Shown here: piece after piece, positions 1-50,739 of the stretch
Numbering within the stretch: position 1 is the first letter of the stretch
How the letters are laid out: each line of letters starts with the position of its first letter
Assembly: GCA_021774735.1 (NCBI GenBank)
Contig: JAJFIS010000050.1
Coordinates: forward strand, 1-50,739
Source of the DNA: Alphaproteobacteria bacterium
GTDB taxonomy: Bacteria; Pseudomonadota; Alphaproteobacteria; Sphingomonadales; Kordiimonadaceae
DNA: 50,739 bases
Direction: 5' to 3'
Program-made: the position numbers and the translations under genes
The notes under the pieces: generated by a model
Seen by the model: the letters and a program-made list of their open reading frames with translations, nothing else
Told to the model about the DNA's origin: nothing
Databases searched by the model: none

Positions 1-60
1 ATCATAAATCTCCTCGAACTTCATTGTTCGGATTCCTTGTAACATCTCTGTCCGTCTCAT
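1..60 (-). CDS. IS transposase, N-terminal fragment (ISNCY-like), runs off the window
   Basis: Only the first 20 codons are inside the window, read leftwards from an ATG at 58-60. The translation begins MRRTEMLQ and ends KFEEIYD. This is the characteristic opening of a transposase/integrase group usually filed as ISNCY, in which an N-terminal helix-turn-helix region precedes an rve (DDE) catalytic domain. A strong Shine-Dalgarno (AGGAGGGG, about 65-73 on the complement) sits just upstream. The rest of the gene lies to the left of the window, so intactness cannot be judged. The family call comes from recalled N-terminal sequences of such transposases, not from a search. Confidence 0.75.
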   Translation of the reverse strand, partial: MRRTEMLQGIRTMKFEEIYD

Positions 61-87
61 AAGCGCCCCTCCTAAAGGGCATCTTAA

Positions 88-134
88 AACCGGACAGATC
101 GTATGTTACATAAACCGGACATATCATCTGTTAC
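88..134. repeat. Two 22-nt direct repeats at the IS end
   Basis: Copies at 88-109 and 113-134 share AACCGGACA at the left and TGTTAC at the right, with a 3-nt spacer. They lie between the transposase ribosome binding site and the chromosomal sequence. They are best read as paired transposase-binding sites that also overlap the transposase promoter. Confidence 0.65.
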
Positions 135-222
135 TGACAAATATAAGCAAGGCGCTTGAAGTTGCCACAATTCATCGCCATTCTTGTTGAGCAAACTTAA
201 CGACCAGATGAGAAGCTAACCT

Positions 223-867
223 ATGAAATTTCTGACCAAAATCACAATGCAGGTTATGGTTTTCCTCAGCGTGAGCATGGGCGCTTACAGTGATGACGAG
301 ACCGTCATATTGGCTTTTGGCGACAGTTTAACCGCGGGCTATGGCCTGCCGCCGGGGGATGGCTTTACAGAAAAATTGCAAGTGTGGCTGAATGCGCAAG
401 GCAAAGCGGTAAAGGTTATCAACGGCGGCGTTAGCGGCGATACGTCATCCGGTGGGCGCTCTCGGCTTGACTGGGTGCTGTCTGCGGCCAATGGCGGCAA
501 GCCCCATTTGGTTATTTTAGAGCTCGGTGCAAACGATGGCCTGCGTGGGATAGACCCTGCGATAACGCGCAAAAATATTGATGCCATGATGGCAAAACTG
601 ACCACAAAGAATATCCCTGTATTAATTGCGGGCATGAGGGCACCGCCCAATTTAGGGCCAGACTATATGGCCAATTTCAATAGCATCTTCCCCGATATGG
701 CGGCTAAATACGGGGCGATGTTATACCCCTTTTTCTTGGAAGGTGTGGCAGCGGACCCTGCGTTCAACCAAGCGGATGGCATTCATCCAACCGCTGAGGG
801 CGTGGATATTATTATTTCGAAACTTGGCCCAGTTGTTTTGAGCGCCTTGGAGCAAGCCAATGAGTAG
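223..867 (+). CDS. Secreted GDSL/SGNH-family arylesterase (TesA-like)
   Basis: This 214-aa protein has a short hydrophobic N-terminus (residues 7-22), consistent with export to the periplasm. The SGNH hydrolase blocks are present in order: block I FGDSL at 32-36 with Ser35 as nucleophile, block II with Gly72 (SGDTS), block III GAND at 102-105 with Asn104, and block V DGIHP near 185-189 supplying the Asp-His pair. This layout matches the TesA/TAP/arylesterase group, which cleaves acyl-CoA, aryl-ester and lysophospholipid substrates in different members, so the substrate is open. In many proteobacteria the gene stands next to an ABC transporter; here that neighbour is absent and an IS end lies immediately upstream. 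It converges with the phosphatase gene at 891-1388. Confidence 0.85.
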   Translation: MKFLTKITMQVMVFLSVSMGAYSDDETVILAFGDSLTAGYGLPPGDGFTEKLQVWLNAQGKAVKVINGGVSGDTSSGGRSRLDWVLSAANGGKPHLVILELGANDGLRGIDPAITRKNIDAMMAKLTTKNIPVLIAGMRAPPNLGPDYMANFNSIFPDMAAKYGAMLYPFFLEGVAADPAFNQADGIHPTAEGVDIIISKLGPVVLSALEQANE

Positions 868-890
868 TTTGAGCCGGTAGGGTAATTTTT

Positions 891-1388
891 TCAAAAATTT
901 GTAGCGGGATGCTCTTTGACAATATGCTCAAGCAAGCCCCGGGCAGCCTTGAGGGCAAAATCCATACAGCGGACAAAGTCACCGTCACGGCCATAATAGG
1001 GGTCCGGCATTTCATCAAGCGGCAATTTGTTGCCGTAGCTTAAGAAAAGACTGACCTTTTGGTGGTGAACTTCATCAGAGCGTTCATAAAGAAGGGTTAA
1101 ATTTTCCCGGTCCATACAGATGATATAGTCAAAATTTTCAAAATCATCATCACTAACCTTGCGGCTGCGCTGACCCGATATATCAAAGCCTGAATTTTTG
1201 GCAGCCGCGATGGCGCGTGGGTCGGGTTTTTGCCCTGCATGATAGCCCGTGGTGCCAGCGCTATCCACCTGCAGCATACCGCCAGCGCCAAGTGATATAC
1301 CACGCTCAGTGGCCACCGCGCGGAAAGCCCCCTCGGCCATGGGGGAGCGACAGATGTTGCCCATACATACAAAAAGCACTGTTACCAT
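891..1388 (-). CDS. Low-molecular-weight protein tyrosine phosphatase
   Basis: This 165-aa cytosolic enzyme removes phosphate from phosphotyrosine in proteins. The signature CX5R(S/T) loop is at the extreme N-terminus, Cys8 to Arg14 followed by Ser15 (CMGNICRS). The general-acid motif DPYYG lies near residue 130, as expected for the LMW-PTP fold. Length agrees with the family (about 150-165 aa). The start at 1388 is fixed because the catalytic loop begins only seven residues later. There is no Wzc-type tyrosine kinase or capsule cluster nearby, so its partner is unknown. It converges with the esterase, leaving 23 bp between the stops. Confidence 0.9.
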   Translation of the reverse strand: MVTVLFVCMGNICRSPMAEGAFRAVATERGISLGAGGMLQVDSAGTTGYHAGQKPDPRAIAAAKNSGFDISGQRSRKVSDDDFENFDYIICMDRENLTLLYERSDEVHHQKVSLFLSYGNKLPLDEMPDPYYGRDGDFVRCMDFALKAARGLLEHIVKEHPATNF

Positions 1389-1468
1389 TTTACCCCTCCG
1401 GTTATACTTAGCCTGACCTTAGCGGACCAAGCATTAAAAAAGAAGCCCTATAAGAAGGCACGTAGACC

Positions 1469-2173
1469 ATGGCCTATAAAAATATTGTCATTCTAACCGG
1501 CGCTGGCATTTCAGCCGAATCGGGGGTGGCAACCTTCCGCGACGCGGGTGGCCTGTGGGAAGGGCACAGGGTTGAGGATGTAGCAACGCCGCAAGCTTTT
1601 AGGCGAGACCCGGATATGGTGCAGCAATTTTATAATGCTCGTCGAGCGCAGTTGCCGTCAGTGGACCCTAATCCGGCCCATTATGCGCTGGCTAAGTTGG
1701 AAGGGGAACTGGTGGGCGATGTGCTAATTATCACTCAAAATGTGGATGATTTGCACGAGCGGGCGGGCTCAAAAAATATAATACATATGCACGGAGAATT
1801 AAATAAAGTGCGCTGCCTTGGCTGTGGTGCAGTGCATGATTGGCTTGCTGATTGCCACAGAGAATCACCCTGTCCAACCTGTGAAGCTGAAGGTCAACTG
1901 CGGCCAGATATCGTTTGGTTTGGTGAAATGCCCATGTTCATGGACCGCATAACCCGTGCTCTTTCAACCTGTGATCTGTTCCTTTCCATAGGAACGTCAG
2001 GAAACGTCTATCCCGCGGCAGCTTTTGTTGCAGAGGTGGGCAGAACAGGCTATGCCGAGAGCGTAGAAATAAATTTGGAGCCAAGCTTGGGCGCGAGTTT
2101 ATTTGACACATGTTTGCACGGCAAGGCGGGCACATTGGTCCCCAAATTTGTGCAGGAAATACTGGAGGCATGA
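1469..2173 (+). CDS. cobB: NAD-dependent protein deacylase (sirtuin) CobB
   Basis: This 234-aa sirtuin uses NAD+ to remove acyl groups from lysine side chains. The NAD-binding motif GAGISAESG is at 11-19, QNVDDLHERAG at 90-100, and the catalytic histidine is His108 in HMHGE. The zinc ligands are Cys116/Cys119 and Cys135/Cys138. Tyr55 and Arg58 form the YxxR pair that in E. coli CobB and SIRT5 binds the acidic group of succinyl- and malonyl-lysine, so desuccinylase/demalonylase activity is likely alongside deacetylation. The sequence recalls E. coli CobB over its whole length but lacks the long N-terminal extension. Its stop codon is immediately followed by the start of the pterin dehydratase gene, indicating co-transcription. 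Confidence 0.93.
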   Translation: MAYKNIVILTGAGISAESGVATFRDAGGLWEGHRVEDVATPQAFRRDPDMVQQFYNARRAQLPSVDPNPAHYALAKLEGELVGDVLIITQNVDDLHERAGSKNIIHMHGELNKVRCLGCGAVHDWLADCHRESPCPTCEAEGQLRPDIVWFGEMPMFMDRITRALSTCDLFLSIGTSGNVYPAAAFVAEVGRTGYAESVEINLEPSLGASLFDTCLHGKAGTLVPKFVQEILEA

Positions 2174-2479
2174 ATGGCGGCGAAGAAAACAAAAATATTA
2201 AAAGCATCCGATAGAATAGCGGCCTTGAAAGAACTTGATGGTTGGTCGTTCGATATGCAGGCTAACGCGCTGGTAAAGGCCTTTCAATTTGGTGACTTTG
2301 GGGAAGCTTTCGCCTTCATGACCCGGGTGGCATGCCAAGCAGAAAAAATGGACCACCACCCAGAATGGTTCAATGTTTATAGTCAGGTTAAAGTGCGCTT
2401 AACGACCCATGATGTTGGCGGCATTACGGACAAGGATATTGCCCTCGCCACTTTCATGAACAAAGTTGCGGTGCGTTAA
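2174..2479 (+). CDS. phhB: 4a-hydroxytetrahydrobiopterin dehydratase (pterin carbinolamine dehydratase)
   Basis: This 101-aa protein belongs to the PCD/DCoH family, which dehydrates 4a-hydroxytetrahydropterin to regenerate the pterin cofactor of aromatic amino acid hydroxylases. The family motif [E/D]KxxHHP is seen at 57-65 with His61-His62-Pro63 and Trp65, and the second part THDVGGIT begins at 78 with His79. Length is normal for the family. The start directly abuts the cobB stop, and the 3' end overlaps the convergent nudC by 4 bp. No phenylalanine hydroxylase gene is visible in the window. In bacteria lacking phhA the protein may serve molybdopterin or other pterin metabolism, which is inference here. 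Confidence 0.9.
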
Positions 2480-3390
2480 TTTTCTAGCCAATATTTCAAA
2501 AGCGTGTGGGCGATAGCAAAGGGAGGTGGCACTATTATATCTGTGGGCTCTCCCCGTTGTTGGCCCCGGGTAATTTGCCGCAAGTCACCCGCCGTAAACC
2601 AACGGGCATCATCAAGCTCATCGTCGTCTAAGTGAATGTCTTCACTGATCGCCGTGGCAATGCAGCCAATCATCAAGCTAGACGGAAAAGGCCAAGGCTG
2701 ATTGGCAATAATCGCCACATCGCTGGTTTTTATGCCCGCTTCTTCCATCAGTTCGCGCCTTACGGCCTCTTCAATGGTCTCGCCGGGCTCCATAAAGCCC
2801 GCTAAGGCAGAGAACATGCCAGAGGGGAAATGTGGACTGCGGCCAAGCAGCACTCGGTCGTCTTTTACCGCCAGCATTATCACAACAGGATCTGTGCGCG
2901 GAAAATGAGATGCCCCGCAGCGCTCAACTGTGCATTTGCGCTCATAGCCGCCGCGCACCATCATCGTCTCGGCACCGCATTTAGAACAGAACACATGGGA
3001 TGCATGCCAGTTAAGTGTTGCTCTTGCCTGAGCGATGATACCGAGTAGGCCTGCATCTGCGCCCGGAATGTCATACTGCATGGCCAGCGAGCGTAGGTTC
3101 ATAGGCCGGTAACCTTCAAGGGACGCAGGTATGGTATCAATATCGGCCGCATAGCGGGCTTGATTACCGTCGAGCCCTAAAAATATTAAATTTCCAACTT
3201 TGATCGAGGAAACAATATCGGTATTGAACCAATGGGGGGTGCCCTTGTCATTGGTAATAATGTCACCGCTTGAAAATAGGATAATTGCCGAATCACCTGC
3301 TTTGAAGCGATCAGTGAATAAGTGGTCGTCACCCCTTAAAATATCGGCACGGTCGAGCGGATTGCTTGAAAAAGAGGTAATAATAGTCAT
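2476..3390 (-). CDS. nudC: NADH pyrophosphatase / NAD-cap decapping hydrolase NudC
   Basis: This 304-aa Nudix hydrolase cleaves NAD(H) to NMN(H) and AMP, and in characterised members removes NAD caps from RNA. A Cys4 zinc ribbon (CSKC followed by CTVERC) in the middle is followed by FPRTDPVVI, the hallmark of NudC-type proteins. The Nudix box then reads [20 protein letters not shown], fitting GX5EX7REUXEEXGU, and the downstream SQPWPFPxS-type motif is represented by [11 protein letters not shown]. The N-terminal domain is the poorly conserved NudC dimerisation region. It converges with phhB (4-bp overlap). Its 5' end faces the SRP RNA/dnaX region divergently. Confidence 0.92.
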
Positions 3391-3473
3391 TAAGTTTCCA
3401 ATAAAAATGCTAATGCAGGCTAAGCATGCTTTCTTTGGGCTTGCAAGTGAAGAAAAGAGACGCCATATAGAGG

Positions 3474-3568
3474 CCGAGAGGCGCAGGCGGACGATCCGCT
3501 CGCTAAGCCGGTCAGGCCCGAAAGGGAGCAGCCGTAACGAGTTTGGATTGGGTTGTTTGTGTCTCTCA
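3474..3568 (+). ncRNA. ffs: Bacterial small SRP RNA (4.5S-like)
   Basis: The apical SRP core is unmistakable: GTCAGGCCCGAAAGGGAGCA at 3511-3530, followed by GCCGTAACGAG. It contains the Ffh-binding symmetric and asymmetric loops and a GNRA-type GAAA tetraloop. The flanks fold into one long hairpin: GAGAGGCGCAGGCG at 3476-3489 pairs base by base (with G-U pairs) with TGTTTGTGTCTCTC at 3554-3567, and CGATCCG pairs with TGGATTG. The resulting RNA is about 92-97 nt, the size of small bacterial SRP RNAs. A position just upstream of dnaX is the usual alphaproteobacterial arrangement. Exact ends are set by the helix and may be off by a few bases. Confidence 0.93.
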
Positions 3569-3656
3569 CCTATTTATGGGTTTTCTCCCGCTCCAGCTCT
3601 TTCATCCCGCCCCAGAAGCTGATAGACATTAAACGAGTTTAGTGATGGGAGCCCAC

Positions 3657-5453
3657 ATGGCAGACGCTTTGACCGAAAAGCAAGCAGCATACCGTGTTTT
3701 AGCGCGGAAATACCGACCCAATAATTTTGACACGCTCATTGGTCAAGATGCCATGGTGCGGACGCTTTCAAATGCTATCGAGACCGACCGGTTGGCCCAT
3801 GCTTTCATTTTAACCGGTGTTCGCGGCGTGGGTAAAACCACCACCGCCCGCATTCTTGCCAAAGCGCTTAATTGTTCAGCCCATGATGGCCCTTCTGTTA
3901 ACCCTTGCGGCGAATGCGAACAATGTGTGGCTATTGCAGAATCGCGCCATGTGGATGTTATGGAAATGGATGCCGCCAGCCACACAGGGGTTGATGACAT
4001 CCGCGAGATTATCGACAGTGTACGCTATGGTCCCACGTCATCACGTTTGAAAATATATATTATCGACGAAGTGCATATGCTGTCTAAAAATGCCTTCAAT
4101 GCCCTGCTAAAAACGCTGGAAGAACCCCCCGAGCATGTGAAATTTATTTTTGCGACGACGGAAATTCGCAAACTTCCCGTGACGGTTCTATCGCGCTGTC
4201 AACGCTTCGACCTCAAGCGAGTTGAAAGCGATGTGTTAGTTGATCACTTAGCCAAAATTGTCGCCAAGGAAGGTTGCAACGCTGACGATGCGGCCCTGCA
4301 AATGATCGTTCGGGCATCAGAAGGTTCTGTGCGGGATAGCCTGTCCCTGCTCGACCAAGCCATCGCCCACGGGGCGGGAACGGTCAGCGAAGCCCAAGTG
4401 CGGGATATGCTGGGGTTGGCGGACCGGGCGCAAATTTTAGACCTGTTCAAGCATATGATGGCCGGTGAGGCCGCCGAGGCAATTACACTATTGAGAGACC
4501 AATATAATTGCGGGGCTGATCCTGCTGTAGTAATTAATGACCTTTTGGATGTTACCCATTGGCTCACCCGCCTAAAAGTGACCCCTGAAACCGGCAATGA
4601 TACCCTTGTCTCGGAGGCGGAAAAAACCCAAGGCGGTGCAATGGCTGAAAGCTTGGCCATGCCGCATCTGACCCGTGCGTGGCAAATGTTACTGAAAGGC
4701 GTGCAGGAAGTACGCCTTGCCAGTAGCCCCATTGCGGCGGCAGAAATGCTTCTTATTCGCCTTGCTTATGCCGCCAATTTGCCGAGCCCGGTTGATCTAG
4801 TGAAGCAGATTAAAGCAGGAAACGGCGCAGCTAAGCCCGTCGGTGGCGGCAATATAGCGCCTACCAATGGGAATGCGGGTGGCACCTCAAGACAATCAGT
4901 GGGACAAGCCGTGGGCCAAGGGTCAGAGGCTAAGCAACAGCCATCTACATCAGCTGCGACAGCACAAGTGCTGGCGCTTAAAGCGGGCGGTGACAGCGAC
5001 CATGCACCACATCCGCTGCCGGTCAGTTTTGAAAAAATGGTCGATCTATTTCGCCAAGAGAAAGAAGGACAATTAGCTTTTGCCCTTAGTGATCTGGTGC
5101 GATTGGTAAATTACCGCCCCGGGGCATTTTCATTAAACTTGGATGAAAAGGCTCCTGCAGGTTTGGTTATGCGGGTTAAAGATTGCTTGAAACGTTGGAC
5201 GGGCACAGATTGGCAGGTCACCATTGTGCGGGACGGCGGCGAAAGCAGTTTGCGCGAAAAAGCTGTGGCGCACCAAAAGCAATTGTTGGGCGACGCAGCT
5301 GAGGACAATTTAGTTATGGCGGTTATGGCAACCTTCCCGGGAGCCAAGATATATGCTGTGCGGGAAGATAAACCGGAAGAGCTTTTGGCTGAATCAGACG
5401 AGATGGCAGAGCATATCTATGATGATGAGCCCGTCAATGACTTCGATTTTTAA
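3657..5453 (+). CDS. dnaX: DNA polymerase III subunit tau/gamma
   Basis: DnaX is the ATPase of the clamp loader, which places the beta clamp on DNA and tethers the replicative polymerases. From the ATG at 3657 the protein has 598 aa. Walker A GVRGVGKTT is at 54-62, the zinc-module cysteines are Cys73, Cys84, Cys87 and Cys90, Walker B IIDEVHML follows, and the sensor/SRC motif is SRCQRF. The C-terminal part (from about residue 400) is a low-complexity Gly/Ala/Gln linker followed by the tau-specific domain. Upstream in-frame GTG (3642) and ATG (3645) codons exist, but GGGAG at 3647-3651 is well placed for 3657. It heads dnaX-ybaB-recR; ybaB starts 36 bp after the stop. I see no E. coli-type AAAAAAG frameshift signal. 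Confidence 0.95.
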   Translation: MADALTEKQAAYRVLARKYRPNNFDTLIGQDAMVRTLSNAIETDRLAHAFILTGVRGVGKTTTARILAKALNCSAHDGPSVNPCGECEQCVAIAESRHVDVMEMDAASHTGVDDIREIIDSVRYGPTSSRLKIYIIDEVHMLSKNAFNALLKTLEEPPEHVKFIFATTEIRKLPVTVLSRCQRFDLKRVESDVLVDHLAKIVAKEGCNADDAALQMIVRASEGSVRDSLSLLDQAIAHGAGTVSEAQVRDMLGLADRAQILDLFKHMMAGEAAEAITLLRDQYNCGADPAVVINDLLDVTHWLTRLKVTPETGNDTLVSEAEKTQGGAMAESLAMPHLTRAWQMLLKGVQEVRLASSPIAAAEMLLIRLAYAANLPSPVDLVKQIKAGNGAAKPVGGGNIAPTNGNAGGTSRQSVGQAVGQGSEAKQQPSTSAATAQVLALKAGGDSDHAPHPLPVSFEKMVDLFRQEKEGQLAFALSDLVRLVNYRPGAFSLNLDEKAPAGLVMRVKDCLKRWTGTDWQVTIVRDGGESSLREKAVAHQKQLLGDAAEDNLVMAVMATFPGAKIYAVREDKPEELLAESDEMAEHIYDDEPVNDFDF

Positions 5454-5489
5454 GCGTCGGCATTAGGGCCGATCCGTGGAGAGTAAGCG

Positions 5490-5813
5490 ATGAAAAATTT
5501 AGCCCAAATGATGAAATCTGCACAGCAGATGCAGTCAAAAATGGCCGAGATGCAAGAAGCATTAGAGCAGGCCGAGGTTGAAGGCAGCGCCGGTGCGGGC
5601 ATGGTAACTGTTCGCTTGAACGGTAAGGGTGATATGAAAAGCCTAAGCATAGACCCCAGTTTATTTGGCGCTGAGGATAAGGAAGTTTTGGAAGACCTTA
5701 TTGTTGCTGCCCATAATGATGCCAAAGTGCGGGTTCAAGAGACAAGCCAAGAAGAAATGAAAAAGCTAACAGGTGGCATGTCGCTGCCTGAAGGCTTTAA
5801 TTTGCCCTTTTAA
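5490..5813 (+). CDS. YbaB/EbfC family nucleoid-associated protein
   Basis: This 107-aa protein belongs to the small dimeric YbaB/EbfC DNA-binding family, which coats the nucleoid. The N-terminal helix MKNLAQMMKSAQQMQSKM is typical, followed by the conserved VEGSAGAGMVTV segment and the basic strand LNGKGDMKSLSIDPSL. The C-terminus ends in the usual GGMSLPEGF. It lies between dnaX and recR, the nearly universal context of this family, 36 bp downstream of dnaX and 15 bp upstream of recR. This implies one transcript for replication and recombination functions. Confidence 0.93.
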   Translation: MKNLAQMMKSAQQMQSKMAEMQEALEQAEVEGSAGAGMVTVRLNGKGDMKSLSIDPSLFGAEDKEVLEDLIVAAHNDAKVRVQETSQEEMKKLTGGMSLPEGFNLPF

Positions 5814-5828
5814 AACAAGGCAGCTTTT

Positions 5829-6434
5829 ATGCCGCGCAGTCATTCGAGTGAAATTGACCGTCTAATCCAAATTATGGCCCGCTTGCCAGGGCTTGGCCCG
5901 CGCTCGGCCCGGCGTGGTGTGTTGCAGCTCCTCAAAAAACGCGACAGCCTGATGCGGCCACTGGCAACGGCATTGGACCAAGTGGCAGATGCGGTCAAAA
6001 TTTGTCCGAGTTGCGGCAATATTGACACCGTTGAGCCCTGTTATGTTTGCGGTGATGCCCGCCGGGACACCAGTGTGATTTGTGTGATCGAAGATGTAGC
6101 AGACCTATGGGCGCTAGACCGGTCGGAAACCTACCGCGGGCTTTATCATGTACTTGGGGGAACCCTAAGTGCGCTTGACGGTATTTCACCTGAGGACCTT
6201 ACCATTGGACCCCTGATTGACCGAGCCGGACAGCCCCATGTTAAGGAAGTTATTCTGGCGCTCAGTGCCACGGTGGAAGGTCAAACCACAGGGCACTATT
6301 TGGCTGAAAGGCTACAAGATTGCGATGTCCGTGTAACGGGCCTTGCACACGGTGTGCCGCTTGGCGGTGAGCTGGACCATTTGGATGACGGCACCATTGC
6401 CACGGCCCTTAAAGCCCGATCAGAGATCAAATAA
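5829..6434 (+). CDS. recR: Recombination mediator protein RecR
   Basis: RecR works with RecF and RecO to load RecA onto SSB-coated single-stranded DNA during gap repair. The 201-aa protein has the expected order: N-terminal helix-hairpin-helix ([11 protein letters not shown] at 19-29), Cys4 zinc finger with Cys59, Cys62, Cys71 and Cys74, a Toprim domain beginning [15 protein letters not shown], and a C-terminal segment with [15 protein letters not shown]. The length equals the family norm. It is the last gene of dnaX-ybaB-recR and converges with the DUF2189 gene, with only 17 bp between the stops and no obvious terminator. Confidence 0.95.
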
Positions 6435-6451
6435 TATATCTTTGGCAGTAG

Positions 6452-7225
6452 CTAAGACCGCGATGGGGCTAGGCTGCGATAGGCATGCCATGTGGCGTGG
6501 CCAAGCAGGGGGAAAACAATGATCATACCAATAAAAGCAGTGGCAATGGCAAAGGTCATGAACCAAGCAATGAGCCATGCCCAAAGGGCCATCGGCCAAA
6601 AATTCATCCGTACGGCTTTTACGCTAAGGATTATAGCGGTCATAACGTCTGCTCGGCGGTGCATCAACAGGGGTGCGGAGATAACCGTGACGGCAAAAAC
6701 AGAAAAAGCAATGATACCGCCGATAATGGTGCCAAGCGCCAACATAGTTGGGCCTTCCCAGCTATAAAGTAGGGTAGGAATAAATTCGCTGAGCGGGGGG
6801 AAATGCATCATGCCAAAAAATAGGGCATATAGCAGCGCAGCAATCCGCACCCAAACCATAAACATGAGCAGCAATACCAGCCCAAGATATAATAATTGCA
6901 GAGGAGACTTAGCCCGAACGAAGAGCATATTTTCGAAAGATACTGATTCGCGGTTTTCCAAACGCCGACTTGCCTCATAAAGCCCCATACCAAACATTGG
7001 GCCGAGCAGCAGAAAACCAGCCGCAAGGGCAAAGACAATGCCAGCCATTTCAAATTCCACCAAGCCAAACAATAAAAGTACTGACACAAGTGTGAAAGCA
7101 AAACCATATGACAAGCTAAGTACCTTGTTTGCCATAAGATCTTTCCATCCAGCCGCAAGCCATTGCCATGGAGCTTCACGTGAAATTACATTGAATTTAT
7201 AATCAGAAATACTTACATGGCTCAT
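6452..7225 (-). CDS. DUF2189 family integral membrane protein
   Basis: A 257-aa protein with about six hydrophobic segments alternating with short loops; the first begins at VLSLSYGFAFTLVSVLLLFG. The N-terminal stretch with APWQWLAAGWKDL and the loop GLYEASRRLENRE after a GPMFGMG turn are the hallmarks of DUF2189, an uncharacterised inner-membrane family in proteobacteria. I chose ATG 7225 because GAGGGG lies 8 bp upstream; the in-frame TTG at 7240 is inside that ribosome binding site. Some genomes place DUF2189 genes near cytochrome oxidase genes, but nothing here ties it to a pathway. Function unknown. Confidence 0.85.
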   Translation of the reverse strand: MSHVSISDYKFNVISREAPWQWLAAGWKDLMANKVLSLSYGFAFTLVSVLLLFGLVEFEMAGIVFALAAGFLLLGPMFGMGLYEASRRLENRESVSFENMLFVRAKSPLQLLYLGLVLLLMFMVWVRIAALLYALFFGMMHFPPLSEFIPTLLYSWEGPTMLALGTIIGGIIAFSVFAVTVISAPLLMHRRADVMTAIILSVKAVRMNFWPMALWAWLIAWFMTFAIATAFIGMIIVFPLLGHATWHAYRSLAPSRS

Positions 7226-7370
7226 TAATTTTCCCCTCAAATAAAGTCTGCCAGATGGCCTTCCCCAAGGCTATAATAAAATTTATTTTATACAAGCCTT
7301 TGACATTTGGCAACAAAACGAAAACTCTATGGTCGGGGTCTATGAATAAAAGTATTACAAGAGGTTTTCT

Positions 7371-8537
7371 ATGCGGCGAAAATTAATATTGTCCTTGGCA
7401 GTGATTGCCATGTTGGCGGCGCTTGTCATTTGGATGATTTTCCCGCCGGTGGCTGACCGTTGGCTGAACCATACGGTGCCCCATGCACCCTATGAAATAT
7501 CGAGCGAGGCCCAAGAGCTGCACAATAAGCTTATCGTTGCTGATTTGCATGCAGACAGCATGTTGTGGCCTCGGGATTTCACCAAAGAGCATAGCTATGG
7601 ACTGGTTGATCTTCCGCGGATGATAAAAGGCAATATGGGAATACAGGTCTTTGGTGTTGTAACCAAAGTTCCCTATATATCTGATATTGGGACCAATATA
7701 GATTCCGACCAAATGAATATGTTAACTATGGTAAGCAGGTGGCCTATCGCCACATGGGATAGTTTACTGGAGCGGACGCTTTACCAAAATAAACGCTTGA
7801 AGCTGGCGGCCTCAAAGTCAGCTGGTGCCTTGAAATTTGTAACAACAGCACAAGGCTTATCAGAGGTCATTAAAGCCCGTAGAGGTGGTGAAAATATCAG
7901 CGCGGGGCTTATGGGCATTGAGGGCGCACAAGCATTGGACAAATCCGTTGCTAACATTCAAGTGTTGGATAATGCGGGCATACGTTTGATTGGCTTGGCT
8001 CACTTCTTTGATAATTTTGTGGCAGGGTCCGCGCATGGCTATCAGAAATATGGGTTAACCGAAGCGGGCAAAAAACTAGTCGCTGAGATAGAAAAACGAG
8101 AGCTAATCATTGATCTCGCTCATGCATCGCCCAAAACTATTGATGATGTTCTGGCAATGGCAACCCGGCCCGTTCTAGTGTCTCACGGTGGCGTCAAGGG
8201 TACATGCCCAGGTGAGCGCAACCTGTCCGATGATCATGTTAGGCGCATTGCTGCTGCGGGCGGTATTATTGGCATTGGCATATGGGAAGCCGCGACTTGC
8301 GGTACGGATCTGCATACAACGGTGAAAGCCATTCGCTATACAGCCGATTTGGTGGGAACGGACCATGTGGCATTGGGGATGGATATGGATGGGTCTATCA
8401 TAGGCTTTATTGATGTCTCAGAGATGGCCGCCTTGACCCAGCTATTGATGGATGACGGCTTTTCAGAACAGGAAATTCGCCAGATTATGGGTGAAAACAC
8501 AATGAATTTTCTGCTAAAATGGCTACCACAAAGCTAA
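7371..8537 (+). CDS. Membrane dipeptidase, peptidase family M19
   Basis: This 388-aa zinc hydrolase of the renal-dipeptidase family cleaves dipeptides, including some with a D-residue or dehydro-residue. An N-terminal hydrophobic stretch (residues 5-26) works as signal anchor or uncleaved signal, placing the enzyme on the periplasmic side. The metal-ligand motif DLHADS contains His60 and Asp62. The bridging glutamate lies in GIEGAQAL, and later metal histidines are in DLAHAS and LVSHGG. A short AT-rich intergenic space (7226-7370) separates it divergently from the DUF2189 gene, so each has its own promoter. It adds to the unusually rich peptidase complement of the window. Confidence 0.9.
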   Translation: MRRKLILSLAVIAMLAALVIWMIFPPVADRWLNHTVPHAPYEISSEAQELHNKLIVADLHADSMLWPRDFTKEHSYGLVDLPRMIKGNMGIQVFGVVTKVPYISDIGTNIDSDQMNMLTMVSRWPIATWDSLLERTLYQNKRLKLAASKSAGALKFVTTAQGLSEVIKARRGGENISAGLMGIEGAQALDKSVANIQVLDNAGIRLIGLAHFFDNFVAGSAHGYQKYGLTEAGKKLVAEIEKRELIIDLAHASPKTIDDVLAMATRPVLVSHGGVKGTCPGERNLSDDHVRRIAAAGGIIGIGIWEAATCGTDLHTTVKAIRYTADLVGTDHVALGMDMDGSIIGFIDVSEMAALTQLLMDDGFSEQEIRQIMGENTMNFLLKWLPQS

Positions 8538-8569
8538 GGGAAGCTGGTTGGCTTTTCAGGGTGATGCGG

Positions 8570-9505
8570 TTAGGCTTCCGTGTCACCTACGAGAGCAGCT
8601 GCAAACTCTTCTGCATTAAAAGGCTGAAGGTCTTCGATATTTTCACCGACCCCAATGGCATGCACGGGCAGTTTAAATTTCTCAGCGCAAGCCACCAGAA
8701 CACCGCCGCGAGCCGAGCCATCAAGCTTGGTCATGATCAAACCGCTGATGGCGGCGACTTTGCCAAAAATGTCAACTTGGTGCAGGGCATTTTGGCCTGT
8801 TGTTGCGTCTAACACTAACAAAGTATCATGGGGGGCACCCTCTAGCTTTTTGCTAATAACTCGAACTATTTTGCCAAGCTCCGCCATCAGCTCTTCCCGG
8901 TTATGCAAGCGCCCTGCGGTATCAATGATTAAAATATCAATATTTTCAGTGATGGCACGCTCAAGCGCTTCATAGGCCAGTGCCGCCGCATCGCTGCCGA
9001 TGGGCTTGGTGATTACAGGCGCACCAACCCGGTCCCCCCATATCTGTAATTGCTCGACCGCAGCGGCGCGAAACGTGTCGCCAGCTGCCAGCATCACCCG
9101 TTTGCCACCGTCAATATAGCCTTTGGCCATTTTGCCGATAGTGGTGGTTTTGCCGGCACCATTAACCCCGGTCATTAAAATAACATGCGGGCGATTTTCT
9201 GTGTTTATCATCAGTGGCTTGGCAACGGGTGTTAAAATGGCAGATATCTCACTTGCCAAAACCTCGCGCACTTCAATGTCGGATATCTCTTTGTCAAAGC
9301 GGTCCTTCGACAGCGCTTTCGTCACCCGCCCGGCAACGGCGACGCCGAGGTCTGACACGATGAGCAGATCTTCAAGCTCCTCAAGGGTCTCCGCATTGAG
9401 CTTACGCTTTGTGAAGATGCCAGTAACACCGCCGCTGACAGCACTTTTAGACCTAGAAAGTCCAGCTTTTAAGCGTTTAAACCAGCCTTTTTTCTCACTA
9501 CTCAT
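8570..9505 (-). CDS. ftsY: Signal recognition particle receptor FtsY
   Basis: FtsY is the membrane-associated GTPase that docks the SRP-ribosome complex at the Sec translocon. The 311-aa protein carries an N domain (about 25-95) and a G domain with G1 GVNGAGKTTT at 113-122, DTFRAAAVEQL (insertion/box region), G3 DTAGRLHN and G4 TKLDGSARGG. The N-terminal A domain is only about 25 mostly basic residues (KKGWFKRLKAGLSRSK), which is normal for short-A-domain FtsY. The start at 9505 has AGGAC upstream. It follows mtaB by 16 bp and is last in dapF-mtaB-ftsY. It converges with the M19 dipeptidase. Confidence 0.96.
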   Translation of the reverse strand: MSSEKKGWFKRLKAGLSRSKSAVSGGVTGIFTKRKLNAETLEELEDLLIVSDLGVAVAGRVTKALSKDRFDKEISDIEVREVLASEISAILTPVAKPLMINTENRPHVILMTGVNGAGKTTTIGKMAKGYIDGGKRVMLAAGDTFRAAAVEQLQIWGDRVGAPVITKPIGSDAAALAYEALERAITENIDILIIDTAGRLHNREELMAELGKIVRVISKKLEGAPHDTLLVLDATTGQNALHQVDIFGKVAAISGLIMTKLDGSARGGVLVACAEKFKLPVHAIGVGENIEDLQPFNAEEFAAALVGDTEA

Positions 9506-9521
9506 CGGGTGTTAGGTCCTT

Positions 9522-10787
9522 CTATATGCCGGTCATGCTGTTGGCGTCATGTTTTGCAAGGTTCACTGCAATGATATCGCCTACCGCACAGGACTTTTCA
9601 ACCACAACCGGGATAAATTGTTCACTGTGGCCCATGCCACGGCCACTATCATCATGGCGCTCGATTAAAATATTAGCCGTTTGGCCTTCAGCTTTTTTCA
9701 TCAAATTTATCACTTGCACGTCGCCGAGCGCCCGCAGCTTTGCAGCCCGCTCTTTGCGCACAGCCTTCACCACCTGCGGCATCCGCGCGGCAGGGGTGCC
9801 TTCACGGGCGCTATAGGGAAAAATATGTAACCAGGTCAGGTCGCAGGCCTGCACCAGATCAAGTGATTGCTCGAACATTTCTTCCGTCTCGGTTGGGAAG
9901 CCAGCGATTATATCAGCGCCAAAAACCATATCGGGGCGGGCTTTGCGCACCAAATGGCAAAAATCGATCGCATCCTCGCGCATATGGCGGCGCTTCATGC
10001 GCTTAAGCACCATATTGTCGCCCGCCTGCAAGCTCAGATGCAAATGCGGCATCAAACGTGGTTCGCTGATGATGGTCTCCATCAAAGGCGCGTCAACCTC
10101 AATACTGTCAATGCTGCTAATGCGTAGGCGGGGCAGGTCCGGCACTAGTTTCAGAATTTTCTGCACTAACATACCAAGCGTCGGTGTGCCCGGCAGGTCT
10201 GCACCAAAGCTGGTAATATCAACCCCTGTTAGGACAACCTCACCGAAGCCATTGCCCACTAAATTTTTGATCTGGTCAATGATCTCGCCCATGGGGACCG
10301 AGCGGCTGTTGCCCCGACCATAAGGGATAATGCAAAAGGTGCAGCGATGGTCGCAGCCATTTTGGATCTGGACAAAAGCCCGGGTTCGCTCACCGAAACC
10401 CGCAACAAGATGCCCTGCGGTTTCTGTAACCGAGAAAATATCATTAACCTTGGTGCGCTCTAATTTGTCGGTTGCTAGCAGGGTATAGCTGCGGGCTTCC
10501 AGTTTTTCCTGGTTGCCGATCACATGAGCGACCTCGTCCATGGCAGCAAATTGCTCAGGGTCAATTTGGGCCGCACAGCCGGTGACAAGAATGCGGGCAC
10601 CCGGGTGTTCGCGCTTGGTGCGGCGAATGCTTTGGCGGGCTTGGCGAACGGCCTCAGAGGTCACGCTACAAGTGTTAAAAATAACGGTATCGCTCAAACC
10701 GGCTTTTTCGGCGTGGCCGCGCATCACTTCGCTCTCAAATGTGTTCAGGCGGCAGCCAAAGGTGACGATTTCTGGACCTTTGCTCAC
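9522..10787 (-). CDS. mtaB: tRNA t6A37 methylthiotransferase MtaB
   Basis: This 421-aa radical-SAM enzyme adds a methylthio group to N6-threonylcarbamoyladenosine at position 37 of ANN-decoding tRNAs. The N-terminal UPF0004 domain (TFGCRLNTFES with the first cluster cysteine, then NTCSVT and VTGCAA) binds one Fe-S cluster. The radical-SAM motif is CDHRCTFC, followed by IPYGRGNSRS, and a C-terminal TRAM-like region ends the protein. TFGCRLN, rather than TxGCQMN, separates it from MiaB and supports the MtaB subclass. It overlaps dapF by 4 bp (ATGA type) and is followed 16 bp later by ftsY, so the three genes are probably co-translated. Confidence 0.93.
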   Translation of the reverse strand: MSKGPEIVTFGCRLNTFESEVMRGHAEKAGLSDTVIFNTCSVTSEAVRQARQSIRRTKREHPGARILVTGCAAQIDPEQFAAMDEVAHVIGNQEKLEARSYTLLATDKLERTKVNDIFSVTETAGHLVAGFGERTRAFVQIQNGCDHRCTFCIIPYGRGNSRSVPMGEIIDQIKNLVGNGFGEVVLTGVDITSFGADLPGTPTLGMLVQKILKLVPDLPRLRISSIDSIEVDAPLMETIISEPRLMPHLHLSLQAGDNMVLKRMKRRHMREDAIDFCHLVRKARPDMVFGADIIAGFPTETEEMFEQSLDLVQACDLTWLHIFPYSAREGTPAARMPQVVKAVRKERAAKLRALGDVQVINLMKKAEGQTANILIERHDDSGRGMGHSEQFIPVVVEKSCAVGDIIAVNLAKHDANSMTGI

Positions 10788-11605
10788 AGGCTTACCTCAC
10801 CGGTGAAGCTATAACTAACCGGACCGGTCATTTGGACAGAGCCATCATCAAGCCACCGTACTTGTAAGGACCCACCATCCAGTTGGATGGTCGCTGACTT
10901 GCCGATCAGGCCCTTGCGGTTAGCGGCGACCAAAGCAGCGCAGGCAGCTGAGCCGCATGCCATCGTGATACCAGCACCGCGTTCCCACACTTTCAGGCGA
11001 ATGTTATTTTCTGATACTGCGGCAACGCTGATATTGGCGCACTCGGGAAACATAGCGTGATGCTCAAGCGCCAGTCCGGCATTTTCAAGCCCAGCTGCGT
11101 CAACATCATCCACGAAGAACACAGCATGGGGGTTGCCAATATTCACCGCACCCGGACTTGTAAGCTCGCCGTGGGTTAAATCCATTGCAATGGTATTGTC
11201 GTTGCTCTTTAGGGGAATATCTTGCCAAGCTGTGCGGGCAGGGCCCATATTCACGGTAACTTGGTCGCCTAATTGCTTGGCCCGTAAAAGGCCAGCATCC
11301 GTTTCGATAATCGCGGTTTCACTGTCGCTTTCCCGCAATAATATATCACCGACACAGCGGCTTGCATTGCCGCATGCGCCCACTTTGCTGCCATCGCTAT
11401 TCCATATTTCCATGAACACTTGGGCTTTTTCGCTTGGTTTCAACACTATCAGCTGGTCACAGCCTACCCCATGGCGGCGATCTGCAATCTCCTGCACCTG
11501 CCGGGATGTTAGGTTTAACGCTTCATCGCGGGCATCGAATATGACAAAGTCATTGCCAAGTCCGTGCATCTTGATAAAGCTGCGATATGTCTGGTCATTG
11601 TTCAT
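10784..11605 (-). CDS. dapF: Diaminopimelate epimerase
   Basis: DapF converts LL- to meso-diaminopimelate for lysine and peptidoglycan synthesis. The 273-aa sequence opens with FIKMHGLGNDFVIFDAR, the DapF N-terminal signature. The two catalytic thiols are in ACGNASRC and in ITMACGSAACAA, arranged as in the pseudo-symmetric PLP-independent epimerases, and GNPHAVFF is also present. Start ATG is at 11605. It is first in the dapF-mtaB-ftsY operon, an arrangement common in alphaproteobacteria. Partner enzymes asd and lysA are encoded elsewhere in this window. Confidence 0.96.
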   Translation of the reverse strand: MNNDQTYRSFIKMHGLGNDFVIFDARDEALNLTSRQVQEIADRRHGVGCDQLIVLKPSEKAQVFMEIWNSDGSKVGACGNASRCVGDILLRESDSETAIIETDAGLLRAKQLGDQVTVNMGPARTAWQDIPLKSNDNTIAMDLTHGELTSPGAVNIGNPHAVFFVDDVDAAGLENAGLALEHHAMFPECANISVAAVSENNIRLKVWERGAGITMACGSAACAALVAANRKGLIGKSATIQLDGGSLQVRWLDDGSVQMTGPVSYSFTGEVSL

Positions 11606-11696
11606 AGGTTCGCCTTATATGGTTTAGGCTAACATAAAGTCCAGTGTTTTGGTGGCAATAAGGCCCGCAGTAATGGAGCAATAGGCAAGGAATGAT

Positions 11697-12656
11697 ATGA
11701 GTGAAATCATTTTTCATATTGGCGCACACCGCTGTGGCTCGACCGCTATTCAAAATTTACTCAAAGCCAATATGGATGCCTTGGTGGAAAAGGGTATTCA
11801 CTGCTATTTTCGCAAACGCATTGAAAAGCACCCAAAGCTGATCGCTTTGCACAGCTTGCACCGCTCTTCGCTGATGGTGCCTTTTGCCAACATGCGCGTG
11901 AGAGAAATTGCGGCTGCGCTTAATGATCTCGGGCATGTTATTATCAGCGAAGAAAATTTACCCGGGCCGATGGTTGGGGTGAAGGACCAGCGCCTGTACC
12001 CTGGGTTAGATGGCTTTATGCGCAGGCTAGCGGCACTGAAAACCCAGCTAGAGCGACCTATGCGGATTATTATGGCGGTGCGACGGCAGGACCGCATGAT
12101 AGAAAGTCTTTATGCCTTTCGGGTAACAAAGGGCTATGTGAACTCATTTGATGCTTTTGTGAAAAGCCTGTCACTGGATGATTTTCATTGGGGCAGGTTA
12201 TTGGACGCCGCGCAAAAACATGGGTTGCAGGACCAAATTCAATTTATGCCGCTTGAAGGCATGACTGCCGATACCATTAGCGGCATGTTAGCGGTGCCCT
12301 TAGCGGGGGAATTGTCGGGCAATAGCAGCTTAAAAGAAGCCCAGTTAAATCTGTGGCGGGCTATGGTGGTGGAAGCTGTTCGCTTGAGCGAGCCGAAGCC
12401 CCGCCAAGCGCTGATAAATTACCTACGCCAAGTGGAAGCGCAGCCTTCAGCGACTATATTGTGTGACGCTGCGGAAGAGGCAGGCGTTGACATATCCATA
12501 GAACAAGCAACCAATGCACTACACAGGGCGAGTGGTATGGAGCCCGCATTATTTGATGCTGGTGCAAGAGCAAAAATTCTCGCCCGCTTTAAAGACGGCA
12601 ATGCGACTTTTCTAAGCGCCGATCAGGTGCAAGCACCTGCCGACATTTGGGGCTAA
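11697..12656 (+). CDS. Sulfotransferase-like (P-loop) protein
   Basis: A 319-aa protein whose N-terminus IIFHIGAHRCGSTAIQ (residues 4-19) matches the 5'-phosphosulfate-binding loop of PAPS-dependent sulfotransferases and related bacterial proteins with HIGxxKTGST. A second region, VRRQDRMIESLYAFRV near 128-143, resembles the 3'-phosphate-binding segment, where Arg and Ser contact PAPS. The substrate cannot be guessed: there is no glycan, capsule or sulfate-activation gene nearby. It is a single gene between divergent dapF and the convergent transporter gene, so it is probably its own transcription unit. The family call is likely; enzymatic activity is inference. Confidence 0.65.
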   Translation: MSEIIFHIGAHRCGSTAIQNLLKANMDALVEKGIHCYFRKRIEKHPKLIALHSLHRSSLMVPFANMRVREIAAALNDLGHVIISEENLPGPMVGVKDQRLYPGLDGFMRRLAALKTQLERPMRIIMAVRRQDRMIESLYAFRVTKGYVNSFDAFVKSLSLDDFHWGRLLDAAQKHGLQDQIQFMPLEGMTADTISGMLAVPLAGELSGNSSLKEAQLNLWRAMVVEAVRLSEPKPRQALINYLRQVEAQPSATILCDAAEEAGVDISIEQATNALHRASGMEPALFDAGARAKILARFKDGNATFLSADQVQAPADIWG

Positions 12657-12667
12657 AACACTGGCGG

Positions 12668-14131
12668 CTAAAACACCAGCGGTACAAGCGCGTAGCACAT
12701 GCCCGCAACGACAAATGTTCCAAAAACATTTAACCACAAGCCCGCGCGCGCCATTTGCGGGATGGAGACAAAACCGCTTGAATAGATAACGGCATTGGGT
12801 GCGGTCGCCACCGGCAGCATGAAGGCACAGCTTGCCGCCATGGCGGTGGGGGCGGCTAGCAAGATCGGGCTGATATCGGCGCTCGTTGCTACTGCGGCTA
12901 AAACCGGCACTAAGGCGGCGGTGGTGGCGGTATTGCTGGTAAGCTCGGTCAGGAAAATTACCACACCAACGATGACCAATATCAGGGCCAGAAGTGGCAA
13001 GGTTGCCATGCTACCAAGGCCAGTACCGAGCCAAAGGGCGACACCGGTAACCTTGATCGCCGCAGCCAGCGACAGGCCGCCACCAAATAAAATCAATACG
13101 CCCCATGGCAGTTGAACCGCATATTCCCAGTTCAGCAGAAAGTCTTTTTTGTCTTTGCTACCAGACGGCAGCAGGAACATAGCCAGCGCCCCGATAATGG
13201 CAATGCCCATGTCGGACAAATGCTCCAGCCCGCTGATTTTATTGAGCAGCGGTCTTGTGCTCCACATTAAAGCCATAGACAAGAAAACCAGTGCCACGCG
13301 AACTTCTGGCGCCGTAATGCGGCCCAGTGATTGGTACGCGCTTTGCACAACGTCGCCGCCACCAGTGGCATCACCAGCTTCGAACGGAAACACTAATTTC
13401 ACCAGCACAAGCCACGCCAGCGGCACCATAACGATCACAACAGGCACACCCAGCATCATCCACTGGGCAAAGCCTATTGGATTGCCGGTTTCTTGCTCCA
13501 TGAAGCTGGCGAGATAGGCGTTTGGCGGGGTACCAATTAGCGTACCAAGACCGCCGATGGACGCCGCCCATGCACAGCCAATAAGCAGCGCCACGGTAAA
13601 GCGGTGGCTTTTGGCCTTGTCGCCCAAAACACTATGAGCCACGGAAAGCGCAATTGGTACCATCATTAAGGTGGTGGCGGTATTTGATATCCACATTGAA
13701 AGCAAGGCACTGGCCACCATAAAGCCTCCGATCAAACTTGCTGGATGGCCGCCAACTTTCGATAGGATGAACAGGGCAATACGCTTGTGCAAATTCCAAC
13801 GCTGCATCCCCATGGCGACAATGAAACCACCCAGAAGCAGAAATATCACCGGGCTAGCATAGGGCATTGAGGCCCCGCGCAGGTCCGTGACGCCAAACAA
13901 AGGCAACAGGGCAAGGGGTATCAAGCTGGTCGCAGGCACGGGGATGGCCTCGGTCGCCCACCAGACCGCCATTAAGCTGGCGACGGCAATAACCGCCCAG
14001 CCGTTGCTTGACAGGCCGTCTGGCACTGGAAGCATCCAAATGACTATGGCCGCTATTGGGCCAAGCACCAGCCCAATATTTTGGTAACGGGCTCGTGTAC
14101 TTACTGCTGTGTTTACTTCTGAATTATTCAT
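12668..14131 (-). CDS. SLC13/DASS-type sodium-coupled dicarboxylate transporter
   Basis: A 487-aa polytopic membrane protein of the divalent anion:Na+ symporter family, which imports succinate, malate or related anions. The two inverted-repeat Ser-Asn-Thr signatures that hold Na+ and substrate are visible as SNTATTLMMVP in the first half and SNTATTAALVP in the second. Other family marks are WWATEAIPVPATSLIP near the N-terminus and GGLGTLIGTPPNA. The start at 14131 has a strong GGGGAGGG ribosome binding site. Import of C4-dicarboxylates would feed the TCA cycle enzymes also encoded here (sdhCDAB). Sulfate or citrate as substrate is a possible alternative. Confidence 0.88.
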   Translation of the reverse strand: MNNSEVNTAVSTRARYQNIGLVLGPIAAIVIWMLPVPDGLSSNGWAVIAVASLMAVWWATEAIPVPATSLIPLALLPLFGVTDLRGASMPYASPVIFLLLGGFIVAMGMQRWNLHKRIALFILSKVGGHPASLIGGFMVASALLSMWISNTATTLMMVPIALSVAHSVLGDKAKSHRFTVALLIGCAWAASIGGLGTLIGTPPNAYLASFMEQETGNPIGFAQWMMLGVPVVIVMVPLAWLVLVKLVFPFEAGDATGGGDVVQSAYQSLGRITAPEVRVALVFLSMALMWSTRPLLNKISGLEHLSDMGIAIIGALAMFLLPSGSKDKKDFLLNWEYAVQLPWGVLILFGGGLSLAAAIKVTGVALWLGTGLGSMATLPLLALILVIVGVVIFLTELTSNTATTAALVPVLAAVATSADISPILLAAPTAMAASCAFMLPVATAPNAVIYSSGFVSIPQMARAGLWLNVFGTFVVAGMCYALVPLVF

Positions 14132-14184
14132 AACCCTCCCCAGATTATTTTTTATTTAGCCTTAACGGGTGGCTGCGGTAAAGT

Positions 14185-14390
14185 TATATTTGGTCCCATA
14201 GGCTGGCTTGTAGAGCCTTGTCTCTTGACTCTGATCACTTTGAGGGGTAGGAAACGCACGCTTCCATAACGAATCTACATTCGTCCGCGCCCAAGGGTGC
14301 TCATCAGTCAGCGAGTTTCGCCCACTGGTGCGTTTGTGGTTGATGATTTGTAAGCATTGTTTTTGAAAGGCCTGCAAGTTGAGGGGCCCG
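14185..14390 (+). ncRNA. Candidate structured RNA upstream of ffh (unclassified)
   Basis: This gene-free interval folds by eye into a nested structure. GGTCCC (14192-14197) pairs with GGGGCC (14383-14388). TGGCTTGTAG-GCCTT (14204-14219, one bulged A) pairs with AAGGCCTGCAAGTTG (14367-14381). TGATCAC (14232-14238) pairs with GTGGTTG (14336-14342), and AAACGCAC (14252-14259) pairs exactly with GTGCGTTT (14328-14335). Inside are three small hairpins: 14269-14284, 14287-14300 and 14311-14321. Several G-U pairs favour the plus strand as the RNA. A 13-nt unpaired 5' strand (14239-14251) gives a 6S-like bubble, but I cannot confirm 6S or any riboswitch class. It ends 24 nt before the ffh start, so it could be a leader or a separate small RNA. 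Confidence 0.4.
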
Positions 14391-14414
14391 AAACTTTAAA
14401 AGGACTAAGACAGC

Positions 14415-15785
14415 ATGTTTGACAGCTTGTCAGATAAACTTGGTGGTATTTTTGACGGTCTTAAACGCCGTGGTGCGCTGAAAGAAGCCGACGTTATTGC
14501 AGCCCTGCGGGAAGTGCGCGTGGCTTTGCTGGAAGCTGACGTTGCGCTGCCTGTGGTTAAAAGCTTCATCGATAAAGTACGCACCAAAGCGGTTGGTGCA
14601 TCGGTCCTTAAGTCGGTCACTCCCGGTCAACAAGTTGTTAAAATTGTTAATGACGAACTTGTGGCTATGCTTGGCAGTGACAGTGTTGGCATTTCAGTGG
14701 ACGGCCTGCCGCCGGTTGTGGTGATGGTGGTCGGCCTGCAAGGCTCTGGTAAAACCACTACGACGGCCAAAATTGCCAAGCGGATTTCTGAAAAAGATAA
14801 GAAAAAAGTCCTGATGGCGTCGCTGGATGTTCGCCGTCCTGCTGCTCAAGAACAATTAAAAATACTCGGCGAGCAAATTGACGTTAAAACCCTGCCGATA
14901 ATTGCTGGCCAGACACCCGTGAATATCGCTGAGCGCGCCCTGCAAGCCGCACGCCTGCAAGGCTTTGATGTTGTGATGCTGGATACCGCAGGTCGCTTGC
15001 ATGTGGACACGGCGCTAATGGCCGAAGTGCAAGCAGTGCGGGGTGCGACGAACCCGCAAGAGACCTTGTTGGTGGCCGATAGCCTGACCGGCCAAGACGC
15101 GGTAAATGTAGCGCGGGAATTTGATGCTCAAGTTAGCATAACCGGTGTTGTTCTAACCCGGATGGACGGCGATGGCCGTGGCGGTGCCGCGCTTTCCATG
15201 CGCCATGTTACCGGCAAGCCGATCAAGCTGGTTGGTACCGGCGAAAAGATGGACGCGCTGGAAGATTTCCACCCTGAGCGGGTCGCAAGCCGCATTTTGG
15301 GTATGGGCGATGTGGTTAGCTTGGTTGAGAAAGCCGGCGAGACCATTGAGAAAGAAGACGCTGAGCGCATGGCCAAAAAAATGGCCAAAGGGCAGTTCGA
15401 TCTGAACGACCTGCGCGACCAGCTGCGTCAAATGAAAAAAATGGGCGGCATGAAAAGCGTGCTCGGTATGTTGCCCGGCATGGGCAAGATGAAGCAGGCC
15501 GCCGCCGGGGCCCAAATGAACGACAGTGTTTTTCGCCGCCAAGAAGCGATCATCAATTCGATGACGCCGAAGGAGCGCTTAAAACCCGCAATGATTAACG
15601 CAAGCCGCAAAAAGCGGATTGCAGCAGGCTCAGGCGTGGGCGTGCCAGAGGTTAATAAACTTCTGAAAATGCATATGCAGATGGCTAAAATGATGAGGAA
15701 AATGTCCAAGATGGGCAAATCTGGCCGGATGCCACAACCGGGGCAAATGCCGCCGGGCTTTGAAAACTTGATACCCCGGGGCTAA
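14415..15785 (+). CDS. ffh: Signal recognition particle protein Ffh (SRP54)
   Basis: Ffh binds the signal sequence of nascent inner-membrane proteins together with 4.5S RNA and delivers them to FtsY. The 456-aa protein shows an N domain (1-95), a G domain with G1 GLQGSGKTTT at 107-116, DVRRPAAQEQL, DTAGRLHVD and TRMDGDGRGGAAL, and a C-terminal M domain very rich in methionine (many MKKM, MGKM and MRKMSKM runs). The signal-peptide-binding and RNA-binding region includes RKKRIAAGSG. A ribosome binding site AAAAGGAC precedes the ATG. It starts the classic ffh-rpsP-rimM-trmD-rplS block; rpsP follows after 72 bp. Confidence 0.97.
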   Translation: MFDSLSDKLGGIFDGLKRRGALKEADVIAALREVRVALLEADVALPVVKSFIDKVRTKAVGASVLKSVTPGQQVVKIVNDELVAMLGSDSVGISVDGLPPVVVMVVGLQGSGKTTTTAKIAKRISEKDKKKVLMASLDVRRPAAQEQLKILGEQIDVKTLPIIAGQTPVNIAERALQAARLQGFDVVMLDTAGRLHVDTALMAEVQAVRGATNPQETLLVADSLTGQDAVNVAREFDAQVSITGVVLTRMDGDGRGGAALSMRHVTGKPIKLVGTGEKMDALEDFHPERVASRILGMGDVVSLVEKAGETIEKEDAERMAKKMAKGQFDLNDLRDQLRQMKKMGGMKSVLGMLPGMGKMKQAAAGAQMNDSVFRRQEAIINSMTPKERLKPAMINASRKKRIAAGSGVGVPEVNKLLKMHMQMAKMMRKMSKMGKSGRMPQPGQMPPGFENLIPRG

Positions 15786-15797
15786 CGCCGCGCAGTA

Positions 15798-15832
15798 TTG
15801 CTGAAATTTGAACCTATTGGATAATATTATCC
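15798..15832 (+). promoter_or_regulatory. Possible rpsP promoter with perfect 14-bp palindrome
   Basis: The short ffh-rpsP gap contains GGATAATATTATCC at 15819-15832, a perfect palindrome. A TAATAT inside it (15822-15827) could serve as a -10 box, with TTGCTG (15798-15803) 18 bp upstream as a weak -35. The palindrome could be an operator or a chance AT-rich symmetry. Confidence 0.3.
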
Positions 15833-15857
15833 GCTAAAAAACCGAAAGGAAGCCAAA

Positions 15858-16283
15858 ATGGCTATTTCAATCCGTCTCTCCCGTGGTGGAGCAAAAAAAC
15901 GTCCTTACTACCGTATTGTTGTGGCTGATAGCCGCGCCCCGCGTGATGGCCGTTATATAGAGCGAGTGGGCACCCATAACCCAATGCTTGCTAAAGACGA
16001 CGCTGACCGCGTTATTTTGAATGAAGAGCGCATCAAAGAATGGATGGCAAAAGGCGCACGTCCTTCTGACCGTGTTTCCCGTTTCTTGGAAGCTGCGGGC
16101 ATTTTGACCGCTAAGACACGTAACAACCCTAACAAAGGCAAGCCGGGCGATAAGGCTGTTGAGCGCGTTGAAGAAAAGCGTGAAAAAGCAGAAGCGCTTA
16201 AGGCCGCAGCGGCTGAAGCTGCAGCAGCACCTGCTCCAGCGCCCGCCGAAGAAGCACCAGCTGAGGAAGCTGCTGAAGCTTAA
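15858..16283 (+). CDS. rpsP: 30S ribosomal protein S16
   Basis: S16 is a small-subunit assembly protein that binds 16S rRNA. The first 80 or so residues are the conserved core ([59 protein letters not shown]). The 141-aa protein is longer than the roughly 82-aa E. coli form because of a charged, then Ala/Pro/Glu-rich C-terminal tail (about 100-141). Such tails are common in alphaproteobacterial S16 and are probably disordered. Ribosome binding site GAAAGGAAG precedes the ATG. rimM starts 27 bp after the stop. Confidence 0.97.
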
Positions 16284-16310
16284 GGCATTCGCTGAAAAGG
16301 GGCTGAACAC

Positions 16311-16931
16311 ATGTCCAACGTAAATGACGATAAACGCCAGCAAGGCGTTGATGGTAATTGGATATGTGTGGGTGCCTTTGCAGGAAAACACGGAGTGCGC
16401 GGCCATATAAAGCTGCGCACTTTCACGGACGACCCACTGGCGATTTTTGACTTTCAACAGGTACACCTTGGTGCAGACGGCAAAGCCATCCAGTTGAAGA
16501 AGAAAAACCAAACCAAAAATGGCTATACCGTTCAGCTAGACGGTGTAACCACCCCTGAAGCGGCACAAGCACTGAATGGCAGCAAACTTTTTGTGCCACG
16601 CAGTGCATTGAGCGAACATGATGAGAATGCGGCTGACGGAGACGAATATTTTCTGGCCGACCTAATTGGTTTGAAAGTTCTGTCTTTGAAGGGCGACCCT
16701 TTGGGCCATGTGCGCAGCGTTGAAAATTTTGGCGCTGAGGATCTGATAGAGATAAATTTATTTGATCCGGTTAAGGGCCTTGGGCAATTTGTTTTTGTGC
16801 CTTTCCGTGTTGCATTAGTGCCTGTAGTGGGCATCAAAGCGGGCACAATATCCGTGGATATGGACGCTTGGTTGGCGCTGCAGGAAACTGTCGAATCAGC
16901 TGATAACTCAGAAGCTGAATTGGATGACTGA
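16311..16931 (+). CDS. rimM: Ribosome maturation factor RimM
   Basis: RimM binds ribosomal protein S19 and helps mature the head of the 30S subunit. The 206-aa protein has the N-terminal RimM barrel ([20 protein letters not shown]) and a C-terminal PRC-barrel ([25 protein letters not shown], ending in [13 protein letters not shown]). It has a longer acidic C-terminal end than E. coli RimM. It lies between rpsP and trmD as in most proteobacteria, and its last 8 bp overlap the start of trmD, implying translational coupling. Confidence 0.95.
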
Positions 16932-17676
16932 GCAGGCACAAAATAAGGCTCCTGCCTTCACGGCACAGGTGATGACTATCTATCCAGACATGTTTCCGGG
17001 TGTTTTGGGGCAGTCCTTGGCTGGAAAAGGGCTAAATGAGGGGCTTTGGGCACTAAAAACGCTGGACATTCGCGATTTTACACGCGATAAGCACCGCTCT
17101 GTGGACGATACCCCCGCTGGCGGCGGTCCGGGCATGGTGATGCGCGCCGATATTTTAGGTGATGCGATCGACCATGCGAGGGCAGGAGACGGCAGCAAAG
17201 GGCCATTGGTTTATATGAGCCCCCGTGGGCGACCATTTGACCAAGAAATGGCCGAAGATTGGCTGGAGCAAGGTGGTGTAACACTGCTTTGTGGGCGCTT
17301 TGAAGGGATCGACCAAAGGGTGCTGGATACTTATGACATTACGGAGGTTAGCCTCGGTGATTTCATTTTGTCCGGCGGAGAGCCAGCGGCGACGGCGATG
17401 CTGGATGCGGTGGTCAGATTGATCCCCGGCGTCATGGGCAAGCGAGAGACACTGGCTGAAGAGAGTTTTACAAGTGGATTGCTTGAGTATCCTCACTATA
17501 CCAGACCAACGGTGTGGCGGGATCAAGAAATTCCACAGGTGCTGACAAGCGGGCACCACGGCAAGATCGCGGATTGGCGACTTGCGCAGGCTGAAGAGAC
17601 AACCCGGTTACGCCGGCCCGATATGTGGTCGTCCTATGAGCGGGAACCCAAGAAGAAATCGGTCAAGGACAAATGA
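16924..17676 (+). CDS. trmD: tRNA (guanine37-N1)-methyltransferase
   Basis: TrmD methylates G37 of tRNAs with a G36 neighbour using S-adenosylmethionine, preventing +1 frameshifts. The 250-aa SPOUT enzyme has [11 protein letters not shown] near the N-terminus and [13 protein letters not shown]. The trefoil-knot SAM site is [14 protein letters not shown] plus [14 protein letters not shown]. The C-terminal domain carries LEYPHYTRP and [10 protein letters not shown]. Length matches the family. It overlaps rimM by 8 bp and is 30 bp upstream of rplS. Confidence 0.97.
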
Positions 17677-17706
17677 GCCTGACCGAATAGAAAAAAGGAC
17701 TATGAC

Positions 17707-18075
17707 GTGAATATTATCCAAAAGCTCGAGCAAGAGCAAATTGCCAAACAAACCGAGGGCAAAGAAATCCCTGAGTTTGGCGCCGGTGATACCCTGCGTG
17801 TGGGTGTTAAGGTGAAAGAAGGCACCCGTGAGCGTGTTCAGGAATTTGAAGGCGTTTGTATTGCGCGCTCAAATAAAGGTATCAGCTCCAACTTTACTGT
17901 ACGGAAGATTTCCTACGGTGAAGGTGTTGAGCGTGTTTTCCCACTTTATGGCAATGTAGTTGAGAAAATTACCGTTATTCGCCGAGGTAAAGTTAGGCGC
18001 GCGAAGCTATACTATCTGCGCAACCTTCGTGGTAAGTCAGCACGTATTGCTGAGAAGAGAGACTTCCGCAAATAA
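17707..18075 (+). CDS. rplS: 50S ribosomal protein L19 (GTG start)
   Basis: L19 sits at the 30S-50S interface of the large subunit. The 122-aa protein includes [36 protein letters not shown] and [33 protein letters not shown], the standard L19 core. The start is a GTG at 17707: an ATG five bases upstream (17702) runs straight into a stop, and AAGGA at 17695-17699 has normal spacing to the GTG. It is the last gene of the ffh-rpsP operon and is followed by a strong terminator. Confidence 0.97.
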
Positions 18076-18096
18076 AATTGTGAGATAAGCAATTTC

Positions 18097-18136
18097 AAAA
18101 GGCCGAAGTCAGTATATCTGGTTTTGGCCTTTTTCT
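18097..18136 (+). terminator. Rho-independent terminator after rplS
   Basis: AAAAGGCCGAAGTCAG (18097-18112) pairs with CTGGTTTTGGCCTTTT (18118-18133) around a TATAT loop, with three G-U pairs in the 16-bp stem. A T-run follows (TTTTT to about 18134). It closes the ffh-rpsP-rimM-trmD-rplS block and separates it from leuC. Confidence 0.85.
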
Positions 18137-18185
18137 TTGCGTGAGTAGAAGTGATAATATCTGAAATTGAAAGTATTGGCAGGTT

Positions 18186-19586
18186 ATGGCGAAGACAGTT
18201 TTTGATAAAATTTGGGATGCACATTTGGTGAAGGAACTTGGTGACGGGGTGGGTCTTGTTTATATCGACCGGCACCTGATCCATGAGGTTACCAGCCCCC
18301 AAGCCTTTGATGGGCTTCGGGCGGCTGACCGCCAATTACGACGTCCTTCAGCGGTGATTGCGGTGCCAGACCATAATGTTCCAACCAAAGACCGTGAAAA
18401 GCCAAACCCAGACGCAAATTCAGCGGCCCAGCTAGCAGCCCTTGATAGTAATTGCGCGGCATTCGGCATTGAAAAAATTGATATGTTCGATATCCGCCAA
18501 GGCATCGTTCATGTGATGGGGCCCGAGCAGGGCATTACCCAACCGGGGGTCACCTTGGTTTGCGGCGATAGCCATACCAGCACTCACGGAGCCTTTGGTG
18601 CCCTGGCTTTCGGCATTGGTACCAGCGAGATTGAACATTGCTTTGCCACCCAGACCTTGCAGCTGAAGAAGCTCAAGAACATGCGGGTGACGGTCAATGG
18701 ACGTTTGCCCTTTGGCTGTTCGGCCAAGGATGTGGCGCTGGCCATCATCGGCAAGATTGGTACAGCGGGCGGTACCGGTCATGTGATCGAATATGCTGGC
18801 AGCACCATCGAAGACCTATCGATGGAGGGTCGGATGACGCTATGTAATATGTCGATCGAAGCAGGTGCCCGCGCGGGCCTTGTCGCACCCGACGCAAAAA
18901 CCTTTGCTTACATAAAAGGGCGCACTTGGGCCCCCAAGGGTATGCAATGGGATATGGCGGTTAACTATTGGCAAAGCTTGAAAAGTGATGACGGTGCCTT
19001 TTTCGATAAAGAAGTTACGCTGGATGCGACAGAGATTGTGCCGCTTGTGACATGGGGCACCAGCCCAGAGGATGTGATTGCGGTAACCGGCGATGTGCCA
19101 GCGCCAGAAAGCTTCAAGGACCCTTCCAAGCAGGCAGCAGCGGTAAGTGCGCTTGAATATATGGGGCTGACGGCGGGGGAGCCGATGGACCGAGTGAAAG
19201 TTGATCGGGTTTTTGTTGGCAGTTGCACCAATAGCCGGATTGAAGATATGCGCGAAGCTGCCGCGATGATCAAGGGTAGAAAAGTAAATGTCCGCATCAT
19301 TGAAGCCATTATCGTGCCGGGTTCTGGCCTTGTGAAACATCAGGCGGAAGAAGAAGGTTTGGATAAAATATTCATCGATGCAGGTTTTGAGTGGCGCGAC
19401 CCTGGTTGCAGCATGTGCCTTGCTATGAACCCAGATAAGGCAGGCGCGGGCGAGCGGGTGGCATCGACGTCTAATCGCAATTTCGTTGGTCGTCAAGGGC
19501 CGGGCGCACGTACTCACCTTGTGTCGCCCGCGATGGCAGTTGGCGCAGCGATCGCTGGTCACTTCGTCGATGTACGCAATTATTAA
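18186..19586 (+). CDS. leuC: 3-isopropylmalate dehydratase large subunit
   Basis: LeuC, with LeuD, isomerises 2-isopropylmalate to 3-isopropylmalate in leucine synthesis. The 466-aa aconitase-family subunit binds a 4Fe-4S cluster through Cys347 (GSCTNSR) and the pair Cys408/Cys411 (CSMC). Other family motifs are [17 protein letters not shown] and [20 protein letters not shown]. The start ATG at 18186 lies just after the rplS terminator. leuD follows after 14 bp and leuB after a further 24 bp, so leuCDB is one operon; asd, 55 bp further on, may belong to it. Confidence 0.97.
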
Positions 19587-19600
19587 AAGGGATAGATACC

Positions 19601-20212
19601 ATGCAAAAATTTGATCAAGTAACCTCTATCCCCACGCCCTTCACGCAGGTGAACGTGGATACGGATATTATCATCCCGGCGAAGCACCTGAAAACCATTA
19701 CCCGCACGGGCCTTGGTGTTCATGCATTTGAAAACATCCGCTACGGTGCGGATGGGGCGCTGACTGGTGAGGCTGTTTTTGACCGTGCCCCCTACACAGA
19801 AGCAACAATTTTGGTCGCCGGTGAAAACTTTGGCTGTGGTTCTAGCCGCGAGCATGCCCCTTGGGCTATCGCTGATATGGGCTATCGCTGTATTATTGCG
19901 CCGAGCTTTGCCGATATTTTCGCCAGCAACTGCGTTAAAAATGGCATCTTGACCATCACACTGAACACAGAAGCGGTGAGGCATTTGGCTTTGGACGGCG
20001 AAGCAGAGGCGGAGATCACCGTTGATCTGCCCGCAGAGACTGTCACGGCGGCGGACGGGACCGTTTTTAACTTTACCTATAATCCAGTGCATAAAGAAAT
20101 GCTGGTCGGCGGCCTCGATGAAATTGGTCAGACCCTTCAAGATGAAGCCTTGATCACTGCATTTGAGATAAGGCAAAAAGCCGCTCAACCATGGCTATAT
20201 AACCGCGATTAA
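19601..20212 (+). CDS. leuD: 3-isopropylmalate dehydratase small subunit
   Basis: LeuD supplies the swivel domain that closes over the LeuC active site. The 203-aa protein has the substrate-recognition motif NFGCGSSREHAPWA, plus NVDTDIIIPAKHLK and a C-terminal QPWL. Length is typical. It is separated from leuC by 14 bp and from leuB by 24 bp; the heterodimer partners are therefore made from one message. Confidence 0.96.
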   Translation: MQKFDQVTSIPTPFTQVNVDTDIIIPAKHLKTITRTGLGVHAFENIRYGADGALTGEAVFDRAPYTEATILVAGENFGCGSSREHAPWAIADMGYRCIIAPSFADIFASNCVKNGILTITLNTEAVRHLALDGEAEAEITVDLPAETVTAADGTVFNFTYNPVHKEMLVGGLDEIGQTLQDEALITAFEIRQKAAQPWLYNRD

Positions 20213-20236
20213 TTTCAGACTAAACGGGAAAATATT

Positions 20237-21328
20237 ATGACGACATCCAAAAATATTATGCTGCTTGCCGGGGATGGCATTGGCCCAGAAATTATGGCGG
20301 AAGCAGTGCGAGTGCTGAACCGAGTGGGTGTACTGTATGATGTTGATTTCACTCTTGCTGAAGGGCTTATTGGCGGCTGCGCTTACGACGCGGATGGCAC
20401 CCCGCTATCAGACGAGACATTGGCGATTGCGGCCAAGAGCGATGCCATATTGCTTGGCGCTGTTGGTGGCCCGCAGTGGGCGAAGACTGCTTATGATAAG
20501 CGCCCAGAAGCTGGTTTGTTACGACTTCGTAAAGATTTGGATTTATTCGCTAACCTGCGCCCTGCCCAGTGTTTTGAAGCGCTGGCGGATGCCTCCAGCT
20601 TAAAGCGTGAATTTGTCACAGGCCTAAACATTTTGATCGTGCGAGAGCTTTCCAGCGGCGTTTATTTTGGCGAGCCACGGGGCATTGAGACCTTGGATGA
20701 CGGCAGCAGGGTTGGGCTCAACACCCAGCGCTATACCACGCATGAAATTGACCGCATCACGCGGGTTGCTTTCGATATGGCGCGCAAGCGTGATAGCAGG
20801 GTGGCCTCGGCTGAAAAAGCCAATGTTATGGAATCCGGCCTGATGTGGCGCGAGGACGTCACCGCTATTCAGGCAGCGGATTACCCAGATGTAGCGCTTG
20901 AGCATGTTTTGGCAGACAATTGCGCCATGCAGCTGGTTAAAAACCCCAAGCAATATGACGTTATTTTGACCGATAATCTGTTCGGTGATCTGCTATCGGA
21001 TGTAGCAGCGATGCTAACCGGCTCGCTCGGCATGTTGCCGTCAGCATCTTTGGGCGCAAGCGGCCCGGGGGTTTATGAGCCCGTGCATGGCAGCGCACCA
21101 GACATAGCCGGTCAAGGTCTGGCTAATCCATCAGCGATGATACTGTCACTGGCAATGGCGCTGCGCTATAGCTTGGGCATGGGTGCGGCTGCTGACAAGG
21201 TTGAAGCAGCGGTTGCTGCGGCATTGCAAGCGGGCTTTAGAACCGGTGATATAATGGCGGATGGCTGCACAAAGGTTTCCACCAAAGGTATGGGTGATGC
21301 GATTTTGGATCAATTGGGCCATACTTGA
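20237..21328 (+). CDS. leuB: 3-isopropylmalate dehydrogenase
   Basis: LeuB oxidatively decarboxylates 3-isopropylmalate to 2-oxoisocaproate using NAD+. The 363-aa protein shows [12 protein letters not shown] at the N-terminus, [21 protein letters not shown] with the substrate arginines, and the Mg/NAD region [28 protein letters not shown] followed by [13 protein letters not shown]. All features are those of a normal LeuB. It is followed after 55 bp by asd, which is transcribed in the same direction. Confidence 0.97.
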
Positions 21329-21392
21329 TCAATTAGAGAGAGTGATGTTTTTAATTTTGGGCCTCTGATAAGGCCCCCAAGGAGTGAATATA

Positions 21393-22412
21393 ATGACACT
21401 GCGAGTTGCGGTTGTTGGTGCCACGGGTAATGTGGGCCGCGAGATGTTAAATATTATGGCGGAGCTGGATTTTCCGGCCACCGAAGTTGCCGCGCTGGCT
21501 TCCAGCCGCTCACTGGGCCAAGAAGTTGGTTACGGCGAGCGTGAGCTTAAGTGCAAAGTGCTCGATGATTTTGACTTTGAAGGCATTGATATTGCCCTCT
21601 TTGCCGTGGGCTCCAAAGCCACCAAAGAACATGCCCCGCGCGCGGCCAAGGCGGGCGCGATTGTCATTGATAACAGCTCGCTTTACCGCATGGACCCAGA
21701 CGTGCCGTTGGTGGTGCCTGAGGTGAATGCCGATGTGCTCGACAAGGGCATCAAGAAGGGCATTATTGCCAACCCAAACTGCTCAACCGCCCAGATGATG
21801 GTGGCGCTGAAGCCGCTGCATGATCAAGCCAAAATTAAGCGTGTGGTCGTGGCGACCTACCAGTCGGTTTCTGGCGGCGGCAGGGATGCCATGGACGAGC
21901 TGTGGAACCAGACCCGGTCAATCTTTGTTAATGATCCGGTTGCGCCTGAGGCCTTCACCAAGCAAATTGCCTTTAACGTCATCCCGCATATTGACGTGTT
22001 CATGGACGGCGGCGACACAAAGGAAGAATGGAAAATGGTAGCCGAGACCGCTAAAATTCTCGACCCGAGCATCAAAGTAACCGCAACTTGCGTGCGGGTG
22101 CCGGTCTTTGTTGGCCACGCAGAAGCGATCAATATCGAATTTGTAAAACCAATTGATGCTGCTGTCGCGCGGGATATTCTGCGTGAAGCTCCGGGTGTTT
22201 TGGTCATCGATAAGCGCGAAGACGGCGGCTATATTACGCCCGTTGAATGTGCCGGTGAACATGCGACCTACATCAGCCGTATCAGGCAGGACCATTCGGT
22301 TAAAAACGGCCTAAATATTTGGGTGGTGGCGGACAATCTGCGCAAAGGCGCGGCCCTGAACGCGGTACAAATCGCCCAGTGTTTGCTCAACCGTGGCATC
22401 GTTAAGGGCTGA
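21393..22412 (+). CDS. asd: Aspartate-semialdehyde dehydrogenase
   Basis: Asd reduces aspartyl phosphate to aspartate semialdehyde, the branch point to lysine/DAP, threonine and methionine. From ATG 21393 the protein has 339 aa. The NADP-binding start is VAVVGATGNVGREM, and the catalytic cysteine is Cys130 in NPNCSTAQM. QSVSGGGRDAMDE and the C-terminal WVVADNLRKGAALN are characteristic. An in-frame GTG at 21384 lies inside the AAGGAG ribosome binding site (21379-21384), so ATG 21393 is preferred. The 3' end faces a hairpin shared with the convergent DUF885 gene. Confidence 0.96.
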   Translation: MTLRVAVVGATGNVGREMLNIMAELDFPATEVAALASSRSLGQEVGYGERELKCKVLDDFDFEGIDIALFAVGSKATKEHAPRAAKAGAIVIDNSSLYRMDPDVPLVVPEVNADVLDKGIKKGIIANPNCSTAQMMVALKPLHDQAKIKRVVVATYQSVSGGGRDAMDELWNQTRSIFVNDPVAPEAFTKQIAFNVIPHIDVFMDGGDTKEEWKMVAETAKILDPSIKVTATCVRVPVFVGHAEAINIEFVKPIDAAVARDILREAPGVLVIDKREDGGYITPVECAGEHATYISRIRQDHSVKNGLNIWVVADNLRKGAALNAVQIAQCLLNRGIVKG

Positions 22413-22436
22413 TAAAGTGGCTATTATTTTCAGCTC

Positions 22437-22464
22437 AAAAAAAGGGACCAGCAATGCTGGCCCC
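22437..22464 (-). terminator. Terminator between asd and the DUF885 peptidase gene
   Basis: The hairpin GGGACCAGC-AAT-GCTGGCCCC (22444-22464; one A-C mismatch) is preceded by seven A's at 22437-22443. Read on the minus strand this is a stem followed by TTTTTTT, a good rho-independent terminator for the leftward gene at 22500-24395. On the plus strand no T-run follows, so termination of asd there is less certain. Confidence 0.75.
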
Positions 22465-22499
22465 TAAATACGTTTATTTGGCAGTATTATTCGCTTCTC

Positions 22500-24395
22500 T
22501 TAATGAGATGTAATCCATTGGTTGACGCGGCGCTCTAGGATGGAGAGTGGCAAGGCACCGCCCGCCAGCACGGTATCATGGAAGCTTTGAATATCGAACT
22601 TGTCACCCAGCGCTGCTTCGGCTCTTGCGCGAAGCTCCTGAATTTTGATCATGCCGATTTTATAGCTGGTGGCCTGTCCCGGCATAACGATGTAACGCTG
22701 CACTTCCGAGCGGGCTTGTTGCTCTGGTGCGGCGGTATTAGCCAGAAAATACGCAACAGCTTGATCTTCGCTCCAGCCTTTTGCATGCAGGCCGGTGTCA
22801 ACAACCAAGCGAACAGCGCGCCACATTTCAGAGCCCAGACGGCCAAAGTCAGAGTAAGGATCGGCGTAAGTACCACTCATTTCTTTCGCCAGCTTTTCAG
22901 AGTATAAGCCCCAGCCTTCTGAGTAGGCATTAAACCTCGCCTGCGTGCGGAAGGTTGGTACGCCTGTCAGCTCCTGTTGGATGGCGATCTGCATATGGTG
23001 TCCAGGCAGACCCTCGTGGTATGCAATAACCTCTAGCTCACGTTTTGGCATTGATGTCATATCGAGCAAATGCGCATAATATACGCCTGGGCGGCTGCCA
23101 TCTGGCGTGCTGGGGAAATAATGCTGGGCGGCACCGGCTTGCTCGCGGAAAGATTCTACCCGCTTCACCACCATATCTGCTTTTGGTAAAATGCCGAAAT
23201 ATTCCGGCAGTTTCAATTTCATGGCTTCAATGGCGGCGGTCGCGTCATCCAAATACCCTTGGCGACCTTCATCGGTGTTGGAATAGTAATAGCGCTGATC
23301 GTCCTTGTTATCCCGAAGTTCCTTGAAAAAGGCTGGTAGGTCACCTTCAAAGCCAACCTGCTCGCGAATGGCTTCCATTTCCGCGCGGATGCGGGCAACT
23401 TCGGATAGGCCGAGTGCGTGGATTTCGTCATATGTCAGATCGGTCGTGGTATGGTTAGCAAGGCGCTCGTTATAATATGCGGCACCGTCAGGCAGAGCGC
23501 TAACACCTTGCGCTTCCTCGGATGCATTAACTTTATCTTCTTTCTGCCAAGCGATCAGGCGCTCGTAAGCTGGTTTCCAATCGCTGATAAGGGCGGAACG
23601 GGCGGTTTCAGCTAGCACCTCGGCTTGGGCATCATCAATTGTGCCAGCCTCTTTAAGGGCGACTATATTTGCCTGTGCTTTCGCCCAAACGGCGCTGTCT
23701 TCACCATCATCAAAGGGGGCACCGGTGATTATTTTCTGCGATTCTTCTAGAACAGTATTAAAAGCAAAAAGCGGTGGACGTACGCCGGCAGCTGCATTTT
23801 CTTTTGAGAGAAGAATGAGTTGGTCAAGAGCTACGGCGCTTGCTTTGATCCGGGCATTAAAGGCTTCCATATCTGCCGCATCATCAACACGGTGGAAGGC
23901 AATAAGAAGCTGCGGGAAGAAAGAATGGACCGCTTGCATTTGCTCGAAGATATAGGCATTCAGGCGAAACTTATTGGCGGCCTCAGACCGTAACAACTGG
24001 CTCTCCCAAATGTCCCAGGAAATTTTGCCGTCATCAGTTAGCGCGTCATAGTTAAATTTTGACTTCATTTCTGCGACGCTGGCACGCTTCCAGGCCAGTC
24101 GTTTATCTTGGGCTTCCTTGGAAAAATCATCGATCTTGTCATTGTCACTTTTGCGACCAAGAAATGTCTGTTGAATCGGACTGAAACTCACTTCTGTTTC
24201 AAACTGAGCTTCAAACCAAACATTAAGGCGTTCGGTTTCCGTTTGTTCAACTGCTGCAGTTGCCGATTGCTCAGTAGCTGCGGTTGTCTCTGTATTGCTG
24301 TTGGACGCTGGTTCACAGGCCACAAGCGCCGTGGACGCCAGAAGCGCCAAAACCAGTTTATGAATATTTTTCGGTGAGTTGATTGATTGTGCCAT
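22500..24395 (-). CDS. DUF885 family lipoprotein, predicted metallopeptidase
   Basis: From ATG 24395 this is a 631-aa protein beginning with a lipoprotein signal (KLVLALLASTALVAC, lipobox LVAC) and a Thr/Gln-rich linker, so it is anchored on the periplasmic face. The motif EVIAYHEGLPGHHMQIA is the HEGxPGHH signature of DUF885, thought to bind zinc like clan MA peptidases. Later conserved stretches are AYSEGWGLYSEKLAKEMG-type (here EMSGTYADPYSDFGRLGSEMWRAVRLVVDTGLH) and ARSEVQRYIVMPGQATSYKIG. An in-frame ATG at 24422 and a longer ORF to 24479 exist, but only 24395 puts the signal peptide at the terminus. It diverges from the M2 peptidase, with about 250 bp between starts. Confidence 0.85.
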   Translation of the reverse strand: MAQSINSPKNIHKLVLALLASTALVACEPASNSNTETTAATEQSATAAVEQTETERLNVWFEAQFETEVSFSPIQQTFLGRKSDNDKIDDFSKEAQDKRLAWKRASVAEMKSKFNYDALTDDGKISWDIWESQLLRSEAANKFRLNAYIFEQMQAVHSFFPQLLIAFHRVDDAADMEAFNARIKASAVALDQLILLSKENAAAGVRPPLFAFNTVLEESQKIITGAPFDDGEDSAVWAKAQANIVALKEAGTIDDAQAEVLAETARSALISDWKPAYERLIAWQKEDKVNASEEAQGVSALPDGAAYYNERLANHTTTDLTYDEIHALGLSEVARIRAEMEAIREQVGFEGDLPAFFKELRDNKDDQRYYYSNTDEGRQGYLDDATAAIEAMKLKLPEYFGILPKADMVVKRVESFREQAGAAQHYFPSTPDGSRPGVYYAHLLDMTSMPKRELEVIAYHEGLPGHHMQIAIQQELTGVPTFRTQARFNAYSEGWGLYSEKLAKEMSGTYADPYSDFGRLGSEMWRAVRLVVDTGLHAKGWSEDQAVAYFLANTAAPEQQARSEVQRYIVMPGQATSYKIGMIKIQELRARAEAALGDKFDIQSFHDTVLAGGALPLSILERRVNQWITSH

Positions 24396-24648
24396 GCTAC
24401 CCGTCTTTCTTATTGTTTGCATTATGCCCCAAAATTTGACCAAAGCTTTGCTTAGACCCCAGCAACTGTCAAGTAGCATATCAGTCCGGGTGACCAGCGA
24501 GGCCTGATGTTATAACTAAAATTATAAATAAGCATCTTTTTGAGTTTGAATATTTAAGTTTATTTTTTGATCAAAGGTTGACCGATCCGGGTGTTTGGAG
24601 TTTTATCATGACCTATAAAAATGGGACCATTCATTGGAGGAGAAGATC

Positions 24649-26481
24649 ATGAAATTGAATTTAAAATCTGGGGCGTCGTTGGCGGTCATTTTGGCGATGT
24701 CATTGGGGCTTGCTGCCTGCGCTGAAAAAACGGACGGTGGCCCAACAGAAGCGGCTGCACCAACAGCAGCGGAGGCCATCGCCTTTGTCGCGGACGCTGA
24801 AAAGCGGGCTGTAGAGCTCGGAGATTTTGCCGGTAAAGCATTTTGGGTGCAGGCCAATTTTGTCACGGTGGATACTACGGGTATCGCCGCTTACGCAGAT
24901 CAGCTTACAACCGCGATGGCGATGGAATTTGCCAAGGATGCCGCGCGCTTTAATGGCATTGATGTGCCCGCAGATGTGCGCCGTAAATTAGAGCTGATGA
25001 AGGGTGGTATTACCATCCCCGCGCCCAATGACAAGGTGAAGGCCAAGGAACTCGCAGATATAAAGGCCAATTTGGACAGCACTTATGCGTCTGGTGAATA
25101 TTGCCGTGAAGACGGCACCTGCATGAGCGACCGGGAAATCATTAAAACTATGGCCACATCCCGCGATCCCGAAGAGCTGAAAGAAGTTTGGGCGGGCTGG
25201 CGCAAAGTTAGTGTGCCAATGCGCGGCGATTATGAACGCATGGTGGAGCTGGCCAATGAAGGTGCCCGCGAGCTAGGTTTTGCCGACACCGGTGCCCTGT
25301 GGCGTGGCGGTTATGATATGCCCGCTGATGATTTCGTTGTTGAGACCGAGCGCCTTTGGCAACAGGTTAAGCCACTTTATGACAGCTTGCAGTGCCATGT
25401 GAAGGCGCGCCTCGGTGATTATTACGGTGCCCGCAACATGCCTGAGGACGGCAAAATCCCGGCCCATTTGCTGGGTAATGTTTGGGCGCAGCAATGGGGC
25501 AATATTTATGACCTGGTCGCGGACGGTGATGCCGACGCGGGCTATGACCTGACCCAAGTGCTGGTGGAGGGTGGCTATGACGCCATGCAGGTTGCCAAAA
25601 CTGGTGAGCAGTTTTTCACCTCTATCGGTCTTGACCCACTACCAGAAACATTTTGGGAACGTTCCCTGATCACCAAGCCGCGTGACCGCAAAGTGCAATG
25701 CCATGCATCGGCGTGGGACATGAGCACCACCGACGTTCGCATAAAGATGTGTACTGAAGTTACCGCTGATGATTTCCGTACTATGCACCATGAGCTTGGT
25801 CATATTTTCTATTACACCAGCTATAAGGACCAACCCATTAGCTTCCGCAGCGGCGCCCATGATGGTTTCCACGAAGCCATTGGTGATGCAGTGGCGCTGT
25901 CTACGACACCAAATTATTTGGTGGAGTTAGGCTTGTTAAATGAAGAGCCTGATGCTTCCAAAGACCTAGGCCTGCTGCTGGACCAAGCGCTGGATAAGGT
26001 GGCCTTCATGCCATTTTCACTTGTGGTGGACAAATGGCGCTGGGGTGTATTTTCTGGTGACATTAAACCCGCTGACTATAATAAAGCATGGTGGGACCTG
26101 CGCGAAGAATACCAAGGTATTGTAGCGCCAGTTGAGCGCTCAGAGGCCGACTTTGACCCGGGTGCCAAATACCATATTCCCGGTAACACGCCCTACACCC
26201 GCTATTTCCTAGCGCATATTTTACAGTTCCAATTCTACAAGTCTGCCTGCGCTGAAGCTGGTTTTGAAGGTGCTTTGCACCGCTGCAGCTTCTACGGCAA
26301 TAAGCAAGTTGGCGCTAAGCTGAAGGCTATGTTGGCTATGGGGCAATCTAAGCCTTGGCCCGATGCGCTCGAGGCCTTCACCGGTACCCGGCAAATGGAC
26401 GGCACGGCGATGCTGGAATATTTTGCACCGCTTAAAACATGGTTGGACGAGCAAAATAAAGGCCGGTCTTGCGGCTGGTAA
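24649..26481 (+). CDS. M2-family (ACE-like) dipeptidyl carboxypeptidase lipoprotein
   Basis: This 610-aa zinc peptidase is of the angiotensin-converting-enzyme family, which removes C-terminal dipeptides. The lipoprotein signal ends in LGLAAC (lipobox), so the enzyme is membrane-anchored outside the cytoplasm. The zinc motif is His381-Glu-Leu-Gly-His385 (MHHELGHI), with the third ligand Glu in DGFHEAIGDA. Chloride and substrate residues appear in KYHIPGNTPYTRYFLAHILQFQFYKS. An in-frame TTG at 24634 falls within the GGAGGAG ribosome binding site, so ATG 24649 is the start. Bacterial ACE homologues are common in marine and freshwater proteobacteria. Followed by its own terminator. Confidence 0.93.
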   Translation: MKLNLKSGASLAVILAMSLGLAACAEKTDGGPTEAAAPTAAEAIAFVADAEKRAVELGDFAGKAFWVQANFVTVDTTGIAAYADQLTTAMAMEFAKDAARFNGIDVPADVRRKLELMKGGITIPAPNDKVKAKELADIKANLDSTYASGEYCREDGTCMSDREIIKTMATSRDPEELKEVWAGWRKVSVPMRGDYERMVELANEGARELGFADTGALWRGGYDMPADDFVVETERLWQQVKPLYDSLQCHVKARLGDYYGARNMPEDGKIPAHLLGNVWAQQWGNIYDLVADGDADAGYDLTQVLVEGGYDAMQVAKTGEQFFTSIGLDPLPETFWERSLITKPRDRKVQCHASAWDMSTTDVRIKMCTEVTADDFRTMHHELGHIFYYTSYKDQPISFRSGAHDGFHEAIGDAVALSTTPNYLVELGLLNEEPDASKDLGLLLDQALDKVAFMPFSLVVDKWRWGVFSGDIKPADYNKAWWDLREEYQGIVAPVERSEADFDPGAKYHIPGNTPYTRYFLAHILQFQFYKSACAEAGFEGALHRCSFYGNKQVGAKLKAMLAMGQSKPWPDALEAFTGTRQMDGTAMLEYFAPLKTWLDEQNKGRSCGW

Positions 26482-26528
26482 AGCTGCCTAGCTATGTGGC
26501 TTTATAAGCCATTTGCTTAAAAGATTAG

Positions 26529-26559
26529 GGTTCGGTACATTGGTGCCGGACCTTTTTTT
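26529..26559 (+). terminator. Rho-independent terminator after the M2 peptidase
   Basis: GGTTCGGTAC (26529-26538) pairs over all ten bases, including two T-G pairs, with GTGCCGGACC (26543-26552) around a four-base loop. Seven T's follow (26553-26559). It isolates the M2 gene from the following lyase gene. Confidence 0.88.
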
Positions 26560-26580
26560 ATTCACGGATGGAAAGCTTCT

Positions 26581-27465
26581 ATGCTTGATCGACCCCGCCG
26601 CACTGCTCTCTATATGCCTGCCAGCAATGCTCGCGCTTTGTCTAAAGCGGAGACTTTGAAAGCAGATAGTTTCATCTTTGATCTGGAAGATGCAGTTGCC
26701 GCTGAGGCAAAAGACTTAGCGCGCACACAGGCTGTGGAAGCGGTTAATAGCGGAAATTATGGCATGCGAGAGCTGACCATACGTATTAATGGTTTGGATA
26801 CGAAATATGTGCATGAGGATATTGCGGCTGTTGCCACATCCAATGCTGACGCTATCCTTGTTCCTAAAATTACCAGCGCCGCTGACGTGCAAGAAGTGCG
26901 GGCTATGCTCGCTAAGCATGACCGTGTGGATATGCCTCTTTGGGCGATGATAGAAACCCCGCTTGCGGTTATCAATGTTGCTGAAATTGCCAAAGAAATT
27001 GGCGCCGGTGGTGCCCTTGTTATGGGCACAAACGACTTGGAAAAAGACCTGCATGTTCGCAGCACATTAGACCGGCACGGGGTGCTGACGGCTATGTCAC
27101 TGACGGTGATAGCGGGTAGGGCTTATGGCCTTGGGCTTTTAGACGGTGTTTACGGCGACATTCATGATAGCGACGGCTTGTCACAACAATGCAAACAGGG
27201 CCGTGATTTTGGCTTTGACGGCAAAACGCTCATTCATCCATCTCAGATAGAGACCGCTAATAATGCTTACGGGCCTAGCGCCGCTGAAATAGCGGAAGCC
27301 GAAGCCACGGTGCAGGCCTTTGATAAGGCGCGGGAAGAGGGTGCCAATGTGGCCACCTTAAATGGCCGCATGGTTGAGGAATTACATGCCGCTCAGGCTG
27401 CACGTCTTTTGGCCTTTGCACGGGCAATCGCGGCCCTTGAGCAAGGTTTTAAATTAACGCCCTAA
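26581..27465 (+). CDS. CitE/Mcl-type CoA ester lyase (HpcH/HpaI aldolase family)
   Basis: A 294-aa TIM-barrel enzyme of the citrate-lyase-beta/malyl-CoA lyase family, which forms or splits CoA esters such as malyl-CoA, citramalyl-CoA or beta-methylmalyl-CoA. The N-terminus RRTALYMPASNARALSKA and the Mg-binding SFIFDLEDAVAAEAK are diagnostic, as are PKITSA and WAMIETPLAV. The C-terminal segment KTLIHPSQIE matches this family. There are no citD/citF genes beside it, so it is not part of a citrate lyase complex. A stand-alone malyl- or citramalyl-CoA lyase role is more likely. Its 3' end overlaps the convergent S9 peptidase gene by 12 bp. Confidence 0.85.
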   Translation: MLDRPRRTALYMPASNARALSKAETLKADSFIFDLEDAVAAEAKDLARTQAVEAVNSGNYGMRELTIRINGLDTKYVHEDIAAVATSNADAILVPKITSAADVQEVRAMLAKHDRVDMPLWAMIETPLAVINVAEIAKEIGAGGALVMGTNDLEKDLHVRSTLDRHGVLTAMSLTVIAGRAYGLGLLDGVYGDIHDSDGLSQQCKQGRDFGFDGKTLIHPSQIETANNAYGPSAAEIAEAEATVQAFDKAREEGANVATLNGRMVEELHAAQAARLLAFARAIAALEQGFKLTP

Positions 27466-29382
27466 ATTGTTGCTTAAGAAGGCCTCAATGGCCCTGAGGC
27501 TTTTTAGGCGACTTTCTTCAGTATCCAAAAAATGGTCGCCATTTTTAACTTTTACTTTGGTAACCGGAATTTTGTATTTTTTCAGCCGACGATACATGCT
27601 CGATGACTGTGCATAAGGAACCCGTGGGTCATCTTTGGCATGGATAAGCAATATAGGTACTTTAATCTCGCGGGCACGGTGATAGGGGGAGATTTCTTTG
27701 TCATTCACGCCTAACAGCCCCATTCGCTTTGTCCAAGCCCGGCCACCTATAAATCTTTTATCATTGGCTTTCATGTCCGGTATATTAGAAACGCCGTTAA
27801 TGCTGATGGCGCATTTATATAGATCAGGCTCTCGCACCACCCCCATTAAGGCAGCATAACCACCATAAGACCCACCCATGATGCAGATGCGCGCCGGGTC
27901 TGCTATTCCCTGATCAATCAGCCAGTGCGTGCCGTCAGTAACATCATCTTGCATGGCCCCGCCCCATTGGTGGCTGCCCGCTTTTTGGAAACTTTCACCA
28001 TAGCCGGTGGAGCCGCGAAAATTTGGCCGAAAGACAGCGTAACCACGATTGGCGAGAAACTGGACTTCATAATCATAGGACAAATCATCACGGGATGAAG
28101 GCCCCCCATGAGGCAAGATAATAGTTGGCAACCCTTTGCCACCACTGCCCTTAGGCAGGGTCAGGAAAGCGCGGATGGTGAGGCCGTCACGGGCCTGATA
28201 ATCATGGGCGGTAGTTAGGGCCATATTATCATTCACACTGTCAACACGCTCGTTAATGATATGATCAAGGGTTAGCTTCGTCTTGTTGAAACGATAAAAG
28301 GTCCCAGGCTGCGTGAGGGATTCGTGGCGAATAACCACGACATCAAGTTCTTTATTATGATAAATAAACTTTAACCAACCGCCACCTAGAACTTGGATAA
28401 GCGCTTTAGATATTTTCCTATAGTAAGGATCGCTATACTGGATCGTAGGATGATCACCGTTAATGCGGTAGCCAATCACCGTTTCAGTGCCGGGTGCATA
28501 GACAAGCCCGCTTATATCCAATTTATCATGGGAGAATAGTGTCTCGGTGGCCCTATCATCAATGAGGTCATATTTCACGATAGCATTCAGGCCATTTGCT
28601 TGTTGGTGGCGCGCGTAAGCAAAGCGAGGGTCGGCAAAAAAATGTAAAATTTCAATATCATTTTTATACCAATTTGACTGGGTTGCGTCCTGCCATTCCC
28701 CTGTTTTAGGGTTATTATATTCTGCGACAAAGTGATGGTTGCCGTAACCATAAGCCAAACGGGCTTGATGCTGTTTATCAACCTTCCACGATTGGACATA
28801 GGGGCGTGGGCTTTCGTATAACTTTCCATATCCAGTTGCCACATTCACTTTTTCGATCATATAACGCCCTTTGCCATTGCGGTCATAGGCCATAAGAAAA
28901 TGATCAGGATCATCCGGTAAAAAGCTAACTATTCCGTCTTGGATGTTGCCAACCCTACCCGAAGCGGCAGCACTGTTCATTTTGGGTTCCATCATCAAAG
29001 CGAATTTGCCAGTGTTGACATTGTAGGAAAGCATTCTGCTCTCTGCATGTCTGTGGCCCCAATTAAGTTCTGTATAACGGTAAGCAATCAGCAAATAGCT
29101 ATCATTGATCCATTTGAACCAGATAATGTCCGCTTTTTTAACGGGCGGAACTGCCTTAGGGTTATTAATGCCATTGGCATTCTTTATCACTAAATGTTTG
29201 CGCCCTTTTATGGACGAAAGATAGGCCGTCATCGTACCATTTGGCGATACTTTCAGCGCTTTGGCATGGGGTAGCTTTGCATAGGCCAAAACAGGTAAAA
29301 GCTTTGCCTTATCACTGGGAGCAGCATAGGACACAGGAGTGTAGAACAGGCATAATATTATAAGTGCGGGAAAATACCTCAT
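27454..29382 (-). CDS. S9 family serine peptidase (prolyl oligopeptidase/acylaminoacyl peptidase type), array member 1
   Basis: A 642-aa exported serine peptidase. A signal peptide (MRYFPALIILCLFYTPVSYA) precedes a beta-propeller region (about 30-380) and a C-terminal alpha/beta-hydrolase domain. The triad is readable: Ser505 in GGSYGGYAA, Asp585 in KDDPRVPY and His617 in NGDHFLD. The oxyanion region is LPTIILPHGGPSSRDD. Such enzymes release short peptides or N-acylated residues from oligopeptides. It is the last of four tandem homologues on this strand, and its start overlaps the stop of the interrupted member 2 by 4 bp. The 3' end overlaps the convergent CitE-like gene. Confidence 0.9.
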   Translation of the reverse strand: MRYFPALIILCLFYTPVSYAAPSDKAKLLPVLAYAKLPHAKALKVSPNGTMTAYLSSIKGRKHLVIKNANGINNPKAVPPVKKADIIWFKWINDSYLLIAYRYTELNWGHRHAESRMLSYNVNTGKFALMMEPKMNSAAASGRVGNIQDGIVSFLPDDPDHFLMAYDRNGKGRYMIEKVNVATGYGKLYESPRPYVQSWKVDKQHQARLAYGYGNHHFVAEYNNPKTGEWQDATQSNWYKNDIEILHFFADPRFAYARHQQANGLNAIVKYDLIDDRATETLFSHDKLDISGLVYAPGTETVIGYRINGDHPTIQYSDPYYRKISKALIQVLGGGWLKFIYHNKELDVVVIRHESLTQPGTFYRFNKTKLTLDHIINERVDSVNDNMALTTAHDYQARDGLTIRAFLTLPKGSGGKGLPTIILPHGGPSSRDDLSYDYEVQFLANRGYAVFRPNFRGSTGYGESFQKAGSHQWGGAMQDDVTDGTHWLIDQGIADPARICIMGGSYGGYAALMGVVREPDLYKCAISINGVSNIPDMKANDKRFIGGRAWTKRMGLLGVNDKEISPYHRAREIKVPILLIHAKDDPRVPYAQSSSMYRRLKKYKIPVTKVKVKNGDHFLDTEESRLKSLRAIEAFLSNNLGR

Positions 29383-31376
29383 TCATCTGCCAACTGTTGA
29401 TCTAAGAATCTAATCAAGGCTTTGAAATATGCGGTCTCTGATGAAGCGGTATCAAGGCCATGACCACCTTCGTCTAGTTCAATATATTTGCTTAGCTTGC
29501 CGAGTTTCCTTAGGCGATCATGCATCTGGCGAGATTGTCTTGTTGGCACCCGTTGGTCATCTTCCGCAGCGACCAATAATATAGGGGCACTAATTTTTGA
29601 TGCTTGGTGGTAAGGGGATACCTCTTTGTCATTAACGCCTTCAAGCGCCATGCTTTTGGCCCAGTATGAACCGCCGATGGTGTTATTATAGGTGTCAGTT
29701 GCTTTCATATCCAACAGGTTGGCGACGCCGTTAACACTTACTGCACATTTATAAAGGCCCTGTTGCTTAATCACCCCCATTAAGGCAGCGTAGCCGCCGT
29801 AAGAACCACCAACAATACATATGCGGTCGGGGTCGGCGATGCCTTCATCGATGGCCCAGCGGGTAGCATCGGTAACATCATCTTGCATCGTGCCGCCCCA
29901 TTGGTGCCTACCGCGAGACCTGTGCTTGCGGCCAAAGCCAGTAGACCCTCGGAAGTTAGGCTGCAGAACCGCATAACCACGACTGGCGAGCAATTGCACT
30001 TGGGCATTAAATCTATTCACATAGTGGGCTGGTGGCCCACCGTGGACCATGATCACCATCGGTAATTTTTTATCGTCAGTGTCTTTGGGAATGGTCAGTA
30101 AGCTTGGAATATCGAAATCATCACGGGCTTTGATTGTAATATTTGTCATGTGACTCATTTGACTGGGCATCATACCCGGCATGGCTTCACCTAGGGGGTT
30201 TAAGGCTTTGGCCTTCATATCGAGCATGTAAAATACACCGGCATCCGTGTCGCTATATGTTTTAATGATATAGCGTTTGGCGGCTTTTGACTGGGAGACA
30301 ATATAATTGGATGTCTCGGGCAGTGTGCGGTCAACAAAAGCCTGTAATTTGGCGTGATATTTGCTAAAATAATGCAGTTTAAATCCACCGTCATAATAGG
30401 CGACAGCAACGGGCTTTCCGCCAGCAGTTTGCAAGTTTTCAGGGGATTCTGCGGTTTGTGAAGCATAAACAAGATGGCTGGCGTCTACTTTTTCGTGGGC
30501 GAAAATTTCTTTTAAAACCTCTCCAGTATCAAGGTTCATATAAAAGAAACCTCTGGTGCCATATTTAGTTGGTCCTTTTACGATAGCCTTTAAAGGGTCT
30601 TCGGTGAAAGCAACTGGATAAAAGCCTTTTTTATACCAGTCTAAATTATAAGCATTATGCCATTTTTTATCACCACCAAAATAGGAAGCGGTTGGTTCAT
30701 TGGTGACATTATCATTGCCCGAGGCAAAGCGGATAACATGTTGTTGGTCAACCATGTAATGTTGGGCGCCGCGCCTTCCAGCCAAAACTCTTTTGCCTCG
30801 GCCTGAATTTAAATTAAGCCGTCGCACTTCATAGGCACCATTGAAATTAGTATCGATCGCTTGCAAAACATAGTTGGGCTTATCGGGCAAAAAGTCGATT
30901 ATTCGGTCATGGAACTGTGCAATTACAGCATCGCCTTTTAATTTTGAAGGTCCCGCCGAACTGCCGGAGGCTTTAAATACTCAGCGGAATTTCTTTTTCT
31001 TAAGGTTATAAAGGGCCAGACGTGTTTCAGAAATTGTACCGCGAATATTTTGTCTTTTGTTATTAAACATATAGGAAAGCAAGATGCGGTCACCGTCCAC
31101 CCAGCGATACCAACGCAGATTTGCATGCTTTACCGCAGGAATAAGATATTGCTTGTTGATGTCTAAGTCACGAATAATCAGTGTGCGACGCCCTTTGTTT
31201 TGGGAGGTGAAGGCGAGATATTGGCCATCGCTGGATAAGGCTACATCGCTCATGGCGGGCCATTGGGCGAAGGCAGAAATGGGTATTTTAGCTGCATCTC
31301 CCGCAGTAACAGCTGGCAGGCCAACGGCCATGAATATTGCTAATATGCCTATTTTCAACTTGGTTGTTATTTTCAC
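29379..31376 (-). pseudogene. S9 family peptidase interrupted by a single in-frame TGA, array member 2
   Basis: Read from ATG 31376 this frame gives a signal peptide (MKITTKLKIGILAIFMAVGLPAVTAG) and the start of a propeller. It meets a TGA at 30981-30983 after KKKKFR and continues in the same frame, with 30 open codons and then the remaining 503 residues to 29379. There is no frameshift. The total of about 665 codons equals the neighbours (642-657 aa), and the downstream part keeps a full hydrolase domain with GGSYGGYAA, AEDDQRVP and EGGHGLD. The stop probably replaces a Trp codon (TGG to TGA) at residue 132. Either it is a recent nonsense pseudogene, a sequencing error, or a product made by readthrough. 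A restart would yield a protein without an export signal. Confidence 0.85.
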
Positions 31377-31431
31377 CTTTAACCCCTCAATTATTCAGTT
31401 TGCCGCACCTTCATCTTTTCCCCGATTTGTT

Positions 31432-33387
31432 TCAATCGCCGATATGTTTGTCTAGAAATTTTTCCATCTCGCGCAGCATGGTCAGGCGCGAAGCCCCTGT
31501 ATTCATCGTGTGGCCGCCGCCTTCGATCAGCACATAACCTGTGTCGACTTTCCGCTTTTTTAGTTTCTTATAGAGATCTTTTGATTGTTTAAAGGGTACC
31601 CGAGTGTCATTTCGGGAGGACATGAGCAGCACCGGTACTTTTATGCGCTTCGCTTGATAATAGGGTGAAATGTCTTTCTTTGACGCCCCTTCAAGCTGCA
31701 TTGCTTTTGACCAGCTACGGCCACCGATAAATTTTCTATCCCGAATGACCATCGCAGGAATATTCATCACACCGTTGATGGAAATGGCGCATTTATAGAG
31801 GCCCGGCTCTTTAATAGTGCCAAAAATAGCTGCGTAACCACCGTAAGAAGCCCCCGCGATACAGACTTTGTCAGGATTGGAATAACCTTCCTTGATCATC
31901 CATTTTGTTGCGTCGGTAATATCATCCTGCATCAAACCGCCCCATTGTTTGCGCCCCATGATGTAATGTTTATAGCCCAGCCCGGTGGAACCGCGAAAGT
32001 TTGGCCGTAGCACCACATAGCCCCGGCTGACCAAAAACTGGGTCCACCAATCCCAATCAGCGGTATCACGGGAATGAGGCCCGCCGTGGGGCAAAATAAC
32101 AGTGGGTAAATCTTTAGGGTCCTTGCCCAAGGGTAGGGTTAAGTAAGCTGGGATGACGCTGCCATCGCGGACAGTAATTTCCACTGCCTTGGTAGGAGCC
32201 ATTAAATCGGGGTCAATTTTTCGATAATGCAGAGCCAGTTGCACAGCCTTTTTGGCCTCCCTGTCATACCAATAATATACACCGGGGTCCTTGTCAGAGG
32301 ATGATAAAACCATGTAGGTTTCTTTGCCTCTTGCTTTATCAATAATTTGGTTACTATTACCTTTATAGGCATTATCGATAGTTTTTTGGACAATATTCAT
32401 TTGAGGGTCAAAATATTTGATCCGCCAAAAATCATCCATATAGGCAACGCCCGCAGGCTGGCCCGTGTCAGGGTGATCAATTACATGATCTACATCATAT
32501 TTTTCATTTTCAAAGACAGTATCAAGAATCTCACCGGTCATCACATCAAGCTTTACCAATTTGTCAGTGCCCCAGCCGGGTGAGCCAGAGGCGTAAACGA
32601 CGTTGGAGTTTTCAGTCACAGCCTCAACATCATATAATTTACGCCAGTCACTTTTAGTAATATTGATCCACTCTCCCGACTTATTATCTTTAAAAATCAT
32701 CTTCCATTTTAATTTGTCATAACCGGTGCCAAGAACGGCTTCGTGGTTCGGGCCTACATACCAGTTTTGGATTCCTCGTTGTTGAATCACCTCATATTTA
32801 AACTTACCAGTATAAATATTGATTTTGCGCAATTCAGCTCGGCCATCCATATCAGCATCGATAGTCAGCAAAAAATGATCAGGGTCAGTTGGTAAAATAT
32901 CTGAAATATTACTTTGATGTTGCCCAATACCCCCTTCAACATAACCGGCGCGGGTAATGCCAGCCTCTTTTTTGCCCCGTACGACCCAAATAAAATCTGA
33001 TGTGTCATGGCGATTAACCGAGGCAAGCCGGGTCATGGATGCATTTTGGACACGCCTTCCTAAGAAGCTGTATACAATCAATAATCGGTCATCATTGGCC
33101 CAATAGAAATTTTGAACCTCGGCTTTTTCCATTAGAGGCATGATGACACGGTTTTTGCCTGAAATATGCAAGGCAATAACAACGCGCCGCCCGCGTAAAT
33201 TGATCAGGGCGGCTATATTTTCGCCGTCCGGTGATAGCTTTGGTCGATCAAAGTCGGGCAGGGAAGCGAAAGCCTCAATTGGAATATCCGATGGCTTTCC
33301 GCTCTGCTGTGCCGACGCGCCTGAAACCGAGCCAAGCATTATGAGCATCCAGAGCACACAAGCTGTATAAAATCTATTCTGTGTCAT
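31432..33387 (-). CDS. S9 family serine peptidase, array member 3
   Basis: A 651-aa exported peptidase starting at ATG 33387; GGAG precedes it at 33395-33398, and the in-frame TTG at 33399 lies in that ribosome binding site. The signal peptide ends around GSVSGASAQQ. The propeller is followed by the hydrolase domain with GASYGGYAA (nucleophile Ser), SSRNDTRVPF (Asp) and EGGGHTMNTG (His). Note GAS rather than GGS at the nucleophile elbow, a trait shared with member 4. Large parts, especially the mature N-terminus and the last 250 residues, are almost identical to member 4, pointing to a recent tandem duplication. Confidence 0.9.
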   Translation of the reverse strand: MTQNRFYTACVLWMLIMLGSVSGASAQQSGKPSDIPIEAFASLPDFDRPKLSPDGENIAALINLRGRRVVIALHISGKNRVIMPLMEKAEVQNFYWANDDRLLIVYSFLGRRVQNASMTRLASVNRHDTSDFIWVVRGKKEAGITRAGYVEGGIGQHQSNISDILPTDPDHFLLTIDADMDGRAELRKINIYTGKFKYEVIQQRGIQNWYVGPNHEAVLGTGYDKLKWKMIFKDNKSGEWINITKSDWRKLYDVEAVTENSNVVYASGSPGWGTDKLVKLDVMTGEILDTVFENEKYDVDHVIDHPDTGQPAGVAYMDDFWRIKYFDPQMNIVQKTIDNAYKGNSNQIIDKARGKETYMVLSSSDKDPGVYYWYDREAKKAVQLALHYRKIDPDLMAPTKAVEITVRDGSVIPAYLTLPLGKDPKDLPTVILPHGGPHSRDTADWDWWTQFLVSRGYVVLRPNFRGSTGLGYKHYIMGRKQWGGLMQDDITDATKWMIKEGYSNPDKVCIAGASYGGYAAIFGTIKEPGLYKCAISINGVMNIPAMVIRDRKFIGGRSWSKAMQLEGASKKDISPYYQAKRIKVPVLLMSSRNDTRVPFKQSKDLYKKLKKRKVDTGYVLIEGGGHTMNTGASRLTMLREMEKFLDKHIGD

Positions 33388-33421
33388 AATTATCTCCAAG
33401 CTCTCAACTGATCATTTGGCT

Positions 33422-35377
33422 TCAATCGCCGATGTGTTTGTCTAGAAATTTTTCCATCTCGCGCAGCATGGTTAGGCGCGAAGCCCCTGTATTCATCGTG
33501 TGGCCGCCGTCTTCGATCAGCACATAGCCTGTGTCGACTTTCCGCTTTTTTAATTTCTTATACAGATTTCGAGATTGTTTATAGGGCACCCGACTATCGT
33601 TTTTTGACGAGAATAACAGTACCGGTGCATGAATTTTCTTAGATTGGTGATAAGGCGAAATATCTTTCTTTGACGCCCCCTCTAGCCGCATGGATTTGGA
33701 CCAACTGCGTCCGCCAATAAATTTTTTATCCCTTAACACCATGGAGGGAATATTCATCACGCCGTTGATGGAAATGGCGCATTTATAGAGGCCCGGCTCT
33801 TTGATAGTGCCAAAAATGGCCGCGTAACCACCATATGAAGCACCAGCGATACACACTCGTTCAGGGTCTGTGATACCTTCGCTGATCATCCATTTTGTTG
33901 CGTCGGTAATGTCGTCTTGCATCAAGCCGCCCCATTGTTTGCGCCCCATGATGTAATGTTTATAGCCAAGGCCAGTGGAGCCCCGGAAATTTGGTCGCAG
34001 CACGGCATAGCCACGGCTGACCAAAAACTGGGTCCACCAATCCCAGTCAGCGGTATCACGGGAATGAGGCCCGCCGTGAGGCAAAATAACTGTGGGTAAA
34101 TCTTTAGGGTCCTTGCCCAGTGGCAGGGTTAAGTAAGCTGGGATGATGCTGCCATCGCGGACCTTTATTTCTACTGCCTTTGTAGGGGCCATTAAATTGG
34201 GATCAATCTTGCGATAACGCAGCCCAATAGAACGGGTTTTTTTCGTCTTTACATCATGAAGGAAATAAATACCGGGCTCTCGGTCTGAGGTCGATAAAAT
34301 CAGGTAAATATTTTTACCGCGGGCTTTGTCAATGATCCGATTATTTTGGCCTTGAGTAATTTTGTCGACACTTTGTTGGACGAGGTCTAATTGCGGGTCG
34401 AAATATTTTATGCGCCAAAAGTCATCCATATAGGCTGCCCCCGCCGGCTGGCCGGTGTCCGGGTGGTGGACAACATGATCGATATCATATTCATTATCGC
34501 TGAAAACTGTTTCAATAATCTCGCCAGAAATAACATCTAATTTGACCAATTTATCAGTCCCATAGTTTTGGGAGCCGGTCGCAAAAACAATATTCGAATT
34601 TTGAGTTACCGACACGATGGAGTAATTATTGCGCCATTCTTTCTTAGTAATATTAACCCATTTCCCTGTATTTTTATCCTTGAAAATCATTTTGCGTTTT
34701 GATTTGTGAAAGCCAGTTCCTAAGCTGATTGTATGATCAGGTGCCGCATACCAATGTTGAATGCCAGTATGGGGAAAGAGCATATCTTTATACTCACCCG
34801 TATAGACATTAATCTTGCGCAGCTCAGCGCGGCCATCTCTGTCGGCATCAATGTTCAATAAAAAATGATCGGGATCATCGGGTAAGATATCGGTGATTTG
34901 ATCTTGAAATTGTGCAGAACCTCTGCCAATGGCGCGTTTGCGGCGTAGAGTATCGTCTTTTTTGTCCTTTACGGCCCAAATAGAATCTGAGGCATCATGA
35001 CGATTAACGGAAGCAAGACGAGTCATACCTGCACCGCGTAAATGTCTGCCTACAAGGCTATAAGAAACTAATAGTCGATCATTATTCGCCCAATAAAAGT
35101 TTTTCACTTCCGAGCCAATTGCGGGATACATAATAACGCGGTTTTTGCCTGAAATATGCTGGACAACTACAATAAGCCGTCCCTTTAGCTTCATTAAGGC
35201 TGCAATATTTTCGCCATCAGGAGACAGCTTTGGTCGATCAAAGTCTGGCAGGGAAGCGAAAGCCTCAATTGGAATATCCGATGGCTTTCCGCTTTGCTGC
35301 GCCCAAGTGCTTGAAGCCGAGCCAAGCATTAGAAAAACGCACAAAAGGCGTGATAATAAAAAGACTTTCTGGTGCAT
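33422..35377 (-). CDS. S9 family serine peptidase, array member 4 (first gene of the array)
   Basis: A 651-aa exported peptidase beginning at ATG 35377, six bases after GGGGGG; an in-frame TTG at 35395 is less likely. Signal peptide (KVFLLSRLLCVFLMLGSASSTWA), beta-propeller, then hydrolase domain with GASYGGYAA, SSKNDSRVPY and EDGGHTMNTG as triad motifs. The segment SGKPSDIPIEAFASLPDFDR just after the signal is identical to member 3, as is much of the catalytic domain, while the middle of the propeller differs clearly. It is the promoter-proximal gene of the array; the gap to member 3 is only 34 bp, so at least members 4 and 3 are co-transcribed. Confidence 0.9.
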   Translation of the reverse strand: MHQKVFLLSRLLCVFLMLGSASSTWAQQSGKPSDIPIEAFASLPDFDRPKLSPDGENIAALMKLKGRLIVVVQHISGKNRVIMYPAIGSEVKNFYWANNDRLLVSYSLVGRHLRGAGMTRLASVNRHDASDSIWAVKDKKDDTLRRKRAIGRGSAQFQDQITDILPDDPDHFLLNIDADRDGRAELRKINVYTGEYKDMLFPHTGIQHWYAAPDHTISLGTGFHKSKRKMIFKDKNTGKWVNITKKEWRNNYSIVSVTQNSNIVFATGSQNYGTDKLVKLDVISGEIIETVFSDNEYDIDHVVHHPDTGQPAGAAYMDDFWRIKYFDPQLDLVQQSVDKITQGQNNRIIDKARGKNIYLILSTSDREPGIYFLHDVKTKKTRSIGLRYRKIDPNLMAPTKAVEIKVRDGSIIPAYLTLPLGKDPKDLPTVILPHGGPHSRDTADWDWWTQFLVSRGYAVLRPNFRGSTGLGYKHYIMGRKQWGGLMQDDITDATKWMISEGITDPERVCIAGASYGGYAAIFGTIKEPGLYKCAISINGVMNIPSMVLRDKKFIGGRSWSKSMRLEGASKKDISPYHQSKKIHAPVLLFSSKNDSRVPYKQSRNLYKKLKKRKVDTGYVLIEDGGHTMNTGASRLTMLREMEKFLDKHIGD

Positions 35378-35684
35378 AAGACCCCCCGAGAGCAATGCGA
35401 TATCTAATAATACTAAAGTTCAGTTGCCGTGAGGATAACCACCATTGAGCAACAAACGCAACTCTGAATTATGTTTTTTTGAAGCCGTTGTAGACTGGTT
35501 ATGCCTCTTTCCCGAATATTGAATGAGGCATAGGCTTAATTTTGATTTGGCAAAATTATTGACCAACATTCATTTCCTTTCTTGCGTGAGGGGCAGCAAC
35601 GTCTTAAGAATAAAGGCAACTGTCTTTTAGTGCGCCGAATTAAGGCGGTGCATTTTACAAAGCTGATTTTCAAGGGAATATCCA
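35378..35684. other. Divergent intergenic region between the S9 array and sdhC
   Basis: This 307-bp AT-rich stretch must hold the promoters of both the S9 array (left) and sdhCDAB (right). The clearest structure is an 8-bp inverted repeat, TATGCCTC (35500-35507) and GAGGCATA (35525-35532), with a 17-base spacer, which could be an operator or an RNA hairpin. Closer to sdhC, TGCGCC and GGCGGTGCA (35631-35653) can also pair. I could not assign convincing -35/-10 boxes and see no gene here. Confidence 0.4.
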
Positions 35685-36080
35685 ATGAGTAAGGCAAATC
35701 GCCCACTGTCGCCCCACCTACAGGTATATCGCTGGGGTGCGCATATGGCGGTCTCAATCATGCACCGCGCCACTGGTGCGGCGCTGGCATTTGGGACCAT
35801 AATTCTTGTATGGTGGCTGGTGGCGCTGGCCACAGGGCCCGAATATTTTTCCCTCGTGCAGGGCTATTTTGGCAGCATTATAGGCCGCCTTATCTTGTTC
35901 GGCTTAACACTGGCTTTAATGCAGCATCTGGCCAGTGGCATCCGGCATTTGTTTATGGACGCAGGCAAGCTTTATTCACTGGGCCGCAATTCAGCCACAG
36001 CCAAATTCACCTTTGTCTTTTCAGTCATATCCACGCTCCTTATTTGGTATATGGCTTACCGTGCGATGGGGGCACTTTGA
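35685..36080 (+). CDS. sdhC: Succinate dehydrogenase cytochrome b556 subunit
   Basis: SdhC is one of two membrane anchors of complex II and contributes heme b and the ubiquinone site. The 131-aa protein starts RPLSPHLQVYRWGAHMAVSIMHRATGAAL, the SdhC signature with the quinone-site Ser/Arg. Three transmembrane helices follow, including LASGIRHLFMDAG, whose His is the heme ligand. It leads sdhCDAB; the sdhD ATG is two bases after its stop. Confidence 0.95.
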   Translation: MSKANRPLSPHLQVYRWGAHMAVSIMHRATGAALAFGTIILVWWLVALATGPEYFSLVQGYFGSIIGRLILFGLTLALMQHLASGIRHLFMDAGKLYSLGRNSATAKFTFVFSVISTLLIWYMAYRAMGAL

Positions 36081-36082
36081 CC

Positions 36083-36466
36083 ATGACCGATATGAACACA
36101 CCACTATCCAAAGTGCGCGGGCTGGGATCCGCCAAAAGCGGCACCCACCATTGGTTCATCCACCGGATTACCGCTGTTGCGCAAATTCCACTGGTTATCT
36201 TCTTTGTGGTTTCCATGGCCCGCAATATGGGCGGCGATCATGCAAGCTGGGCCGCGTGGCTAGGGCAGCCGCTTGTCGCGGTGCTGATGGCACTGTTCAT
36301 TGCCAATAGCTGCTATCATATGCGGCTTGGCCTGATGACCGTGGTGGAAGATTATGTCCATGAGAAAGGCAACCGGCTTCTGGCCACATTGACGCTTACC
36401 TTTGGCACTATCTTGCTGGCGGCCTTTGGTATTTTCTCTATTTTACGCATTAGTTTCGGGGGCTAA
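36083..36466 (+). CDS. sdhD: Succinate dehydrogenase membrane anchor subunit SdhD
   Basis: This 127-aa second anchor of complex II starts at ATG 36083 (MTDMNTPLSKVRGLGSAKSG); the same reading frame is open further upstream only as overlap with sdhC. HHWFIHRITAVAQIPL begins the first of three membrane helices. The second helix contains SCYHMRLGLMTVVEDY, with the His that ligates heme b and the Asp-Tyr of the quinone pocket. It lies two bases after sdhC and four bases before sdhA, so the operon is tightly coupled. Confidence 0.93.
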   Translation: MTDMNTPLSKVRGLGSAKSGTHHWFIHRITAVAQIPLVIFFVVSMARNMGGDHASWAAWLGQPLVAVLMALFIANSCYHMRLGLMTVVEDYVHEKGNRLLATLTLTFGTILLAAFGIFSILRISFGG

Positions 36467-36469
36467 AAA

Positions 36470-38257
36470 ATGGCTGTTTCTTATCCGATTGTTGACCATA
36501 CCTATGACGCAGTTGTTGTCGGCGCTGGCGGAAGCGGCCTGCGCGCCACCATGGGGCTGGCGGAAGCCGGTCTTAAAACCGCTTGCATCACCAAGGTTTT
36601 CCCAACTCGCTCGCATACTGTGGCGGCACAAGGCGGCATCGCCGCTTCGCTGGGTAACATGGGCGAAGATTGCTGGCAGTGGCATATGTTCGACACTGTC
36701 AAAGGGTCTGATTGGCTCGGCGACCAAGACGCGATTGAATATATGGTCCGCGAAGCCCCTGCTGCGGTTTATGAGCTAGAGCATTACGGTGTTCCCTTTA
36801 GCCGTACCGAGGAAGGCAAGATATACCAGCGCGCTTTTGGCGGCATGACCACCGACTACGGTGAAGGCCCAGCGGCCCAGCGCACTTGCGCGGCGGCTGA
36901 CCGTACGGGCCACGCTATGCTGCACGGGCTTTACCAACAGTCCCTAAAGTATGACAGCGATTTTTACATTGAATATTTCGCCATTGATCTGATCATGGAA
37001 GACGGCATGTGCCGTGGTGTTATCGCGATGAATATGGAAGATGGCTCCATCCACCGTTTCCGGTCTCAGAGCGTGACGCTGGCCACAGGTGGTTATGGCC
37101 GGGCTTACTTTAGCTGCACATCTGCCCACACCTGCACGGGTGACGGCGGCGGTATGGTGTTGCGCGCTGGCCTCGCGATGCAGGACCTTGAATTTGTTCA
37201 GTTCCACCCAACTGGTATTTACGGCGCAGGGGTGTTGATCACCGAAGGCGCGCGCGGCGAAGGCGGTTATTTGCTCAACAGCGAAGGCGAACGTTTCATG
37301 GAGCGCTATGCCCCAAGTGCCAAGGACCTTGCCAGCCGCGATGTGGTGTCGCGCTCGATCAGCAATGAAATTCGCGAAGGCCGCGGTGTCGGCGCTGATA
37401 AAGACCATATGTATCTGCATCTGGACCATCTTGACCCTGCTATTCTCGCCGAACGTTTACCGGGCATCTCTGAATCCGCTAAAATTTTCGCCGGTGTTGA
37501 TGTAACCAAAGAGCCGATTCCAATTTTGCCGACCGTGCATTATAACATGGGCGGCATTCCGACCAATTATCATGGTGCGGTTATTAACCCAACGCCGGAT
37601 AACCCTGACGCGACCGTCCCCGGCCTATTTGCCGTCGGCGAGGCGGCTTGTGTCTCCGTTCACGGTGCGAACCGTTTGGGCTCCAATAGTTTGATCGACC
37701 TTGTGGTCTTTGGCCGCGCCACCGCGCATCATATTGCCGACACTACCAAGGCAGGCGCGACGCAGAAATCACTGCCTGCGGACAGTGCTGAAATGGCGCT
37801 TGGTCGCTTGGATGCAGCACGTTACTCGAAGGGTAGTCGCTCCACCGCAGCCGCGCGGCTTGATATGCAAAAGGTTATGCAAACTAACTGCGCCGTTTTC
37901 CGCACCGATGAAGTGCTGGGCGAGGGCGTTAAGCTGATCGATGAGGTCGCGGCCAACATTACGGATGTCAGCGTTAATGACACATCGCTGGTGTGGAACA
38001 GCGACCTGATCGAGACATTAGAGCTGCAAAATCTGATCGGTCAAGCTGTGCTCACCATGCACGGTGCTTATAATCGCAAGGAAAGCCGGGGCGCGCATAT
38101 GCATGAAGATTACCCCGACCGTGACGACGAAAATTGGATGAAACATTCCATGAGCTGGTATGACGGCAAGGATGTCAAAGTGGGTTTCCGCCCTGTGCAT
38201 AGCTATACGCTGACCGATGAAATTGAATATATCAAACCAAAAGCCCGTGTTTATTAA
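36470..38257 (+). CDS. sdhA: Succinate dehydrogenase flavoprotein subunit
   Basis: SdhA oxidises succinate to fumarate with covalently bound FAD. The 595-aa protein has the dinucleotide fold [12 protein letters not shown] at 15-26 and the flavinylation site His49 in [20 protein letters not shown] and [13 protein letters not shown] cover the substrate site, and [15 protein letters not shown] the capping/FAD region. The C-terminus ends in the standard helical domain with [16 protein letters not shown]. Length and motifs are normal. It is third in sdhCDAB, followed after 23 bp by sdhB. Confidence 0.97.
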
Positions 38258-38280
38258 GGGTTTGGAAGAGGAGAAATATT

Positions 38281-39060
38281 ATGGCTGAATTTTCGCTTCC
38301 AAAGAATTCGAAAGTTGGCAAAGGCAAAAAGATGGCGGCGGCGGACGGTGCCACCAATGTCAAAACCTTTAGCGTTTATCGCTGGAACCCAGACGACGGT
38401 GAAAATCCGCGCATGGACAGCTTTGATGTTGATATGGATAATTGCGGGCCAATGGTGCTCGACGCGCTTATCAAGATCAAGAACGAGATGGACAGCACGG
38501 TCACTTTCCGCCGGTCTTGCCGCGAAGGGGTTTGTGGCTCTTGCGCCATGAATATCGACGGCACCAACACGCTCGCTTGCACCAAAGCGGTGGAAGACGT
38601 GAAAGGCGATGTCAGCATTACCCCATTGCCGCACCAGGAAGTCATCAAAGATTTGGTGCCTGACTTGAGTAATTTTTACGCCCAGTATGCTTCCATTAAG
38701 CCTTGGATGCAGGCTGAAACCCCAATGCCGGAGAAAGAGCGCCTGCAAAGCTATGAGGAACGCGCCAAGCTCGACGGGCTCTATGAGTGCATCTTATGCG
38801 CTTGTTGCTCGACCAGTTGCCCGAGCTATTGGTGGAATAGCGACAAATATTTGGGGCCTGCCGTGCTGCTGCAAAGCTACCGCTGGCTTATCGATAGCCG
38901 CGACGAAAACACCGGTGAGCGCCTTGATAACCTCGAGGACCCTTTCCGGCTTTATCGCTGCCACACGATCATGAATTGCTCGAACGCCTGCCCCAAAGGC
39001 CTTAACCCGGCCAAGGCTATCGCTGAGATCAAGAAAATGATGGTCGACCGGCAGGGGTAA
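38281..39060 (+). CDS. sdhB: Succinate dehydrogenase iron-sulfur subunit
   Basis: SdhB passes electrons from FAD to quinone through three Fe-S clusters. The 259-aa protein contains the 2Fe-2S site [12 protein letters not shown] with the distal Cys in TLAC, the 4Fe-4S site [16 protein letters not shown] and the 3Fe-4S site [17 protein letters not shown]. Sequence and length are typical of alphaproteobacterial SdhB. It is the last gene of sdhCDAB; only a weak hairpin (CGTCTGA/TTTAGACG, about 39092-39110) and palindromic repeats follow. Confidence 0.97.
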
Positions 39061-39136
39061 TCGCAGGGCTGATAGGCTTCCGCTAAAACTAAGCGTCTGA
39101 TCTTTTAGACGTCTACGGCCAAAGCTCTAACCCTTT

Positions 39137-39182
39137 CGTCACCCTCTTTGAGCGCCTTTAGGCGTGAGGGAAGAGGGTCCAC
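39137..39182 (+). repeat. Palindromic intergenic repeat, copy A
   Basis: A 46-nt element starting CGTCACCCTC and ending GAGGGTCCAC. ACCCTCTT (39141-39148) pairs with AAGAGGGT (39171-39178), and an inner GCGCCT/AGGCGT pair forms the tip. The ends match copy C and the reverse complement of copy B. Confidence 0.65.
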
Positions 39183-39213
39183 ACGGCTTTGAGGCTTAAC
39201 ACGGGGTCACAAA

Positions 39214-39259
39214 ATGGATTCCCTTCCCTCGATCACAAGGATCTCGCCGGGAAAGACAC
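39214..39259 (-). repeat. Palindromic intergenic repeat, copy B (inverted)
   Basis: On the complement this reads from a GTCTTTCCCGGCGA-like start to GAGGGAAGGGAATCCAT. It therefore matches copy C closely but in the opposite orientation. TTCCC and GGGAA arms form the outer stem. Confidence 0.65.
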
Positions 39260-39300
39260 ATTTTCCTAAACGTCACTCTCGGCGAAATCTGTAACTTTTT

Positions 39301-39346
39301 CGTCATCCCCGGCGAAATCCGTCAGGATTGAGGGAAGGGGATCCAT
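39301..39346 (+). repeat. Palindromic intergenic repeat, copy C
   Basis: Starts CGTCATCCCCGGCGAAATCC and ends AGGGGATCCAT. ATCCCC (39305-39310) pairs with GGGGAT (39337-39342), and an inner AATCC/GGATT hairpin sits at 39316-39329. The sequence resembles the GTCATCCCxGGCGAAxxCCGGGATCCA repeat family common in alphaproteobacterial intergenic DNA. Confidence 0.7.
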
Positions 39347-39544
39347 CTACCCCATAAGTCACTCTGAACTTGTTTCAGAGACTATAGGTGTTTCATTAGA
39401 AAGCCGTGCAGTTTTAAACATGGACCCTGCTTGCGGAGCAGACGATTACGTCAAATAAACTCAAACCCATTCTTCATGTTTTAGTAGAAAATTATCAATA
39501 TATAGGCCAGTATAGGCAATAAACAAGCGCAAAGGTTAATTCTC

Positions 39545-40663
39545 TTGGCAGGCAGAAGACATCACATTATTCCTCAATTCATCATTCGAAATTTTGCTGA
39601 TCAAACTTCTGCAGGAAAAAATAAATTATTTCAAATAAGGAAAGGTAGTGATCAAGCATTTTGCACCAGAGTTGAAGATGTTTTTGTAGAACGTGATTTT
39701 TATGAGCTAGATGAAGGTATCCTTGATGAAGTTATTACAAATCAGGCAGAGCCTAAGATGTTAGCCATTTATGATGAATTGATCTCGATGGATGGAGATG
39801 TTTCCAAGTATGACGCCAACATATGGCGTCTAATTCAACACATTACTGTTCGAAACAAGCTCTTAAGGATGGCGATTGGGAATCTGTTTGAGAAAGTAAC
39901 TGGGGATATACTCGATCAATTTACTAAAGTAACTTTTCAGAGAAAAATCACAGATAATATCATTAGAGATAGAGACTTCTTAAATACATTGTTGCAAGCT
40001 AAGAGGCCTGATCTTGTAGGTCTTCCGAATGAGTTTAGGCAATTGTTCATTGATGAAGTTTTAAATGATGCACAACTTTATAATAATGTATTTCAGGATG
40101 TTGGATTAGGCATTCGAAATTATATACTTAAGATTCGTCCCATAATATTGAAATTACTCAAGGGTATCCCTGAGCTTCATAACGAACAATTATTATTGCT
40201 TTATAACGATGAGAGTAGACTAAAATGGCCAAAACTGAAAATGAATTGGGAAGTAAAAAAGTTTAAATACCCACTTATTCTTTCTGATAATATGATCTTG
40301 GTAAGTTACTCTGAAAAGAGGTTTCTACCTAACTTGATAACAGATGGAATTGAAGGAATAAAATCTATTATCTTTCCTATAGCATCAAACAAATTGATTA
40401 TTGGACGTGTTAGTGGTGGCAAGACAAACATAGATTTTGATAATGTGAATTCCATGTTTTTAAGTTACTGTTTTAAATCATGCATAGCAGAGAATAGTAG
40501 ATCTCTTGATGTAGGTGAAACAAGGGTGGGAATTTCATTTGATGATTGGATCAAAGCTACAGTAGAAACAGCTCTGGTTAATGCTGAATGTACTGCAGAA
40601 AATGTTTCAAAAAGAATTCGAGAAAACATTCAAGATCACTTTTTCAAAATGGCTATGGAATAA
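39545..40663 (+). CDS. DUF4238 domain-containing protein, AT-rich and probably acquired
   Basis: A 372-aa soluble protein starting at TTG 39545 (AAAGG nine bases upstream). The N-terminus RRHHIIPQFIIRNFAD is the signature of DUF4238, whose members share an HHxxPQFxLRxF motif. Function is unknown, although the His-rich motif suggests metal binding or a nuclease-like role, which is inference. The gene is strikingly AT-rich with codon use (AAA, TTA, ATA, AAT) unlike sdhB upstream and the phosphatase gene downstream. Together with the flanking repeats this suggests horizontal insertion between two chromosomal genes. No transposase or integrase is attached. Confidence 0.75.
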   Translation: MAGRRHHIIPQFIIRNFADQTSAGKNKLFQIRKGSDQAFCTRVEDVFVERDFYELDEGILDEVITNQAEPKMLAIYDELISMDGDVSKYDANIWRLIQHITVRNKLLRMAIGNLFEKVTGDILDQFTKVTFQRKITDNIIRDRDFLNTLLQAKRPDLVGLPNEFRQLFIDEVLNDAQLYNNVFQDVGLGIRNYILKIRPIILKLLKGIPELHNEQLLLLYNDESRLKWPKLKMNWEVKKFKYPLILSDNMILVSYSEKRFLPNLITDGIEGIKSIIFPIASNKLIIGRVSGGKTNIDFDNVNSMFLSYCFKSCIAENSRSLDVGETRVGISFDDWIKATVETALVNAECTAENVSKRIRENIQDHFFKMAME

Positions 40664-40671
40664 TGTAGCAT

Positions 40672-41250
40672 ATGCAAATATTAATTGTCGATAAAGCGAA
40701 TGTGGTGAAAAGGGCAGAAGCCTTTCGGCCCACGCATGCTGTGGTGTTCCAAACCGCTGAGGACGACACCGACCCTATCATCGGGGTGCTGCCGAAAAAC
40801 GCTTACCGCACCAAGATCAACAAGAAAAACAATGCCTCGCTCAAAACCATGACGCCTTTGATCGAATTTGTCCGCAATGTACCGGCGGATGCGCGGCTGT
40901 TGTTTCGCTGCGACGCTGGGGTTTCCCGCTCTGCCACCGGGGCGCTTTTGGCCATGTGCCTACATGCGCCCGACATAGACATTGAAGACCATTTTAAGAT
41001 TATGCGCGCCAGCTGGCCCCATGTGGTGCCGCAGCGCGGGATGTTGCGCCTCACCGATGATATTCTGGGGCTGAAGGGGCGGCTGGTGCTGGCCTCCCAG
41101 CATGATACCGCTGAACGCATGCTGAGCTTGCCGATCCTTGAATTTAACGCGGATGACATAGCAAGAGAGATCAATCTGCCGAACGTAGAGCCAAAATCAT
41201 GGCGGCGCATTTTCAAGTCGTGGTTATTGAAGCTTGCCCATAAAATTTAG
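40672..41250 (+). CDS. Predicted dual-specificity/tyrosine protein phosphatase (COG5350-like)
   Basis: A 192-aa protein with a cysteine-phosphatase P-loop, Cys80-Asp-Ala-Gly-Val-Ser-Arg86 followed by Ser (CX5RS), preceded by LLFRC on a beta strand. This is the layout of the small predicted tyrosine phosphatases found in many alphaproteobacteria. The rest of the fold (RMGP-type N-terminal strand, helical middle, MLRLTDDILGL after the P-loop) fits too. Its base composition returns to that of the chromosomal core, in contrast to the DUF4238 gene ending 8 bp upstream. Substrate unknown; a phosphoprotein or phosphoinositide-like target are both possible. Confidence 0.75.
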   Translation: MQILIVDKANVVKRAEAFRPTHAVVFQTAEDDTDPIIGVLPKNAYRTKINKKNNASLKTMTPLIEFVRNVPADARLLFRCDAGVSRSATGALLAMCLHAPDIDIEDHFKIMRASWPHVVPQRGMLRLTDDILGLKGRLVLASQHDTAERMLSLPILEFNADDIAREINLPNVEPKSWRRIFKSWLLKLAHKI

Positions 41251-41356
41251 CATAAGAAAGTCTTTCCCACCTTTGAAAGAAAGTCTGGTTTTGCGAGAAG
41301 CTGGCTTACCTCTATAGTTGGACCAATAGATTTTGGACAATAAGGAAGCCAAGAAG

Positions 41357-42052
41357 ATGTCAGATTTCACCCTTTATATTGGCAATAAAAATTATTCATC
41401 CTGGTCGCTGCGCGGTTGGTTGCCATTGGAGCTGAGCGGCGCAGATTATAAAGAGGTAAAATTGCCCCTTGATACGCCCGAGTTCTATGCGAGTTTAGAA
41501 GGTATAACCCCGATTAAGACCGTGCCCGTGTTGGTTCATCATAGCGAAAGCGGCGATATAACCACGTGGGACAGCCTCGCGGTTATTGATTATTTGGCGC
41601 GTATATTCCCCGACGCGGGCTTGTGGCCATCAGCGCCTGAAGCCTATGCATATGCGCGCTCCGTAACGGCGGAAATGCATGCGGGTTTCCCGGCTCTGCG
41701 CGGGGCGGCACCGATGAACATACGCTCGCATTTCACTGGACTTGGCTTTAGCGAACCCGTGACGAAGGACATTAAACGGGTCGAGGCCCTGCTATGTGAG
41801 GCGCGCAGTCGCTTTGGCGCTGGCGGGCCTTATTTGTTCGGGGCAAATATGAATGCGGTGGATGCTTATTTTGCACCCGTTATTAGCCGCTTCAAGACAT
41901 ACGACATCAAGCTAAGTCCGGTCGCCACTGCCTATGCAGAAGCTATTTTGGAGCACCCAGCAGTGCAAAAATGGACACGAGACGCCCTAGACGAAGGCAT
42001 GGTCGTGGATTTGGATGAAATTGATCCCGCGATCAAGACCCTCGGCGCTTAG
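41357..42052 (+). CDS. Glutathione S-transferase family protein
   Basis: A 231-aa cytosolic GST fold protein from ATG 41357 (AAGGAAG at 41343-41348 as ribosome binding site; the in-frame TTG at 41333 is upstream of that site). The thioredoxin-like N-domain begins LYIGNKNYSSWSLRGWLPLE, where the NxxxSSWSLR segment provides the Ser that activates glutathione in this subgroup. KTVPVLVH holds the cis-Pro and DSLAVIDYLA the glutathione gamma-glutamyl site. The C-terminal helical domain contains GANMNAVDAYFAPV. Substrate is not predictable. It converges with the TlpA-like gene, leaving 7 bp between the stops. Confidence 0.88.
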   Translation: MSDFTLYIGNKNYSSWSLRGWLPLELSGADYKEVKLPLDTPEFYASLEGITPIKTVPVLVHHSESGDITTWDSLAVIDYLARIFPDAGLWPSAPEAYAYARSVTAEMHAGFPALRGAAPMNIRSHFTGLGFSEPVTKDIKRVEALLCEARSRFGAGGPYLFGANMNAVDAYFAPVISRFKTYDIKLSPVATAYAEAILEHPAVQKWTRDALDEGMVVDLDEIDPAIKTLGA

Positions 42053-42059
42053 GGGCAGG

Positions 42060-42650
42060 CTATTTTTCCGCCTTCAGGGCTTTGAACAGTTTGATCGCGT
42101 CTTCGCTCGCCCAATTAAGTGGGCCGGTGAACTTGGCCCGCACCATGCCTTGCTTGTCTACAATTAAGCTCGTTGGCATTTTGCCGCCTGCCAGTTTAAA
42201 GGCGGTATTCATGGTCGGGTCAGCATAAAGGGTCAGGTCTGGCACCTCCCATTCATTGAGCGTACGCCGCGCAACGCGGACACCGCCCCGGTCAACATTG
42301 ATCGCCACAACTTCAAAGCTTTCGTCGCCAAGGGCCAGTTGCAGGTCATTAAGGTCCTTCATTTCATATTGGCATGGGGCGCAGTAACTGGCCCAGATAT
42401 TCACCAGTATTATCTTGCCGTGCATATCTGAAAGCCGCACTGGGCTGCCATCTTCGCGGGATAATATAAAGTCTTCTATGCGGTAAGGGGCTTCTGGCAG
42501 GTCCAAACGGGCCATGTCGCCGGTCATTAAGGCGGATAGACTGCCATTATCCTGTATGTTAGTCATTGATGAAGGGGCCAAGCGCATATATGCTGCGCCC
42601 GCGAAAACCAATAGCGCGATAGTCGCTAAAATTTTCACACCTTGGGTCAT
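42060..42650 (-). CDS. TlpA-like thiol:disulfide interchange protein
   Basis: A 196-aa membrane-anchored periplasmic thioredoxin-fold reductase. Residues 6-23 form the N-terminal anchor, and the active site is Cys90-Ala-Pro-Cys93 in NIWASYCAPC. KMPTSLIVDKQG carries the cis-Pro. TlpA proteins reduce periplasmic cysteines, for example in cytochrome oxidase assembly. The frame is open upstream as far as 43118 only because it lies opposite argH; the anchor helix and GGAG at 42656-42662 (complement) fix the start at 42650. It diverges from argH across about 96 bp, an arrangement repeatedly seen in alphaproteobacteria. Confidence 0.9.
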   Translation of the reverse strand: MTQGVKILATIALLVFAGAAYMRLAPSSMTNIQDNGSLSALMTGDMARLDLPEAPYRIEDFILSREDGSPVRLSDMHGKIILVNIWASYCAPCQYEMKDLNDLQLALGDESFEVVAINVDRGGVRVARRTLNEWEVPDLTLYADPTMNTAFKLAGGKMPTSLIVDKQGMVRAKFTGPLNWASEDAIKLFKALKAEK

Positions 42651-42746
42651 TGGGATACTCCTAAGCCATGTTTCGGCGTTGGTACTGAAGCGAAAGAAAG
42701 CCAAATATCGGCACTGTTGCCGATGTGACAGAAAGATACTGCGGAT

Positions 42747-44159
42747 ATGAGCGAAAGCAAAGACACCATTGATAAAAAAAACGCGAACTCGATGTGGGGT
42801 GGCCGTTTTAGCGAAGGCCCGGGCGCGGTGATGCAGGAAATTAATGCCTCCATCGGCTTTGACCAAAAGATGTTCCGCGAGGATATCTGGGGCTCGCGCG
42901 CCCACGCAGCCATGCTGGCAGCCTGCGATATTATCTCGGCAGGTGACCGCGATGCCATCATTGAGGGGCTCGGCCAAGTGGAGGCTGAGATTGAGCGCGG
43001 GGAAATGACATGGGACCCGGCCATGGAAGATATCCATATGCATATTGAAGCGCGCCTGCGGGAAATTGTCGGCGGTGCAGCGGCGCGCTTGCATACCGCT
43101 CGCAGCCGTAACGACCAAGTGGCGACCGATTTTCGCCTGTGGTGCCGGGGCAAGTTGGATGCACTGGATGGCAGCTTAAAAATATTGCAAGGGGCGCTGA
43201 TCAGTCAAGCTGAGAAACATGCAGTAACGGTTATGCCCGGTTTCACCCATTTGCAGACCGCCCAGCCGGTCACTCTCGGCCATCATTTGATGGCTTACTA
43301 TGAAATGTTTCACAGGGACCGGGGCCGCTTAGCAGATTGCCGGGCGCGGATGAATGAATGCCCATTGGGGTCAGCGGCACTTGCGGGCACTAGCTTTCCC
43401 ATTGACCGGCATATGACCGCTTCAGCGATGTTCTTTGATCGGCCCACCGCCAATTCGCTCGACGCGGTCAGTGACCGGGATTTTGCGCTTGAGTTTTTGT
43501 CGGCAATTTCCATCGCGGGCATTCACCTTAGCCGTATTGCCGACGAAATTGTCCTTTGGGCGACGACGCCTTTTGGCTTTTTGACCCTCAGCGATAAATT
43601 TTCGACCGGCAGCAGTATCATGCCGCAAAAACGTAATCCTGACGCCGCCGAGCTGGTCCGCGCCAAGGTTGGCCGCTTTGTTGGGGCCTTAAATAGCTTG
43701 CTCATGACCATGAAGGGTCTGCCGCTGGCTTATTCGAAAGATATGCAGGAAGACAAAGAACCGGTTTTTGCCGCCGTTCATGACTTTGAATTATGCTTAG
43801 CTGCTATGACCGGCATGATTGACGATTTAAAACCCAATGCAGAAGCGATGAAGGCGGCTGCGGGGGGCGGTTATTCCACCGCGACCGACCTCGCCGATTG
43901 GCTGGTGCGGGTGCTGGGCATGGCATTCCGCGATGCGCATCATGTGACCGGTGAAATTGTTAAACTGGCGGAAGAGGGTGGCGTTCAGCTGCAAGATTTA
44001 GCCCTTGCCGACATGCAGAAAATTGAACCACGGATTACCGATCTGGTATTTAGTGTGCTGAGCGTCGATGCGTCCGTTGCCAGCCGCACGGCCTTTGGCG
44101 GTACTGCGCCCGATAATGTTAAGGCTGCTGTTGCGGTAGCTAAGGAGAATTTACAGTGA
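42747..44159 (+). CDS. argH: Argininosuccinate lyase
   Basis: ArgH splits argininosuccinate to arginine and fumarate, the last step of arginine synthesis. The 470-aa fumarase/aspartase superfamily protein has [11 protein letters not shown] at the start, [33 protein letters not shown] and the signature loop [12 protein letters not shown] at about 287-298, whose Ser is the catalytic base. Its stop codon overlaps the start of lptM (GTGA), and lysA follows, so argH-lptM-lysA is an operon. Confidence 0.97.
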
Positions 44160-44266
44160 AAAAGACAATAATGATCATCGCCTGCCTTAGCTTTGCCTTT
44201 GGGCTTGTAGCTTGCGGCAAAAAAGGGGAGCTGCAGCCCCCATCACAAACGCATTTAGCCCTGTAA
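44156..44266 (+). CDS. lptM: Small lipoprotein LptM (YifL family)
   Basis: A 36-aa lipoprotein that starts with GTG, overlapping the argH stop by four bases (GTGA), with AAGGAG at 44141-44146. The hydrophobic signal [17 protein letters not shown] ends in lipobox LVAC at 17-20 and is followed immediately by GKKGELQPP, the CGxKGxLxxP signature of LptM. In E. coli LptM assists oxidative maturation of the LPS translocon LptD. In many proteobacteria the gene stands directly before lysA or dapF, as here, with lysA 10 bp downstream. It is too short to be called by most ORF filters. Confidence 0.88.
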
Positions 44267-44276
44267 GCGAAATTAT

Positions 44277-45542
44277 ATGGACCATTTTACCTATAAAGAC
44301 GGCAGACTGCATGCCGAAGACATAGACCTTGACGCCGTAGCAAACGCCGTTGGCACACCCTTTTATTGCTATAGTGTCCGCACCTTGCAACGCCATTACC
44401 GGGTGTTTAAAGCGGCCTTTGAAGGGCTGGATAATTTGGTCTGCTACGCGGTGAAAGCCAACAGCAATCAAGCAGTGCTGAAGGTGCTGGCGGATGCGGG
44501 CGCCGGCGCAGACGTGGTTAGCATCGGCGAGCTGAAACGGGCTTTAAAAGCCGGCATCGCCCCTTCGAAAATTGTTTTCGCTGGTGTTGGTAAAACGACA
44601 GAAGAAATGCAAGCGGCTATTGAAGCCGGCATTTGCCAGTTTAATGTGGAAAGCGAGCCGGAGCTCAATGTCCTGTCAGAGGTGGCTGTGTCCATGGGGC
44701 AGGTGGCGCCCGTATCGGTGCGTGTAAACCCCGATGTTGACGCAAAGACCCACGCCAAAATATCCACAGGGAACGCTGAAAATAAATTTGGCATCAGCTG
44801 GGGGCAAGTGCCCGGCATTTACGCGCGCATTGCGGCGCTTCCCGGCGTTGAGGCGGTCGGTGTTGACATGCATATCGGCTCGCAGCTTACTGATTTGGAA
44901 CCGCTTAAACTGGCTTTCACCAAGCTTGTAGGGCTTGTGAAACAGCTTCGTTCAGATGGTCATGATATTCGCAATATTGACCTGGGTGGTGGGCTTGGCA
45001 TTCCCTATGATCCAGCCGAAGAAACACCGCCGTCACCTAATGCATATGGAGCACTGGTGCGCGAGCAGCTAGCGGGCATTGACGCAAGAATTATACTGGA
45101 GCCTGGCCGTTTGATTGCAGGCAATGCTGGGGTGCTGGTCAGCAAGGTTGTTTATATCAAAGAGGGCGACGCGCGGCGCTTTGTGATTTTGGACGCGGCG
45201 ATGAACGACCTGATGCGCCCGGCCATGTACGGGGCTTATCACGCCATTGTTCCGCTTAAAGAACCTGTGGGCGATACCCCAAGCTGGGTGGCTGACTATG
45301 TTGGGCCGGTATGTGAAAGCAGCGATACCTTTGCCGAACAACGGCTTGGGCATGCGCTTGTCAGTGGTGACCTGGTGGCGCTGAAATCCGCTGGAGCATA
45401 CAGCGCCGTGATGGCAAATAGCTATAATAGTCGGGCGCTGGTGCCAGAGGTAATGGTTATGGGCAATAAATTTACCGTAATTCGCCCACGGGAAGAGGTT
45501 GACGCAATTATCGCTAAGGATATCGTGCCCGATTGGTTATAA
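44277..45542 (+). CDS. lysA: Diaminopimelate decarboxylase
   Basis: LysA decarboxylates meso-diaminopimelate to lysine using PLP. The 421-aa fold-type III enzyme binds PLP through Lys60 in CYAVKANSN. HIGSQ and the phosphate-binding glycine loop NIDLGGGLGIPY follow, and the active-site cysteine motif is GPVCESSDTFAE. The N-terminus (MDHFTYKDGRLHAEDIDLDAVANAVGTPFYCYS) is usual for alphaproteobacterial LysA. It is the third gene of argH-lptM-lysA and completes the lysine genes of the window with asd and dapF. Confidence 0.97.
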   Translation: MDHFTYKDGRLHAEDIDLDAVANAVGTPFYCYSVRTLQRHYRVFKAAFEGLDNLVCYAVKANSNQAVLKVLADAGAGADVVSIGELKRALKAGIAPSKIVFAGVGKTTEEMQAAIEAGICQFNVESEPELNVLSEVAVSMGQVAPVSVRVNPDVDAKTHAKISTGNAENKFGISWGQVPGIYARIAALPGVEAVGVDMHIGSQLTDLEPLKLAFTKLVGLVKQLRSDGHDIRNIDLGGGLGIPYDPAEETPPSPNAYGALVREQLAGIDARIILEPGRLIAGNAGVLVSKVVYIKEGDARRFVILDAAMNDLMRPAMYGAYHAIVPLKEPVGDTPSWVADYVGPVCESSDTFAEQRLGHALVSGDLVALKSAGAYSAVMANSYNSRALVPEVMVMGNKFTVIRPREEVDAIIAKDIVPDWL

Positions 45543-45636
45543 AGCATCTCACCGGTTGCTATGTGCCAAGGCTCACGCTAGGCTTAGGTTTAATTTATTT
45601 GCCCAATTTTAAGACAAAGTGATAAGGGAACTTTCT

Positions 45637-47760
45637 ATGAACTATTTCATTACAGGCGGCACCGGCTTTATTGGTAGATTTTTGATCCCAAAATTGCTCG
45701 ACCGTGGCGGCAAGATTTATATGCTGGTGCGGAAATCGTCTGTAAGTAAAGTTGATGCCCTGCGCACCCTTTGGGGCGTGGGGGAGGATCAAGTTGAGGT
45801 CATCACGGGTGACCTAGCCAAAGCCAAGCTGGGCATCAAGAAAAAAGACCTTGAGCGCCTCACTGGTAAGATCGATCATTTTTTCCATCTTGCAGCTATT
45901 TATGACCTGAAAGCCGATGCGGACGCGCAGTTAGTTGCCAATGTTGATGGCACCAAGCATGCGGTTGCGGCGGCAAAAGCCATGAAAGCTGGCTGCTTCC
46001 ACCATACCAGCAGCATCGCCGCTGGCGGCCTGTATAAAGGCACCTTCACGGAGGATATGTTCGCAGAAGCCACAGGGCTGGACCATCCTTACTATCGCAC
46101 CAAGCATGACAGTGAAGCCATCGTGCGCGCCACTGCGGGCCTAAAATGGCGCATATACCGCCCCGGTGCTGTGGTGGGCCATAGCCGCACGGGCGAGATG
46201 GACAAGGTTGACGGGCCTTATTATTTCTTCCGCGCCATTGCATCTGCGGGTAAAGCCATCCCAAGCTGGTTACCAATATTTGCCACCAAGGGCGGTGAGC
46301 TGAACATCGTGCCGGTGGACTTTGTTGTCAGCGCTATGGATTCCATCGCCCACAAAGCAGGTGAAGACGGTAAATGTTTCCACATAACCGCGGACAAAGG
46401 CACCAATGTTGGGGAGATGATCTCTATGTTCATGACCCAAGCCCATGGCCCCACCGTACGGGTGCTGAAAGTGCCGGGCATGGATATGATCACCAAGAAC
46501 CTGCCGGTGGATATGTGGCTGAAGATGGAGCCAATTCGCAAGATGATAAAGCCTTTCCTTGATGAGTTTGGCATCCCGTTGGATACGCTTGATTTTATCG
46601 ACTATCCCACCACCTTCGACAATAGCCACACTCGCGCGGCGCTAAAGGACACGGGCATTCAATGCCCCGACCTGACCACCTATGCCCCGATCATTTGGGC
46701 TTACTGGGAAGAACATTTGAAGGACCCTGACGGCAGTACCGACCGCATGATTGCCATGTTCGGCGAAAGTTACCGTCAAGCCATTGGCCGTAGTAACCCG
46801 GAGAAATTGAAGCGCAGCGTTGCCGGTAAAGTGGTGGTGGTGACCGGGGCAACATCGGGCATTGGGCTGGAATGCGCCAAGAAATTAGCAAGCGCCGGTG
46901 CCACCGTGGTGCTGGCCGCACGCACGCCTTCCAAGCTCGATGAATGTGTCGCTGATATAACCAAAAAAGGTGGCCATGCGGTCGCCTATGCCTGCGATAT
47001 ATCGGATCTGGACAACTGCGATAAATTTGTGGCGGATGTGCAGAAGGACCTCGGTCAAGTTGATATTCTGATCAATAATGCCGGGCGTTCGATCCGCCGC
47101 TCAGTGGAAAATAGCTTCGATCGCTATCATGACTATGAACGCACCATGCAGCTGAATTATTTCGGGGCGCTGCGGCTCATCATGGGGTTCGCCCCCGGCA
47201 TGCTGGAGCGGCGCGACGGTCATTTTGTCAATATTTCCTCGATCGGGGTGCTGGCTAATCCACCGCGCTTTTCTGCCTATGTGGCGTCCAAATCAGCGCT
47301 CGATGCTTTCAGTGCTTGCGCGGCGGCTGAATTTGCTGACCGCAAGGTGCGCTTCACCACGGTGAATATGCCGCTGGTGAAAACGCCGATGATCGCGCCG
47401 ACCAAAATATATAATGCCTTCCCGACCCTGACGCCTGATGAAGCCGCCGACATGGTGATGAAAGCTATTTGCGATAAGCCCAAACGCGTCGCAACGCCGC
47501 TCGGCCTAGCTGGGGCTGTCAGCCAAGCCTTAACGCCGGACCTCTCTGAGCTGATCCTCAACCAAGCTTACCATATTTTCCCCGATAGCGCCGCCGCACA
47601 AGGCAAGGATGGCAAGGGCAAAGACGGCAAAGACGGCAAAGATGGCAAAGACGGCAAGAAGGATAAGGTCAAAGGCATGGACTTCTCCAAAGCCCCGGGC
47701 CTGAACAAAGACATGGGCCAGCGCCTGTTCAGCAACCTGTTCCGAGGCATCCACTGGTAG
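45637..47760 (+). CDS. Two-domain SDR protein, alcohol-forming fatty acyl-CoA reductase-like
   Basis: From ATG 45637 (AAGGGA 45624-45629; the GTG at 45619 is upstream of it) the protein has 707 aa. Domain 1 (about 1-370) is an extended SDR/thioester-reductase-like module with TGGTGFIG at 6-13 and the HPYYRTKHDSE active-site YxxxK. Domain 2 (about 390-640) is a classical SDR with VTGATSGIG, NNAGRSIRRS and YVASK. This architecture and much of the sequence, including MDKVDGPYYFF and the terminal RGIHW, recall the Marinobacter fatty acyl-CoA reductase (Maqu_2220), which takes acyl-CoA to fatty alcohol in two steps. Wax-ester or alcohol formation is thus the best guess. A Gly-Lys-Asp tandem linker interrupts the C-terminus (about 656-675). 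Confidence 0.85.
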   Translation: MNYFITGGTGFIGRFLIPKLLDRGGKIYMLVRKSSVSKVDALRTLWGVGEDQVEVITGDLAKAKLGIKKKDLERLTGKIDHFFHLAAIYDLKADADAQLVANVDGTKHAVAAAKAMKAGCFHHTSSIAAGGLYKGTFTEDMFAEATGLDHPYYRTKHDSEAIVRATAGLKWRIYRPGAVVGHSRTGEMDKVDGPYYFFRAIASAGKAIPSWLPIFATKGGELNIVPVDFVVSAMDSIAHKAGEDGKCFHITADKGTNVGEMISMFMTQAHGPTVRVLKVPGMDMITKNLPVDMWLKMEPIRKMIKPFLDEFGIPLDTLDFIDYPTTFDNSHTRAALKDTGIQCPDLTTYAPIIWAYWEEHLKDPDGSTDRMIAMFGESYRQAIGRSNPEKLKRSVAGKVVVVTGATSGIGLECAKKLASAGATVVLAARTPSKLDECVADITKKGGHAVAYACDISDLDNCDKFVADVQKDLGQVDILINNAGRSIRRSVENSFDRYHDYERTMQLNYFGALRLIMGFAPGMLERRDGHFVNISSIGVLANPPRFSAYVASKSALDAFSACAAAEFADRKVRFTTVNMPLVKTPMIAPTKIYNAFPTLTPDEAADMVMKAICDKPKRVATPLGLAGAVSQALTPDLSELILNQAYHIFPDSAAAQGKDGKGKDGKDGKDGKDGKKDKVKGMDFSKAPGLNKDMGQRLFSNLFRGIHW
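47602..47661 (+). repeat. 9-bp tandem repeat encoding (GKD)n linker
   Basis: A run of GGCAAAGAC/GGCAAAGAT/GGCAAGGAT-type 9-mers, about six or seven in a row, encodes repeating Gly-Lys-Asp within the acyl-CoA reductase gene. The repeats are in phase with the codons, so copy-number change would not shift the frame. The linker lies between the second SDR domain and the conserved C-terminal tail. Confidence 0.8.
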
Positions 47761-48053
47761 GGGGAGTTGAGGTTGAATATTAAATTTAAATCTATGTTTA
47801 CGTTAGTAACTGTGGAAATTATTATAAGTTAATTTAATTAAAGTAATAATTCCCACTTTCATCACGAAGGCATCCATTGGTAAGGTGTATCTCTGTTTTA
47901 TAATTAATGTCGTTAATGAAAAAGCTCATGTAATAAGTTGCGAAAGACTTGTAATCAAAAAATCAGACACAATTTAAAGAAAATCAATAGTCAACCAAAA
48001 GATTATTGATTACTATTTTAATTAGTACGCCATATAAATTGGGGGAGGCTCTG
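47761..48053. other. AT-rich intergenic region before the helicase gene
   Basis: About 290 bp with an abrupt fall in GC after the reductase stop codon. No gene is seen. GGCATCCATTGGTAA at 47867-47881 closely resembles the last codons of the preceding gene (GGCATCCACTGGTAG, 47746-47760) and may be a duplicated relic. The helicase ribosome binding site GGGGGAGG is at 48041-48048. Confidence 0.5.
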
Positions 48054-50615
48054 ATGGCTTTTAAAAAGACTAGTCATGATATTTCAATTCCGGCATCTCC
48101 AGAAGAACTGTTCCTTGAGTTAAGCGGCCGCAAATATCCCAATGTTTTTCTCCATCAAGGTGAAATGCTGAGAGCATATACCGAGGAAGGGATTGGGGAA
48201 GCAGATGTATCTCTTGAACTGCCAACAGGTAGTGGCAAAACGCTTGTTGGGCTTTTAATCGCTGAATGGAGAAGACGTAAATTTAAAGACAAAGTTGTTT
48301 ATCTCTGCCCAACTATACAGCTGGTTAATCAGGTAGTAGAAGAGGCCAAAAAAAATTATGGACTTAATGTTATTGGATATACAGGGTCTGCTCGTAAATA
48401 CACTGCAGAACAAAAAGCAAACTATGGCTTCAATAATGCCGTTTGCGTAACAACATATAGCAGCCTCTTCAATTCCAATCCATTTTTTAAAAATGCTGAT
48501 TTACTAATATTAGATGATGCTCATGCATGTGAAAATTATCTTGGGAAATATTGGTCACTCTCCGTTAAGCGGCTCAATGAAGAACATCAAGAATTACACA
48601 AACAAATTGCAAGTTTAATTTCTCCCTATTTAAGGCCTGCTGATAAAGATAGAGTGATCGGCCGCTTCCCCAAACCAGCTGATATTTCATGGGTAGAAAA
48701 ATTACCCACGAGGCATTTTAATGAAATACGCGATAGTCTTTACACATTATTAGAATATCAAACTGCTGGAAATGATTTAGGCTATGCATGGCGTACTTTG
48801 AGGGATAACTTCCATTCGTGTCATCTTTTTATTTCATCAACAGAAATTTTAATTCGACCAGCTCTTTTCCCTACATGGGAGCTGGCGGCTTTTTCAAGCC
48901 CACAGCAAAGGTTGTTTATGTCGGCGACTCTCAGCAAAGGGGGAGATTTAGAGAGGATTACTGGTAGAAAAAAAATCCATAAAATTCAGGCCCCTGAATC
49001 ATTTAAACTTCATGGAATTGGCCGGCGTTTCTTCATGTTTCCAGATATAACCTTAGACAAAGATGATTGTGCCGGTCTGGCGCAGGAATTAATTAAAATG
49101 AGTGGGCGTGCGCTATATCTCGTTCCTAGCTCTAAGCACAGAGAGCAGGTCATTGCCGAAATCAAATTAATTCCTGATGTAAAAATATTTGATGCCAAAT
49201 CCATTGAAAAATCTAAAGAGGCATTTATAGCTGAAGATTTGTCAGTTGCGGTTTTGGCAAATAGGTATGATGGAATAGATTTTCGTGGAGATGCTTGTCG
49301 CCTACTGTTTGTTGAGGGTTTGCCAAGGGCTATGAATTTAAACGAGCGATTTTTGATGGACAAAATGGCTGCTTCGATCATATTTAATGAGCGCATTCAA
49401 ACACGAGTGGTGCAAGCAGTAGGTCGGTGCACTCGCAGTATGGAGGATTATTCAGCAGTTGTGATTTTAGGTAATGACATTCCAGATTACTTAATAAATG
49501 ATAACAATACAAAGCACTTACATCCAAATCTTCAAGCTGAACTTAAATTTGGCAAAGAACAATCAAATGGTGCCACAAAGAATGACTTCGTTGAAAATAT
49601 GGAAACTTTCTTAGTTCAAGGGGAGGATTGGATTGAAGTTAATAATGAAATCATTAACACAAGAAATAAGTCTGAGTTGATCGAATTTCCTAACATTAAA
49701 AATTTACAAAATAGTGTATCAGATGAAATCGACTATCAAAGGCATGTTTGGAATGGTGATTTTGAGAAGGCAATTGAAGCAGCTGAAAAAGTCCTAGGGC
49801 ATTTAAATGGCCCGAAGAACTTAAGAGGTTATCGTGCGTGGTGGCATTATTTAGCTGGATCAGCGAGTGAATTGGCTAGTGCAGAAAATTCTGCTTATAC
49901 TTCTAAAGCAGAAGGTCATTATGTAAACGCTAGAGAAGCAGCCCCCACTCTTCAATGGCTTATCCCACTATGCAATACAAAAGTGACCGCTCCTGTTGTT
50001 GGATCGGCAGCACCATGTGATCTCATTCAAATAAATAAAATTGAGGAAATGCTTTCTCATATAGGCTCAAGAAACCATAAAAAATTTGACGCTCAGGTTC
50101 AATTAATTAGAGACCATATCTTTTCAAATGAGTTTAAATTTTTTGAGAAAGGTCTCAAAGATCTTGGATCACTATTAGGCTTTGAAAGTTATAATGATGA
50201 GAGTGACGGAGCTCCTGATGGTTGGTGGGTTTCTGGAGATCAATGTATTGTATTTGAAGCTCATAGTAATGCAAAAGCCGGATCTGTTATTGGCTCTAAA
50301 AAAGCAAGGCAAGTTGAAAGTCACCCTAAGTGGTTAATATCAAATGGTAAAGTTATTAGTGGTTGTTCTATTACGAGTGCGTTAATTACTCCATGTATTA
50401 CCATTAAAAAGGAAGCGCATGGCCTTCTGGGCGACACTTGTTATTTAAACTTAGAGAAGTTTAGAAGTTGGGTATCCGGAGTGATTATTGTTATTGGGAA
50501 GATAAGAAAAGATTTTAATCAGCCGGGCGATCTTGTTTGGCAAACGGAAGCCTTGATAACTTTAAGTAAACATAACTATTTATGTTCAGAGATAATTACG
50601 AGCCTATCTTTTTAA
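48054..50615 (+). CDS. DEAD/DEAH-type helicase with C-terminal PD-(D/E)xK-like region, possibly 3'-truncated
   Basis: An 853-aa superfamily-2 helicase from ATG 48054 (strong GGGGGAGG upstream). A Q-like motif FLHQGEML is at 32-39, Walker A PTGSGKT at 57-63, DDAH (motif II) at 154-157, FMSATL (motif III), and motif VI QAVGRCTR at 454-461. The C-terminal third has no named domain I recognise, but P721-D722 ... E735-A-H737 in a predicted strand (CIVFEAHSNAK) resembles a degenerate PD-(D/E)xK nuclease core. Helicase-nuclease proteins of this kind often act against foreign DNA. The gene is very AT-rich compared with the chromosome. The stop (50613-50615) coincides with the apparent IS256 boundary, so the native C-terminus may be lost. 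Confidence 0.75.
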   Translation: MAFKKTSHDISIPASPEELFLELSGRKYPNVFLHQGEMLRAYTEEGIGEADVSLELPTGSGKTLVGLLIAEWRRRKFKDKVVYLCPTIQLVNQVVEEAKKNYGLNVIGYTGSARKYTAEQKANYGFNNAVCVTTYSSLFNSNPFFKNADLLILDDAHACENYLGKYWSLSVKRLNEEHQELHKQIASLISPYLRPADKDRVIGRFPKPADISWVEKLPTRHFNEIRDSLYTLLEYQTAGNDLGYAWRTLRDNFHSCHLFISSTEILIRPALFPTWELAAFSSPQQRLFMSATLSKGGDLERITGRKKIHKIQAPESFKLHGIGRRFFMFPDITLDKDDCAGLAQELIKMSGRALYLVPSSKHREQVIAEIKLIPDVKIFDAKSIEKSKEAFIAEDLSVAVLANRYDGIDFRGDACRLLFVEGLPRAMNLNERFLMDKMAASIIFNERIQTRVVQAVGRCTRSMEDYSAVVILGNDIPDYLINDNNTKHLHPNLQAELKFGKEQSNGATKNDFVENMETFLVQGEDWIEVNNEIINTRNKSELIEFPNIKNLQNSVSDEIDYQRHVWNGDFEKAIEAAEKVLGHLNGPKNLRGYRAWWHYLAGSASELASAENSAYTSKAEGHYVNAREAAPTLQWLIPLCNTKVTAPVVGSAAPCDLIQINKIEEMLSHIGSRNHKKFDAQVQLIRDHIFSNEFKFFEKGLKDLGSLLGFESYNDESDGAPDGWWVSGDQCIVFEAHSNAKAGSVIGSKKARQVESHPKWLISNGKVISGCSITSALITPCITIKKEAHGLLGDTCYLNLEKFRSWVSGVIIVIGKIRKDFNQPGDLVWQTEALITLSKHNYLCSEIITSLSF

Positions 50616-50739
50616 CTGTGTAAGTGGCCATGATATACTCCATGAAAGGGAGATTTATTATGGCTATCAAGCAAGAAGTTATCGATGAACTATTGAAGGA
50701 CTACAAAAACCCTGAAGACCTTTTGGGTGAAGAGGGTCT
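50612..50739 (+). mobile_element. Left end of an IS256-family insertion sequence
   Basis: The sequence ACTGTGTAAGTGGCC right after the helicase stop resembles the outer end of IS256-type terminal repeats (consensus containing TGTGTAA). An IS256-type transposase start follows about 45 bases further on. The right end and target-site duplication are outside the window, so the precise first base of the element is uncertain by several bases. Confidence 0.65.
50660..50739 (+). CDS. IS256-family transposase, N-terminal fragment, runs off the window
   Basis: The first 26 codons are present: MAIKQEVIDELLKDYKNPED followed by LLGEEG. This is the standard opening of IS256-family (mutator-type DDE) transposases. 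AAGGGAG at 50646-50652 is the ribosome binding site. The reading frame is open to the window edge; whether the element is complete cannot be seen. Confidence 0.85.
   Translation, partial: MAIKQEVIDELLKDYKNPEDLLGEEG

What the first reader, a model, noticed from the sequence alone, without database searches (positions are those of the whole stretch)
48054..50615. AT-rich helicase with a possible degenerate nuclease domain: candidate defence gene
SF2 helicase motifs are clear. The C-terminal third carries a PD...ExH pattern (721-737) in a strand context that resembles PD-(D/E)xK enzymes. The gene is compositionally foreign, isolated between a core gene and an IS, and no methyltransferase accompanies it. 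Single-gene helicase-nuclease proteins acting against phage or plasmids would fit.
Basis: inference. Interest (0 to 1): 0.6.

Follow-up and report, generated by a model that had tools for sequence, protein, structure and literature searches.

The report
Phage-defence helicase-nuclease with relocated lysine
This gene encodes a relative of Hna, a known bacterial anti-phage enzyme that joins a DNA helicase to a DNA-cutting domain, and it belongs to a separate branch in which the key lysine of the cutting site appears to have moved to a neighbouring helix.

Summary
The ORF and the PD...ExH motif are real. The protein is a distant homologue (23% identity) of Hna, the single-gene abortive-infection helicase-nuclease of Sinorhizobium meliloti. 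Both PADLOC PDC-S28 models match it over nearly its full length (373 and 363 bits); Hna itself scores 400 and 1020 on the same two models. An AlphaFold2 model (pLDDT 90) finds the Hna monomer as best PDB match (Z 36). The last 200 residues alone match Hna's nuclease domain (Z 20.3, 191 aligned), then BspD6I, FokI and HindIII.

The nuclease is probably not degenerate. Hna needs K729; this protein has H737 there. Of 113 aligned homologues, the 83 without that lysine (His 64, Tyr 17, Phe 2) all have a lysine at the start of the next helix (window K750), and none of the 30 that keep the first lysine has the second. Lysine migration of this kind is known in other PD-(D/E)XK families; I found no report of it in Hna. 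The tree needs one or two switches, so 83 is not a count of independent cases. Activity was not tested and geometry not measured.

An IS256-like element has entered the gene's 3' end at 50600, replacing its last residues.

The parts
48041..48048 (+). likely ribosome-binding site GGGGGAGG
   Evidence: sequence read; by consensus only
48054..50599 (+). native part of the Hna-like helicase-nuclease gene (residues 1-848)
   Evidence: IS boundary
48219..48242 (+). Walker A, LPTGSGKT (residues 56-63)
48513..48524 (+). DExH-box, DDAH (residues 154-157)
49413..49436 (+). motif VI, QAVGRCTR (residues 454-461)
50013..50599 (+). C-terminal PD-(D/E)XK-fold nuclease domain (from residue 654)
50145..50147 (+). 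E698, conserved Glu of the first core helix (113 of 113)
   Evidence: helix
50214..50219 (+). P721-D722, motif II (D722 in 113 of 113)
50256..50264 (+). E735-A-H737, motif III; H737 stands where Hna has the catalytic K729
   Evidence: role of K729 from PMC13381803
50301..50303 (+). K750, proposed relocated catalytic lysine (motif IV, start of helix 748-763)
50600..50739 (+). left end of an IS256-like element inserted in the gene, cut by the contig end; it supplies the last residues and the stop
   Evidence: the IS256 name is recalled

Best explanation
A single-gene anti-phage effector of the Hna kind: a DinG/XPD-like SF2 ATPase fused to a C-terminal PD-(D/E)XK exonuclease. By analogy with Hna, the ATP-bound protein stays quiet and a phage product (an SSB in Hna) releases the nuclease, which digests single-stranded 3' ends and aborts the infection. 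In this subfamily the metal site is E698, D722 and E735, and the lysine that positions the attacking water comes from the next helix (K750) instead of the third strand, where His, Tyr or Phe now stands. Shown here: homology, fold, full-length architecture, conservation and the exclusive lysine pattern. Inferred: nuclease activity, the catalytic role of K750, defence function, trigger and regulation.
For: PDC-S28 373.5 and 362.8 bits over nearly the full length, the family to which S. meliloti Hna itself belongs. Best PDB match by sequence and by fold is Hna; nuclease domain alone Z 20.3 to Hna residues 644-839. E698 and D722 invariant in 113 of 113, E735 in 112 of 113. 83 of 83 homologues without the motif III lysine have Lys at the K750 site, and 0 of 30 with it do; a second alignment gives 76 of 76 and 0 of 7. 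Motif III to IV lysine migration has precedents (PMC1913061, PMC1189080, passages). Relatives on plasmids and viral contigs and beside restriction, SIR2-like and ABC-three-component genes more often than genes 5.5 kb or more away.
Against: K729A alone inactivates Hna, so the His at this place could mean a dead enzyme. The lysine place changed only once or twice on the tree, so the pattern is few events. The dimer-loop residues and R36 of Hna are not conserved. In the window and in L137 the upstream or flanking genes are ordinary, aconitase genes are neighbours of 3 loci genes, and the six other window ORFs scanned have no PADLOC match. This copy has an IS in its 3' end. No activity test.
Confidence: 0.7

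Rival explanations
1. Pseudo-nuclease: with the catalytic lysine lost, the C-terminal domain only binds DNA or a partner, and the helicase carries the function. K750 is a DNA-contacting residue.
For: K729A abolishes the Hna exonuclease (PMC13381803); 83 of 113 homologues lack that lysine, with His, Tyr or Phe in its place.
Against: The carboxylates E698 and D722 stay invariant and E735 nearly so, which a dead site would not need; K750 is present in 83 of 83 while the old position varies and changed nine times on the tree.
Confidence: 0.18
2. A repair or plasmid-maintenance helicase of the DinG/XPD kind, not a defence gene.
For: DinG, CasDinG and XPD are the next best folds; relatives lie on many plasmids; the 68% relative lies among ordinary genes.
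Against: NCBIfam DinG-related model 28.5 bits against a cutoff of 547.7; patchy presence, 6 of 196 related genomes at E <= 1e-20, own included; DinG matches do not cover the nuclease domain; defence genes next door in many loci.
Confidence: 0.08
3. This particular copy is dead or dying: the IS insertion at the 3' end has removed the natural C-terminus. This can be true together with the best explanation for the family.
For: The IS starts at 50600 inside the ORF; the ORF is 8 residues shorter than that of its nearest relative L002.
Against: The frame is otherwise intact and all motifs are kept; the model is confident to the end; the tail is variable, 855-886 aa in complete relocated-lysine homologues apart from L071 with 814.
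Confidence: 0.25

Closest known systems
Hna of Sinorhizobium meliloti (PDB 9yhn, 9ykj, 10uj; PADLOC PDC-S28)
   Same: Single gene, SF2 helicase plus C-terminal PD-(D/E)XK fold, full-length structural match Z 36.1, P, D and E of the nuclease motif.
   Different: 23% identity; separate subfamily on a long branch; His at the K729 place and Lys on the next helix; dimer-loop residues and R36 not conserved.
PD-(D/E)XK families with a migrated lysine (DUF506, DUF790, DUF1626; COG4636/Tt1808; the YhgA-like exchange)
   Same: Motif III lysine missing and a basic residue at motif IV, in the YhgA-like case with a reciprocal exchange inside the family (PMC1913061 and PMC1189080, passages).
   Different: Those are other families, not compared with the window by any search here; none of them is described as Hna.
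DinG / CasDinG / XPD helicases
   Same: Helicase fold, Z about 16 to 19.
   Different: DinG matches end near residue 523 of the model; NCBIfam DinG-related models far below cutoff.

Membership tests
Hna (PDC-S28) | Full-length match to the PADLOC models that match S. meliloti Hna | tested here: met
   373.5 and 362.8 bits, residues 9-819 and 5-789; Hna 1020 and 400
Hna (PDC-S28) | SF2 helicase and C-terminal PD-(D/E)XK-fold domain in one chain | tested here: met
   models; Hna best match, Z 36.1 and 20.3
Hna (PDC-S28) | P712, D713, E727 of the nuclease site | tested here: met
   P721, D722, E735
Hna (PDC-S28) | Catalytic lysine K729 on the third strand | tested here: not met
   H737; Lys instead at 750. 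So filed as an Hna-like sister subfamily, not as canonical Hna
Hna (PDC-S28) | Dimer-loop residues T30, D31, P34 and R36 | tested here: not met
   R26, K27, N30, F32 in the alignment; Q39 is kept as Q35. At this identity the loop alignment is unsure (one search places it differently)
Hna (PDC-S28) | 3'-5' ssDNA exonuclease, ATP-controlled, abortive infection triggered by phage SSB | not testable with these tools
   needs bench work
Hna (PDC-S28) | No iron-sulphur cluster | not tested
   cysteine pattern not examined
DinG/YoaA housekeeping helicase | Reaching the curated NCBIfam cutoff | tested here: not met
   28.5 bits against 547.7 for dinG_rel; YoaA 13.6 against 680
[quoted passage not shown]
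   secondary structure; matches to Hna, BspD6I, FokI, HindIII
PD-(D/E)XK nuclease fold | A lysine in the active site | tested here: inconclusive
   K750 is exclusive and invariant among 83 homologues, but its place in space was not measured

The most novel reading that the evidence does not exclude
The window protein represents a second, mechanistically distinct kind of Hna: an active exonuclease whose catalytic lysine moved from strand to helix within one defence family, with a different dimer or ATP control and perhaps a different phage trigger. The 4 of 113 homologues with Lys on the strand and His at the helix site would be the mirror image of the same lysine-histidine exchange.
Probability: 0.4. 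Interest if true: 0.65.

Novelty: new variant of a known kind. Interest (0 to 1): 0.5.

Why it matters
The Hna biochemistry that I saw (2026) is of one protein. A widespread relative branch looks catalytically broken by the usual motif (402 related stretches of any subfamily were found in a collection of 84,980 species genomes), so annotation by motif would call many of its members degenerate. If K750 is the catalytic lysine, these are active defence nucleases, and the family offers a natural test of how an active site moves: both arrangements, and near neighbours of the switch, exist in living sequences.

Tried and rejected
The search for related loci with the single protein gave 24 pattern stretches and no relative; the alignment query worked. 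A search for a literature name of PDC-S28 gave one survey paper, listing only. IbfA was checked as a possible named relative and rejected: it is an ATPase-TOPRIM protein (PMC12111858, passages). The other half of the IS-interrupted gene was sought as the IS end next to the target-site bases; 0 matches in the own genome. A duplicated 3' end of the upstream gene, guessed by eye, was not reported by the repeat finder. An empty site in relatives could not be shown: the upstream SDR protein has no match at E <= 1e-100 in the other 28 family genomes.

Rows dropped before the lysine count: 8 new loci (L091, L122, L131-L136; ORF under 600 aa) and the weak helicase-only matches among L007-L019; of the 115 aligned, L118 and L120 end before the motif, leaving 113. 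One of the 113 (L024) is a piece of a gene broken by an IS91-type element. The sample leans towards the window's branch, because the query alignment A1 held seven relocated-lysine proteins and one other, and one search kept the best 80 of 402; so 83 to 30 is no estimate of frequency, and only the exclusiveness counts.

The neighbour comparison is crude: ORFs were called by length, 140 nearest genes of 77 loci (47,940 aa) against 140 genes at least 5.5 kb away from 66 loci (38,643 aa), and PADLOC output lists families, not genes (337 against 76). Pfam was run on the near set only.

The 2023 paper that discovered Hna was not seen; what is said of it comes through PMC13381803 (abstract; parts 1 to 3 of 9 of the text; passages) and PMC12445080 (passages). 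Papers on a lysine or histidine variant of Hna were looked for (listings) and by terms inside PMC13381803 ('lysine' 0, 'histidine' 0). 'Not reported' is limited to these.

Full report
What is there. The ORF at 48054-50615 encodes 853 residues with clear SF2 helicase motifs and the P721-D722 ... It is the only match in its genome at E <= 0.001 and much more AT-rich than the rest of the window: 38.1% against 50.4% G+C, 0 of 905 equal windows as low. Pfam recognises only the helicase.

The IS is in the gene. The last 140 bases of the window occur at 8 places in the genome, own place included, at 98-100% identity. In the six other copies that could be compared, exact identity stops at base 50600, or 50599 in one of them, inside codon 849. 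So the IS256-like element has replaced the natural end of the gene: the nearest relative L002 has 861 residues, this one 853. Homologues vary in this tail, and the model stays confident to the end, so function may survive; this is not known. The contig ends in the IS, so what lies downstream is unknown.

What it is. Both PADLOC models of the candidate family PDC-S28 match over nearly the full length, 373.5 and 362.8 bits. The Hna protein of S. meliloti pSymA (locus L031, 845 aa from the GTG at 3836; its residues T30, D31, P34, R36 and Q39, read, agree with the published numbering) scores 400 and 1020 on the same two models, so PDC-S28 covers Hna. Sequence search of the PDB finds the Hna chain first (10uj, with 9yhn and 9ykj; E 4e-30). 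The AlphaFold2 model from 83 sequences (mean pLDDT 90.4, pTM 0.86) finds the Hna monomer first by structure: Z 36.1 over 751 residues, rmsd 9.2, and Foldseek E 7e-36. DinG, CasDinG and XPD follow, over the helicase part. Residues 654-853 modelled alone (pLDDT 96.4) match Hna residues 644-839 at Z 20.3 and rmsd 2.8 over 191 of 200 residues, then BspD6I (11.2), FokI (10.2) and HindIII (7.9). The nuclease fold is therefore well supported.

The lysine. In Hna, K729A alone abolishes the exonuclease (PMC13381803). The aligned residue here is H737. I aligned 115 homologues from related genomes, plasmids, species genomes and viral contigs; 113 cover the motif. In 83 the motif III lysine is absent (His 64, Tyr 17, Phe 2), and every one has a lysine aligned with K750, near the start of the next helix (748-763). 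In 30 the motif III lysine is present, and none has a lysine at the second site (Asp 11, Glu 7, His 4, Tyr 3, Ala 2, Asn, Thr, Met 1 each). A second MAFFT alignment of the window and 82 of the loci gives 76 of 76 and 0 of 7. E698 and D722 are invariant in 113 of 113, E735 in 112 of 113 (one Gln, L097). Lysine migration from motif III to motif IV is described for several families of this fold, with the suggestion that it fills a similar place in space (PMC1913061, passages; PMC1189080, passages). The spacing in the window, 13 residues, equals that of K48 to D61 in the Hjc numbering quoted there. I conclude that the site has probably been rebuilt and not lost. The geometry itself was not measured, because the tools give no coordinates.

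How many events. A tree of 113 rows on columns up to residue 640, so without the nuclease motifs (IQ-TREE quick search, LG+G4), separates 98 rows, the window's subfamily, from Hna proper on a branch of 1.27 (SH-aLRT 100). Fifteen of the 98 keep the lysine on the strand. The lysine place needs two changes on the tree, and one is not ruled out; the motif III residue needs nine. So the pattern rests on one or two switches, followed by strict keeping of K750 while the old position drifted among His, Tyr and Phe. The window and L002 form a pair (100) within a starred group of 54.

Is it defence. The subfamily and its Hna relatives are mobile and patchy. 230 of 72,556 plasmid records match, at most 45% identical among those listed; 12 viral contigs match, 6 of them over most of the protein; 1 of 50,697 phage records matches, a Salmonella contig at 23.5%. 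Related genomes: 6 of 196 at E <= 1e-20, own included (which counts 19 of 196 at E <= 0.001); class 6 of 385; phylum 6 of 398; these samples overlap. A relocated-lysine copy (L024, gene broken by an IS91-type element in that record) recurs on plasmids of 5 of 5,426 E. coli genomes and on no chromosome. Among the 140 nearest neighbour genes of 77 loci, PADLOC and Pfam find type I methyltransferases (6 genes for one model), specificity subunits (5), SIR2-like (4), ABC-three-component CTD7 (3) and HsdR N-terminus (3); among 140 genes at least 5.5 kb away no PADLOC model hits more than one. Single loci agree: beside a HaeIII-family endonuclease and a methylase in Nostoc, near an ABC-three-component set in Peribacillus (a strand-lysine relative) and near a cytosine methyltransferase and Vsr in S. 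meliloti GR4 (an Hna-proper relative). Against this, aconitase genes are among the neighbours three times, and the 68% relative L137 lies between GAPDH, MFS and Mur-ligase genes. In the window the upstream genes look like core genes (argH and lysA by recalled likeness, SDR), and the six other window ORFs scanned have no PADLOC match.

Mechanism. By analogy with Hna (PMC13381803): a 3'-5' ssDNA exonuclease held back by ATP binding and dimerisation and released by a phage SSB, leading to abortive infection. Two points differ here. The residues of the Hna dimer loop and R36 are not conserved, only Q39 is (at this identity the loop alignment is unsure, and one search places this stretch differently), so the control may differ. 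And the catalytic lysine is expected on the helix. Neither is tested.

Verdict. A known kind of system (Hna), in a sister subfamily with a probable relocation of the active-site lysine that I did not find described in the searches made. New variant of a known kind; interest 0.5.

Noticed in passing
50600-50739: IS256-like element present at 8 places in the genome, own place included; several copies lie at contig ends, so it probably breaks the assembly.
   Followed up: partly
39545-41250: Second AT-rich island: a DUF4238 gene (33% G+C) and a 192-aa ORF without Pfam match; no PADLOC match for either.
   Followed up: partly
27454-35395: Four consecutive minus-strand S9 prolyl-oligopeptidase-family genes of lower G+C, next to a DUF885 gene and an M2 (ACE-like) peptidase gene: a peptidase cluster.
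   Followed up: partly
L095, L119, L123, L023: Four homologues carry Lys on the strand and His at the helix site, the mirror image of the window's arrangement; on the tree three of them group together and L023 groups with two other strand-lysine rows.
   Followed up: partly
L024: E. coli plasmid copy interrupted by an IS91-type element; the C-terminal part is 99-100% identical on plasmids of 5 of 5,426 E. coli genomes.
   Followed up: partly
L097: The only one of 113 with Gln in place of the motif III Glu, in a Trichodesmium bin.
   Followed up: no
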